From contig NC_092562.1 in NCBI RefSeq assembly GCF_037975245.1, positions 18,622,554-18,686,553 of the forward strand: 64,000 nt of DNA, read 5' to 3'. The position numbers and the translations under genes were made by a program. Origin of the DNA: Apostichopus japonicus (lineage: Eukaryota > Echinodermata > Holothuroidea > Aspidochirotida > Stichopodidae). How positions within the stretch are numbered: position 1 is the stretch's first letter; each line of letters begins with the position of its first letter. Shown here one piece after another: positions 1 to 64,000 of this stretch. The notes below the pieces were generated by a model. The model saw only the letters and a program-made list of their open reading frames with translations. It searched no databases and had not been told where the DNA came from.

Positions 1-300
1 GGCCGTGATGCTGAGACCATGTGCCTGGAAAATCTTGACTAGCTCTTTGCGGGTGCGGTCTGCCTGTCTGCCGGAGTAACCTCGCATGACGGCAAGGCCG
101 TCATCTCTGTAAAGACCGACGCTGGCCACCTCTAACTTCGCTTCTAGTTGGTGTAGTATGTGGAGGCCTACCAACTCACATATTTCTGCGCCGTCGTAAG
201 CCCCCATCGTTACGTCAAATTCCTTTGTGGTGTCTCTCTTCACCCAGGGTTTGCCATCATGGTCGTACAGTACTGATCTTCTCGCATGGATTATCGTTTC
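1..300 (-). pseudogene. Penelope-like element reverse transcriptase fragment
   Basis: The minus strand is open from about position 300 to the window edge (about 99 codons) and reads as the RT palm region of a Penelope-like element. It contains a KPWVKRDTTKEFDVTMGAYDG stretch, then ELVGLHILHQL, then the catalytic motif YRDDGLAV near positions 85-110, followed by SGRQADRTRKELVKIF. The YRDDG box with a preceding FDVTMGxYDGAE block is characteristic of one Penelope-like RT branch. It has no start and runs off the window. It abuts, head to head, a GIY-YIG domain on the other strand, so this copy is rearranged. RT identity is confident; autonomy is unknown because the rest lies outside the window. 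Confidence 0.8.
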
Positions 301-304
301 GCGG

Positions 305-629
305 TCATACGTTGGGCTCACCGGGGGTGACTTCAAATCTAGGTACCGCAACCACACGAAGTCGTTTCGCAACAAAAACTATGAAAAAGGAGACAGAACT
401 ATCCAAGCATATCTGGGCACTGAAAAGCAAGGGGAGAGACTACACTATTGAATGGAACATATTGAAGAAATCCGACACACACCAACGCGAATCAGGATCA
501 TGCAATCTATGCATGGAAGAGAAGCTGGCCATAATACAATCGAATGACAGATGCATCAACAAAAGAACCGAGCTGTTATCGCACTGTCGCCATGGCAACC
601 GTAAACACACACGCCTGAAGCCGAGATAG
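305..629 (+). pseudogene. Penelope-like element GIY-YIG endonuclease C-terminus, frameshifted
   Basis: Plus-strand residues starting YVGLTGGDFKSRYRNH continue, after a frame change near 385, into ETELSKHIWALKSKGRDY, then a CNLCMEEK block and a terminal LLSHCRHGNRK. This order (YVGLT, RYRNH, TELSKHIW, CNLCxxEK, NKRTELLSxCRHxNR) is the usual C-terminal half of the GIY-YIG domain in Penelope-like elements. The first 40 or so codons are in a different frame from the rest, so the copy is broken. The N-terminal GIY half is missing because the sequence switches at about 300-305 to the inverted RT segment. Confidence 0.8.
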
Positions 630-789
630 CCTATGTTGTTCAGTTGCCTGATGATCGGTGCGCGAGCCGCACACGTGAAACTCCGAGTAGCAGTATGATG
701 ATAGTTTAGTTAAGTATATTATGTGATATTCTAGCTCTGCCTTGGCATAGAGCACTCTTTGTGAATATTGACCAACATTCTATGTGATA

Positions 790-826
<37 letters not shown>

Positions 827-2613
827 CCTTGTTGAATAATTGAAGTCAGCAATGCAAAAACAACTCCAGAGATCAAAATGATCCAATGAAAAATGAAGAT
901 TGACATTAGGTCATATCATTACAATAAATCAATACAATTCAATATAATATAATAATTCATATTTAAGAATGAAGACAACTATACTGGGGATAATTAGCTT
1001 CAGTGAAAAGAGACTCAACATAACACATGCAGACACTTATGATTAACAAACAAAAGCCAAAATAAGTGTACAATAGGGTATCGATTATTATTGGTTTTAT
1101 CGAGTTGACAGATTTGGTTTCTCGCCGTTAATAGAGCAAATTCCAATGAAATCTGTTTCAACCTGTTGTGACTTAAATGATAAACACAGCAGGAGCCTTT
1201 TCTGCTTTCTATTGTATAAACTTGTTAGTATCTTGTTGAATGTTGTGACTTATAACAGTCAATTGTGTTGACTGTTATTCAACAACTTGCTAAACCTTTT
1301 TTTCTTGTTTACTTCTTTTTAAAGTCTATTTTCTTATATTCCAATGTGGCATATTCATTCCACTATTAAGAAGGGAAATAAACAAAACTCTCCAAGAAAA
1401 ATATGTTGTGTGAATATTGTGTGTTGAAAAATAAGTCAATTTTAATAAATAATTTGAAAAATTTCAATGAACAGTCACATAGCAACAAGAGAACAGCTAG
1501 AGTAAAAAGGATTTATTCGCTGAAAGAAGGAAGATTGTCCTGATGATCAGATATACACATTTTAATGAATCACCCATGGTACAATGTTTGCAATGTGCAT
1601 CGTATAACAACAATGTATCATGATGATATATTGATCTAAAACTAAGCTGATTAGTAAAGCCTGTGAATTTGACTTTAACTATTATTTGAGTTTCATCCAA
1701 ATGAGCATCACATTAAAAGTAGACTGTCAATTTTGCTTTTATTAAACATGAAAGTTTGTACTGATAAGAAATTAAATTTCACATTAATGAATCAATGGAG
1801 GTAAAGTGATAGAAATGAACAGTGTATCCAAGGTATGCTCTAGTGGCCCCAAATATGCAATATATTCAAATATGGTCACCTTTGGTCAAAATTTTTAATG
1901 GAAATTGTTCTTGATTTATTTTTGTCGAGAAAGCTGAGATCCAGCCAAGGTCTTTGAACAGAATGGGCACTGTGACAATCTCTGTGGACCTCCTTGTCTT
2001 TGCTGAAGCGGTTTATGAGCTGTAAACTAGAAGTAAAAGAAATTTCGAATTGCACTTAAACCAGGGTTGCAAATGTATTGGTTATACCCACGGTCACCAC
2101 AAACTGCCAAATTACATTCACTGTACACAGAGCCAATCATTACTTTATAGACATCGATGTCATATATATTTCAATAAATTCAGACGAAGACACTTTCACA
2201 ACTTTCACGAAGTGTTCCCAGAACATTCTTCTTTCATCAGATTCTGGAGTAAATTTTCCTGTGGTGTAGATGAGAACAGCTTAAATTACTTATGAACTCT
2301 GGTTGGATTATTCATCAACATTAGCCATATTGTGGTTCAGAATGATTTAAGGGACAAGAAGTTTCACAGTGTAGTTAGTCCAAGCTTTTCCATTGTGTGT
2401 TTCATCACTTGATTTCACATTGCAAGTAAACCAATATGACATGTGAGTGACAGATTAGCAATGTTGTGTAGCAACGGTAAGTAACGATAAAGTGTATGAA
2501 TAATTCAGGCTTCTACATTTTAAAGGAAAAACAAAATACTTAATTTCTGTTTTACTACACTAAGCTTTTTTAAACTTTTATTCTTGCTGACCCAAAACAA
2601 ACTCGAATGGCAA
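630..2613. other. No gene recognised; AT-rich, short (TA)n
   Basis: After the end of the Penelope-like fragment there is AT-rich sequence with a short (TA)n run near 790-825. I see no exon of the BRICHOS family, no RNA gene and no element with clear ends. Short open frames here have no recognisable domain. Confidence 0.5.
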
Positions 2614-2985
2614 TTAAAGGGTGTGAAGACTCGCGCAAAAAGAAACGTATAATGCTGGTAATCTGACCTAGTTTCGAATGGGGTGTAACAGAAGTGTTAG
2701 ACACCACCATCGATGCCAGAAAATGCACAGACACAGACAGCTTGCTACCGTCGGTAATAAGACGCTAGTGTACACTCAGTATATACAGCTGCGGTCAATA
2801 CCCAAGGCACAGTGTATAAACGATACAGCGATGGACATCTCAGGTCCAGCTAAAGATAACAAGGTATCACGTTTCATTACTGTCGGCATTTTGCAGCGAC
2901 ACGAAAAAAACTTCACTTGCAAGCAACAGAAAGTAATTTTTTCAGATGGCCGCACGTGGTTTGGGCGAGTCTTCAATGCCTTTAA
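2614..2985 (+). mobile_element. TTAA-flanked MITE, copy M1
   Basis: A non-autonomous inverted-repeat element. The left end is TTAA followed by AGGGTGTGAAGACTCGCGC. The right end, read inward on the other strand, is TTAA followed by AGGCATTGAAGACTCGCCC. Two further copies occur in this window (8173-8540, inverted, and 36593-36949) with the same ends and interior, including a shared internal stretch around CTGCGGTCAATACCCA. The TTAA duplication fits piggyBac-like or Kolobok-like families; there is no transposase. Open frames inside are repeat-derived. Confidence 0.85.
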
Positions 2986-3316
2986 TCTGAAGTAACATAG
3001 ACATATAAACGATGGGCTCTGAGCTTCCTGGTTGACTATGGCTTTACTTCTTGACATTTCCAAAAGCAAAGCAAGCTTTTTACAGTCAATATGGTGCATG
3101 AACACATAAATGAGTTTAATCGAACTTCGATTCTTGTATGAGACATAGCTTGGAAGTTAAAGAGGGGATAAAATTGTGGATTTTCATGTCTTAAAAATAT
3201 TTATCTACATTACTTCAACACCACCCACTCACTACTTTCCGTAAATGCAGCTGCCAAAACCAGAAATTCGCTGTCGAAGTATTCCCTTGAGAACTCCCGA
3301 GCAGACACTCGTGAAA

Positions 3317-3691
3317 AAAAACCTGCAGTTCATATGACGTCAGTAAAGAGACCATTTCAGCCAAAGCCGACTCCCCGATATTTACTGTTACGGCGTCATT
3401 CAGTTTACTACGTACAGGTAACTACAACACACTCTACTCATCAACTGAAAAAGTCATCTCCCGAATCTTTCGATTCCGAGGAAATGGGCCTTTACCTCTC
3501 AGAACATTCAAAAGCTTTGACAACAATTATTTTCTTGAGGAAGAAGAGGAGGAAATAGTTTTCGAGGGTGATGAAGATATCGGTGTTTTATCCTATCACA
3601 TGAGCCCCTTGCAGAAGACTTGTAATACGTTCCCGATGGCCGAGACGCGTTGCTGCCGATGGAAGTCCCCGAGCAGAACGGTTGGTCTATC
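3317..3691 (+). other. Unstarted open frame, possible exon of unknown gene
   Basis: One plus-strand frame stays open for about 125 codons between a TGA just upstream of 3317 and a TGA near 3691, with no early ATG. It encodes a mixed, non-repetitive composition that includes RIFRFRGNGPLPLRTFKSF, an acidic EEEEEE run and CRWKSPSRTVGLS at the end. I do not recognise a family. It lies among repeats and could be a chance open frame or a decayed exon. Confidence 0.2.
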
Positions 3692-4348
3692 CTGAACCGA
3701 AATTGGACGGTTGAGCATAAACAAAACCACCATTATTAAGACCATAATATGAGTTAAATTTACTCGAATGACGATGATCCTGCTACTTAACATCAGCAAT
3801 TCTTCTAGAAATTGTGTAACTTACAGTGCAAGTGCAACCCTATAGTACTAGTAGTAGTAACATTGGGTCTAGACCTAACTAATAGACGTTGTATAACAGG
3901 CTAGCCTGTGTAAGTTGTATCATCCAAGTGAAACGTTAAAATCATAACACAACGTCAGTTTTTACCACAAAAGAAGAATTGCAGATCTAATATTGACTGT
4001 TCTAAATCCAACTGGCCTTAAGTTTTGTGCGAAATACCAGGTAACCAATAAACAAAATTGTCATTTGCTACATTAAGGAGGCCTAGTCTGTGGTCATAAC
4101 AAGTAATTTGGCAGTAGTTTATGCCCAATGGCACTCGTAGCATTGTCTATGTCTAGTGTTTTGATCGCATCATGTCCAATTTCTTCGGTTTCCGTCATCT
4201 TTTGGAAAAGCGTTAAGGTGAAATCCGTCTTTACTTGTTTCGGAGCAGCCTGCAACCACACATCGGCTCGGGCATTATTAACAGTTACGAGATAAATTTA
4301 CGTAAAAACAAAACTCCAAACACCTAATCTCCAAACACCTAATCACTC

Positions 4349-4600
4349 GGCGGAGTGTATAGCCTAGTGGTTAACGCCGGCGTCTCCCAGTCATGAGATC
4401 CCCGGTTCGATTCCCGCCGACAGCAATGTGTGTCGTCTGGCAAGGGTGTTGTTCAATAACAACTTCCCGACATGGACGTTAAATGGATGTGTGCCGAGAG
4501 ATTGGCTTCGGTCAGCTTGCGAGTCTATAAGCCTCCATGGCTTCTTTCGCGAGTTCCTGCTTGCGGGAAGATCACATATACATACATACATACAATTACT
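4349..4600 (+). repeat. tRNA-derived SINE with (CATA)n tail
   Basis: A tRNA-like head has a pol III A box (TAGCCTAGTGG, about 4359-4370) and a perfect B box (GGTTCGATTCC, about 4404-4414). A tRNA-unrelated body follows and ends in a CATA microsatellite near 4576-4593. The tRNA-like part does not close an acceptor stem with its downstream sequence, so this is a SINE rather than a tRNA gene. Confidence 0.75.
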
Positions 4601-4739
4601 ATAGAGCACTGCAACAGTGTAATGTTGGGTGTACTCAGTACTCATTTAAAAATGTAAAAATAGTGTCCCGGAAGTGCGCTGGGTTCATCGACTGACGTCA
4701 TGCGGTAAGTAAGTATATAGGAATACCACCTTTGACATT

Positions 4740-5530
4740 AATTTATCAGGAAGGGGAAGGGTAGGGGGCAGAGGCAGAACATCCCCAGGTGTAGTTGGAG
4801 GCAACATCAGGACCACCAGCAAAACTACCCTTAGCTTCCAGATGGAAGCCAGCAGGTTTGTTTAACATTCCAGCCCACTCCCCAATGATTCACAAGGGAC
4901 CAGTCCAAATAGGATAAAATGGGGTCAATGCAACCTCTACACATTGACTTTCATCAGATCTAACAAAATGAGGCACTCCATGAGGCAGATGTCAATGAAA
5001 GTCTGCATTGGTTCTTTGATAGGGGTGGAGGAGGGGTCAGGGTAGAGATGTTCTGAACAGAAAGGAGAAGTTTGGAAGGGGGCTACAAAAACAACATGAA
5101 ATATGTACCCAGGACTACTACCTAATTGGAAAAGTCATTTGATTGTACAAGTCAGGCAGAGAAAATGGTAGGTTGTGGCAAACCCTTTAGCTTAGCCAGA
5201 GGGGTAGGTAAATGCAGAATGTCCCTTCCCCCCCCCCCCCAACCCAAAAGACAACAACGTGGTAATAAAAGCAGGACCGCTAAGAAGTCATCCCCTAGCT
5301 TCCAGATGGAAGCCCCCAATGATTCCCTGAATTGCAAATATGGATAAGAGGGGTCAATGTCAACCCCTACACATCGAGTATATCAGTATCAAGACTAGAG
5401 AATCAATACAGGATGCACCTCCCAATTTTATTTTGCACTGTTTCACAGTTTATCAGGGCTGGAGGAGTGGTAAGGGTATAGATTGAAGAAAAAAACGTGG
5501 CAAAGATATTATGTAGTGGGGTAACCTTAT
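4740..5530. repeat. Degenerate tandem duplication, ~450-bp spacing
   Basis: Two diverged blocks share CTTCCAGATGGAAGCC, a GGGGTCAATGxAACC(C/T)CTACACAT stretch and a GGAGGxGxGGTxAGGGTA segment, at roughly 4840-5070 and 5295-5490. No coding potential is seen. Confidence 0.5.
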
Positions 5531-5599
5531 TAGATAAAATGTATAAGAGAAGTATCTAGAATACAACAATGAAATTCATCAGGTAGAACTAAAGTAGTT

Positions 5600-5967
<368 letters not shown>

Positions 5968-6299
5968 TACTCTCTTAAAATGAGAGACTGAAATTTCAGT
6001 CTAAACGACTGAAATTTCAGTCTAATGATGGATGGGATAAGGGATCAGACTACTTAGACTGAATTCCAGTCTGAAATGTAAAGACTGAAGGTCAGTCTTA
6101 ATTAGACTAAATACTCTTCAGTCTAATAGACTGAAAATCAAACCACTTTAGACTGAACAGTCAGCAGTTTAGACTGATTTATTGCAGCACCAGTCTTAAT
6201 AAGATTGAATACTTTCAGTCTATAAGACTGATATCAGACTGAACAGTCGGTCCTTTAGACTGAATTATTACACATCACAGCTATACTGTCAATTTTATA

Positions 6300-8172
6300 A
6301 ATTGCAAATTCTGGATTGAACAAGCTTTTCTATAGATCCTCCGTGTTGGCTAAGTGCTGGAATTCTTCAATAAAGATGCAGTTAAGGTCATCAAGACAAC
6401 ATTCAATGATCTGTTAATGCAGGGGAATTTACTGAAAGGTGCTACTTCATGGAGTGACTTCACCTTCACATCCAATCATGTTAGGCTATAAAGACCAGAA
6501 AATCATTGTGACAGTCACACACAAAGTACATTAAAAATGGTATTCCATCAAGAAATATAATTGTCAATATCCACCGAACAGTAATTTTATTCCCACTAAC
6601 CCACTTATATATTCTTATATAATTTTTAATATATTAAAAAAAAACAGAAATCAAAACTACAATATTCTGAGGGATGTTCAACAAAACATGTTATCTTTGC
6701 AACAAACGTTCAAATTATAAAGATACTTTACATAACAGTGACATATTTTCAGTTCAATATTAATCTGTCAAATTTCTGCTTGAATTGGGCCTGGATCTAA
6801 AATGTTCTTTAATTTTTTTGGAAAGGATTAGGTGAGCTGAGAACAGATCAGTGGTGTCGCCAATGGGTGGCCTGGGGAACCCCTCCCCCGAGAAGGAATT
6901 CACAAATAGACATATCACCAACCAAGATTCAAATGTCTGGCAACACCACTGTAACAGAAAGCACTTTAAATTTCTTTGTATGTCACCACCAGGTGGTAAT
7001 ACCCTGGAATTCATTGACAACACAGCTGTAAATTGAGTGGTTATATACCCAGCTGATCCCATCTCCCGATCTCACTGAACTTTAAATTTTCCACTGTAAA
7101 GGATATAGTAACTATACGATCCTGCCTTTACAAAAGGGATATGATGGAAACACGACCATAGTACAATGGATCTGGTACATTGCCTTTTTTCCAGTTGTGA
7201 ATCATTAATGTATAGTAGCAACAATTTTCTTAGAATGATTTCAAAATGGGGAAAACATATGACAAATTTTCAGCAGGTTATTTATAAAATATTAGGAATG
7301 GTCAAACTATATATCAGTGCGGTGAACATTTAATACTTTGTGTTTCAATGATATAGATTGGCGATTGCTGAAAGTCATTATCCAGCACACACAAAACAAC
7401 ATATTACAAGCAGTTAACAGAATGGCACAAACTTCATAATGGCTATTAGATAAACATGAACTATTATATACTGCATTCACGATTTCATGATATGGCATTC
7501 ATATAAAGCAAATTTGTATGCAAAAACAGTACATGTGACTATTATACCACCCTCAATTATTTCTTAACTTTCTGATAGTAATCATATATAGTGATTTTGA
7601 TTGGGATTTCAATCAAATTTTAAAGTTTTATAAATTATCTCACGTGAATCCTTTAATGTCGGCCTCTAGCTGAAAAAGAAATGTCACTCGAGAGTCGACT
7701 AAAAAATTGAAAACAGTTTTGACTCATTACATCACTAAAATTTTAAAAAAATGGGGGGGGGAATAATGAGGAAAGGATATTCTCAAATGGAATTTTCTAC
7801 AGTTACTGACTTTATAATAATCAGGTTACTTGCTTTTCATGGAACAAATTATGGAATATTGTGCACAATAAATAATATTAGCTTAATTAATTGCTTAATT
7901 AAATAAACCTTCAACATAGTGAGTGCAGTGAAATGTAGGAACATTAAAGTAAACATTAAAATAACATGCTCGAAAAATCATACAACAAAGTTTTTTTGGC
8001 AACTAGGTGTTTGTTTAATTACATTCATAATTAGATCAGTATCATTAAAAAACATTTTTAAAAACCAAAAATCAATTAAATATTTATTTCTGGAGCCCTC
8101 CCTATTCATATAAAACTGTTTGTAAACTCCGGGTAATCAATTTAACGTTTTAGGGTATGTGTTAGTTACTCC
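6300..8172. other. Interior of the TA element, no gene recognised
   Basis: AT-rich sequence with no recognisable transposase, exon or RNA gene. Open frames are at most about 100 codons and have no identifiable motif. Confidence 0.5.
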
Positions 8173-8540
8173 TTAAAGGCATTGAAGATTTGTCCCAAAC
8201 AGCATGCAGCCATCTGAAAAAGTTAACTTTCTGTTGCTTGCAAGTGATGTTTGTTCGTGTCGCTAAAAAAAGACAGACAGTAATGAAACGTGATACCTTG
8301 ATATCTTTAGCTGGACCTGAGATGTTCATCGCTGTATCGTTCATACACTGTAATGTGGGTATTGACCGTAGCTGTATGTACTGACTGTACACTAGTGTCT
8401 AATTACCGACGGTAGCAAGCTGTGTTTGTATTTTCTGGGATCGATGGCAGTGTCTAACACTTCTGTTACACCTCATTCGAAACTAGGTCAGATTACCGGC
8501 ATTAGACGTTCTTTTTGGGCGAGTCTTCACACCCTTTTAA
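8173..8540 (-). mobile_element. TTAA-flanked MITE, copy M2, nested in the TA element
   Basis: An inverted copy of the element at 2614-2985. It begins TTAA then AGGCATTGAAGA and ends CTTCACACCCT then TTTTAA (one extra T). The internal CTGACTGTACACTAGTG and GACCGTAGCTG stretches match the reverse complement of the other copies. It lies inside the larger TA-flanked element, so it inserted later. Confidence 0.85.
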
Positions 8541-8544
8541 AGCT

Positions 8545-9683
8545 ACTCCATGCTGACACACGTGGTTCCGGACTACAGAGCAATAAAAAAGTAACATTCA
8601 CTCCTTGAAGTAACTCCATGCTGGCTGCCCTTATAGATGTGGCATGGATACGGACGAGAGACTTCACTTCTGTTGGTTGCAAAATTCCATACACCATGGA
8701 AGCATGGAACTCACAAAACTAGTGTTGTAGAGGGGGAGCATAGTCTATGTTAAATGTATGTTCTACGCCTCTGTCCCAGCTGGAATGGCCAGTTTATCTG
8801 CCACAATGAAGAATTGTTTGGGGTTCAATTCTGGTCCGAGAGATAGGATGAAAGGCTGTCAATATTGTCCTTGTCTGCCCTGTGCTGCACTCTCAATATC
8901 TGTGCCCTCCTGTTTGGTGAAGATAAAAATAAATGTGATAAAGGACAAGCAATATGGTATAAATCAAAACATTCTTAAAAAAAGATATGTTGAGAGGTAG
9001 AGAGACTAGACTAGAATAATATTTAGGAGAGAATGGAGAAACAAGAACATGACTGGCATTGTACAAAGGAGATATATCAATTCACGATAGGCAGCAATAT
9101 GTCATCCATGGCGGGTGAGATGTGTTATGTGAAGGTGGATTCAAATTCAACCTAACATTTATGGGTTATCATGTTGATTTTGGCAGGTACATGGTTACCA
9201 AGCAAGGTTTGTTGTTAGTTGTTTTCAGAAATTTCTCTTTTTAAGGATAAATTGTTCATGACATCTCCTGATTCCATTACATCAGCATAGAAAACCAGTG
9301 AACAAGGAATATGATTTACATTTTAGCCTACTGATTTCACTAATATGTCTATCTGCTTGTAAAAGAAACTGATTTCATAACATTAGTGAATGGTAATATT
9401 ACTGTAAAATCTTATAATAAAGACTGATGGCCCACTATATGTTTAATAAAATAACAAAAGCATACCAATTTTTTTCCAGTTTCCACATGATTTAAATACA
9501 ATGGTAATGGTTTAACAGAATCGTGTTAGCTTCATGCTGTAATGGCTGTAGAAGTCACTACATTTTTTCAAATAATTAAGGGTGCTTACAATCTATGCAT
9601 AATAGTACTGTGTTTTGCAATTTCTTGAGCATTATTATGTTCAAGTATTTGTTATGAGGTTAACCTAGCCTAGATTCATTTGG
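8545..9683. other. No gene recognised
   Basis: Interior of the TA-flanked element. No domain, splice-bounded exon or repeat end could be supported here. Confidence 0.5.
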
Positions 9684-9830
9684 GACGATCGAGTACATAT
9701 TGCAGTCCTGACAAGCGTGCTTATTCGCCCGACGATTGGGTTCATATGCAGGACAGGCGGGCTGATTTGCCCGACGATCGGGTACATATGCAGGACCGGC
9801 GTGCTTATTCGCCCGACGATCGTGTTAATA
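9684..9830. repeat. ~42-bp tandem repeat, about three copies
   Basis: Units begin GACGATCGGGTACATATGCA and end CGTGCTTATTCGCCC, at 9684-9730 (47 bp), 9731-9772 and 9773-9814, plus a partial fourth. They are more GC-rich than the surroundings. Confidence 0.75.
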
Positions 9831-10510
9831 GGCCCCACCAATTATAACAACAGCCTAGGCCTAGGCCCTATTTGCTATAGTACAGCCTAGCTAGGCCTAC
9901 CTCGCGCACAAGCCTAGAATAACTAACGTTACGAACTGCCAAGCTTTTATTCTGTATTAATTGGAAAACAACAAAAAACATACATACATACCCTCGAACA
10001 CTGTTATCACTTCTTCGTGGAAACCTTTATTTGTAAGAAAAGTTCTTAAAGACTCAGCCATTGCTAATTTATAACCTTTACTCTAGCTTAGACATACGGT
10101 CGTCTGTCTCGTTCATGCCTAGCTGTGTGTACGGCGTGCGTACGTACAGTACAGCGAGTACCTGGCTAAGCGAAGAATATAGTAGTATATATGTACACAA
10201 GTTGTAGCGCTCGTTGTCACACTTATTTTTGTGCAGCGTATTTGCAAGTTTTCGGATGACGTAGGCGCATTTCTGTTCTCTGATTGGATACATTTTTCAG
10301 TGGAATACAGAGACTGAAAATGGTAAGATGACATGCCACATGTGATTAGCTGATTGGTTAATAAAGTCAGTCCAAAACAGCGACTGAACGGTGTAACTGA
10401 TAATACAGTCTAAGTAGAGTGTTTCTCAGTCTAAACTCAGTGTATAACACTGAAAAAAATTTCAGTCTCAAAGAAGACTGAATTCTTCAGTCTAACATTT
10501 TAAGAGAGTA

Positions 10511-10648
10511 TGTCCAGAGGTTCGAAACCGGTAAGGAAGGTCGTAATTCCACTGTAGGCGTTTGTCACCTGTATCGAACAATACTAGTTCTGTTTTTGGT
10601 GTCTTACTCTAGAGATCAAACATGATGCTAACCAACTCGAAAATCATC

Positions 10649-10700
<52 letters not shown>
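10511..10700 (-). repeat. Body of SINE-bearing repeat split by the TA element
   Basis: This is the reverse complement of 23655-23800, including the TTACCGGTTT, CCTACAGTGGAATTACGACC and ACTAGTATTGTTCGATACAG stretches, and continues into a (TA)n run at 10650-10692. It is the other half of the repeat unit whose tRNA-like head lies at 5884-5967; the TA-flanked element interrupts it. Confidence 0.75.
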
Positions 10701-10850
10701 ATAAAAACGACTTGTGGGAGTTTAATAAAACGAGGAGGTGGAGATCCCTGTTCTCGTTGCTCCACCGTACCAGGACTCTGCTAAACACTAATAACAAAGT
10801 CTCTAATAGCCGGCATGTTGAGGATCGATTTTTCGTCTACGTTTATTTAC

Positions 10851-10955
10851 CTTGTCATAGTCTATGTTGGCGGTGTATCCGTCATCCACATTCTCTAAGG
10901 TCGGAATATTTCCCTCAGCCATCAGTTTCTCTTTTCGTGGTATACCAGCCAAATC
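10851..10955 (-). pseudogene. Orphan BRICHOS-family third exon (paralog C)
   Basis: A 105-bp open exon on the minus strand with a good acceptor (CTTTACAG) and donor (GTAAAT). It encodes DLAGIPRKEKLMAEGNI, then PTLENVDDGYTANIDYDK, clearly homologous to exon 3 of gene A (GVPRNEKMMVEGNI, then LIIENLNDGYTATFDHDK) but five codons shorter near its start. I find no matching exons 1, 2, 4 or 5 nearby. The duplication boundary and a SINE lie just downstream, where exons 4-5 would be expected. It is most likely a relic of a third paralog, though the reading frame and splice sites are intact. Confidence 0.75.
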
Positions 10956-10959
10956 CTGT

Positions 10960-13900
10960 AAAGGATAGCATTTTTATATATACTTATTTAATACACGTTG
11001 GATTGCTATCTACATGTTTTGGCACGAAATAACCCATGCCTTGTACCGTACATTCCCACATCCCTACAACCGAATTGAATTCTTCGATCGATTTTGTAAA
11101 GGCAACTGTTGTATAAATTTTCACACAGCAAATGTACAAAGGCCTCCATTGCGTTTTGACTTTGTTATTTGTTTTCATCGAATTTGCCAAAGCTACCGTT
11201 TATGGAGCATATTTAAGTATATATAATGAAGAAGATGTATGATTTTATACTTTCCAGTGGCGATAAGAGACATCATTTTGGACGAACGCACAACACAACG
11301 TACTTAAGGCTCAAATTATGGATACTAAAACTTGATCGTGCTTCCTAACCACCCAACAGTCCATTATATTTCTAATCTGTCGAAACTTCCTTCATGGATC
11401 TCAGCAGTGCTATATTTTCACACTCTGTAGAATTGCTCTGCTGTACCACAGGCTAGTTAATCGGACTTATATTATTGTTTCTAAATATACTCCTTGCACT
11501 GTAATAGTAGTCTTCTTATTGAGCTGCTTCTCCATATCAGGGATGTCACAACATAGTTGATATCTCTCAACAATTTGCAGTCAGTAAGAATGCTAAGTCA
11601 AGATTTATCATCACACGGAATAAGACCCTACAAAATAATAAGACTCTAAATAGAGGCCCCAGTGACTAACAGTTGTTCATGTTACCCCATTTTAATCGCG
11701 ATGTTTATGACATTTCATACCAGCATTCATTCTCATACGAATTTGAACAACATTTTCGTGGGATCATTAGACCTATCAATGAATGTGTATAGTATACTTT
11801 ACCCTGCTGCTCGCTCCTTGTTTGGTGTATGTCATTGTGGTGATGTATTGCTATATTCAATATCATGAAATTCTCGTCAATGTATTGTTCGTGCATTGCA
11901 CCTATGCAGTTTCCAGTACAGTATGCATATGTTCAACTGTTTTACATAATATATGACATACTATTGTTGGTCTTTTTGCTTGTATTCTCCATTCATTTAC
12001 ATTTAAAGATACCGCCATCACCAGTATACGCTTATTGTATTGTATACGTTTAACCGTATTTACCTGAATCCACGTGTCATGATAACTGATGTCTCTTTTC
12101 AATCGACCCTTAATTCAGTTTAGTCCAGTTTATTTGTTGGTGTTGCATTTTCACATAATACATAACAAACACAGCTTAGGAAAGACAAAGAAAGTATGAA
12201 ATTAATGACAAGAAACACAACCGCATCCTAGAACAGTTAGATCATTATTATATATTTATAATATTTATTGCGTGTTTCGTTACTTTTATGGCTACATATC
12301 GAAACAGCTAAGCAGAGACGAGATCCTTCCCCAAAATCACCCTAATATGTTGTTTTTATTCACGTTTTTATGAGGAAACCCTGTGTTACCCAGAAGATAG
12401 CCATCGTTTTGACGAGGGATTATTCGATTGCTTAACCGACTAAACAATTTCAATTCGTTACCATGGTTTGTTTTAATGTAAACGGCTCTATACTTGAACA
12501 GAACAGTGCGGGATGATTCATAGCTAAATTACTAGGTTTACCTAAAGTTTGACAAAACATAGCGTTAACCAAGACTTCCCAAGCTGCAAAAAAAGCAATA
12601 GAAGGCGGACTCACAGTATAAAGGAGCTCTAACCGCTAACACAAAAGCCGTTGCGGCCAAATTGGGAGCAGTTTGCGATTTACACATTGAGCGCGTATGT
12701 GTGTGCCAGCTGTATGACCTAAGCTAGCTTAAACAAAGTTTGTGGGTATTACTTACCACGTTTTTCCATGTAAAAGCCAAAATAAGTAGGAGAAATGATT
12801 CCGAGCCTTCATAAATTAAAAATTATCTTCATATCACCAAATACGTGCAAATTTCCTCATGAATTTCATTCGGTATGGAAATGGTGACAGGTACGTTAAA
12901 TTTATTTTAAATAAATTGCCTAACATCTTGCCGGATAATCTACTTTTGCAAGAAATTGATTCTCATAGAAATTATCAGGGATAATTAATTACATGCTACA
13001 GTTAAGATCTTCCATTTTCTTAAAAAAAATCATCCATATGAAAATAGCGACTTTTTCTTGCTCCATAAAACAGACTATAACTCCGCGACTGGTTTATTCA
13101 CATTTCGCGAAATGATATTCCACATGAAATTATTAGTCGTGTACTTTTCACAATCAAAATCTCTTATTTTCTGGACAATTTTGATAAGTATGAAGATATG
13201 ATGATACTTTCCTTTAGATTATGATCCTTAATAAAATGCAACACGGATAATCCACAAGTTCAATGACACAATTGGTTGTGTACTTTCACCGTCAAGATCA
13301 ATTTCATTCTTTTGAAAGAGTTTAATTCGTTTCACCAATAGTGCAAATTAAATCTATGTTATTCACTTCAGGGGCTTAGTCAGCTGTTGGGCTCGAGGTG
13401 AGGGGCAGCCAACTTTTCATCCCCATTTTACGGCCCACACTAAAAGCCACCGCCGATCGGGCAACATATTTTCCCTTATTTCGGAGGAGGGAGGGGGCAG
13501 AAAACGTTTATTATTCACCCTTACTAGAACTGACGTTAGGATAGGCCTAGCCTATAGGCCCTAGGCATTGACCCAAACAATTTCTTTGTTTTTTGTTTTT
13601 GTTTTAACGAGACTTTGCATATGACAACATCTTAAGATCCTTCAATACCATTTCCTTTCTTTCTCCGGTTGATGCAACCGAATGCGAGGCAGGATGTTTT
13701 CATGTTTCTGCACACGACATTACGACAGTTTGGTAAGTTGGTGTTAATATTACTGTGTTGAACGTAAACAGTGAGCAGACGACGGTCATATCTTTCGCCA
13801 TTTGCCCGATTTGGTAATGGCGCCCAAATCTTAATGCTGGCAAAGCTATTTTGGGGCAGTCCGCCCTCTTGTTCTTATATCCTGTTCTATGAATACGAAC

Positions 13901-16900
13901 GACTCCGTGACATTACTATTTGATGGCGTCCTCCTTTTTAATCCGTAGACCCTGCATACTCCGAACGGTGTGGGTTGGACAGTCAACCGAGGTTTAAATA
14001 GAGGGCGGGTTGGTAGATATTTGAGATCATGAGTATATACTGAAAACAGATACCCGCGGTCTTGAACAAGATGTACCGAACACGGTTGACATTCATAATG
14101 GGAAAAAAAATTACCCCCTCGCTCAGTCGTTATAAATACGTATACAAGAGCACACGTACCATGCTATTCAGCGGCAGGTGATATGTTTTGCCTTTGTGCT
14201 GGAAGAGGGAGACATACAATTATTGACAATATTTATAAGCCTTTTTATTGATATTTGGTTGGCAAGGTATCCTTAGTAAGTGGAAGTATACCTGAAGCAG
14301 TATGGTGATGCTATTCCATAAATGCATAAATGAAGTCTCCAATTACACCAGGAAGTTTACAACTCCCGTTTTGTATTTATACATATATGTTTTGATCAGT
14401 GATTAATGCCTAACGCAGCCATCAGTGTTATTGTCTGTCACAATCACTTGGTGATATCACGTTATATAGTAGTTAAAGTGTTCAAAGGAGATAGAAACCC
14501 AACTGTAGTTATTGGACCATGTCATGGGCAATTCCACACACAACTAGGAAAAAAATATTATTCCATTTGGGAGATATAAAAGAATGAAATGATCCTGCAC
14601 ATTCCAGGTCGAAGACTTGATCAAGTCTAAATATAACAATATAACGCCCTCTATTTTATCCAACTTCTGATTCCTACATACAACATTTGACTACAAAAAC
14701 AAAGAGAAAGCCAAATGTGTCAGATTACGGTGAAGTTTGACATCACAGATTCAGATAATGATAGCCCGCAGACACGATGTTTGAAACTACGATATCTCCT
14801 CAAGGTAATAATATGATTTCTAGCTTCTTGGGGGATTTTTCTTCGCAAAAATCTATGTCAATTAAGACAAAGTTAATTATTCCAATTAAGTAATAAGTCT
14901 GCTGACTTTGTTTTGGCATGTTTTCCTAATTCTTCTATATTGTAGATGGGAGATGTGAGGGGGAAAATTGTTGGTCTTTGTCCCTGCTCTACCACTCCAA
15001 GCCAGCCTCCCCCCGCCCCCACTGATTACGTCTCTGGCGGATGGTGGGATAATAATTGCGTTGTTTGAATTGCGTTATACACCCCTATAGATGGAGTCAT
15101 TCTTATTTTTGACAACAACAGCAAAAACAACTTCGTGCTTGCAATAAATATCCAAAGTGGTAGCATATTCACTGGAACTACAGTTAGTAATCTGAGAAAA
15201 CATGCGTGATGTTTTACTTTACCAATATTTAACAGTGGCATTGCAAAAGACGTTGAAACATCTGGTTTAGTTTAGTGGAAACAAGATCAGGAGGAACATT
15301 ATAATGCCTATTACGGACCCTACGAAAGAAACTAAACAAAGAAACAGCAAATCCTAATGGAATTCTAAAAAGTAACCCTCCAAAGCATTCTAAAATACCG
15401 TTAAAACGGTACTGCGTCTTCTTCCTACGATAGGTCACTGCTGTTTTGAGCAACAGAGCGAGAACACCGATAGTCCTGGTCAAGACGTTTGTAATGTTCG
15501 TTTTTCTTGCGTATTTTTACCTCTCACGAAGCTTCTTCAATACCGTTACATGTTAGCACGATCGGGGCGCTCGTCTGCTCCATCGCAGCAGCTTATTTCC
15601 ATACACAGCTGTAGTCTCTATGCATTGTATGGTTTATCTACACAGCTCTGGGTTAACGTATGTTGCGAGGGCGCTTGTCCACTAAATTAAACTTGCCCGA
15701 GGATCTGTCCGTAACACACTAGTATCGAAAAGAAAACGAGCAAACTTGGGGGCGCACTATCAGCATACACCACAGAGCCAACAAAACGGTGCTTTCGGTC
15801 TATACTGAAGTAGTTGCTTAAAGTATACTAGGGTATTGACAAGGCTAGAACACGCAGTACACAAGGACTTAACGATTATCAATTTTGTTGTGTACCAACT
15901 TCACGTTAAAAAGTATACGGGTCATTCATCAGCACTACACTATGTCAATCCACCCGGATGTTCTCCTTCAGGAAAATGGCCAAAATGAAATAGGAGAACA
16001 TTTTTTTGACACGATATCAATCGGGATTTTTGGTGGTTGCATGTTGAAGTGCATGAATGGAAGTACCTGTGGGTTAGTTGAAGCAATTTTAGACCCACTT
16101 TAGGCCTCCCACGGGCAGCGTATGAAAACTGTTTACTACTGAGTGAAGAGGTTTGTTTACAAAGTGACGAAAACTTCCGGCTCTGATAGCAAACAATCTT
16201 CACGGTCATGATACGGAATATTGATGGTGCCCTGAAAGGCCAACTTGTCAGCTATCCAGTGATGGGTATAGCGTTTAGCTAGTGAGAACTTCTATCTAGA
16301 CTTAGAGATGCACATTTAGTTTGAAAATCAATGGGGCTGTAAATGGGCGTATGCTACCAGATACATAACTGCAAATAAATTGGGATAATATTTGTAATTG
16401 AATTGTGACTCCCCTGGGATCTGGGAGATCGTGGAGGTGGGAAGTTCCGCCTTAAAGAAAGGTATGTATGTATACAGGTAACATACAGACTGAAGCTGTG
16501 AAATTGTTACCATCCAGAATGTGCCGTATTCATCCTTCAACAAGATTTCATGTAAGACAGTGGTGTAAGAGGTTTTTTTTACAACAATTAAGCGCTAAAA
16601 TGTACTACCTGGTGTCTACCCTCCTAACGCGTAATCTCAACATGAATCACTTGTTAGGCTAGTATTATGACCATTTCTTTCCCCTCAAAAGGTAAGCGAG
16701 CTACAGGGCCACCTAAAAGCTAGCTTAACGTAGGGATGGGTCAGAGGGGGTCTTCAGCCACCACGAGGACCGGGGTCAAGTAGGGGGCCCGGGAAATAAG
16801 GAGGGCCCTGAGGAATATCAAATGAAGAATAAGGTATTCTGAAATTCAAAATGTAAGTGTGGTTCAGGTGACACAACTGCCCACGTGGCTCGATCTGGCT

Positions 16901-17890
16901 CACAAGTCCTTTGCCTATAAGTGTTAATAATGTAGCGCTACTACTGCACAAGGGGAATGAAAATAAATGCGTACACATGTGAGTTGAAAAATCTAAGGAA
17001 AATATATTCATTCAAACGGTAGTAAAATATTCATTGTGCATTGGTACATGAAAGTAAGTATGCACATGATCGAGAAAAAACCCACAACCCGTTAGACTCC
17101 ATTATTAATGGCGATAATGATATGTAAAATACACTGAATATTCACTATTTTCCCCATAATGATAACCCACTAGTTATTCTTCATGAAAACTACATCTTAG
17201 CAAATAAGTTTAAGAGATCAGAAATTAATCATCAAACATACATACTTACATACACACAGAGAGATGGATGAGTTTTAAGAATATAGGTTAGAAAATATTA
17301 TGCTTCCGTTAAGTTTTCAGTTAGTTCGAACAATTTCGCTATGCACTATGATATGTACTCTCAAAATACGCTTCAGGGCACTTGTAATGACAGCATTAAC
17401 AGGTCCTATAACCTTTATCTGCTAGAAACCGGATTCATACTTATCATACGTCGATACAATTGCTTTGAAGCATGACATGTAAACTCACTATATAATAATT
17501 GTCTACAATTTCCTCCCTCATTACTGTGAGGAAGTGAAAAGAATTCTGAGAAAAGTAAATGTTATCAAAAGTCCATTAGGGTGGCAACGACTGTGGTACT
17601 TCGTGGCATCAACTTAAAAATAATTTAACAGTTACAAGGGCTGGCAATATTTGTTATATGGAGATGTAACAGGTCAACACAGCAATAAGAATTCTGACTT
17701 TTAGTAACGTCACTATTTTAGTTTACGTATAGTACAGAAAGGAGTTATAAACAACCTGTAACTAAACTTTATTGTAAGAAGCCCCAATACACACCGATTC
17801 CTGTTAGTTGTAAGACAACACTATTATAAATTTTAAACAGGGATTACAATGGTATTGTTTTAAAATAATTTTACATATGATTTCAACGAG
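10960..17890. other. Intergenic DNA of duplication copy 1; no gene recognised
   Basis: Collinear with 43080-43425 plus 46020-52560 in copy 2. Several short open frames (for example near 15229-15483 and 15885-16103) are preserved in both copies. In the one I compared closely (15229-15483) the substitutions mostly change amino acids, which does not suggest coding constraint. No family is recognised. Confidence 0.5.
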
Positions 17891-17892
17891 CT

Positions 17893-17898
17893 TTTATT
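17893..17898 (-). promoter_or_regulatory. Candidate poly(A) signal of gene A
   Basis: AATAAA on the minus strand about 15 nt after the gene A stop codon. A second AATAAA lies near 17768-17773. Which one is used cannot be told from sequence. Confidence 0.4.
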
Positions 17899-17912
17899 GT
17901 TAACTCCTCCGA

Positions 17913-20900
17913 TTAACAAACAGTAATAAAGTATGTTTCGCAATCTGTTACTACCACCCAAAGTTCACATGGTACTACTGGTTCTACATTCGCTTGTTGT
18001 CTTACTGCCGCTCGCACAATCCGTGTATCTTGGTTGTTCATTGGCTCAATCCAGAAGGATAAACTATCAATACATTGATCAGCTGCATTGATTAACTTGA
18101 GGAAACCAGCTGGTATCGGTTCTAATTGTTCTGCATACATCCTTGCATTGGAATGATTCAGTACCTACATCGAAAACAAAAATTCATATCAAAGTTATAT
18201 CGATTAAAGGCAGTCGCCTGTTCAAAGGTTTAGAAACCTAAGAAATAAAAACATGTAAATACTGTCCAAATTAACATTCCTATCAGAAAACAAGATGAAC
18301 AATGTATTAACTTGAAATGATACATAGTAAAATTATTGCCTATGCAAGTTTCTAAAGTACAATTGACAATGATGAAATATTTCTGCTTTTAAGTTGACAT
18401 CAACATATTGAGATCATCTCACAACAGTTTTGCTTTTCCTGCAGGGAGAGGGGTATTTATTGAGATACTTGATTATCAGACGATCAAGGCATAAAGAGTA
18501 GAAAATTTAAATAATGAGATAAGTTAGCATATATTACAATAAACGCCAATATTTTAAAATAATCTTACGTGTTCAAATAGTAATACAAGACTGTAATTTA
18601 TACATATCAGTTAGTAAAAGGTGTTTGGTTTTCTCTTCTAACTTGACATTCGGGACAGTTAAAATATGAAGATATTCGTGTTTCAATCCACATCATCTAT
18701 TTATATATAGGGTCAGTCAATATAGACTATAGATGAGATGTTTCATCTTTTCGCATTTAGATTGGCCTCAAAGTTATAGTTTTGACAAACAAAGAAGGTG
18801 AGCTTTATAACAGATAGTTCTTTAGAGTCACTGCATATGATGACGAATCACAATGACCAGCCTAGATAATTCGCATGAGTGCAAGAGAGGAGTGATATCG
18901 GACTGTCCGTAGCTTTAATACGTTTGTGGCATATGGAGCGATAGACTGGGACCATATGAGTAAACTGTATGATAACATATATGCAGTTACCTATTTAGGA
19001 AAAGGATTTTTAAAATGTTTTCCATCCTCATAATAGCAATGATCATATCATTCGAACAATGGAAAGACGAAACCAGTTACTTTTGTTCTTCACCACCCCC
19101 ACCCTCCCTCTCCAACCAGCTTGGTGAGGGGAAATGCAAACACTTCATGATGATGGTGGTTTGATTAGTCTCAGTCTCTTGTTTTCGTAACAAAGAAATG
19201 GTGGCATATTTCTAATTTATCATTTTTTAAGCGTCAGCAACAACTGGTTTAGTTTTACAAACAAACGAAGGTCCTTATCATAAATTAAATATATATCAAC
19301 ATCCCACCCTCTCTCACCCTCACCATCTCTCCCCCTCCACCTCTCTCCACCTCGCACGCTCTCTGTCTCTCCACCCACCACGCCCTCCTCCCGATCCCCT
19401 CCTTAACGAAAAGGATATCTTTCTTACCTTATCGGATGATGAATCAGCCTCTCGAAAGAAGAAGGGGAGAATATTGTCTAAATTACCCACAGACATATCT
19501 CCAGGGTAGTCTTCGAGTGGAGTGAAGTAGCAATTGTTGTTTTTCAGATCTTTAATCATGATGATGTTCTAAATCAAAACGTGAAAGACAAAAGTAGAAA
19601 GAAAGAATTCATAAAAGCTCTTGCGTTTCAGTCCTTAAAAGTAGCTGGATACCATGGAAACTCTACGCTCCCTATTCCCTCCCCATGAAAAAACGCGAAA
19701 TATCTGTGATAAATGCTTCAAGCTGATATTGATGCTTTAGTATGTCTTATGGTTTGTTAAATTGTGTGGTAAGTTTGAGTCTTTAAATTTGATAATTTTG
19801 ATAAAATGTTGCTACATGAAAAAAGAAACCATAATAAAAAAAGTTTTAAGTATTACCTTGTCATGGTCAAATGTGGCAGTATATCCGTCGTTCAAATTCT
19901 CTATGATCAGAATATTTCCCTCGACCATCATTTTTTCGTTTCTTGGAACGCCATCGAACATTTCAAAAGCCACTTCCTGTAAACAGAATAAGACAACATT
20001 CTTGTCAGTTTTCATTCATTAATTTACACCGAGGTAACAACTGCATACATCGACACTTAATAAATGTGCAAACAATGCATCCATTCTCCCTCACCACATC
20101 CAGTCCCACGATGTATCGCTGCCTACTCTTTTTCATCCTTCGTGCACCCTTGCCCACCCATATTCATCCTTCTTCACCCCAAGCCCCACCCTAACTCTGT
20201 CATCGTAATATTTTGATAGTAAAACTCATATCGGTTTATGGTAATAATCAATCTTTCAATCGAAATTGTAGTCTTTCATCTGTGTGAAGTTTATTTTAAT
20301 ATCCGAAGTATGCATGGATTTCCTTTACCTTTCATATTGTTTTGAACTTAATTGTCGATAGGTTACTTTAGTTTTACTTACCCTGATTATAACTACTTGA
20401 TCTCCATCTCCCGTCGTCAAGTTGTTCACAACCTTTGGATTCCCAGAAAACACGAGGTAGAACACACCAAACGATAACACCAACAGTGTGACAATTGTCA
20501 CTGTTACGGCGATAACATAGAGTTTCGTCTTACTCGGCTGCTGAGACTATATACAGTGAAAAGACATGAAAATCATTCAATACATGCAATTGACCGTTTA
20601 TGTGTATTTTCGCAATATGCTTGACTTTGTGACTTTCGCTTGACTTTGTGACAATATGCTTGTGATTGTGACTTTCGCAATATGCAATTCAATTTCTCGA
20701 AGTTTTCTCTCACAATTTTTGGTAGGATTACCCGCAGGGTCACACATTTCTTAAATTAAATCTGATTAAGGAAGGGTTCTGGGTTTGTTTGTTTTTTTGG
20801 TAGTTTAATAACTCCCTCATTTTATTTATACTTTTTCGATTAAAAACTTTTATTGCGTCGTAAACAATCATTTTCGGTTGGATTACCCTCAGGGTCACGC

Positions 20901-21619
20901 ACTAGTAAAATTAAATCTGATTTAAGAAGCGGTCTGGGGGTTTTTTGTGGTAGTTTAATAAATCCCTCTTTTTATTTATACTTCTTCGATTAAAACTTGT
21001 ATTGCGAAGTAATCTAACAGTATCAAGGATTTGAACCTGCCACTTTTAGTGGGAATTCATAAAGCTTTCGATTCGAAGGTTTATAGCCTCACATACAGTA
21101 AAGAAAATGGCAAGTGCTAGTCATTTACACACATGCCATGGTATTCTACATCCATATATGACGTCAGCTATATCAGACATCCAAAATAATTTCAAACTAT
21201 ATGTAAACTGGTTTACTTTCAAACCTAAGCAACCGTCTGTACTTAATGAGTTGCAATGAAGCTGTTTGATAACGTTATGCCAGCCTAATGGTAGACTGAA
21301 ATCACATAAGATTGTAGTTAATTAGATTGAGACTATATACAAGTTTTAAATAAAATAATGGGGTAAAATGCCGAACATCAAGCTCTTGATTTTACAATAC
21401 GTAGTTTATATGTTAACGACTTTAACTATACAACACCCTCATAGGTTACAGACTATAAATTTAGTAAAATTTTTGATGATAAGGAAGAGTAACTTTGATC
21501 TAATACCGAGCAGCAGAAATAACGAAAAAGCTATTTGTTAAGCATTAACTTACCGTATATGCAGGAGGTGGGCTCATGGCCACTGGAATATCACCTTTAA
21601 CTTGCATTTCTTGAGCCAT
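17913..21619 (-). CDS. BRICHOS-type type II membrane protein, gene A (5 exons)
   Basis: Exons (coding): 21554-21619, 20382-20546, 19857-19976, 19428-19568, 17913-18164; all junctions are GT-AG and phase 0; 247 residues. Residues 1-30 are a cytosolic tail ending in SPPPAYT, which holds a PPxY motif of the kind bound by WW domains (the pro-surfactant protein C tail has one too). Residues 31-55 are one membrane span (LYVIAVTVTIVTLLVLSF...). An NLT sequon (N64) follows. The BRICHOS-like domain spans about 78-200, with DGYTATFDHDK (candidate conserved Asp114) and the cysteine pair C130 (NNNCYF) and C195 (ADQCID). RIVR (212-215) fits a furin RxxR site and would release a 32-residue C-terminus with C230, C239 and C247. 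The start codon context is AAGATGG. The BRICHOS call rests on architecture and motifs, not on a search. Family members chaperone beta-prone segments of their own precursors. Confidence 0.85.
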
Positions 21620-21725
21620 CTTGATGAAACTTGCGGTCGAATTCTTGCAGAAGAACTGTAACTTTGGTGAGATAGAACGTCAGATGTCGTTTTCGAAATT
21701 GTCTTGAAGAGTCCGTTTCGTGGCC

Positions 21726-21734
21726 CTTTTTATG
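21726..21734 (-). promoter_or_regulatory. TATA-like box of gene A
   Basis: CATAAAAAG on the minus strand about 110 bp upstream of the ATG. It lies about 50 bp downstream of a TACGTCA element, the same spacing as in gene B. Confidence 0.55.
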
Positions 21735-21782
21735 CAATTTTTTCCGGTCTGAACACAGTACCCTAAACCTCAAAAATGCTGC

Positions 21783-21790
21783 TGACGTAG
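21783..21790 (-). promoter_or_regulatory. CRE/ATF-like element of gene A
   Basis: The plus strand reads TGACGTAG, followed about 20 bp on by AAAGGGCTGGATC. The same TGACGTA plus (A)AAGGxCxGGATC arrangement lies upstream of gene B and A' and in orphan copies near 24.24 and 58.66 kb. bZIP binding is inferred from the TGACGTA core only. Confidence 0.5.
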
Positions 21791-22577
21791 TTAACGCTAT
21801 CAAAGGGCTGGATCTTTTTATTTCTTAATAATATAACGGATAGTAGAAAGGCTTATTAAGAGTTTGGTTACCTGGGAATTTAAAACAATGGTCATTGACG
21901 TAAACTACGATAATTACGATAATTTGCTATAGAAAAAGGTCATTTTTTGTGTGTTTTTATTATATTTTTGGCCTTGGTTTGTTGTATTTGCTTCATCCTT
22001 GAACCGTAACGAAATTACGGTACTCAGGCAACGCGTTTATGACTGTACGGAAGTGTAGAAAGGCCATCATTGTGATTAGTGTCACTGTCGTTTTAATGAG
22101 ACACAAAAGATTCTTCAAGTTCAATTTCTTCATAACATTTATTGTATGAATAATGTCATGTTGAAGTTTGACCATTTGACCTTCGCCCCCCCCCCCCCCA
22201 CACCCACGTCTTTGTCAGCCTACTGCCTAGAATATGCCCCTTGAACATCCCTGAACCCAGGCAACTTACAGTGGTGGCCCAGGATGTTTGTGTTTAAGTC
22301 TGTTAGCGTCACTGCAGTAAAGTAAATCACACCCCTCAATGTCCTAAACTCTTTGAAACAACCCTTACTGCAGGATTTTATCTTTGATTTTTTTTAAAGA
22401 GTTTGTCTCTGATTTACATAGAGCTAAGACAGCCAAGTAGAACCACTCAATTCCCTGTATACTGAATAATCATCCAAACAACATTTTGTTTGATTTCACA
22501 GGTTTAAGACGGCCAATTCAACCAACTCCCATTATTAGTTCATCGCTGCTATATGGGGAGGATGCTATACTAGTTGG

Positions 22578-22944
22578 CAAGGGCGTAGGAACCGGGGGGC
22601 TGGGGGGGGGCGCCAGCCCCCACAGTGAAAAATGTGGAGGGGCGGAAGTATCATTCCGCCCCCCCGCTCCGCAAGTCAGAAAACCCCTTTTTCATTTCCA
22701 AATGAGAAAAAAAAATCTCATTTGGAGCACCAAATTGCATCTAAGGCCAGGTGAAAATACAAAATTAAGTTTACAAAAAGGAGTGGGTGTTGAAGTGTGC
22801 TATATTGCACCAAATTGCATCTGAGGCCACCTGGAAATGCAAAAAATTCCAAAGGGGAGGGGGACACCCCTCCCCTTAGACCCCTCCCCCAGGCCGGCCA
22901 TCAGTCTTCAGCCCCCCACTCAAAAGTACCTTCCTACGCCACTG
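22578..22944. mobile_element. hAT-like MITE present only in copy 1
   Basis: Flanked by an exact 8-bp direct repeat CTAGTTGG (570-577 and 945-952 of the 22-kb block). Copy 2 at about 57280 has the same flanks with a single CTAGTTGG and no insert. The ends are CAAGGGCGTAGGAACC and, inverted, CAGTGGCGTAGGAAGG. An 8-bp duplication with CA(G)-starting ends fits hAT elements. GC-rich interior, no transposase. Confidence 0.9.
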
Positions 22945-23508
22945 CTAGTTGGTCAGTTGAGCCTACAATGGCATGTTAATTCCGTTGCCATGGCAAATGT
23001 GATCATGGTAATATTTAACGACCCCAAGTAGCTAGTTTCAGGGATGCATCGGCGATAGGGTGACCAAGAGTGGTAGGGGTAAAACGTGTCAATGTGTGTG
23101 TGTGTGTGTCTGTTACATCTGCCATCTAAACGACTTTCTTCAAACTTGGTAGGAAGTAACCAATGAAGGGAACTTGTTTCAAATGTCAAAGGATAAAGGC
23201 CAAATTAATTGAAGAGGATTTTGCCCTATATTTCCAAGGGGGAACATTGAATTTACTTGCAACCTTCACATCTAGGTGAGTCAATATAAACGGTAAACCA
23301 TTGCAACAATGTCCTGCAGACGGCTTTACATTTCTATATAATTGTTGATTCAACCTTGTAAGGTGATTCAGTTGAAATGCTTGCTTCGTTATCAATGTTT
23401 TCTTTAATATATGCTACATGTTTGTAAAATTTATTATTTTCCTCATGCAGTGGATCAATAAATTGCTCAGTCATATAACTGACAGCGTATTATGCATGTA
23501 TATATATA

Positions 23509-23945
23509 TTTTTTCACTGTTCTTGATTTTCCAACTCATTACGATTTTCATTTATATATATATTCATTTGCCTTTGTCGTTTACCTCCATTTCATTAACA
23601 TAAAGTATGTTCAAAGTAACTCTTTCGAGATCCGGCTTTAGGAATCACAAATGATTTTCGAGTTGGTTAGCATCATGTTTGATCTCTAGAGTAAGGCAAA
23701 ATATGTCACAAAAAACAGAACTAGTATTGTTCGATACAGGTGACAAAGGCCTACAGTGGAATTACGACCTTCCTTACCGGTTTAGAACTTCTGGACATAC
23801 AATCAGCGTACATGGCCTAGTTGGTTAGGGTGTCCACGTACAAAGCGGGAGGCCCGGGTTCAAATCCCGGCGGAGGCTGGAAGTTTTTTCACTGTTCTTG
23901 ATTTTCCAACTCATTACGATTTTCATATTCATATATATATATATA
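23509..23945 (+). repeat. tRNA-like SINE unit between direct repeats
   Basis: TTTTTCACTGTTCTTGATTT plus CCAACTCATTACGATTTTCA occurs at 23509-23552 and again at 23886-23930. Between them is a body and a tRNA-like head with A box (TGGCCTAGTTGGTTAGG, from 23813) and B box (GGTTCAAATCC, about 23857). The same unit sits in copy 2 near 57806-58225, where the tail segment is repeated again. It predates the duplication. Confidence 0.75.
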
Positions 23946-24221
23946 ATTTGGAGAAAAGCTCCAGAAAGCCAGATTTACTACTGTGAATAATATTATATGA
24001 TTAAAAAAAAATAAAAACCTATATTGGACGACGAATCATCTTAACCGAAATATCCCATTAACGTTTACAGCTAAATAACCTTCATGCGCTAGTGAGAAAA
24101 TATTTAAGTTTTTTTTTTAAATTATCGATTGCAACAAATCTTATTTTTGGTACTAAATTCAGACAACTGGCAAGCATCCATTTATCCCCTACCCCCCCCC
24201 CCCCACACACATACATAAGAA

Positions 24222-24600
24222 ATGTATAACCTTGTCGCTGACGTAAGTAAATGACAAAAGAACGGATCTCTTTTACCGTTTATTTTCAATATTTTACAGG
24301 GGTAGTTGAACTTTTCGTGACGCAAGGTTAGTGCCTGGGACCTAAACCAAAAAGTTATCGTAAATCTAATAATAGCCGAGTTAGTATAATAAAAGAGTGA
24401 AATGTAATGCCTTACTGCTTTTTAGCAATTTATAACCTTGTCACTGGCGTAGGTTATTGACAAAAGAACAAATCTCTTTTACCGTTTATTTTCAATATTT
24501 TACAGGGTTAGTTAAAATTTTCGTGAGTCAAGGTTAGTACCTGGGACCTAAAACAAAACGTTATCGTAAATTTAATATTAGCCGAGCTGGTATTTAAAAA
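24222..24600. repeat. Tandem pair of orphan BRICHOS-gene upstream modules
   Basis: Two ~200-bp units, starting TATAACCTTGTC at about 24226 and 24431. Each carries a TGACGTAAG-like core followed by TGACAAAAGAAC. The same order of motifs lies immediately upstream of gene B (33278-33310), with continuing similarity for about 130 bp. Copy 2 holds the same pair at 58647-59030. No coding exon follows on either strand, so these are either enhancer-like modules 2.6 kb upstream of gene A or remains of a lost gene copy. Confidence 0.6.
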
Positions 24601-27600
24601 AAAGGAACATAATTTCCTATACCGTTCAATGCTACGTATTCCATGCTAGAATACGAACGAGTATGGACTCACAATTAACACACGTCTGTTTAAAACATAT
24701 ATATCTCATTTATCCACAGTGGTACGAAATAAACATGTTTAATGACATACGCATGTTGTTGAAGCCTTGTAATCAAAGTACGAGTAACCAGATGGTTGTT
24801 ACTTCAAGTACGAGTAACCATAAGCCGCCGCACACAATATAAGACAGAGCCCGACGCGACTCAATTCGACCCTGTCGTAAAATATTTAGTCGTGATGATT
24901 TATAGTATAGAACATTGGTACCATACCACAATTATAGTAGTGTACATCCGCCGGAATAAATATAGTCCTAAATTGACATACTGTAGTTACTTCTTAAATT
25001 GAGGGCACTTTCTGATTCATCATCATTCTTTTTAATGCTTGGATGTTGAAGAGGATGAATAAACTACTGATGGTCTTAAAATCTGGAGGATTGAAGGTGA
25101 TGTATCGCATTTTAGGAAATCCTGGGTGATAGAAGCGAGAGCTGTCAGATGGGTTGGGGTAACTTTGCTAACCGTTGACCTCTTCTGGCTCAAGATCTGA
25201 ACGGTCATCATGGTGGCAAAAAAATGAATGTGTTGTAAAAGCCGAAGCTATAGGCTTTCATATGGTGAGTTGAAGACTTCTATCTATGCTCTAGCGGCCT
25301 AGTCGGAAAGTGACGAATTTGCGTCGGTTTGTGATCAGTCGTATAGTGTACGGTGGGCTGTTTAAAATGATAACACAAATTGTATGGTAATGAGACCAAG
25401 TACTGTGACTTGCAGTGACAGCAATATATTACGTTGCACCTTGTACAAATAATGATGCCACAATGCCATCTTGAACTGATGTCATAATTCTAATTTTAAC
25501 TTTCGTCTCGATTGACTGAACATTAAAAGCTACCACGGAACCGCATACGTATTTTTTACACTAAATTTTAAGTCATTGTGTGGCTAATACCACGGCTTGA
25601 AGTTTTTTATAGCGTAATTAACAATGATAAGTTCCATTGACGTAAGAGGTTGCTCAATTGTACACAGGCAAGAATACCTGTGAGATTCTTGGAAGTTGGC
25701 GATGATATTTAAGATGTGGTGTAAAGTACAACTTGGGTGGACTTTGTAACCTATCGTGACCCCACTGCTTCAGAAAAATATCACCTAAGCTAAAATCGAA
25801 TATTACTACAATAAAGTAAACAGCGATAGGCTACAAATGAAAAAAAAAGTGTCCAATGTGTGTTTGAAGGAAGTCAAAGCTCTTAAAAGTGAGTCCTTTC
25901 CACATATTTGCAGAAGTAACATATTTATAATGGGAATTGGATATTGTTGATTGACGTGGCTGCTTTAACTCTTACTACAATCAGACAAATATTCTGCTTT
26001 ATGTGTAATTCATGTAGAGTAGGATATTAAGTGCTTTCCCTTGGCTACTTTAACAAAAGCATAAATCTTGGTTCAAACATTAATCTTATTGCAGGTTTCC
26101 TTCTTCAATCCAAATACGAAAAGGGTGTGATTGTTTGAATTAATCTCTACGAAAATCAAACACCAAATCCCGGTTTTACTGTGTTATTCTTGAAGTAGGA
26201 TATTGAGTGGTATGACATGGCTGCGTTAACTCTATCAGAGATACAAAACGACTGCGAAGCGACTATTGATTTTGCGAGTGCAAAACGAATATAACCAAAA
26301 GGACACAGTAGGTTTCCATCTTTTCAGACAGGTCTTTGAGATTGTACGATGAGTCCCTCCTCAGTAATGGCATGACGGCTGGTTTAACGCTCAAAGAACC
26401 AACATATGTCCTACTACAGGTTTCCATTTTCAGTTCTTGGAGCTGGAGGTTATGGAAATCAACAAGAAAAATCCTGCTTTGTGCGTGTTATACTAAGAGC
26501 AGGATATTGAGTGCTTTGTACTTTTACCTTGTTATGGCCTGGGTGAATGGGTATGCCAATATGGGGGAGAAGGTGAAGGGCTTGAAGGTTACTCATGATT
26601 AAAACTTCAACATTCATACAAAAGACATTATTCCTCACAAAGTTACTTATAATTGTATAATTGAAGACTTATCAAGTGTCCGGAGGAATACTTGATCAGA
26701 ACATGGTCAGAAACATGCACAAGGCAAATGATTTTGTTTTGTTTATGTCCCATTGAGACGGAACCTTTGTACGTTATTATTTTTAAGCGGTGAATATGAT
26801 GTCCATTCTTCACTTCCCTAAATACATGAACACGTTGGTTCAGCATTCGTGTGTTTCATTAATGGGCAAAATATAAATTAAACAAGTTGTTGAGAAGTTT
26901 GCTGGGAGACGAGAACAGCAGGGCCTTAAACTTTGACCACTTCTGAATTTGATATTCTTGGAATTTTTCACCTTGATGCAAATTACATCAAAGTTGATTA
27001 TCAAGAAAATTTATAATAATTTAACATAGTCATGACCGAATTTCCAAAACTTCAGCAGCTTAAGTTATATTCGATGCAGAAGAAATGTAAAGACTCAAAT
27101 TTTCTGAGTCGTTTTGTTGTTTTATATCTTCTTCTTTTTTTTCTTTTTCTTTTTTTTTTTAATTGTTGTTGTTTATATATCCTTCTTTTGCCTGCGAAAC
27201 CGACACTTGCCTTGAATTGGCTTTCACTAACTGAACACATACAGACTGCAGATGGAAGAAACTAACGTATGCAACACAGATCGGGAGCCTTTTCTACGTC
27301 ATTGGCCTCTTTATGGGATCTTGTTCTGTCCTTGTAAATCAACCAGAGGTGGTGGTGGTACGTATGGGGGGAAGGGGGTGTTACCTGTAACTGTAATGGA
27401 CAGGGGTGGGGCAATCAAAGATAGGATCCTGACCCGAGTGACAACATCTGACGATAAGGACGATACATTGTGACGGAGGTGAGGTATACTGACATTGACC
27501 AGGAGTGCAAGAGCCGACAAGGGGCAAGCCTCTCTTGATCTAGGACCCAAGGGATATTTATTGTTCTCTCCTAGTGATTTCCAAGTACAAATATATATAT

Positions 27601-28743
27601 GTTACTAGGAGGAATTACTCTGAAATGACTTTTGTTCGCCAATCTAAGAGCCGTGGTCATTCCTCAGGCTCAGGACCTGCATGGAATTCTCTGATGGGGG
27701 CTTCTTCGCTGTCACAACATTTAGAATTGTGAAGTGTGAAAAAAGTCTGGCTTGTGTATACACGGGAATTGTTAGCATAGTTTACTACAAAGGGTGAATG
27801 GAATCGTGCGCAATGTGAACAGATTTTGCCGCTGTAATGTCTCTTAAAATAAAACTTTAGCTTGGATGCAAACTCAAGAAAGACATATATAACAACAGAT
27901 ATCAATGAAAATGTTTTTTGGGGAATGTATTATTTTAAGTAGACTCCACCACCTCTTACTATTATCAATTTGATGTTAGACCTAAACCCGCTCATAATTA
28001 TCACTGATTAGATCTTACAAATTTCAAAATTGGGACAAACTTTTCTAAATTAAAGCATATCGAAATTCGTAACTTACCATAAAATTGTGGTTAAAGTTGA
28101 CACGAGTGCAAGAATTTGTGTGTCTTTTGTGATATTTGTGATTGATTGATGATCTAAAGTTAACTTGAGCGAACATTAATTTTCTGAAAATCCAAACACG
28201 CAAAAAGTACAATAACTCATTGTTGATGAACGTATAGTACACAATATGCTCCTTCTGAATATAAGATGTGCACGATCGAAAATTTGATGTTAGAGATGGT
28301 AAAACTAAAATACTCTTTTTACCATTTTCTTTGAGACTTTTGTTCTTTATATTTCACAGCCTAAGATAATAGTTTTAAAGACTTAAAACAACAGCTCTTT
28401 CATTTAGCAGAGTACATGTTCCCATATGTCCACATATGAAAATAAAAGCAGAAAACTTAAGTAAATGTATCATATTCCATCTTATTAGTTACCACCGTTT
28501 TAAGATGTATGAATTTATCATATGTGTTAATCTTATATGAGTCGAAATTCAAGTTTTAGAAATGTTGGCTGGTTAGGTGACAAGAAATATAAATGTTCCT
28601 TCAAAATAGCTAATGTGACTAATAAATCTTAACCACTAATAAATGCTGATATAACTACAAATTAACTAGATATTAACCAAAATTTTAATATAATCGAAAG
28701 ATATGTGGATGTTTTAGGTGCGCTATTACATTCACACTCATCA
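24601..28743. other. Intergenic DNA between B and A; degenerate repeats, no gene
   Basis: Collinear with 59030-63460 in copy 2. Around 25930-26530 there are diverged tandem-like units sharing GGATATTGAGTG and TGACATGGCTGC-type stretches. No exon or domain is recognised. Confidence 0.5.
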
Positions 28744-31700
28744 CTAAAATGTTATTTTAATATGAATACAGACAGTTATCTTTGGCCACCATCCTCGTTT
28801 CGCCAATCCGCTCTCTTGTGGTGTCAGCCAATAGGAATCGCCGTTGGAACACTGGCTTGACACAGCAGGGCTGTTAGTCAACTTGATGTAATCCGCAGGG
28901 ATGAGATCTGATTGGCTAAAGTCGATGAGGTCAACGGTTTCATCAACTGGCACCTACGGGAGACATAGAGAACGCGTTAAATGTCGTTGTGAATTAATCA
29001 TCAGAAAAATACATAAAGAATCGAAGTACATTGTTTAAAAACATTCTTAAATATACGCGTCACACTTGGCCGAATGGAAATTTTATTACATTTTGATGCG
29101 ATTGGTTGAAGATGTAAGCGTATTTTGTCTCAAATTTCTGATAACGTTTTGCTTCTGTTCTTTTCTTTCTACTTTGCTACGTTGTTTTACTCACCAGGTC
29201 TGATCCGGGTTGTATTTCTTGGAAGTAGAAGGGATGAACGTTATCCATATCTTCCATTCCCATGTCAGGAATTTCTTGCAATCGGGTGAAGTAGCAGGTC
29301 GAAGAAGTCTGGTTTTTAATCATCACAATTTCCTGAAATATAAAATAATTCATAAAATGTCATTTAAAGTATGAAGCAGATGTGTGACGCATAAATACAA
29401 TAAAACACATTTTTCCATTGTTGCTTAGTAAATAATATGATAGCCTTTAATCGCCATACAGAGAAATGGAACTTTCTTATTATATATGGCTGGTTTACCG
29501 GAAAAGAACAAAAAGGACGGACATCATATAAATCCGATGACATTAACTGAACGAGTCTCTTAATTCAGGGTCGAGGAGGGGGTAAGGGCAGTCGCTGGCA
29601 TAGAGACCTTGCTAACAAATAATTAAATAACGAAATAAATCATGTTTTGCTGTCAAATATTTCGCCTCTTCTGTTATAATATGTTGAAGTATGGCGTGGC
29701 CAATTCTCTTCATTCTTCAGTAATTGCTTTGGGAAGGTTGGAAGGGAAGTGTGTTATTATAAGACCAAGGTAAAATTGCTCTTCATAATTGGGCTTACCC
29801 TTCCATGATCAAAGATGGCCACAAAACCATCGCCGATACTCTTAATGGTGAGAACGTCACCCTTGGCCGTCATGACTTCGTGATGTTGCACGCCATCACC
29901 CATTTCGAAGGATACACTCTACAAAGAATAAAATACACCATTTGACAACTATCTGCAGAATGTTGCGTTGAATTATATTTTGGGAATCAAATGACTAAAA
30001 TAGAATCCTCATAATTACTGTGACATTTACAACTAACAAGATTCGTCTTCAAGTGTGGAAATATCAAAGTTTAAAAGTTCCTTAATCCATTTTTGTTCAT
30101 TACGTGAATAAACTTTGTTTGTATTTCTGCGATAAAAACATTTTCTCAGTCGTGTGGTATGAAAAGGCATTGAAGGAATAACACTTTTGCTTCTTAGTAC
30201 TTTACATTAGATATGTTACTTAAGAACGACTTAATGCACACAAAAAACAATTATAGTAGCATGTTATAACTCATTGTCCTTATAGATTTCAGATCCATTA
30301 TGATATAAATAGCTGAATAACTTGCAGCTTACATGAAGCGGCCGAATTTTCCAGGTCCGCATAATAATTCAAATAATCAATGGGAAACTATCAGTCTTGT
30401 GATCTCAAGTAACAGACAAACTCGTCACATCCAAAATGATGCTGGATTTGGTAGGCTTCTGTACCCTATTATAATATCGCGTCGAAGGGTAATTATCTTA
30501 CGACGCTAAACAGCCACATGTTCATATTGAAGAAACTGAATGGCTTATTACTCATACTTCACGTCTGATAGCTATCCAGTTCAAAGTGTAAGCTCGCTGT
30601 GCTCTCTTACAAGTTAGAAGACATTTTCAGATGGCAAAAACTGTTTCTGGTACGAGCCGGAAATAATTATGCAGTGCCCACTAAACTATTAAATAATATC
30701 AACTATATGACAACCATTATCGCTTCAGCTTGTACTTACCCGAGTAATGACGATCGGATCTTCTGCTTCGACTTCGTTTGATAAGTTGTTTACAATCGTT
30801 GGTTCTGGTGCTGACAACAACATAAAAAAGACACCAAAGAATCCCACCAGGATGGTCACAACAATGACTGATATGGCCACCACGTACAGCTTGGTCCTAT
30901 CCTTACCCTATCGGATCAAGAAATTTTAAAGCAAATTAACAGCTAAAATAAAAAAAAATGAGTATTTGACAAAGTGACCAACGGAGGTATGAACTATTGA
31001 CAAGCCCTGCTGAAGATTTCTTGATTATTGCAGTATTGTAGTGCGAGTCACAAGTCATAGAAAGTTGCATAATGTATGACGTCATATCAGGATACCCGTT
31101 TCCAACTCGGCAAAATGCAGAGAAGGAAATCGAAGAAACATATTTTAAAAGCATATATAAAACTGTTGACTTCGTTTCGTTAGTATAACCAACACGATTA
31201 ATATCTCCACTGGCGTTTACAATATAAATTCGTCACTTTCAGAGCTTGCCATTATAGAAATTATTCAACTATGGATGCTACCCACCATAACATAGCTGAG
31301 GACTTGCACTATCATTTGATACTTGCTAATTGCCATACCATGACCGTTAAAATGTTGACCTAGAAGAAGAAACGGTTTAGAATGGTCTGTTCATTCAACC
31401 ATATGTCTAAGCAGTCCTCTCCCACGAGTACGAGTAAAATTCCCCTTGATATCAGTATAGGCAGGTTGAGATACGAGTACCTAATCTCGACTAGATTCCG
31501 AGTACGAGTAAAAAATCCACACGAATACAGGTCTCTATGCTAAATTACGAGTACACCATCTCTGCAAAATAGACAACACTTTTGATCTCGTTTGCATTTC
31601 TGTATTTCGTCCCCGCTCCCCAATATTATACATGAATAGCAGCATATTGTCATGGATTCAGTACATTCGATGTTTTTACCTGTTCTGCGAGTAGCTTTAG

Positions 31701-33121
31701 ACAGGAGCGTAATGCTATTTCTCTACTGGATCGGTGTAACAGTGTAGGTGCATTTACTTAGAGCTATTAAAATGAGGAAACAGTTGTTGTAAGTCAGGTT
31801 ATGTTGGCCGTGCATGGATATATCTATCATTAGTCTACCTCCAGTCTCCATTTTAAAATATGTAGAAATGTTTTCAAATATAACATCTCCCTAATAAAAT
31901 ACAGTTTCTCATAGCTGCTGGCGGCGTTTCTCAAGCTTTATGTAACGCCAAAAGGGCAAATGTTGTCGAAGATGACAACTATCTTGATGAAAATGACCAC
32001 TTTCTTGATGATGGACACAAATATTTCGATGATGACTGCTATTATTTTGACACGGATAGCCACTATCTTGATGATGACGACAACCATAACTAAGATCGAT
32101 GTTAACTTGAAGTCGAATTTCTAAATGACAGTATGCAATTCGAATACCGTGCAAATGGAAGGCACATACATATTTGAAAATTTGGAAACTGAGTTTAATG
32201 TATTTTCGAAATTGTAATTCGTACGGACGCCAGAACGGGGAAGAATTATGGTATATCAATACAGTATCATCCATACCATTGTTCTGTTTATTTCCTAAGT
32301 TTCGTCAAATTGGGTAACATTACTCTAAGACCTTTTTGGTCTATTGTAAAATACCCTTTCTACATTAATTTATTAGTAAGAAAATGTGTTGTTGTTATCA
32401 ACAGAACAAAACGAAATGAAGGGGAAAATGTCGCTATCAGTTTAGGACCTGCAGCTCGGATGAACCGCATGCCTCTCAACTAACTAACGATGTTTCTCAG
32501 ATTACTACTCAATTATTTGCTTTAATCTAGTCGCCTGAAAAGACACAATCAGATGATATAATATGATCCCCTAATGACAAGAACAATGAGATACATTTAG
32601 GCATAAGCAAAGTACTAACACTTTGTCATAACATAATATTAATCATTCAAGCTGTATAGCAAATACCGACTTTCTGTGGCTGTGAGTTTAATAGCATTTC
32701 CATGACGGGAATGAAGGATTCGACAAACTGACCTGACAAGGAAATACCTAAATAATGCAATTCATTAACTTTACTTGTCAAGTTGTATGTTAAATATTGA
32801 GTAAACTTGTAACTATTCCAGATTTGAATTTGCATGTGTTGAATATGACACGGATGTCTGAACGACGAAACGTTTCTTAATCGAAAAACATTTATTACTC
32901 GTTATATTTAACGTTCATCCGAGTGGTGGACAAAACAATCTAGAACAGGCTGTGAGTTGGCTTGATCGATTGAATCAAATTTTGAATGAGCGTTGAAATA
33001 GTTATTTGCAATTGAAAACAACAAGAAAATAAGACAAAAGCTTAAGTGATTTCCTTACCTGATACGCAGGAGGTGAATCCATCACCATGGAAAGATCTTT
33101 TCCTCGCATCTCTTGAGCCAT
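28744..33121 (-). CDS. BRICHOS-type type II membrane protein, gene B (5 exons)
   Basis: Exons (coding): 33059-33121, 30740-30907, 29799-29918, 29195-29332, 28744-28953; all phase 0 with GT-AG junctions; 232 residues. It has the same plan as gene A: tail ending SPPAYQ (PPxY), membrane span about 28-53, NLS sequon at N62, BRICHOS-like domain about 78-200 with DGFVAIFDHGR, C130 (STCYF) and C198 (SSQCSNG). ESGLAKR ends at residue 216; the dibasic KR aligns with RIVR of gene A. After it comes a 16-residue C-terminus, GWWPKITVCIHIKITF, cationic and strongly beta-prone with one cysteine. The layout resembles BRICHOS antimicrobial-peptide precursors described in polychaetes; any such activity here is inference. 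It is clearly paralogous to A, and its intron 1 (2.15 kb) is longer. Confidence 0.85.
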
Positions 33122-33224
33122 AGCGATGAAATAACTTGCAGCGGTGTTTGGCACAACTGTATCTCAGTCGAAGAACTGAGTAAGTGTAGCTGGCGCTTAT
33201 TGGGTTCTAGTCACCATCCCAGCT

Positions 33225-33233
33225 CCTTTTATC
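33225..33233 (-). promoter_or_regulatory. TATA-like box of gene B
   Basis: GATAAAAGG on the minus strand about 104 bp upstream of the ATG, in a context shared with a partial duplicate at 33725-33800. Confidence 0.55.
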
Positions 33234-33282
33234 CTTTCTGGGAAGCTTACTTTTCTCTTAAAATCCTAGTTACATGTGTCAC

Positions 33283-33310
33283 TGACGTAAGTGATTAACA
33301 AAGGACCGGA
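33283..33310 (-). promoter_or_regulatory. CRE/ATF-like upstream module of gene B
   Basis: The plus strand reads TGACGTAAG, then ACAAAGGACCGGATC. It lies 50 bp upstream of the TATA-like box, the same spacing as in gene A, although the sequence in between differs. Confidence 0.5.
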
Positions 33311-33724
33311 TCCGTGTTACAATTAGTTTTCAAGATTTTGAAGGTTTTAGTAAGGTTTGATGACGCTGGCCGGGTACCAATATAAACACATTCTATAATA
33401 AAATAAATAATATCAAAATAGCCAGTCTTGTATGTTTGTATCCGACCCTGGTATCTTTATACCATATACTTCTCGGGATGCCCCTGGAAAATTTTCAGGC
33501 AAAAGATCAACCAAAGGTCACCGGTACTATAGACATACAAAACATCTTGTTACTAAATACAGCTGTTATCCGCTACACAAATGGGGGCGTAAACTAGTTT
33601 AAACCGCTTGTCCTTTTGTCGATATGACACCATAAATGAGATATATATAAGAGACATAAATATATTATTATTGATAGCGATTGTGCAAAGGGTTATCGTT
33701 AGAATACGGTAAGAAATTGTAAGC

Positions 33725-33800
33725 GTAGGTGGCATTTATTATGTCCGAGTCACCATCCCAGCTTCTTTTATACTTTCCATTGGAAATTTATTTTTTCCCT
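33725..33800 (-). repeat. Partial duplicate of the gene B core promoter
   Basis: GAGTCACCATCCCAGCTTCT plus TTTATACTTTCC and flanks match 33190-33260 of the gene B promoter, including the TATA-like position. No exon follows, so it is an orphan copy about 500 bp upstream of the functional one. Confidence 0.65.
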
Positions 33801-34399
33801 TTCTAAAGACCCCAAACATTCCCTTTCCCCTTTCTTCAAGTGAAGGTCTGTTTAATCGACCCCAAGGCCACATCGCCTTATTCATCAAACCAGGGTCTGC
33901 CTCTTTGCACCGTACTGTAATGTATTCCTGCTAACCTTCTATTGTTCTATTGCCAACATCAGTGACCTCACTCTAGAACCTATAGAAACTTTAACGTGGA
34001 AGCTTTTATCTTACATCACGAGTCAATTACACGTGTTAAAGCTCGACTGACGATATGCATACATTAGGAAGGATATATTAGCTACAAAGGCTATCAATGC
34101 CATTCATAGTGCAAATATGAATCTTATATGAACCAGGAAACCTGAACTCAGTTCAAAATCAGAGCACTTTATTTAAACATACTGAAGACGGAAGTATTTT
34201 TCATCTATCAGGGGAGCTGTATCTCATACCGCATAATACATATTTTAATGATTCTTCACACGCAAGCCTGAAGATTTGATCAAGTCTAAATATGACATCA
34301 TCGAGCCACATGTGTTTCAATTTGTTAATCTATTCTTACTTTTTGCAATGTTTATTTTTTATAATGTAGATGGGTTTTGCAAATTCTGAATCTAAAATA

Positions 34400-35030
34400 T
34401 TGAAGCTAGGTTGGTTCACTCAAAACAACCCACGAACAAGCACAACTACCTTTTACCAATCAGTTGCCATCCACGTCACTGTACCAGAAATAGTTCGTAC
34501 AGTCAAGCGTTGCGCATTCGACGCATTTGCTCCTCTGAAGTCGATTTTGATTCCCGCACCAAAGAACTGTCACAACACCTCATAAACAGACAGTATTTTC
34601 GGGGTACTATTGAAAATGCCATCAAGAAGGCTAAAAGCAAACCCCGTACCGAAACATTGACTTACAAAACTCGTTAAACCAGTTCCAAAAGGGTACCATT
34701 GGTTACTGAATCCCACCCTGGTCTCCCACCACTGTGGCTAATATCATTCAGAAGAATTTTTACCTACTTCAAAGCACCGAACGCCTGAAATCAGTTTTCT
34801 CAGAACTACCTGTCATCGCATTTCGGGCATCCTTTCAGGATGACACCCCATTAGGGGAAAACAAAACAGAAACTACAGGATCATCGCCCTGTACACAAAA
34901 TTGCAAAACGTGCTTATTGTCGATTCGACTGGGGCCTTTCGGAGCAACCAAACCAAACGCACGTTCCAAATTCGGCATACAATAAACTGCCTATCCAAAA
35001 ATGTCATTTACCTCATCTACTGCATCTACT
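34400..35030 (+). pseudogene. Penelope-like element fragment (between RT and GIY-YIG)
   Basis: Scattered over several frames are pieces of the conserved linker between the RT and GIY-YIG domains: RTKELSQHLINRQYF, then ANIIQKNFYLLQSTERLKSV, then PVIAFR, then RTFQIRHTINCLSKNVIYLI. Multiple frameshifts make it dead. It ends where the GIY-YIG core should start and joins LINE sequence. Confidence 0.65.
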
Positions 35031-35039
35031 CATCTACTT

Positions 35040-35944
35040 TTGACAAAATGTGCGACTATGATATTAACTGTAATCTGACGAAGTGGGTGTTGGACTTTCT
35101 AACAAACAGGATCCAGTGTCTGTAGATTTTCAAGTGACATTGTTACAAACACTGGCGCCCCGCAAGTTTGTGTTATATCACCTGTTCTATTCAACCTTTA
35201 TACTTCTAGCTGTCGTAGCACACAACCTAACACGCATATTGTTAAATTTGCCGACGACACATGCATCTTAGGTCTTATTGGTAAGAATGGTGACGAGGCC
35301 GGGTATAGGCAAGAAATATCCACCTTCAAAAACTGGTGTGATGAAAACAGATTACAACTGTATGTGTCTAAAACAAAGGAGCTCGTCATTGGTTTTCGAC
35401 GTAGTAGGCACCGACTTGAGGGAATGGAGATTGGAAATGAATCAGTAGAACAAGTGCAATCTTATAAATACCTGGGAGTAACCATCACTGATAAATTGGA
35501 GTGGGATGAACATGTAAAAACTGTTCTAGCAAAAACCTAATCAGCGTATGTTCCTATTAAGGAAGCTTAATTCATTCAGACTAGTCACGACTCTCATTTC
35601 TCTGTTCTATAAAGCGGCAATCGAGACCATCATTACATTCTGTTTAGCCGCCTGGGGTGGAAAATACTACTGCTAGAGACATGACCGAGTTAAATAGACT
35701 AGTTTCTAAAGCAAGGAATGTTTGTCGGTCACAGCACCGCAGTTCAATAGATGAGTTGCTTGTCACAGTATCACAGAGAAATATGAAGTCAATCATGTCA
35801 TCCCAACATCCTCTGGGGCATCGGGTAGATTACAGCAATCGAACGGGCAGACCCATTGTCATGAGATGCCGAACTGAGAGATACAGGCGTTCGTTCTTGC
35901 CAAGGGCTATTCTCAATCTTGCCAATGAATTCTGTAGGAAATAG
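35040..35944 (+). pseudogene. CR1/L2-type LINE reverse transcriptase C-terminus, broken
   Basis: Fragments in order: KWVLDFLTNRIQ, a GAPQVCVISPVLFNLYT segment, the catalytic KFADDT (35244-35261), FKNWCDENRLQLYVSKTKEL, VEQVQSYKYLGVTITDKLEW, then the thumb/connection region, and HPLGHR plus RCRTERYRRSFLPRAILNLAN at the end. This order is typical of CR1/L2/Rex-like non-LTR retrotransposons. Stops and frameshifts (around 35120, 35540 and 35670) break it. Confidence 0.8.
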
Positions 35945-36110
35945 GCCAATTTTATGTGTCAGTACATGGACGTAGAAGTCTTAATTTTCCTTTTTAGGAA
36001 TCAGATTTGTATGTATTTTCGATGTATTTATGATTGTTTTATTGTCTATTTTTACTGAGATGTTTTACTTTTATGGTCAATGAAGATTCTTATATCTCTT
36101 TATATTGTAT

Positions 36111-36163
<53 letters not shown>

Positions 36164-36171
36164 CTTTGTAG

Positions 36172-36207
<36 letters not shown>

Positions 36208-36592
36208 CTACAAAGGCTTCCAATACCATTGATGGTGGAAATATGAACCTTATTTGAACCAGGAAACCTGAACTCAGTTCACTGAAAATAAACAACTTGT
36301 GAGTGTTTAACCAAACGAGAGGGGGTCTCAAGTAGTAAAGAAGTTTAACCCCTGATCGACCTCGCGAGAGGTCATGCGGGGGATAATAGATTTGTTATCA
36401 AAGAAAAGACACCTTTTTTTTTTGATAGTCAGTTGTCTTCGTTGAGCCAGGGAATGTTTGATAAGTGAAGTACTGTTACAATAGCATTGAATAGAAAGCC
36501 ATGGGTGTATGAAGGAAAGAACCCGAAGTAAAGGAACAAAGGAGACAAAGAGCCAGTGAGGGAGAGATTTCTATTGAATGGGGTTTCAGTTC

Positions 36593-36949
36593 TTAAAGGG
36601 TGTGAAGACTCCACAAAAGAAACGTCTAATCTGACCTAGTTTCGATTGAGTTGTAACAGATTTGTTAGACACCACCATCGATCCCAGAAAATATTCACTC
36701 AGCTTGCTGCCTTCGGTAATTAAACACTAATGTACAGTCGGTACATACAGCTGCGGTCAATACCCACAGCACAGTGTACAAACGTTACAGCGATGGACAT
36801 CTCAGGTCCAGCTAAAGATAACAGGGTATCACGTTTCATTACTGTCTGCATTTTGTAGCGACAAGTAGAAATCTTTACTTGGAAGCAACGGAAAGTTAAC
36901 TTTTTCAGAGCGCGGCACGCGGTTTGGGGCAAGGCTTCAATGCCTTTAA
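36593..36949 (+). mobile_element. TTAA-flanked MITE, copy M3
   Basis: Ends TTAA-AGGGTGTGAAGACTC and TTAA-AGGCATTGAAG (inverted), with an interior matching copies at 2614 and 8173. No coding capacity. Confidence 0.85.
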
Positions 36950-37172
36950 AGAGATCATGACACGGGCATATGTCACTCATTGAAATGAAATATTTGGACA
37001 ATTTGATAGACAAATATAAAACTTTTTTTGTTAAAAAAACTTATTTTCGTGTAGAAAATATCAAATGAAAAAAAAACGTCCCACCGTTGCTCGAAAAATA
37101 AGCAGTTTAACCTTCAGACTCAATGACGTCATTGCATGAACGATGTTTAGTATGACATACACTGTCTGTACA

Positions 37173-38807
37173 TATGGCAAGCCGTTTTAACATTTACCTC
37201 GCAATTAGACTTAAGTCGAATACATTTCACTTAAGTGGAATACATTCTACTTAAGTGAGATGGAATTCCACTTAAGTAAAATATATTCCACCTAAGTGGA
37301 ATTCAATTTCACTTAAGTGGAAATGGACATTTCTATTTCACTTAAGTGGAAATGAATTCCACTTAAGTGGAATTGTATTCCACTTAAGTGGAAATGCATT
37401 CCACTTAAGTGGAATTGTATTTCACTTAAGTGGAATGCATTTCCACTTAAGTGGAATACAATTCCACTTAAGCTAAATAGCCCATCTATTTCACTTAAGT
37501 GGAATACAATTCCACTTAAGTGAAATGCATTTCCACTTAAGTGAAATACAATTCCACTTAAGTGGAATGCATTTCCACTTAAGTGGAATTGTATTCCACT
37601 TAAGTGGAATACAATTTCACTTAAGTGGAATCATATCTTTTGGGCGTCAATTTCACTTAAGTGGAATTCTATTCTGCTTAAGTAAAGTACAATTCCACTT
37701 AAGTGGAATTGTTGATATGTGGCTTATATATAAATATAATTTAGGGTAATGTTCGTCGTAACGCATTCAATTGCTCATCACATATGATGATGTAGTCGAT
37801 CCTCGTTGCACGTGTATATCATGACTATGGCTAATCATTCACATCTAACATTGCTGTAATGCGATCAAAAAATTGTTGTTGTTAGAGACACAATTCGAAG
37901 TGATGTTTCCTCACTTGCACAGGGGATTAATCAGTATGATGCACAACAGAGGCGACTTACATCTTAAGTAACATAGGCAGAATTCGTAACTTTTTAGAGA
38001 GTGAAACTTTTGATAAATAAAAGATTCCATCCAAAACCCCAAATCCACAAAAAGTTAAACGTTCTCTTGCCCTTGTCAATGCGTTTTCGGCTGTAGCTCC
38101 AACCACTTATTATGTATTGGCTTTATTTTGGTAATGGTATTCGTCAGGTACCAGGTCAGGTACGTAGGTACACACCTTGCACGGATGTTTAGTGCTAGCT
38201 GGATCCCGATGGACAGCCGATATTCATTGTGCACATATCGACACCACGTACGTACTTACACGTATCGCGGCAAGTTGTTTATAATGGCGCGCAAAGGCAT
38301 GGGCAAAGTTTGGCGGTGAATGCACTAGCCAATCACATTCCACTTAAGTGGAATAGACAAGCCAATCACATTCCACTTAAGTGAAATAGATTATCCAATC
38401 ACATTTCACTTAAGTGGAATGCATTACCACTTAAGTGGAATTGTATTCCACTTAAGTAAAATAGACAGGACATTCCACTTAAGTGGAATTGTATTCCACT
38501 TAAGTAGAATACAATTCCACTTAAGTGAAATGCATTTCCACTTAAGTGGAATACAATTCCACTTAAGTGGAATGCAATTCCACTTAAGTGAAATAGAATT
38601 TAGCTTAAGTGAAATGCAGTGACAAGTTGATGAATTCAGCTTAAGTAAAATACAATTAAGCTTAAGTGGAATGGTATTCCACTTAAGTGAAATAGAATTC
38701 CACTTAAGTTAAATAGTATTCTGCTTAAGTGAAATTGAATTCCACTTAAGTGAAATGTATTCGACTTAAGTCGAATTGCGAGGTAAATGTTAAAACGGCT
38801 TGCCATA
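37173..38807 (+). mobile_element. Palindrome-array transposon P1 (TATGGCAAGCC ends, 6-bp duplication)
   Basis: The terminal inverted repeat starts TATGGCAAGCCGTTTTAACA and runs about 34 bp, ending in a GACTTAAGTC palindrome. It is flanked by the direct repeat TGTACA on both sides. Both subterminal regions (37210-37715 and 38335-38770) are arrays of the 18-bp palindrome ATTCCACTTAAGTGGAAT with 3-nt spacers (21-bp period). The centre (37740-38320) is unique sequence with a decayed copy of the open frame intact in P3. The long HLSGIVF-type frames are products of the 21-bp (7-codon) period, not genes. Confidence 0.9.
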
Positions 38808-39964
38808 TGTACACGGCGTCGGGACGTATGGCAAGCCGTTTTAACATTTACCTCGCAATTAGACTTGAAGTCGAATACATTTCACTTAAGTGGAAATGGA
38901 CATTTCTATTTCACTTAAGTGGAAATGCATTCCACTTAAGTGGAATTGTATTTCACTTAAGTGGAATAGCATTTAAATTAAGTGGAATAACATTTCACTT
39001 AAGCTAAATAGCCCATCTATTTCACTTAAGTGAAATACAATTCCACTTAAGTGAAATGCATTTCCACTTAAGTGAAATATAATTCCACTTAAGTGGAATG
39101 CATTCCAATTAAGTGAAATTGTATTCCACTTAAGTAAAATACAATTCCACTTAAGTGGAATAATATCTTTTGGGCGTCAATTTCACTTAAGTGGAATTCT
39201 ATTCTGCTAAAGTAAAATACAATTCCACTTAAATGGAAATGTTTATTTGTGGCTTATATATAAATACAATTTAGGGTAATGTTCGTCGTACCGCATTCAA
39301 TTGCTCATCACATATGATGATGTAGTCGATCCTCGTTGCACGTATGGCAAGCCGTTTTAACATTTACCTCGCAATTCGACTTAAGTCGAAGTCGAATACA
39401 TTTCACTTAAGTGGAATTCAATTTCACTTAAGCAGAATACTATTTAACTTAAGTGGAATTCTATTTCACTTAAGTGGAATACCATTCCACTTAAGCTTAA
39501 TTGTATTTTACTTAAGCTGAATTCATCAACTTGTCACTGCATTTTACTTAAGCTAAATTCTATTTCACTTAAGTGGAATTGCATTCCACTTAAGTGGAAT
39601 TGTATTCCACTTAAGTGGAAATGCATTTCACTTAAGTGGAATTGTATTCTACTTAAGTGGAATACAATTCCACTTAAGTGGAATGTCCTGTCTATTTCAC
39701 TTAAGTGGAATGCAATTCCACTTAAGTGGAAATGCATTCCACTTAAATGAAATGTGATTGGATAGTCTATTTCACTTAAGTGGAATGTGATTGGCTAGTG
39801 CATTCCACTTAAGTGGAATGTGATTGGCTAGTACATTCAACGCCAAACTTTGCCCATGCCTTTGCGCGCCATTATAAACAACTTGCCGCGATACGTGTAC
39901 GTACGTACGTGGTGTCGATATGTGCACAATGAATATCGGCTGTCCATCGGGATCCAGCTAGCAC

Positions 39965-40771
39965 TTAAAGCAGCATTTTGCGTTGGGTCGCTTTTTTCCA
40001 CCTTTTTAACATGTGCATCGATTTTTTTACATGTATCAATCATAAAACAGCAAACTAAGATACCATCCAATTTTCATCCTGCCAAGAGCGTTAATTAGCG
40101 AGTAATTAACGATTAATATATATCGATAACGAGTAAAAGTGTCCTCGACAAAGTTTTCATATCTCCAAATCCACTAGTTTGAATTCCACCAATCAGTGAA
40201 TAGTATGTTTATTCATGAGCATTTTGCGTTTGGTCGCCGTTTTCTACTTTTTTGACATGTCCATCGAGTTTTTTACATACATCAAATCACAAAACAGCAA
40301 ATTAAGATATTAGCCAAGTTTTTCCCTGCCAAAAACGTTAATTAGCGAGTATTCCACATACAAAATTAAATCGCATTCAGTTCCCAAACCTACTAGTTTG
40401 AATTCAACCAATCAGAGATGCAGGTTTAGTTATGAGCCGTTGCTAAAAATAGATTCAAGACTTTGCGTTGGTACAACTCCCTGGTACAACTGCCGTATAG
40501 ACTGTACACAAATCAAGCGTGGTGTTATATTACGTATCTGTCAATGACGTTCGTAGTGTTTAAATATTCATATTATGGGCGAGGTTTATTGGGTTCCCAA
40601 CGGAAAATATCTTGGAGAACAACACAGTTGAAAGTTGCAATTTTTTCGACTTTTATGCCACCATTTGAAGTAAAATATAAATAGATAAGCTAGTTATGTA
40701 TGTCGTTATGGCATAGTGGAGTCAGTGAGGTTGAGAAATACCATAGTCGAGGACGCAAAATGCTGCTTTAA
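39965..40771. mobile_element. TTAA-flanked element N1, nested in P3
   Basis: The ends are AGCAGCATTTTGCG and its exact inverse CGCAAAATGCTGCT, bounded by TTAA on both sides. The matching site in P2 (about 41929-41935, ATGTTAAGTGC) has a single TTAA and no insert. The interior has two diverged copies of a ~240-bp unit (about 39975-40200 and 40220-40440). No transposase is seen. Confidence 0.88.
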
Positions 40772-40824
40772 CATCCGTGCAAGGTGTGTACGTATGTACC
40801 TGACCTGGTACCTGACGAATACCA

Positions 40825-41163
40825 TTACCAAAATAAAGCCATGGCAAATACATTACAAGTGGTTGGAGCTACAGCCGAAAACGCATTGACAAGGGCAAAA
40901 GAACGTATTACTTTTTTGGATTTTGGGTTTTGGATGGAATCTTTTATTTCGTCAAAAGTTTCACTCTCTAAAAAGTTACGAATTCTGCCTATGTTACTTA
41001 AACAAGATGTAAGTCGCCTCTGTTGTGCATCATACTGATTGTTGCCCTGTGCAAGTGAGGAAACAACACTTTGAATTGTGTCTCTAACAACAACAATTAT
41101 TTGATCGCATTCCAGCAATGTTAGATGTAAATGATTAGCCATAGCAATGGTGTACACGTGCAA
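40825..41163 (-). CDS. Uncharacterised 112-codon open frame inside P3
   Basis: An open frame on the minus strand starting with two candidate ATGs (residue 1 and a second at MANHLHLTLL). It encodes a mostly helical-looking protein with VVVRDTIQSVVSSLAQGNNQ, then LSNIGRIRNFLESETFDEIK, then VIRSFALVNAFSAVAPTTCN. I do not recognise a family. P1 (37830-38125) carries the same sequence broken by several stops, and P2 (41786-41910) has a truncated, open piece, so P3 has the best-preserved copy. It may be a captured host fragment or a remnant of an element-encoded protein. Expression is unknown. Confidence 0.35.
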   Translation of the reverse strand: MHVYTIAMANHLHLTLLECDQIIVVVRDTIQSVVSSLAQGNNQYDAQQRRLTSCLSNIGRIRNFLESETFDEIKDSIQNPKSKKVIRSFALVNAFSAVAPTTCNVFAMALFW

Positions 41164-42544
41164 CGAGGATCGACTACATCATCATATGTGATGAGCAATT
41201 GAATGCGTTACGACGAACATTACCCTAAATTGTATTTATATATAAGCCACATATCAACATTTCCACTTAAGTGGAATTGTATTTTACTTAAGCAGAATAG
41301 GATTCCACTTAAGTGAAATTGACGCCCAAAAGATATTATTCCACTTAAGTGAAATTGTATTCCACTTAAGTGGAATACAATTCCATTTAAGTGGAAATGC
41401 ATTCCACTAAAGTGGAATTGTATTTCACTTAAGTGGAAATGCATTTCACTTAAGTGGAATTGTATTCCACTTAAGTGAAATAGATGGGCTATTAAGCTTA
41501 AGTGAAATGTTATTCCACTTAAGTGGAAATGTATTCCACTTAAGTGAAATACAGTTCCACTTAAGTGGAATGCATTTCCCCTTAAGTGAAATAGAAATGT
41601 CCATTTCCACTTAAGTGAAATGGAATTCTACTTAAGTGAAATTGAATTCCACTTAAGTGGAATACATTTTACTTAAGCGGAATAACATTTCACTTAAGTA
41701 GAATGTATTCCACTTAAGTGAAATGTATTCGACTTAAGTCTAATTGCGAGGTAAATATTAAAACGGCTTGCCATATGCACGTGTGGCTATGGCTAATCAT
41801 TCACATCTAAAATTGCTGAAATGCGATCAAGTAAATGTTGTTGTTAGAGACACAATTCGAAGTGTTGTTTCCTCACTTGCACAGGGGAACAATCAGTATG
41901 ATGCACAACGTACGTAACTTGCACGGATGTTAAGTGCTAGCTGGATCCCGATGGACAGCCGATATTCATTGTGCACATATCGACACCACGTACGTACGTA
42001 CACGTATCGCAGCAAGTTGTTTATAATGGCGCGCAAAGGCATGGGCAAAGCTTGGCGTTGAATGTACTAGCCATCACTTAAGTGGAATAGACTATTCAAT
42101 CACATTCCACTTAAGTGAAATAGACTATCCAATCACATTTCACTGAAGTGAAATAGAATTCTACTTAAGTGAAATACAATTTCACTTAAGTGAAATAGGC
42201 AGGACATTCCACTTAAGTGGAATTGTATTCCACTTAAGTAGAATGCAATTCAACTTAAGTGAAATTGAATTTAGCTTAAGTAAAATACAATTCCACTTAA
42301 GTAGAATGCAATTCCACTTAAGTGAAAAAGAATTTAGCTTAAGTAAAATGCAGTGACATGTTAATGAATTCAGCTTAAGTAAAATACAATTAAGCTTAAG
42401 TGGAATGGTATTCCACTTAAGTGAAATAGAATTCCACTTAAGTTAAATAGTATTCTGCTTAAGTGAAATTGAATTCCACTTTAGTGAAATGTATTCGACT
42501 TAAGTCGAATTGCGAGGTAAATGTTAAAACGGCTTGCCATAGGG

Positions 42545-42849
42545 ACGCGGTACATAAGCCTAAGGAATGAGAAGACAGATTGGTTTGTTTATTGGGAAGT
42601 GTGTGGTTACGACTTGGTCTTTCAGGAGGAGATCTTTAATTAATGGGTCTTTCTCGAGGTTCTTTTTGAATAGGTTAAATTAATGTTAAATTTTTCAAGA
42701 AGTTTAAAAATAGGGCTTGTGTTGCCCGCATGAAGAACATGCGAGGTTCCGATTATAAGAAGGGATTTTGAGTGCAAAGCGCTGGGCTGTTGTATGGATT
42801 CTGTTTAAAACTTGTTTGTTGGAATTAGAGATGGTAAGCAGGGGGGTGG
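42545..42849. other. Unassigned spacer between P2 and duplication copy 2
   Basis: No exon or element end recognised. Confidence 0.4.
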
Positions 42850-42969
42850 GTGGGTGGAGTCCCCTGTTACCCTTGCTCCACCGTACCAGGACTCTGCTTA
42901 ACTATGATAACAAATTCACTAATCGCCGGCATGTTCTGAGGATCGATTTTCCGTCAACGTTTATTTACC

Positions 42970-43063
42970 TTGTCATAGTCTATGTTGGCGGTGTGTCCGT
43001 CATTCACATTCTCTATGGTCAGTATATTTCCCTCAGCCATCATTTTCACTTTTCGTGCCAGAT
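42970..43063 (-). pseudogene. Damaged copy of the orphan third exon (paralog C')
   Basis: Encodes LARKVKMMAEGNILTIENVNDGHTANIDYDK-like sequence in one frame with an intact donor. The region that held the acceptor and first codons in copy 1 is altered (TTCGTGCCAGATAAC), so the splice acceptor is lost. It confirms that the C exon predates the duplication and is decaying here. Confidence 0.75.
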
Positions 43064-43425
43064 AACAATTTCTTATATATATTTTTTATTCACATTGGCT
43101 TGTTATTTACATGTTTTTGCACGAAATAACCCATGCCTTGTATCGTACATTCCCACATCCCTTCAACCGAATTGTATTCATCGATCAATATTGTTAAGGC
43201 AACTGTTTACTAAATTTTCACACAGCAAATGTACAAAGGCCTCCATTGCGTTTGTCTTTGTAATTTGTTTTCAACGAATTTGCCAAAGCTACCGTTTCTG
43301 GAGCATATTTTAGTATATATAATGACGAAGATGTATGATTTTACCTTCCAGTGGCGATATAAGACATCATATTGGACGAACGCACAATACAACGTATACT
43401 AATGGCTCAAATTGTGGATACTAAT

Positions 43426-46019
43426 CAGGCGCGTATCCAGGGGGGCGTTGGGGGCGCGCGCCCCCCGGGTAAGAAAAAAGAGGAGAGAAAAAAAGAGAGA
43501 AGAAAAAAAGGGAAAAAGGAGAGGGGAAGAAAAGAGGAGGAAGGAGAGGAAGGAAGGAAGGGAAAAGAAAAAGAAGAAAGAGAGAAAAAGGAGAAAAGGA
43601 GGGAGGAGAAGAACAACGCCAAGACACCGGGAAGAGAAAGAGGAGCATTGACATAATTACAGCGCTGATCCCTATAATATACACAGGGTAGCCAGTGACG
43701 GATCGAGGATTTCGGAAGGGGCGTGCGCCTTACCCTACCCCTTACACCGAAAACTCCATTTTTGAGGTTTCCATTTTTCCTCTCTCACTAATGTATCTAT
43801 ATGGTCTATCATGACGCGTGTGTGTGTATGGACGCCTTAAACAATTGCACAATTGTGATATGAAACCAACTGTGGCTGACCGAATCGTCGGGGAACATGA
43901 CGCATTTCGGTGATAGACCAGGATCTAAATGCGAACTGTACTACATCTGTGTCCTTCGATGCAACACTTCCATCCAGAGATAAAATGTTATAAACTCCGA
44001 CCTGAATGCTAATTGATACCCCAAACCTAGTACCGCAACTCGTACAATGAATCTAAAATAAATTCCGCATGCGATTGTTTAATTGAGCACATCTGCAGTG
44101 AATATCATGTAGTGGATCCAAGGGCGTATATCATGGGCAGGGGGAGGGGCGGATGCACCAATCACTTCTCTAGATTGTTCCCATCTGCATGAAAACGCGC
44201 GCCCCACAACCCTACGCCACACCCCTCTAATCGCTTCCTGATGAGTTACGAAACTTAATTAATGACCTTCGCCCGTAGTACCAAGACCTTGACAAAATCC
44301 GGCAACACACCACTTCATCGATAACAAGTGATCGGGTTGTGTATTAGTGACGTCTAGAGGTCGTGCACTGACCTACATGGAGTGTGACCACTCCCGATTT
44401 TTTGCAATTTCCCAAGATCAGGCGCCGAAAAATCCCAAGAAATCTCACAGACACTGTACTGTATGGATATCTAGCAATATCTAGCGATATCTATAGGAAT
44501 GAAAATCCAAAGATCTCCCCTAAACTGAAGGCAAATATAGAATCGAAGCCTACAGTGTGTAATGATCTTAAAACTGTGCGTCTTTCGAAATGAAAAGAAT
44601 TTGGGGCATTGCCAATAAACAGATAAAAGTTATTTATTTCAGTCTCATTCCAATTATTCGAATTTGTAAAGCATACAGCAGATACCACATCATATCAGTG
44701 AGCATGAAAATGGCGTTCCATGATGAACAGCCTCCAAACTGTCTATGTGTGTAGTGTTCGGTTTTGGAAATATCTGGTATATTTTCATTTCCTTCAACGA
44801 AGTTTTAGTAGCCGTTATAAGAGGTTTTAATATTTGTACACAATACATGGGCGCAGATCCTGGCGGGGACAGCGGGACGCGTCCCCACCAACTTTTTCAG
44901 TGGTGGGGACATGATATACCGTGTCCCCACCAATTTGCCTTGATCAAACGTTGCATTTCAAATTCCCCTGTATTGAATTTGGCGCAGTTTGATCCAGCAT
45001 TGTGCAAATGACATGCTATAAAAGACGAGAATTATTAACAACTTACACTGTGTGTTGCCAATTTGAGCTAGCTTCACGTCCAGTTCTCATTTTATTATAT
45101 TTATCCACAGTTGTTAAATATAGGACGGAAATCGCATTTGCGGCAGTCTATAATTGTTTTCTGGGAGAGGACTCCAGACCCATCGTATACAAAAGTCTTC
45201 TTGGATTCATGATTATCCCCTGACTTTTTTTGGCAGACGCCAATGTATTTCCCCAAACTTAATTTCTAAGCCATGAGATCTAAAACTTAAGGAGGTTTTG
45301 GAGCATCATTGGGTCTGGGAAGTGTTATTTCCGGCGATCTGGGAGGTATATTTGCCAAAAGTTTCTTGACAGCTACGCGCGAACCCATAGTCGCGCTCCG
45401 CTTAGATAGTATCACAGAACAGACACGTGTCCCCACCATTATCCAAGACAGATCTGCACCAATAAATTAACTGTGTCTGATTTTTCGAATATTCCCCCAA
45501 CATTCTTAAACGTACTTCCCCTCTATTCGTGCAATTTTGACCGGTCTGTTAGGGGTTGAAGGAGGTTTATCTGTATTTGTTGTCCATAGATGAAATTTTG
45601 AGCAACATTATGGGTATGTTTTGAAGTGAATTTATTTCACGAGAAATGTGAATTCTGAATAAATAATGGGCTTAAAACCTTGAAAAGTGGGGCTGACGGG
45701 TATTGTGGGCCGCGACGTAGAATCACCTACAAAAACAATGATCCACAGGACATGCGATGAGGCTGAACATGATGTGTGACTGGTGACAAACTTCAAACAG
45801 GTTATGGATGGAAAAAAAGTATTGGGAAATACTTGGTTCTCAGGCAAAAAGTGTACATCTGGTTGGTCATTTCAAGCCCAAGATGTGCCATTTCCGGTGA
45901 TCTGGGAATATCAAAACCAGATATTTTCTTGTACGCTGCACGCCAACTGATGGTGGCGCTCCGCTTTGTTAGTAATTCGCGCCCCCCCCCCGGGTTAGAA
46001 AATCCTGGATATGCCACAG
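43426..46019. mobile_element. 2.6-kb composite insertion specific to copy 2
   Basis: Absent from copy 1 between GGATACTAA (about 11325) and the ACCCAACAG region. The outer ends CAGGCGCGTATCCAGG and, inverted, CTGTGGCATATCCAGG are hAT-like; a clean 8-bp duplication is not evident (CTAAT is shared). Inside are further GC-rich-ended repeats, for example one starting GGCGCAGATCCTGG near 44850 with an inverted partner near 45463, and a purine-rich GAAAAAGGA tract at 43470-43650. Long frames in that tract are low-complexity artefacts. Confidence 0.65.
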
Positions 46020-49000
46020 CTAATACCCTTCCATAACCAACCAACAGACCAAGTTATTTCATATCTGTCCAAACTTCCTTCACGGATCTCAGCAGTGCAA
46101 TATTTTCACACTCTATTGAATTGCTCTGCTGTCCCACAGGCTAGTTCATCGGACTTATATTATTGTTTCTAAATATACTCCTTGTACTGTAATAGGGTAA
46201 GGGATAGAACATATAAAGGGAGTCTTCTTATTGAGCTGCTTCTCCATATCAGGGATGTCACAACATATAGTTGATATCTCTCAACAATTTGCAGTCAATA
46301 AGGATGCTATACCAAGATTTATCATCACACGGAATAAGACTGAAATTACCCTAAAAGAGGCCCAAGTGACTAACAGTTGTTCATGTTACCCCGCGATAAT
46401 CGCGATGTACATGATATTTCATACCAGTATGCATTCTCATACGAATTTGAACTACATTTTCGTGAGATCATAAGCCATATCAATGAATTTGTAGTATACT
46501 TAATCCTGCTGCTCGCTCCTTGTTTGGTGTATGTCATTGTGGTGATATATTGCTATATTTAATATCGATGAAATTCTCGTCATTGGAGTGTTCGTACATG
46601 CAGTTTTCAGTTTTCAGTACAGTATGCATATGTTCAACTGTTTTTCATAATATATGATATAATATTATTGGTCTTTTTGCTTTATTCTCCAGTCATTTAT
46701 ATTTAAATTTACCGCCATCACCAGTATATGCTTATTATATTGTATACGTTTAACCGTATTTTCCTGGGTATCCGTGTAATGAGAGCTGATGCCTCTTTCA
46801 ATCGACTCTTAATTCAGTTTAGTCCAGGGACCAGTTTATTAGTTGGTGTTGCATATTCACATAATACATAACAAACACAGCTTAGGAAAGACAAAGAAAG
46901 CAAACAAAGTATTAAATTAAAGATAGAATCCCAACCCCATACTTGAACAGTCAGAGAATTTATTGCCTGATACATGTTTCGTGACGTTTAAAGCTACATA
47001 TCAAAACAGCTAAGCTGAGACGAGATCCTTCCCCAAAATCACCCTAATATGTTTTGTTTTTTTCACGTTTGCATATAAGGAAACCCTGTGTTTCCCAGAA
47101 AATTGCCATCGTTTTGACGAGGGATTATTCGATTGCTTAACCGACCAGCGTAATGTTGGAAGCCATAGAAACAATTTCAATTTGTTACCATGGATTGTTT
47201 TAATCTAAACGGCTCTATACTTGAACAGAACAGTGCGTGATGATTCATAGCTAAATTAGTAGGTATACGTAACTTTAAAGTTTGACCGAACATAGCGTCA
47301 ATCAAGACTTCCCAAGCTGCATAAAACGGCCATAGAGTGCGGACTCATAGTATAAAGGAGCTCTAACCGCTAACACAAAGCCGCGTACTTAAGTGTGTGC
47401 CAGCTGTTTGACCTATAAGCTAACTTAAACAAAACTTTTGGGGGTTACTTATCACGTTTTTCCCCTGTAAAAGCCAAAATAAGTAAGCGAAATGATTCCA
47501 AGCCTTCATAAATTTAACCAATGACATTTATCTTATCTTCATATCACCAATTCCATGCAAATTTTCCTCAAGAAGTTCATTCGGTATGGAAATGGTGACA
47601 GGTACGTTAAATTTATTTTAAACAAATTCCTAACATATTGCCGGATAATCCACTTTTGCAAGAAAATGATCCCCATAGAAATTATCAGGGATAATTAATT
47701 ACATGCTACAGTCAAGATTTTCTTTTCATTTTCTTAAAAAAAAGTCATCCATATGAAAATAGCGACTTTTCCTTGCTCCATAAAACAGACTATAACTCCG
47801 CGACTGGTTTATTCACATATCGCGAAATGTTATTCCACATGAAGTTATTAGTCGTGTACTTTTCACAATAAAAATCTTTTATTTGACAATTAAAATAAAT
47901 ATGAAGATATGATGATACTTTCGTTTAGATTTTGATCCATCATAAAATACAACACAGATAATCCCCAAGTTCAATGACACAATTAGTTGTGTACTTTCAC
48001 CATCAAGATCATTCATTCTTCTGAAAGACTTTAATCCGTTTCACCCATAGCGCAATTATATCTATGTTATTCACTTCAGGGGCTTAGCCAGCTGTTGGGC
48101 TCGAGGTGAGGAGCAGCCAACTTTTCATCCTCATTTTACGGCCCACATTAAGAGCCACCGCGGATCGGGCAAAATATTTCGTCTTATTTCGAAGGAGGGA
48201 GGGGGCAGAAACGTTTATTATTCACCCTTACTAGAACTGACGTTGGGATAGGCCTAGTCTATAGGCCCTAGGCATTGACCCAAACTTATTGAAAACAATT
48301 TCTTTGTTTTTTGTTTTTGTTTTAACTAGACTTTGCATATGACAACATCCTAAGATCCTTCAATACCATTTCCTTTCTTTCTCCGGTTGATGCAACCGAA
48401 AGCCAGGCAGGATGTTTCCATGTTTCTGCACACGACATTACGACAGTTTGGTAAGTTGGTATTAACATTACTGTCTTTAACATAAACATTGAGCAGACGA
48501 CGGTCATGTCTTCCGCCATTTGCCCGGTTTGGTAATGGCGCCCAAATCTTAATGCTGGCAAAGCTATTTTGGGGCAGTCCGCCCTCTTGTTCTTATATCC
48601 TGCTCTATGAATACGAACGACTCCGTGACATTACTATTTGATGGCGTCCTCCTTTTAATCCCTAGACCCTGCATACTCCGAACGGTGTGGGTTGGACAGT
48701 CAACCGAGGTTTAAATAGAGGGCGGGTTGGTAGATATTTGAGATCATGAGTATATACTGAAAACAGATACCCGCGGTCTTGAACAAGATGTACCGAACAC
48801 GGTTGACATTCATAATGGGAAAAAAAATTACCCCCTCGCTCAGTCGTTATAAATACGTATACAAGAGCACACGTACCATGCTATTCAGCGGCAGGTGATA
48901 TGCTTTGCCTTTGTGCTGGAAGAGGGAGACATACAATTATTGACAATATTTATAAGCCTTTCTATTGATATTTGGTTGGCAAGGTATCCTTAGTAAGTGG

Positions 49001-52000
49001 AAGTATACCTGAAGCAGTATGGTGATGCTATTCCATAAATGCATAAATGAATTCTCCAATTACACCAGGAAGTTTACAACTCCCGTTTTGTATTTATACA
49101 TATTTGTTTTGATCAGTGATTAATGCCTAACGCCGCCATCAGTGTTATTGTCTGTCACAATCACTTGGTGATATCACGTTATATAGTAGTTAAAGTGTTC
49201 AAAGGAGATAGAAACCCAACTGTAGTTATTGGACTATGTCATGGGCAATTCCACACACAACTAGGAAAAAAATATTATTCCATTTGGGAGTTATAAAAGA
49301 ATGAAATGATCCTGCACATTCCAGGTCGAAGACTTGATCAAGTCTAAATATAACAATATAATGCCCTCTATTTTATCCAACTTCTGATTCCTACATACAA
49401 CATTTGACTACAAAAACAAAGAGAAAGCCAAATGTGTCAGATTACGGTGAAGTTTGACATCACAGATTCAGAAAATGATAGCTCGCAGACACGATGTTTG
49501 AAACTACGATATCTCCTCAAGGTAATAATATGATTTCTAGCTTCTTGGGGGATTTTTCTTCGCAAAAATCTATGTCAATTAAGACAAAGTTAATTATTCC
49601 AATTAAGTAATAAGTCTGCTGACTTTGTTTTGGCATGTTTTCCTAATTCTTCTATATTGTAGATGGGAGATGTGAGGGGGGAAATTGTTGGTCCTTGTCC
49701 CTGCTCTACCACTCCAAGCCAGCCTCCCCCCGCCCCACTGATTACGTCTCTGGCGGATGGTGGGATAATAATTGCGTTGTTTGAATTGCGTTATACACCC
49801 CTATAGATGGAGTAATTCTTATTTTTGACAACAACAGCAAAAACAACTTCGTGCTTGCAGTAAATATCCAAAGTGGTAGCATATTCACTGAAACTACAGT
49901 TAGTAATCTGAGAAAACATGCGTGATGTTTTACTTTACCAATATTTAACAGTGGCATTGCAAAAGACGTTGAACCATCTGGTTTAGTTTAGTGGAAACAA
50001 GATCAGGAGGAACATTATAATGCCTATTACGGACCCTACGAAAGAAACTAAACAAAGAAACAGCAAATCCTAATGGAATTCTAAAAAATAACCCTCCAAA
50101 GCATTCTAAAATACCGTTAAAACGGTACTGTGTCTTCTCCCTACGATAGGTCTCTGCTGTTTTGAGCAACAGAGCGAGGACACCGATAGTCCTGGTCAAG
50201 ACGTTTGTAATGTTCGTTTTTCTTGCGTATTTTTATCTCTCACGAAGCTTCTTCAATACCGTTACATGTTAGCACGATCGGGGCGCTCGTCTGCTCCATC
50301 GCAACAGCTTATTTCCATACACAGCTGTAGTCTCTATGCATTGTATGGTTTATCTACACAGCTCTGGGTTAACGTATGTTACGAGGGCGCTTGTCCACAA
50401 TTAAACTTGCCCGAGGATCTGTCCGTAACACACTAGTATCGAAAAGAAAACGAGTAAAATTGGGGGCGCACTATCAGCATACACCACGGAGCCAACAAAA
50501 CGGTGCTTTCGGTCTATACTGAAGTAGTTGCTTAAAGTATACTAGGGTACTGACAAGGCTAGAACACGCAGTACACAAGGACTTAACGATTATCAATTTT
50601 GTTGTGTACCAACTTCACGTTAAAAAGTATACGGGTCATTCATCAGCACTACACTATGTCAATCCGCCCGGATGTTCTCCTTCAGGAAAAGTGCCAAAAT
50701 GAAATAGGAGAACATTTTTTTGACACGATATCAATCGGGATTTTTGGTGGTTGCATGTTGAAGTGCATGAATGGAAGTACCTGTGGGTCAGTTGAAGCAA
50801 TTTTAGACCCACTTTAGGCCTCCCACGGGCAGCGTATGAAAACTGTTTACTACTGAGTGAAGAGGTTTGTTTACAAAGTGACGAAAACTTCAGGCTCTGA
50901 TAGCAAACAATCTTCACGGTCATGATACGGAATATTGATGGTGCCCTGAAAGGCCAACTTGTCAGCTATCCAGTGATGGGTATAGCGTTTAGCTGGTGAG
51001 AACTATCTAGACTTAGAGATGCACATTTAGTTTGAAAATCAATGGGGCTGTAAATGGGCGTATGCTACCAGATACATAACTGCAAATAAATTGGGATAAT
51101 ATTTGTAATTGAATTGTGACTCCCCTGGACTCTGGGAGATCGTGGAGGTGGGAAGTTCCGCCTTAAAGAAAGATGAGTATGTCTACAGGTAACATACAGA
51201 CTGAAACTGTGAAATTGTTATCATCCAGAATGTCCCGTATTCCTCCTTCAACAAGATTTCATGTAAGACAGTGGTGTAAGAGGTTTTTTTACAACTCTAA
51301 AATGTACTACCTGGTGTCTACCCTCCTAACGCGTAATCTCAACATGAATCACTTGTTAGGCTAGTATTATGACCATTTTTCCCCTCAAAAAGTAAGCGAG
51401 CTAAAGGGCCACCTAAAAGCTAGCTGGACGTAGGGATGGGTCAGAGGGGGTCTTCAGCCACCACGAGGACCGGGGTCAAGTAGGGGGCCCAGGGAAATAC
51501 AGAGGGCACTGGGGAATATCAATGAAGAATAAGGTATTCTGACATTCACAATGTAAGAGAGGGTCAGGTGACATAACTGCCCACCTATAAGTGTTAATAA
51601 TGTAGAGCTACTACTGCACAAGCAGAATGAAGATAAATGCGTACACATCTGAGTTGAAAATATATTCATTCAAACGGCAGTAAAGTATTCATTGTGCATT
51701 GGTACATGAAAGTAAGTACGCACATTTATAAATCGAGAAAAACCCCACAACCCGTTAGACTCCATTATTAATGGCGATAGTGATATGTAAAATACACTGA
51801 ATATTCATTATTTTCCCCATAATGATAACCCACTAGTTATTCTTCATGAAAACTACATCTTAGCAAATAAGTGTTAAGAGATCAAGAAATTAATAATCAA
51901 ACATACATACATACACACACACACACCCACATAGAGAGATGGATGAATTCTAAGAATATAGGTTAGAAACTATTATGCTTCCGTTAAGTCTTCAATCAGT

Positions 52001-52560
52001 TCGAACAATTTCGCTACGCACTAAAGTATGTCCTCTCATATTACGCTTCAAAGCACTTGTACTGACAGCATTAGCAGGTCCTATAACTTTTATTTACTAG
52101 AAACCGAATTCATACTTATCATACGTCGATACAATTGCTTTGAAGCATGACATGAAAACTCACTAATTTCCTCCCTCATTACTGTGAGGAAGAGAAAAGA
52201 ATTATGAGAAAAGTAAATGTTATCAAAAGTCCATTAGGGTGGCAATGACTATGGTACTTAAAAATTACTAAAAAGTTACAAGGGATGGCAATATTTGTTA
52301 TATGTAGATGTAACAGGTCAACGCAGTAATTAACTAAACAAAAATTAAGAATTCTGACTTAGCAACGTCACTATTTTAGTATACGTACAATACAGAAAGG
52401 AGTTATAAACAACCTGTAACTTAACTTTATAGCAAGACTGCAAGAGGCCTTAATACACACCGATTCCTGCGATTTGGAAGACAACACTATTGTACATTTT
52501 AAAAGGGGATTACAATGGTATTGTTTTAAAATAATTCTACATATGATTTCAAAGAGTTTT
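46020..52560. other. Intergenic DNA of duplication copy 2; no gene recognised
   Basis: Collinear with 11330-17890. It holds the same short open frames without evidence of constraint. Confidence 0.5.
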
Positions 52561-52578
52561 TATTGTTAACTCCTCCGA

Positions 52579-55500
52579 TTAACAAAGAGTAAGAAAATAT
52601 GTTTCGCAATCTGTTACTACCACCCAAAGTTCACATGGTACTACTGGTTCTACATTCGCTTGTTGTCTTACTGCCGCTCGCACAATCCGTGTATCTTGGT
52701 TGTTCATTGGCTCAATCCAGAAGGATAAACTATCAATACATTGATCAGCTGCATTGATTAACTTGAGGAAACCAGCTGGTATCGGTTGTAATTGTTCTGC
52801 ATACATCCTTGCATTGGAATGATTCAGTACCTACATCGAAAACAAAAATTCATATCAAAGTTATATCGATTAAAGGCAGTCGCCTGTTCAAAGGTTTAGA
52901 AACCTAAGAAATAAAAACATGTAAATACTGTCCAAATTAACATTCCTATCAGAAAACAAGATGACCAATGTATTAACTTGAAATGATACATAGTAAAATT
53001 ATTACCTATGCAAGTTTCTAAAGTACAATTGACAATGATGAAATATTTCTGATTTTAAGTTGACATCAACATATTGAGGTCATCTCACAAAAGTTTTGCT
53101 TTTCCTTCAGGGAGAGGGGTATTTATTGAGATAATTCATCATCGGACTATCAAGGCATAAAGAGAAGAAAATTTAAACAATGAGTTAAATTAGCAATTAT
53201 TACAATAAATACAAATATCTTAAAGTAATCTTACGTGTTCAAATATTAATACATGACTGTAATTTATACATATCAGTTATTTAAAGGTGTTTTATTTTCT
53301 CTACTAACTTGACATTCGGGACAGTTGAAATCTGGAGATATTCGATACTGGGATAACTCCAATTAGTCTCTCTACATGTATGGGGTCTGACACAAGATCA
53401 TTAAGACACACCGTCCTCGGGAATTTCCCTAGTGGGATGTTTCAATCCACATCACCTATATATATAGGGTCAGTCAATATACATTATAGGTGAGATATTT
53501 CATCTTAACGCGTTTTGATTGGTCTCAAAGTTATTGTTTCGACAAACAAAGAAGATGAGCTTTATTAAAAATAGTTCTTTGGGGTCGCTGCATATGATGA
53601 CGAATTATGATGACCAGCCTAGATAATTCGCATGAGCGAAGAGAGACCTGTGTGATAACATATATGCATATACCTATTTAGGAAAATGATTTTTAAAATG
53701 TTTTCCATCCTCATAATAGCAATGATCATATCATTCGAACAACCGAAAGACGAAACCAGTTACCTTCCCCCCCCCTCCCTCCCTCCCTCCCTCCCTCTCC
53801 AACCAGCTTGGTGAGGGGAAATGCAAACACCTCCTGATGATGTTGGTTTGATTAGTCTCTGACCCAGTCTCTTGTTTTCGTAACAAAGAAATGGTGGCAT
53901 ATTTCTAATTTATCACTTTTTCGCGTCAGCAACAACTGGTTTAGTTTTACGAACAAACGAAGGTCGTCATCATGAATATATCAACATCCCACCCTCTCTC
54001 ACTCTAAACCTCTCTCTACCTACACCTCTCTCTCCATCTATCTCTCTATCGCACGCTCTCTGTCTCTCCACCCACCACGCCCTCCTCCCTGATCCCCTCC
54101 TTAACGAAAAGGATATCTTTCTTACCTTATCGGAAGATGAATCAGCCTCTCGAAAGAAGAAGGGGAGAATATTGTCTAAATTATCCACAGTCATATCTCC
54201 AGGGTAGTCTTCAAGTGGAGTGAAGTAGCAATTGTTGTTTTTCAGATCTTTAATCATGATGATGTTCTAAATCAAAAAGAGAAAGACAAAAGTAGAAAGA
54301 AAGAATTCATAAAAGCTCTTGCGTTAAAGTCCTTAAAAGTAGCTGGATACCATGGAAACTCTACGCCCCCTATCCCTTCCCATGACAAAAAGCGAGACAT
54401 CTGCAATAAATGCTTCAAGCTGATATTGATGCTTTAGTATGTCTTATGGTTTGCACAATTGTAATGTAAGTTTGAGTCTTTAAATTTGATAATTTTGATA
54501 AAATGTTGCTACATGAAAAAAGAAACCATAATAAAAAAGTTTTAAGTATTACCTTGTCATGGTCAAATGTGGCAGTATATCCGTCGTTCAAATTCTCTAT
54601 GATCAGAATATTTCCCTCGACCATCATTTTTTCGTTTCTTGGAACGCCATCGAACATTTCAAAAGCCACTTCCTGTAAACAGAATAAGACAACATTCTTG
54701 TCAGTTTTCATTCATTAATTTACACCGAGGTAACAACTGCATACATCGACACTTAATAAATGTGCAAACAATGCATTCATTCTCCCTCACCACATCCAGT
54801 CCCACCATGGCTCATTGCCCACTCTTTTTTATCCTTCGCACACTTGCCCACCCATATTCATCCTTCATCACCCAAGCCCCACCCTAACTCTGCCATCGTA
54901 ATATTTTGATAGTAAAACTCATATCGGTTTATGGTAATAATCAATCTTTCAATCAAAATTGTAGTCTTTCATCTGTGTGAAGTTTATTTTAATATCCGAA
55001 GTATGCATGGATTTCCTTTACCTTTCATATTGTTTTGAACTTAATTGTCGATAGGTTACTTTAGTTTTACTTACCCTGATTATAACTACTTGATCTCCAT
55101 CTCCCGTCGTCAAGTTGTTCACAACCTTTGGATTCCCAGAAAACACGAGGTAGAACACACCAAACGATAACACCAACAGTGTGACAATTGTCACTGTTAC
55201 GGCGATAACATAGAGTTTCGTCTTACTCGGCTGCTGAGACTATATACAGTGAAAAGACATGAAAATCATTCAATACATGCAATTGACCGTTTATGTGTAT
55301 TTTCGCAATATGCTTGACTTTGTGACTTTCGCTTGACTTTGTGACAATATGCTTGTGATTGTGACTTTCGCAATATGCAATTCAATTTCTCGAAGTTTTC
55401 TCTCACAATTTTTGGTAGGATTACCCGCAGGGTCACACATTTCTTAAATTAAATCTGATTAAGGAAGGGTTCTGGGTTTGTTTGTTTTTTTGGTAGTTTA

Positions 55501-56311
55501 ATAACTCCCTCATTTTATTTATACTTTTTCGATTAAAAACTTTTATTGCGTCGTAAACAATCATTTTCGGTTGGATTACCCTCAGGGTCACGCACTAGTA
55601 AAATTAAATCTGATTTAAGAAGCGGTCTGGGGGTTTTTTGTGGTAGTTTAATAAATCCCTCTTTTTATTTATACTTCTTCGATTAAAACTTGTATTGCGA
55701 AGTAATCTAACAGTATCAAGGATTTGAACCTGCCACTTTTAGTGGGAATTCATAAAGCTTTCGATTCGAAGGTTTATAGCCTCACATACAGTAAAGAAAA
55801 TGGCAAGTGCTAGTCATTTACACACATGCATGGTATTCTACATCCATATATGACGTCAGCTATATCAGACATCCAAAATAATTTCAAACTATATGTAAAC
55901 TGGTTTACTTTCAAACCTAAGCAACCGTCTGTACTTAATGAGTTGCAATGAAGCTGTTTGATAACGTTATGCCAGCCTAATGGTAGACTGAAATCACATA
56001 AGATTGTAGTTAATTAGATTGAGACTATATACAAGTTTTAAATAAAATAATGGGGTAAAATACAGAACTTCAAGCTCTTGATTTTACAATACGTAGTTTA
56101 TATATTAACGATTTTAATTTTACAAAACCCTCATAGGTTACAGACTATAAATTTAGTAAAAGTTTTGATGATAAGGAAGAGTAACGCTGATCTAATACCG
56201 AGCAGCAGAAATAACGAAAAAGCTATTTGTTAAGCATTAACTTACCGTATATGCAGGAGGTGGGCTCATGGCCACTGGAATATCACCTTTAACTTGCATT
56301 TCTTGAGCCAT
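52579..56311 (-). CDS. BRICHOS-type type II membrane protein, gene A' (5 exons)
   Basis: Exons (coding): 56246-56311, 55075-55239, 54553-54672, 54126-54266, 52579-52830; lengths (66, 165, 120, 141, 252) are identical to gene A; 247 residues. The first three exons encode the same protein sequence as A. Differences I can see are S/T and G/D in exon 4 (MTVDNLDN), E to Q in LQPIP, and the final residues FLTLC instead of FITVC. The PPxY tail, membrane span, sequon, C130/C195 pair and RIVR site are all kept, and so are the promoter features (TGACGTAGG at 56474, TATA-like box at about 56418-56426). It appears intact and is probably functional if A is. The high identity extends into introns, so the duplication or a later conversion is recent. 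Confidence 0.85.
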
Positions 56312-58646
56312 CTTGATGCAACTTGCGGTCGAGTTCTTGCAGAAGAACTGTAACTTTGGTGAGATGGAACGTCAGATGTCGTTTTCGAAATTGTCTTGAA
56401 GAGTCCATTTCGTGGCCCTTTTTATGCAATTTTTCCCGGTCTGAACACAGTACCCTAAACCTCAAAAATGCTGCTGACGTAGGTAACGCTATCAAAGGGC
56501 TGGATCTTTTTATTTCTTAATAATATAACGGATAGTAGAAAGGCTTATTAAGAGTTTGGTTACCTGGGAATTTAGAACAATGGTTATTGACGTAAACTAC
56601 GATAATTACGATAATTTGCTATAGGAAAAGGTCATTTTTTGTGTGTTTTTATTATATCTTTGGTCTTGGTTTGTTGTATTTGCTCTATCCTTGAACCGTA
56701 ACGGAATTACGGTACTCAGGCAACGCGTTTATGACTGTACGGAAGTGTAGAAAGGCCATCATTGTGATCAGTATCACTGTCGTTTTAATGAGACACAAAA
56801 GGTTCTTAAAGTTCAATTTCTTCATAACATTTATTGTATGAATAATGTCATGTTGAAGTTTGACCATTTGAACTTCGCCCCGCCCCCCCCCCCCGGCCGG
56901 CCGGCCCACCCACGCCTTTGTCAGCCTACTCCCTAGAATATGCTCCTTGAACATCCCTGATCCCAGACAACTTACAGTGGTGGCCCAGGATGTTTGTGTT
57001 TAAGTCTGTTAGCGTCACTGCAGTCAATTAAGTCAAACCCCTCAATGTCCTATACTCTTTGAAACAACCCTTACAGCAGGATATTATCTTTGATTTTTGT
57101 TTCAAAGAGTTTGTCTCTGATTTACATAGAGCTAAGACAGCCAAGTAGAACCACTCAATTCCCTGTATTCTGAATAATTATCCAAACAACATTTTGTTTG
57201 ATTTCACAGGTTTAAGACGGCCAATTCAACCAACTCCCATTATTAGTTCATCGCTGCTATATGGGGAGGATGCTATACTAGTTGGTCAGTTGAGCCTACT
57301 ATGGCATGTTAATTCCGTTGTCATGGCAAATGTGATCATGGTAATATTTAATGTCCCCAAGTAGCTAGTTTCAGGGATGCATCGGTGATAGGGTGACCAA
57401 GAGTGGTACATCTGCCATCTAAACGACTTTCTTTTACTTGGTAGGAAGTAACCAATGAAGGGAACTTGTTTCAAAGGTCAAAGGATAAAGGCCAAATTAA
57501 TTGAAGAGGATTTTGCCCTATATTTCCAAGGGGGAACATTGAATTTGCTTGCAACCTTCACAGCTAGGTGAGTCAATGTAAACGGTATAACCATTGCAAC
57601 AATGTCCTGCAGACGGATTTACATTTCTATATTATTGTTGATTTAACCTTGTAAGGTGATTCAGTTGAAATGCTTGCTTCGTTATCAATGTTTTCTTCAA
57701 TATATGCTACATGTTTGTAAAATTTATTATTTTCCTCATGCAGTGGATCAATAAATTGCTCAGTCATATAACCGACAGCGTATTATGCATGTATATATAT
57801 ATTTTTTCACTGTTCTTGATTTTCCAACTCATTACGATTTTCATTTATATATATATATATTCATTTGCCTTTGTCGTTTACCTCCATTTCATTAACATAA
57901 AGTATGTTCAAAGTAACTCTTTCGAGACCCGGCTTTAGGAATCACAAATGATTTTCGAGTTGGTTAGCATCATGTTTGATCTCTAGAGTAAGGCAAAATA
58001 TGTCACAAAAAACAGAACTAGTATTGTTCGATACAGGTGACAAAGGCCTACAGTGGAATTACGACCTTCCTTACCGGTTTAGAACTTCTGGACATACAAT
58101 CAGCGTACATGGCCTAGTTGGTTAGGGTGTCCACGTACAAAGCGGGAGGCCCGGGTTCGAATCCCGGCGGAGGCTGGAAGTTTTTTCACTGTTCTTGATT
58201 TTCCAACTCATTACGATTGTCATTTATATATATATATATTCATTTGCCTTTGTCGTTTACCTCCATTTCATTAACATAATATATATATATATATATAATT
58301 ATATAATTAAAAATCAAAATTATATAATATATATATATATAATGTATATATATATATATATATATATATAATTTGGAGAAAAGCTTCAGAAAGCCAGATT
58401 TACTACTGTGAATAATATTATATGATTAAAAAAATAAAAACCTATATTGGACGACGAATCATCTTAACCGAAATATCCCATTAACGTTTACAGCTAAATA
58501 ACCTTCATGCGCTAGTGAGAAAATATTTAATTTTTTTTTTTAAATAATCGATTGCAACAAATCTTATTTTTGGTACTAATTCAGACAACTGGCAAGCATC
58601 CATTTATCCCCTACCCGCCCCCCCCCCCACACATACATAAGAAATG

Positions 58647-59030
58647 TATAACCTTGTCGCTGACGTAAGTAAATGACAAAAGAACGGATCTCTTTTACCG
58701 TTTATTTTCAATATTTTACAGGGGTAGTTAAACTTTTCGTGACGCAAGGTCAGTACCTGGGACCTAAAACAAAAAGTTATCGTAAATCTAATAATAGCCG
58801 AGTTAGTATAAAAAAAAAGATTAAATTTAATGCCATACTGCTTTTAAGCAATTTATAACCTTGTCACTGACGTAGGTTATTGACAAAAGAACGGATCTCT
58901 TTTACCGTTTATTTTCAATATTTTACAGGGGTAGTTTAACTTTTCGTGACGCAAAGTTAGTACCTGGGACCCAAAACAAAAAGTTATCGAAAATCTAATA
59001 ATAGCCGAGCTGGTATTAAAAAAAAAGTTA
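58647..59030. repeat. Tandem pair of orphan upstream modules, copy 2
   Basis: The same two ~200-bp units as at 24222-24600. Here both have an intact TGACGTA core (58670 and 58868) and both keep GACAAAAGAACGGATC. They lie about 2.4 kb upstream of the A' start codon. Confidence 0.6.
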
Positions 59031-59643
59031 AAACAATTTCCTATACCGTTGTATTCAATGCTAGAATACGAACGAGTACGGACTCACATTAACACACGTC
59101 TTTTAAAAACATATCTAACTCATTTATCCACAGTGGTACGAAATAGGCATGTTTAATGAAATGCACATGTTGTTGAAGCATTGTAATCAAAGTACGAGTA
59201 TAACCAGATGGATAACTTCAAGTACGAATAACCATAAGCCCGCCGCACACAATATACTACAGAGCCCGACGCGACTCAATTCGACCCGGCCGTAAAATAC
59301 TTAGTCGTGATGACTAATAGTCCAACGACTAGCCCCCCCCCCGACCCCCGCACAATGATCGACTGAACAGCGCACACAACGAATTTTGGTACCATACCAC
59401 AATTATAGTAGTGTACGTCCGCCGGAATATTAGTCCTTAATTGACCTACTGTAGTTACTTCTTAATTGGGGGCACTTTCTGATTCATCATCATTCTTTTT
59501 AATGCTTGGATGTTGAAGAGGATGAATAAACTACTGATGGTCTTAAAATCTGGAGGATTGAAGGTGATGTATCGCATTTTAGGAAATCCTGGGTGAAAGA
59601 AGCGAGAGCTGTCAGATGGGTTGGGGCAACTTTGCTAACCGTT

Positions 59644-60078
59644 TATGGCAAGCCATGTGGGACAAACACCGCATAATATATCCGCGTATTAATTCGAATA
59701 TATACGCGTATTAATTCAAATATACATGTGTTGTACATGTATAAAGTTTCGCTTTTTGAAGCGAGCCCGCCGAAACATTTATCCTTGGTAAATGTATACA
59801 GCAAGAGCGGAAATGTTTTTTTCGTGTATATTCTAATTAATCCGTGCATATATTGGATTTAATCCCCATGTATTTTATTTAATACGTGTATATATTCGAA
59901 TTAATACGTGTATATATTCGAATTAATACGTGTATATATTCGAATTAATACGCGGATATATTTAAGCCATATGATTGGCTCATAATATATACGCGTATAT
60001 ATTCCAATTAATACGCGTATAAATTCCAATTAATACCCGGATATATTATGCAGTGTTTGTCCCACATGGCTTGCCATA
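59644..60078. mobile_element. Palindrome-array MITE P4, present only in copy 2
   Basis: The inverted ends start TATGGCAAGCCATGTGGGAC and match over about 41 bp with one mismatch. They are flanked by ACCGTT on both sides; copy 1 (about 25170) has a single ACCGTT and no insert. The interior is an array of TATATTCGAATTAATACG(T/C)G units with a period near 22 bp. Its outermost 11 bp are identical to P1-P3, although the palindrome unit is different. Confidence 0.9.
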
Positions 60079-60084
60079 ACCGTT

Positions 60085-63000
60085 GACCTCTTCTGGCTCA
60101 AGATCTGAATCATGGTGGCAAAAATTGAATGTGTTGTAAAAGCCGAAGCTATCAGCTATCATATGGTGAGTTGAAAACTCTGATCTATGCTCTAGCGGCC
60201 TTGGAAAGTGACGAATTTGCGTCGGTTTGTGATCAGTCGTATAGTGTACGGTTGCATTGACAGCAATATATCACGTTGCACCTTGTACAAATTATTATGC
60301 CAAAATGCCATATTAAACTGATGTCATAATTCTAATTTTAACTTTCGTCTCGATTGACTGAACATTAAAAGCTACCACGGTACCGCATTCGTATTTTTTC
60401 ACTAACTTTTAAGTCATTGTGTGGCTAATACCACGGCTTGAAGCTTTTTATAGCGTAATTAACAATGATAACTTCCATTGACGTAAGAGGTTGCTCAATT
60501 GTACACAGGCAAGAATACCTGTGGGATTCTTGGTTGACGATGATATTTAAGATGTGGTGTAAAGTACAACTTGGGTGGATTTTGTAACCTATCGTGACCC
60601 CACTGCTTCAGAAAAATATCACCTAAGCTAAAATCGAATATTACTACAATAAAGTATACAGCGATAGGCTACAAATGAAAAAAAAGTGTCCAATGTGTGT
60701 TTGAAGGAAGTCAAAGCTCTTAAAAGTGAGTCCTTTCCACATATTTGCAGAAGTAACATATTTATAATGGGAATTGGATATTGTTGATTGACGTGGCTGC
60801 TTTAACTCTTACTAAAATCAGACAAAAATCCTGCTTTATGTGTAATTCTTGTAGAGTAAGATATTGAGTGCTTTCACTTGGCTATTTTAACAAAAGCATA
60901 AATCCTGAATCAAACATAAATGTTATTGCAGGATTCATGCTTCAGTTCTTGTACGAGAAGTGTGATTATTTGATTTGGCTGAATTAATCTCTACGAAAAT
61001 CAAGCACCAAATCCCGGTTTTACTGTGTTATTCTTTAAGTAGGATACTGAGTGGTATGACATGGCTGCGTTAACTCTATCAGAGATACAAAACGACTGCG
61101 AAGCGACTATTGATTTTGCGAGTGCAGAACGAATATAACCCAAAGGACACAATAGGTTTTCAACTTTTCAGACAGGTCTTTGAGTTTGTACGATGAGTCC
61201 CTCCTCAGTAAAGGCATGAAGGCTGGTTTAACGGTCAAAGAACCAAACATAATTCCTACTGCAGGTTTCCATTTTCAGTTCTTGGAGCGGGAGGTTATGG
61301 AAATCAACAAGAAAAATCCTGCTTTGTGCGTACTATAATAAGAGCAGGATATTGAGTGGTTTATACTTTTACCTTGATATGGCCTGGGTGAATGGGTATG
61401 CCAAGGGGGTGGGGGGGGGCTTGGAGGTTACTCATGGTTAAACTTCAACATTCATAGAAAAGATATTATTCCTCACAAAGTTACTTATAATTGTCAAATT
61501 GAACACTTATCAAGTGTCCGAGGAATTATTAATGTCCTGTTGAGACGCGGGCAGCTTTGTACGCTATTATAGTGTTGACTATTTCCGATAAGCGGTGAAT
61601 ATGATGCCCCTTCTACACTTCCCTAAATACATGAACACGTTGGCTCGCCATTCGTGTGGTTCATTATTGGGCAAAATTATAATTAAACAAGTTGTTGAGA
61701 AGTTGGTTGGGAGACAAGAACAGCGGGCCCACAACATTTTGACCACTTCTGAATTTGATATTTTTGGAATTTCTCACCTTGGTGCAAATTACATCAAAGC
61801 TGATTATTCAAGAACATTTATAATAATTTAACATTACCATGACTGAATTTCCAAAACGTCAGTAAATGAAATTATATTCAATTCAAAAGAACTTTAAAGA
61901 CTCAAATTTCAGAGTCGTTTTGTCGTTTAATTTTCTTCTTTTGTTTTCTTTTTCTTATTATTGTAGTTGTTTATAAATCACTTGCCTTGAATAAGCTACC
62001 ACTGCTTGAACACAAACAGTCTGCAGACAGAAGAGACTAAAGTATGCAACACATATCGGTAGCCTTTTCTACGTCGTTGGCCTCTGTATGGGATCTTGTT
62101 CTGTCCTTGTAAATCAACCAGAGGTGGGGCAATTAAAGATGGGATCTTGACCCGAGTGACGACATCTGAAGATTAGAACGCTACATTCTGACGGCGGTGA
62201 GGTATACTGCCATTGACCAGGAGTGCAAAAGCCGACAAGAAGCAAGCCTCTCTTGAGGACCCAGGGGATATTGTTCTCTCGTAGTGGTTTCCAAGCACAA
62301 ATATGTTACAAGGAGGAATTACTCTGAAATGACTTTTGTTCGCCAATCTCAGAGCCGTGGTCATTCCTCGGGCTCAGGACCTGCATGGGATTCTCTGGTG
62401 GGGGCTTCTTCACTGTCACAACATTTAGAATTGTGAAGTGTGAAAAAAGTCTGGCTTGTGTATACACGGGAATTGTTAGCATAGTTTACTACAAAGGGTG
62501 AATGGAATCGTGCGCAATATGCACAGATTTCGCCGCTGTTATGTCTCTTAAGATAAAACTTTAGCTTGGATACAAACTCAAGAAAGACATGTATAACAAC
62601 AAATATCAATGAAGAATGTATTATTTTAAGTAGACTCCACCACCTCTTACTATTATCAATTTCATGTCAGACCTAAACCCGCTCAATATTATCTACAAAT
62701 TTCAGCATTGGGATAAACGTTTTTAAATTAAAGCATATCAAAATTCGTAACTTACCATAAAATTGACATTAAAGTTTACACGAGTGCAAGAATTTGTTAG
62801 TCTTTTGTGATATTTGTGATTGATTGATGATCTAAAGTTAACTTGATCGAACATTCATTTCTGCAAATCCCAAAACGCAAGAACTACAAGAACCCATTGT
62901 TGATGAACGTATAGTACACAATGTGCTCCTTCTGAATATAAGATGTGCACGATCGAAATTTTACGTTAGAGATGCTATTTATTAGGAGATTCTTTTAAAC

Positions 63001-63463
63001 ATTTTCTTTGAGGCTTTTGTTCTTTATATTTCACAGCCTAAGTTTTTAAGACTTAAAACAATTCCTCTTTCATTGTCTTCATTATACACTGTTTACTGGG
63101 CGTCATAGAGCCACTTTAGCAGAGGACATGTTTCTATATGTCCTCATATGAAAATAACAACAGAAAAGAAAATGAAGTAAATGTAAAACAGTTCTTCAAT
63201 CAATCACAAACATTAGTTACCACCGTTTTAAGATATATGAATTATCATATGTGTTAATGTTATTTGAGTCGAAATTCAAGTTTTTGGAAATGTTGGCTGG
63301 ATAGGTGACAAGAAATATAAATGTTTCTTTGAAATAGCTAATGTGACTAATTAATCTTAACCACTCTTAAATGCTGATAAAACTAAATATAACCAGATAT
63401 TAACCAACTTTTTTAGATAATCAAAAGATATGTGGTTGTCTTATGTACGCTATCCTATAAAAC
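60085..63463. other. Intergenic DNA between B' and A'; no gene recognised
   Basis: Collinear with 25175-28743, with the same degenerate repeat units around 60790-61400. Confidence 0.5.
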
Positions 63464-64000
63464 TCACCACGTAAATGTTACTTTAACAAGAATCAAAAAT
63501 ATTTTGAAATTTATATCAAAAGATCCTCGTCTCGCCAATCCGCTCTCTTGTGATGTCGACCAGTACGAATCGCCATTGGAACACTGATTTGACACAGCAG
63601 GGCTGTTAGTCAACTTGATGTAATCAGCAGGGATGGGATATGATTGGCTAAAGACGATGACGTCAACGGTTTCATCAACTGGCACCTACAGGAGACACAG
63701 GGCGAAAGTTAAATGTCGTTGTGAATTAATCTTCAGAAAAATGTAAAAGATGAACAGCAATAATATATTCCTTGTCATGAATAAGGACAAAGAATTTAAG
63801 TACATTGTTTAAGCACTTTCTTATACAGTATATCCACGTCGTGCTTGGCAGAATGGAAATTTTATGTTGACCATGAGGTAAAGGAAAGGCTCTTTAGGTG
63901 CTGCGGATGGCTGGAGATGGTAGGGTGTTTTTTTCTAAAACTCTGATAACGTTTTGCTCCTGTTTTTTCTATCTGCTTTGCTACAATTTCCTGAAATGTA
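63464..64000 (-). pseudogene. Gene B' (partial): exon 5 present, exon 4 almost deleted
   Basis: Exon 5 is 63464-63685, in phase 0 with a good acceptor. It encodes the same PADYIKLTNSPAV and QCSNGDSYW segments as gene B, then ESGLARR and a 20-residue C-terminus beginning GSFDINFKIF that has no cysteine and differs from that of gene B. Upstream, sequence matching intron 4 of gene B runs to CTTTGCTAC (about 63984) and jumps straight to AATTTCCTGAAAT, the last bases of the exon 4 acceptor region. The equivalent of 29181-29325, nearly the whole exon with its BRICHOS cysteine, is missing. Exons 1-3 would lie beyond the window. Either a pseudogene, an exon-4-less variant, or an assembly artefact. 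Confidence 0.7.

Follow-up and report, generated by a model that had tools for sequence, protein, structure and literature searches.

Tandem genes for putative BRICHOS-like precursors with divergent C-terminal tails on one chromosome of Apostichopus japonicus

In Bri2, a KR-type site is followed by the C-terminal peptide Bri23, which is released. Polychaete precursors, including arenicin, alvinellacin, capitellacin, nicomicin and HfBRI, combine a hydrophobic anchor, a proregion with a BRICHOS domain, a basic site and a C-terminal peptide that is often beta-prone, and the same features were predicted here, from genes alone, for a tandem gene family of the sea cucumber Apostichopus japonicus. 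According to the passages on the HfBRI precursors of Heteromastus filiformis, 13 BRICHOS precursors carry a dibasic site and tails of 18–91 residues, 5 of the 13 being transmembrane and two families lacking Cys (PMC10745061). The present family differs from these systems in its echinoderm host, in a BRICHOS signal below threshold and in near-identical tandem paralogues with unrelated tails; moreover, most of its tails are anionic, whereas the known polychaete peptides are enriched in cationic ones. In alvinellacin, as described in the relevant part of PMC5431198, the peptide is fixed and the BRICHOS domain varies, which is the reverse of the present family, where the tail varies. The ITM2/Bri proteins share with the family the putative type II membrane plan, the D/C/C signature and the D-C spacing of 16 (PMC2751770). 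A C-terminal peptide after a KR-type site (predicted here) is a further likeness, whereas the tandem array, the diverging tails and the lack of a significant match to ITM2B set the family apart. A comparison of BRICHOS precursors with cathelicidins, in which a conserved proregion is joined to heterogeneous C-terminal peptides, is drawn in a passage of PMC10745061; the likeness to the present genes lies in the manner of evolving, the domain and anchor are different, and homology is not claimed. One echinoderm sequence was placed in a divergent BRICHOS group in the portion of PMC2751770 concerned, and the BRICHOS passages of PMC11767717 name annelid worms. Among the matches listed, no title or abstract opening reported an echinoderm BRICHOS peptide family.

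The window, that is, the whole stretch of 64,000 nucleotides analysed, corresponds to C2:18622554-18686553, and positions below are in window numbering unless C2 is given. Gene B consists of five exons on the minus strand with GT-AG boundaries and phase-0 introns:

33059..33121, minus strand: B exon 0, start and short N terminus; the MAQEM start is common to A and B2
30740..30907, minus strand: B exon 1, hydrophobic transmembrane-like segment; GT-AG, phase 0
29799..29918, minus strand: B exon 2, conserved Asp; GT-AG, phase 0
29195..29332, minus strand: B exon 3, first conserved Cys; GT-AG, phase 0
28744..28953, minus strand: B exon 4 and stop, with the end of the BRICHOS-like domain, the KR site and the tail; open frame, AG acceptor
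28747..28794, minus strand: hypervariable B tail after KR; 20/48 identical to B2, neighbouring stretches 88-96%

Exon 4 of B translates as VPVDE...QESGLAKR, followed by the tail GWWPKITVCIHIKITF and the stop codon. The same five-exon plan was found in gene A (21619-17913) and its copy A' (56311-52579), and two lone relics of an A-type exon 2 were also detected:

21554..21619, minus strand: A exon 0
20382..20546, minus strand: A exon 1, hydrophobic transmembrane-like segment
19857..19976, minus strand: A exon 2
19428..19568, minus strand: A exon 3
17913..18164, minus strand: A exon 4, carrying the second Cys and the RIVR site, then the 32-residue tail (TDCE motif) and the stop
56246..56311, minus strand: A' exon 0
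55075..55239, minus strand: A' exon 1
54553..54672, minus strand: A' exon 2
54126..54266, minus strand: A' exon 3
52579..52830, minus strand: A' exon 4, tail end LTLC where A has ITVC
10848..10946, minus strand: lone A-type exon 2 relic (tblastn, 64% over 33 aa)
42966..43055, minus strand: lone A-type exon 2 relic (tblastn, 70% over 30 aa)

Searches of the species' own genome (671.6 Mb, 35 contigs) with the last two B exons and with A returned at least 17 and at least 61 matches, respectively, which are lower bounds since the search scores the best candidates only. Significant matches occurred on C2 only, mainly in two clusters, at about 17.93-17.98 and 18.55-18.69 Mb, while the two matches off C2, on other contigs, had E values of 1.1 and 8.7. 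Collecting the family in this way afforded relics and 12 gene models with exons 1-4 open (A, A', App, Az, Ay, Ao1, Ao2, Ax, B, B2, B3a and B3b). Six models (A, A', App, Az, B and B2) could be given an exon 0; for Ao1 and Ao2 the genome search with A included a match to the start exon, and the 2.1 kb scanned upstream of B3b contained no such match. The modelled start may be off by 1-2 codons for exon 1 of Ao1, Ao2, Az and App and for exon 4 of B3a and B3b. Further relic exons lie at C2:17975109-17975615, with partial matches near C2:18007051 and 18566811, and Ax, which may be degenerating, has a second exon-1-like stretch that was omitted from its model. The precursor architecture was common to all 12 models: a hydrophobic segment, an Asp-x15-Cys...Cys signature, a predicted convertase-type basic site and, after it, a C-terminal tail of 16-38 residues. 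The site lies 18-20 residues past the second Cys throughout and takes the form KR or RR in the B-type genes, RxVR in the A-type genes and RKVRR in Ax. RIVR of A, first described as sitting at the same position as the B site, is close to it but not exactly there, ending 20 residues past the second Cys where the B site ends 18 past it. Judged from these sequences, A and B are one family on one chromosome, arranged in tandem and probably evolving by birth and death.

Several other observations concern the surroundings of these genes. The spacing from A to A' and from B exon 4 to B' exon 4 is nearly equal, marking a tandem duplication of about 34.7 kb (17913-63685). A 21-bp unit around ATTCCACTTAAGTGGAAT is repeated between B and A' (37168-42505) in large arrays built as palindromes, whose inverted arms measure 580 nt (98%) and 593 nt (95%). 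An open frame at 35103-35540 contains a FADDT motif, which we take to resemble a piece of a non-LTR retrotransposon reverse transcriptase. Elsewhere in the assembly, contig 35 (16,099 bp) is the mitochondrial genome. Translated with table 9, its COX1 shows, judged by inspection, the expected Asn, Ile and Ser where AAA, ATA and AGA codons stand. Its genes follow the order COX1-R-ND4L-COX2 onward, with ND1 and ND2 on the plus strand (tRNAs by aragorn, some genes identified by inspection), as known from echinoids and holothuroids, so that both code and gene order mark an echinoderm and not a polychaete. A second COX1-like copy appears in two separate matches on contig C29 (31,219 bp), which is either mitochondrial DNA inserted into the nuclear genome or a copy produced by misassembly.

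The localised divergence of the tail was most evident between B and B2, an intact five-exon paralogue outside the window (C2:18592528-18599863) with all exons open. Over five aligned blocks, unaligned insertions excluded, 4453/4953 bases are identical. Among 1572 segments of 48 bp, the lowest identities all fell on the tail (19/48), and the minimum elsewhere was 30/48. Identity is 62/70 at the intron end and 153/159 in exon 4 before the basic site, drops to 20/48 in the tail, and returns to 139/158 and then 476/517 in the 3' flank (Fisher p for the tail: 3e-16 relative to the earlier part of exon 4, and 4e-10 and 3e-16 relative to the two flank stretches). Divergence jumps directly past the site's Arg codon. 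Beyond it, the two tails are no more alike in DNA than shuffled sequence (p 0.22), an alignment shifted by four codons gives 18/36, and the differences are spread evenly over the codon positions (9, 9 and 10 of 16).

Synonymous positions changed as well. A synonymous difference was found in 3/5 of the Ile/Phe codons retained in the tail, against 10/201 retained codons before the site (p 0.002) and 2/25 Ile/Phe codons there (p 0.02). Nei-Gojobori estimates were dS 0.073 and dN 0.030 before the site, and dS 1.96 and dN 1.01 in the tail, the latter being near saturation with only 9.8 synonymous sites. The raised synonymous change is not explained by amino-acid selection alone, so segment replacement or local hypermutation is possible. 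Tentatively, and with more doubt than belief, we suggest that the genome might replace or hypermutate about 50-75 bp, from the convertase codon to just past the stop, with the remainder of the gene and its non-coding flanks kept, so that the chassis would be refitted with amphipathic beta peptides, charge reversals included. Searches of the genome for a donor of the B or B2 tail each gave only the gene itself, and a reverse-complement origin of the tails, considered in three pairs, was rejected as it left no signal.

The first-pass annotation had contrasted B with a second copy, B', of which a single intact exon was found:

63464..63685, minus strand: B' exon 4 and stop, sole intact exon of the broken B copy

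Its translation ends in QESGLARR followed by GSFDINFKIFLILVKVTFTW and the stop. The annotation held that B and B' are alike up to ESGLAKR/ESGLARR and then differ, that the tails have 16 and 20 residues with one Cys and none, respectively, and that the DNA on both sides still aligns. All three points were borne out: identity is 145/159 before the site, 29/48 plus 6 gap columns in the tail, and 171/198 and 449/510 in the 3' flank (Fisher p 2.7e-6 for the tail against the part before the site, 1.3e-4 against the first 3' flank). The description of B' as a copy of B holds for its intact exon 4 and fails for a working copy. No match to exons 0-1 was found upstream, 88 bp are deleted inside exon 2, and a 144-bp deletion spans nearly all of exon 3, for which reasons B' was rejected as a working gene. 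The deletions remove the cores of exons 2 and 3, and the intervening intron parts still align. The intact exon 4 could possibly be spliced onto the A-type gene upstream, the introns being of phase 0. As B' is a broken copy, the B/B' comparison alone is unable to show adaptive change; tail divergence is nevertheless independent of B', because the intact B2 shows the same effect more sharply.

Other gene pairs gave a less uniform picture. Between A and App, the tail exceeded the part before the site in both dN (0.424 against 0.025) and dS (0.417 against 0.098). In the first 200 bases of 3' flank no more than 25 align, and the next stretch aligns at 372/427; the A/App divergence is therefore not confined to the tail. 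In B3a/B3b, nonsynonymous changes number 3 among the 22 tail codons and 7 among the 194 codons that precede them (p 0.07). Ao1/Ao2, and A compared with Az, A' and Ay, show 1-2 tail changes and few changes anywhere. That close pairs have so few tail changes indicates that turnover is episodic. The idea of fast-evolving mature parts thus applies to B, B2 and B' and, less cleanly, to A/App, and not clearly to B3a/B3b, Ao1/Ao2, A/Az, A/A' or A/Ay. As to rates before and after the site, the tail is faster in B/B2 and A/App, dS is raised there too, and the close pairs are unclear.

The tail peptides were compared by net charge (K, R, D and E counted along everything C-terminal to the site), a value that further trimming could alter. 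The charge is +2 for the B tail, +5 for the B2 tail KMHFRIRIKICISISFGR and +1 for the B' tail, and -3 for each of the B3a and B3b tails, DVTVEIDLTVVGVHVNIKIQWD and DVTIEIDVTVVGVHVHIKIQWD. Tails are net negative in 10/12 models, cationic ones being limited to B and B2 (plus the broken B'). The last two residues of the B2 tail are Gly-Arg, possibly an amidation signal, which would give the candidate product KMHFRIRIKICISISF-amide; those of the Ax tail are Ser-Arg. The A-type tails have 24-38 residues, charges of -1 to -6, a hydrophobic-rich composition and 1-3 Cys, and a TDCE motif is present in 7/8 of them, Ax being the one without it. The beta moment, compared with shuffles of each tail, was significant for B, B2, B', B3a and B3b (p 0.0024, 0.0037, 0.015, 0.0034 and 0.0075); combining B, B2, B' and B3b by Fisher's method gave p 1.8e-6, to be taken with caution as the genes are related. 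In six genes, the 20 residues preceding the site showed no significant moment (p 0.75-0.97), nor did the A-type tails (p 0.13-0.91). By the cruder measure of the longest alternating run, B2, B3a and B3b were significant (p 0.014, 0.0044 and 0.0049), and B and B' were not (p 0.094 and 0.052). The B-type tails retain a beta-amphipathic pattern despite the turnover of their sequence.

Taken with these features, the genes are reasonably likely to encode type II membrane pro-proteins in which a BRICHOS-like domain accompanies a convertase-released, beta-prone tail serving in host defence, antimicrobial for B and B2 at least. We infer that, with a short N terminus on the cytosolic side and an anchor spanning the membrane, the precursor would have its BRICHOS-like chaperone domain in the lumen, where the domain would shield the beta-prone C-terminal tail before cleavage. 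A proprotein convertase would then cut past the conserved basic site and free a peptide of 16-38 residues for secretion. In the B-type products this peptide would be an amphipathic beta strand, its sequence almost fully turned over between B and B2. The freed peptides would be membrane- or surface-active in host defence, and at least the cationic products of B and B2 would be antimicrobial. The earlier suggestion that the peptides are possibly antimicrobial gains from the cationic B and B2 tails and is weakened by the net negative tails of 10/12 models, so it fits B and B2 best; for the cationic tails, a defence role is our best guess. That so many tails are anionic points to a role beyond defence, self-assembly for example. 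In its full form that alternative, which we consider rather unlikely, takes the tails for self-assembling beta peptides that act in signalling or in a mucus or surface film, as Bri23-like rather than antimicrobial products, with cationic and anionic forms possibly co-assembling. It would account for the anionic majority, for a strand pattern shared by tails of opposite charge (B2 +5 against B3a/B3b -3) and for the hydrophobic-rich, Cys-containing A-type tails with their TDCE motif, but the rapid divergence of B2 from B would be unusual for a structural peptide.

The convertase-released reading includes a BRICHOS-like domain, and the evidence on this point is divided. The passage of PMC2751770 concerned names D144, C160 and C219 of ITM2A as superfamily invariants, and no others. 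All 12 models have the Asp and the two Cys, with the Asp 16 residues before the first Cys as in ITM2A and a Cys-Cys distance of 59-68 as modelled (59 in ITM2A; 69 in B3a and B3b if exon 4 begins two codons earlier). Judged by inspection, they also follow the plan of hydrophobic region, linker, BRICHOS-like domain and C-terminal region, the exons being laid out as a hydrophobic exon 1, a linker, the domain over exons 2-4 and then the C-terminal part. In Pfam scans, with matches taken at E up to 10, BRICHOS (PF04089) was matched by 4/7 members, Ao1 at 18.3 bits and A, App and Ax at 13.7 to 14.8 bits (14.8, 14.8 and 13.7 among the three). No other Pfam family was matched by as many members, but even the best score stayed below the curated cut-off of 25 bits, and the three B-type members scanned gave no BRICHOS match. 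An ITM2B sequence, the positive control, scored 76.3 bits. No BRICHOS chain was among the 3 matches of a PDB profile search at E up to 10, which were set aside as chance membrane-segment matches, and the NCBIfam matches were likewise dismissed as chance. In hhalign, the Asp and Cys fell in register with ITM2B, the alignment being weak (E 0.085, probability 0.7%). The Pfam family search of the own genome gave no match, nor did the control genomes, so that this search is uninformative, and ITM2B as query found none in the own genome in a search without a positive control. The BRICHOS identity first assigned therefore agrees with the invariant residues and not with the profile search, and membership is probable from sequence. 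That the genes instead form a membrane family of other descent, with the D/C/C pattern arising by chance and with different processing, would suit the sub-threshold Pfam scores, the PDB result and the weak hhalign alignment, but we regard it as improbable, given that BRICHOS led the Pfam matches, that the Asp-Cys spacing is that of ITM2 and that the four-part architecture fits.

Neutral drift of an unconstrained gene 3' end, which the variable length and sequence of the tail and the poorly aligning A/App flank might suggest, is disfavoured as highly improbable, as the B/B2 tail (20/48) lies far below the non-coding flanks (139/158 and 476/517; p 4e-10 and 3e-16), the B-type amphipathic pattern is retained and the basic site is kept in 12/12 models.

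If true, near-identical tandem genes with unrelated tails would offer a clean site at which to separate diversifying selection from segment replacement. With about 7% synonymous divergence before the site and an unrelated tail, B and B2 make the question directly testable in population data. In a deuterostome too, and not in annelids alone, the BRICHOS chassis would then be an evolving arsenal of beta peptides.
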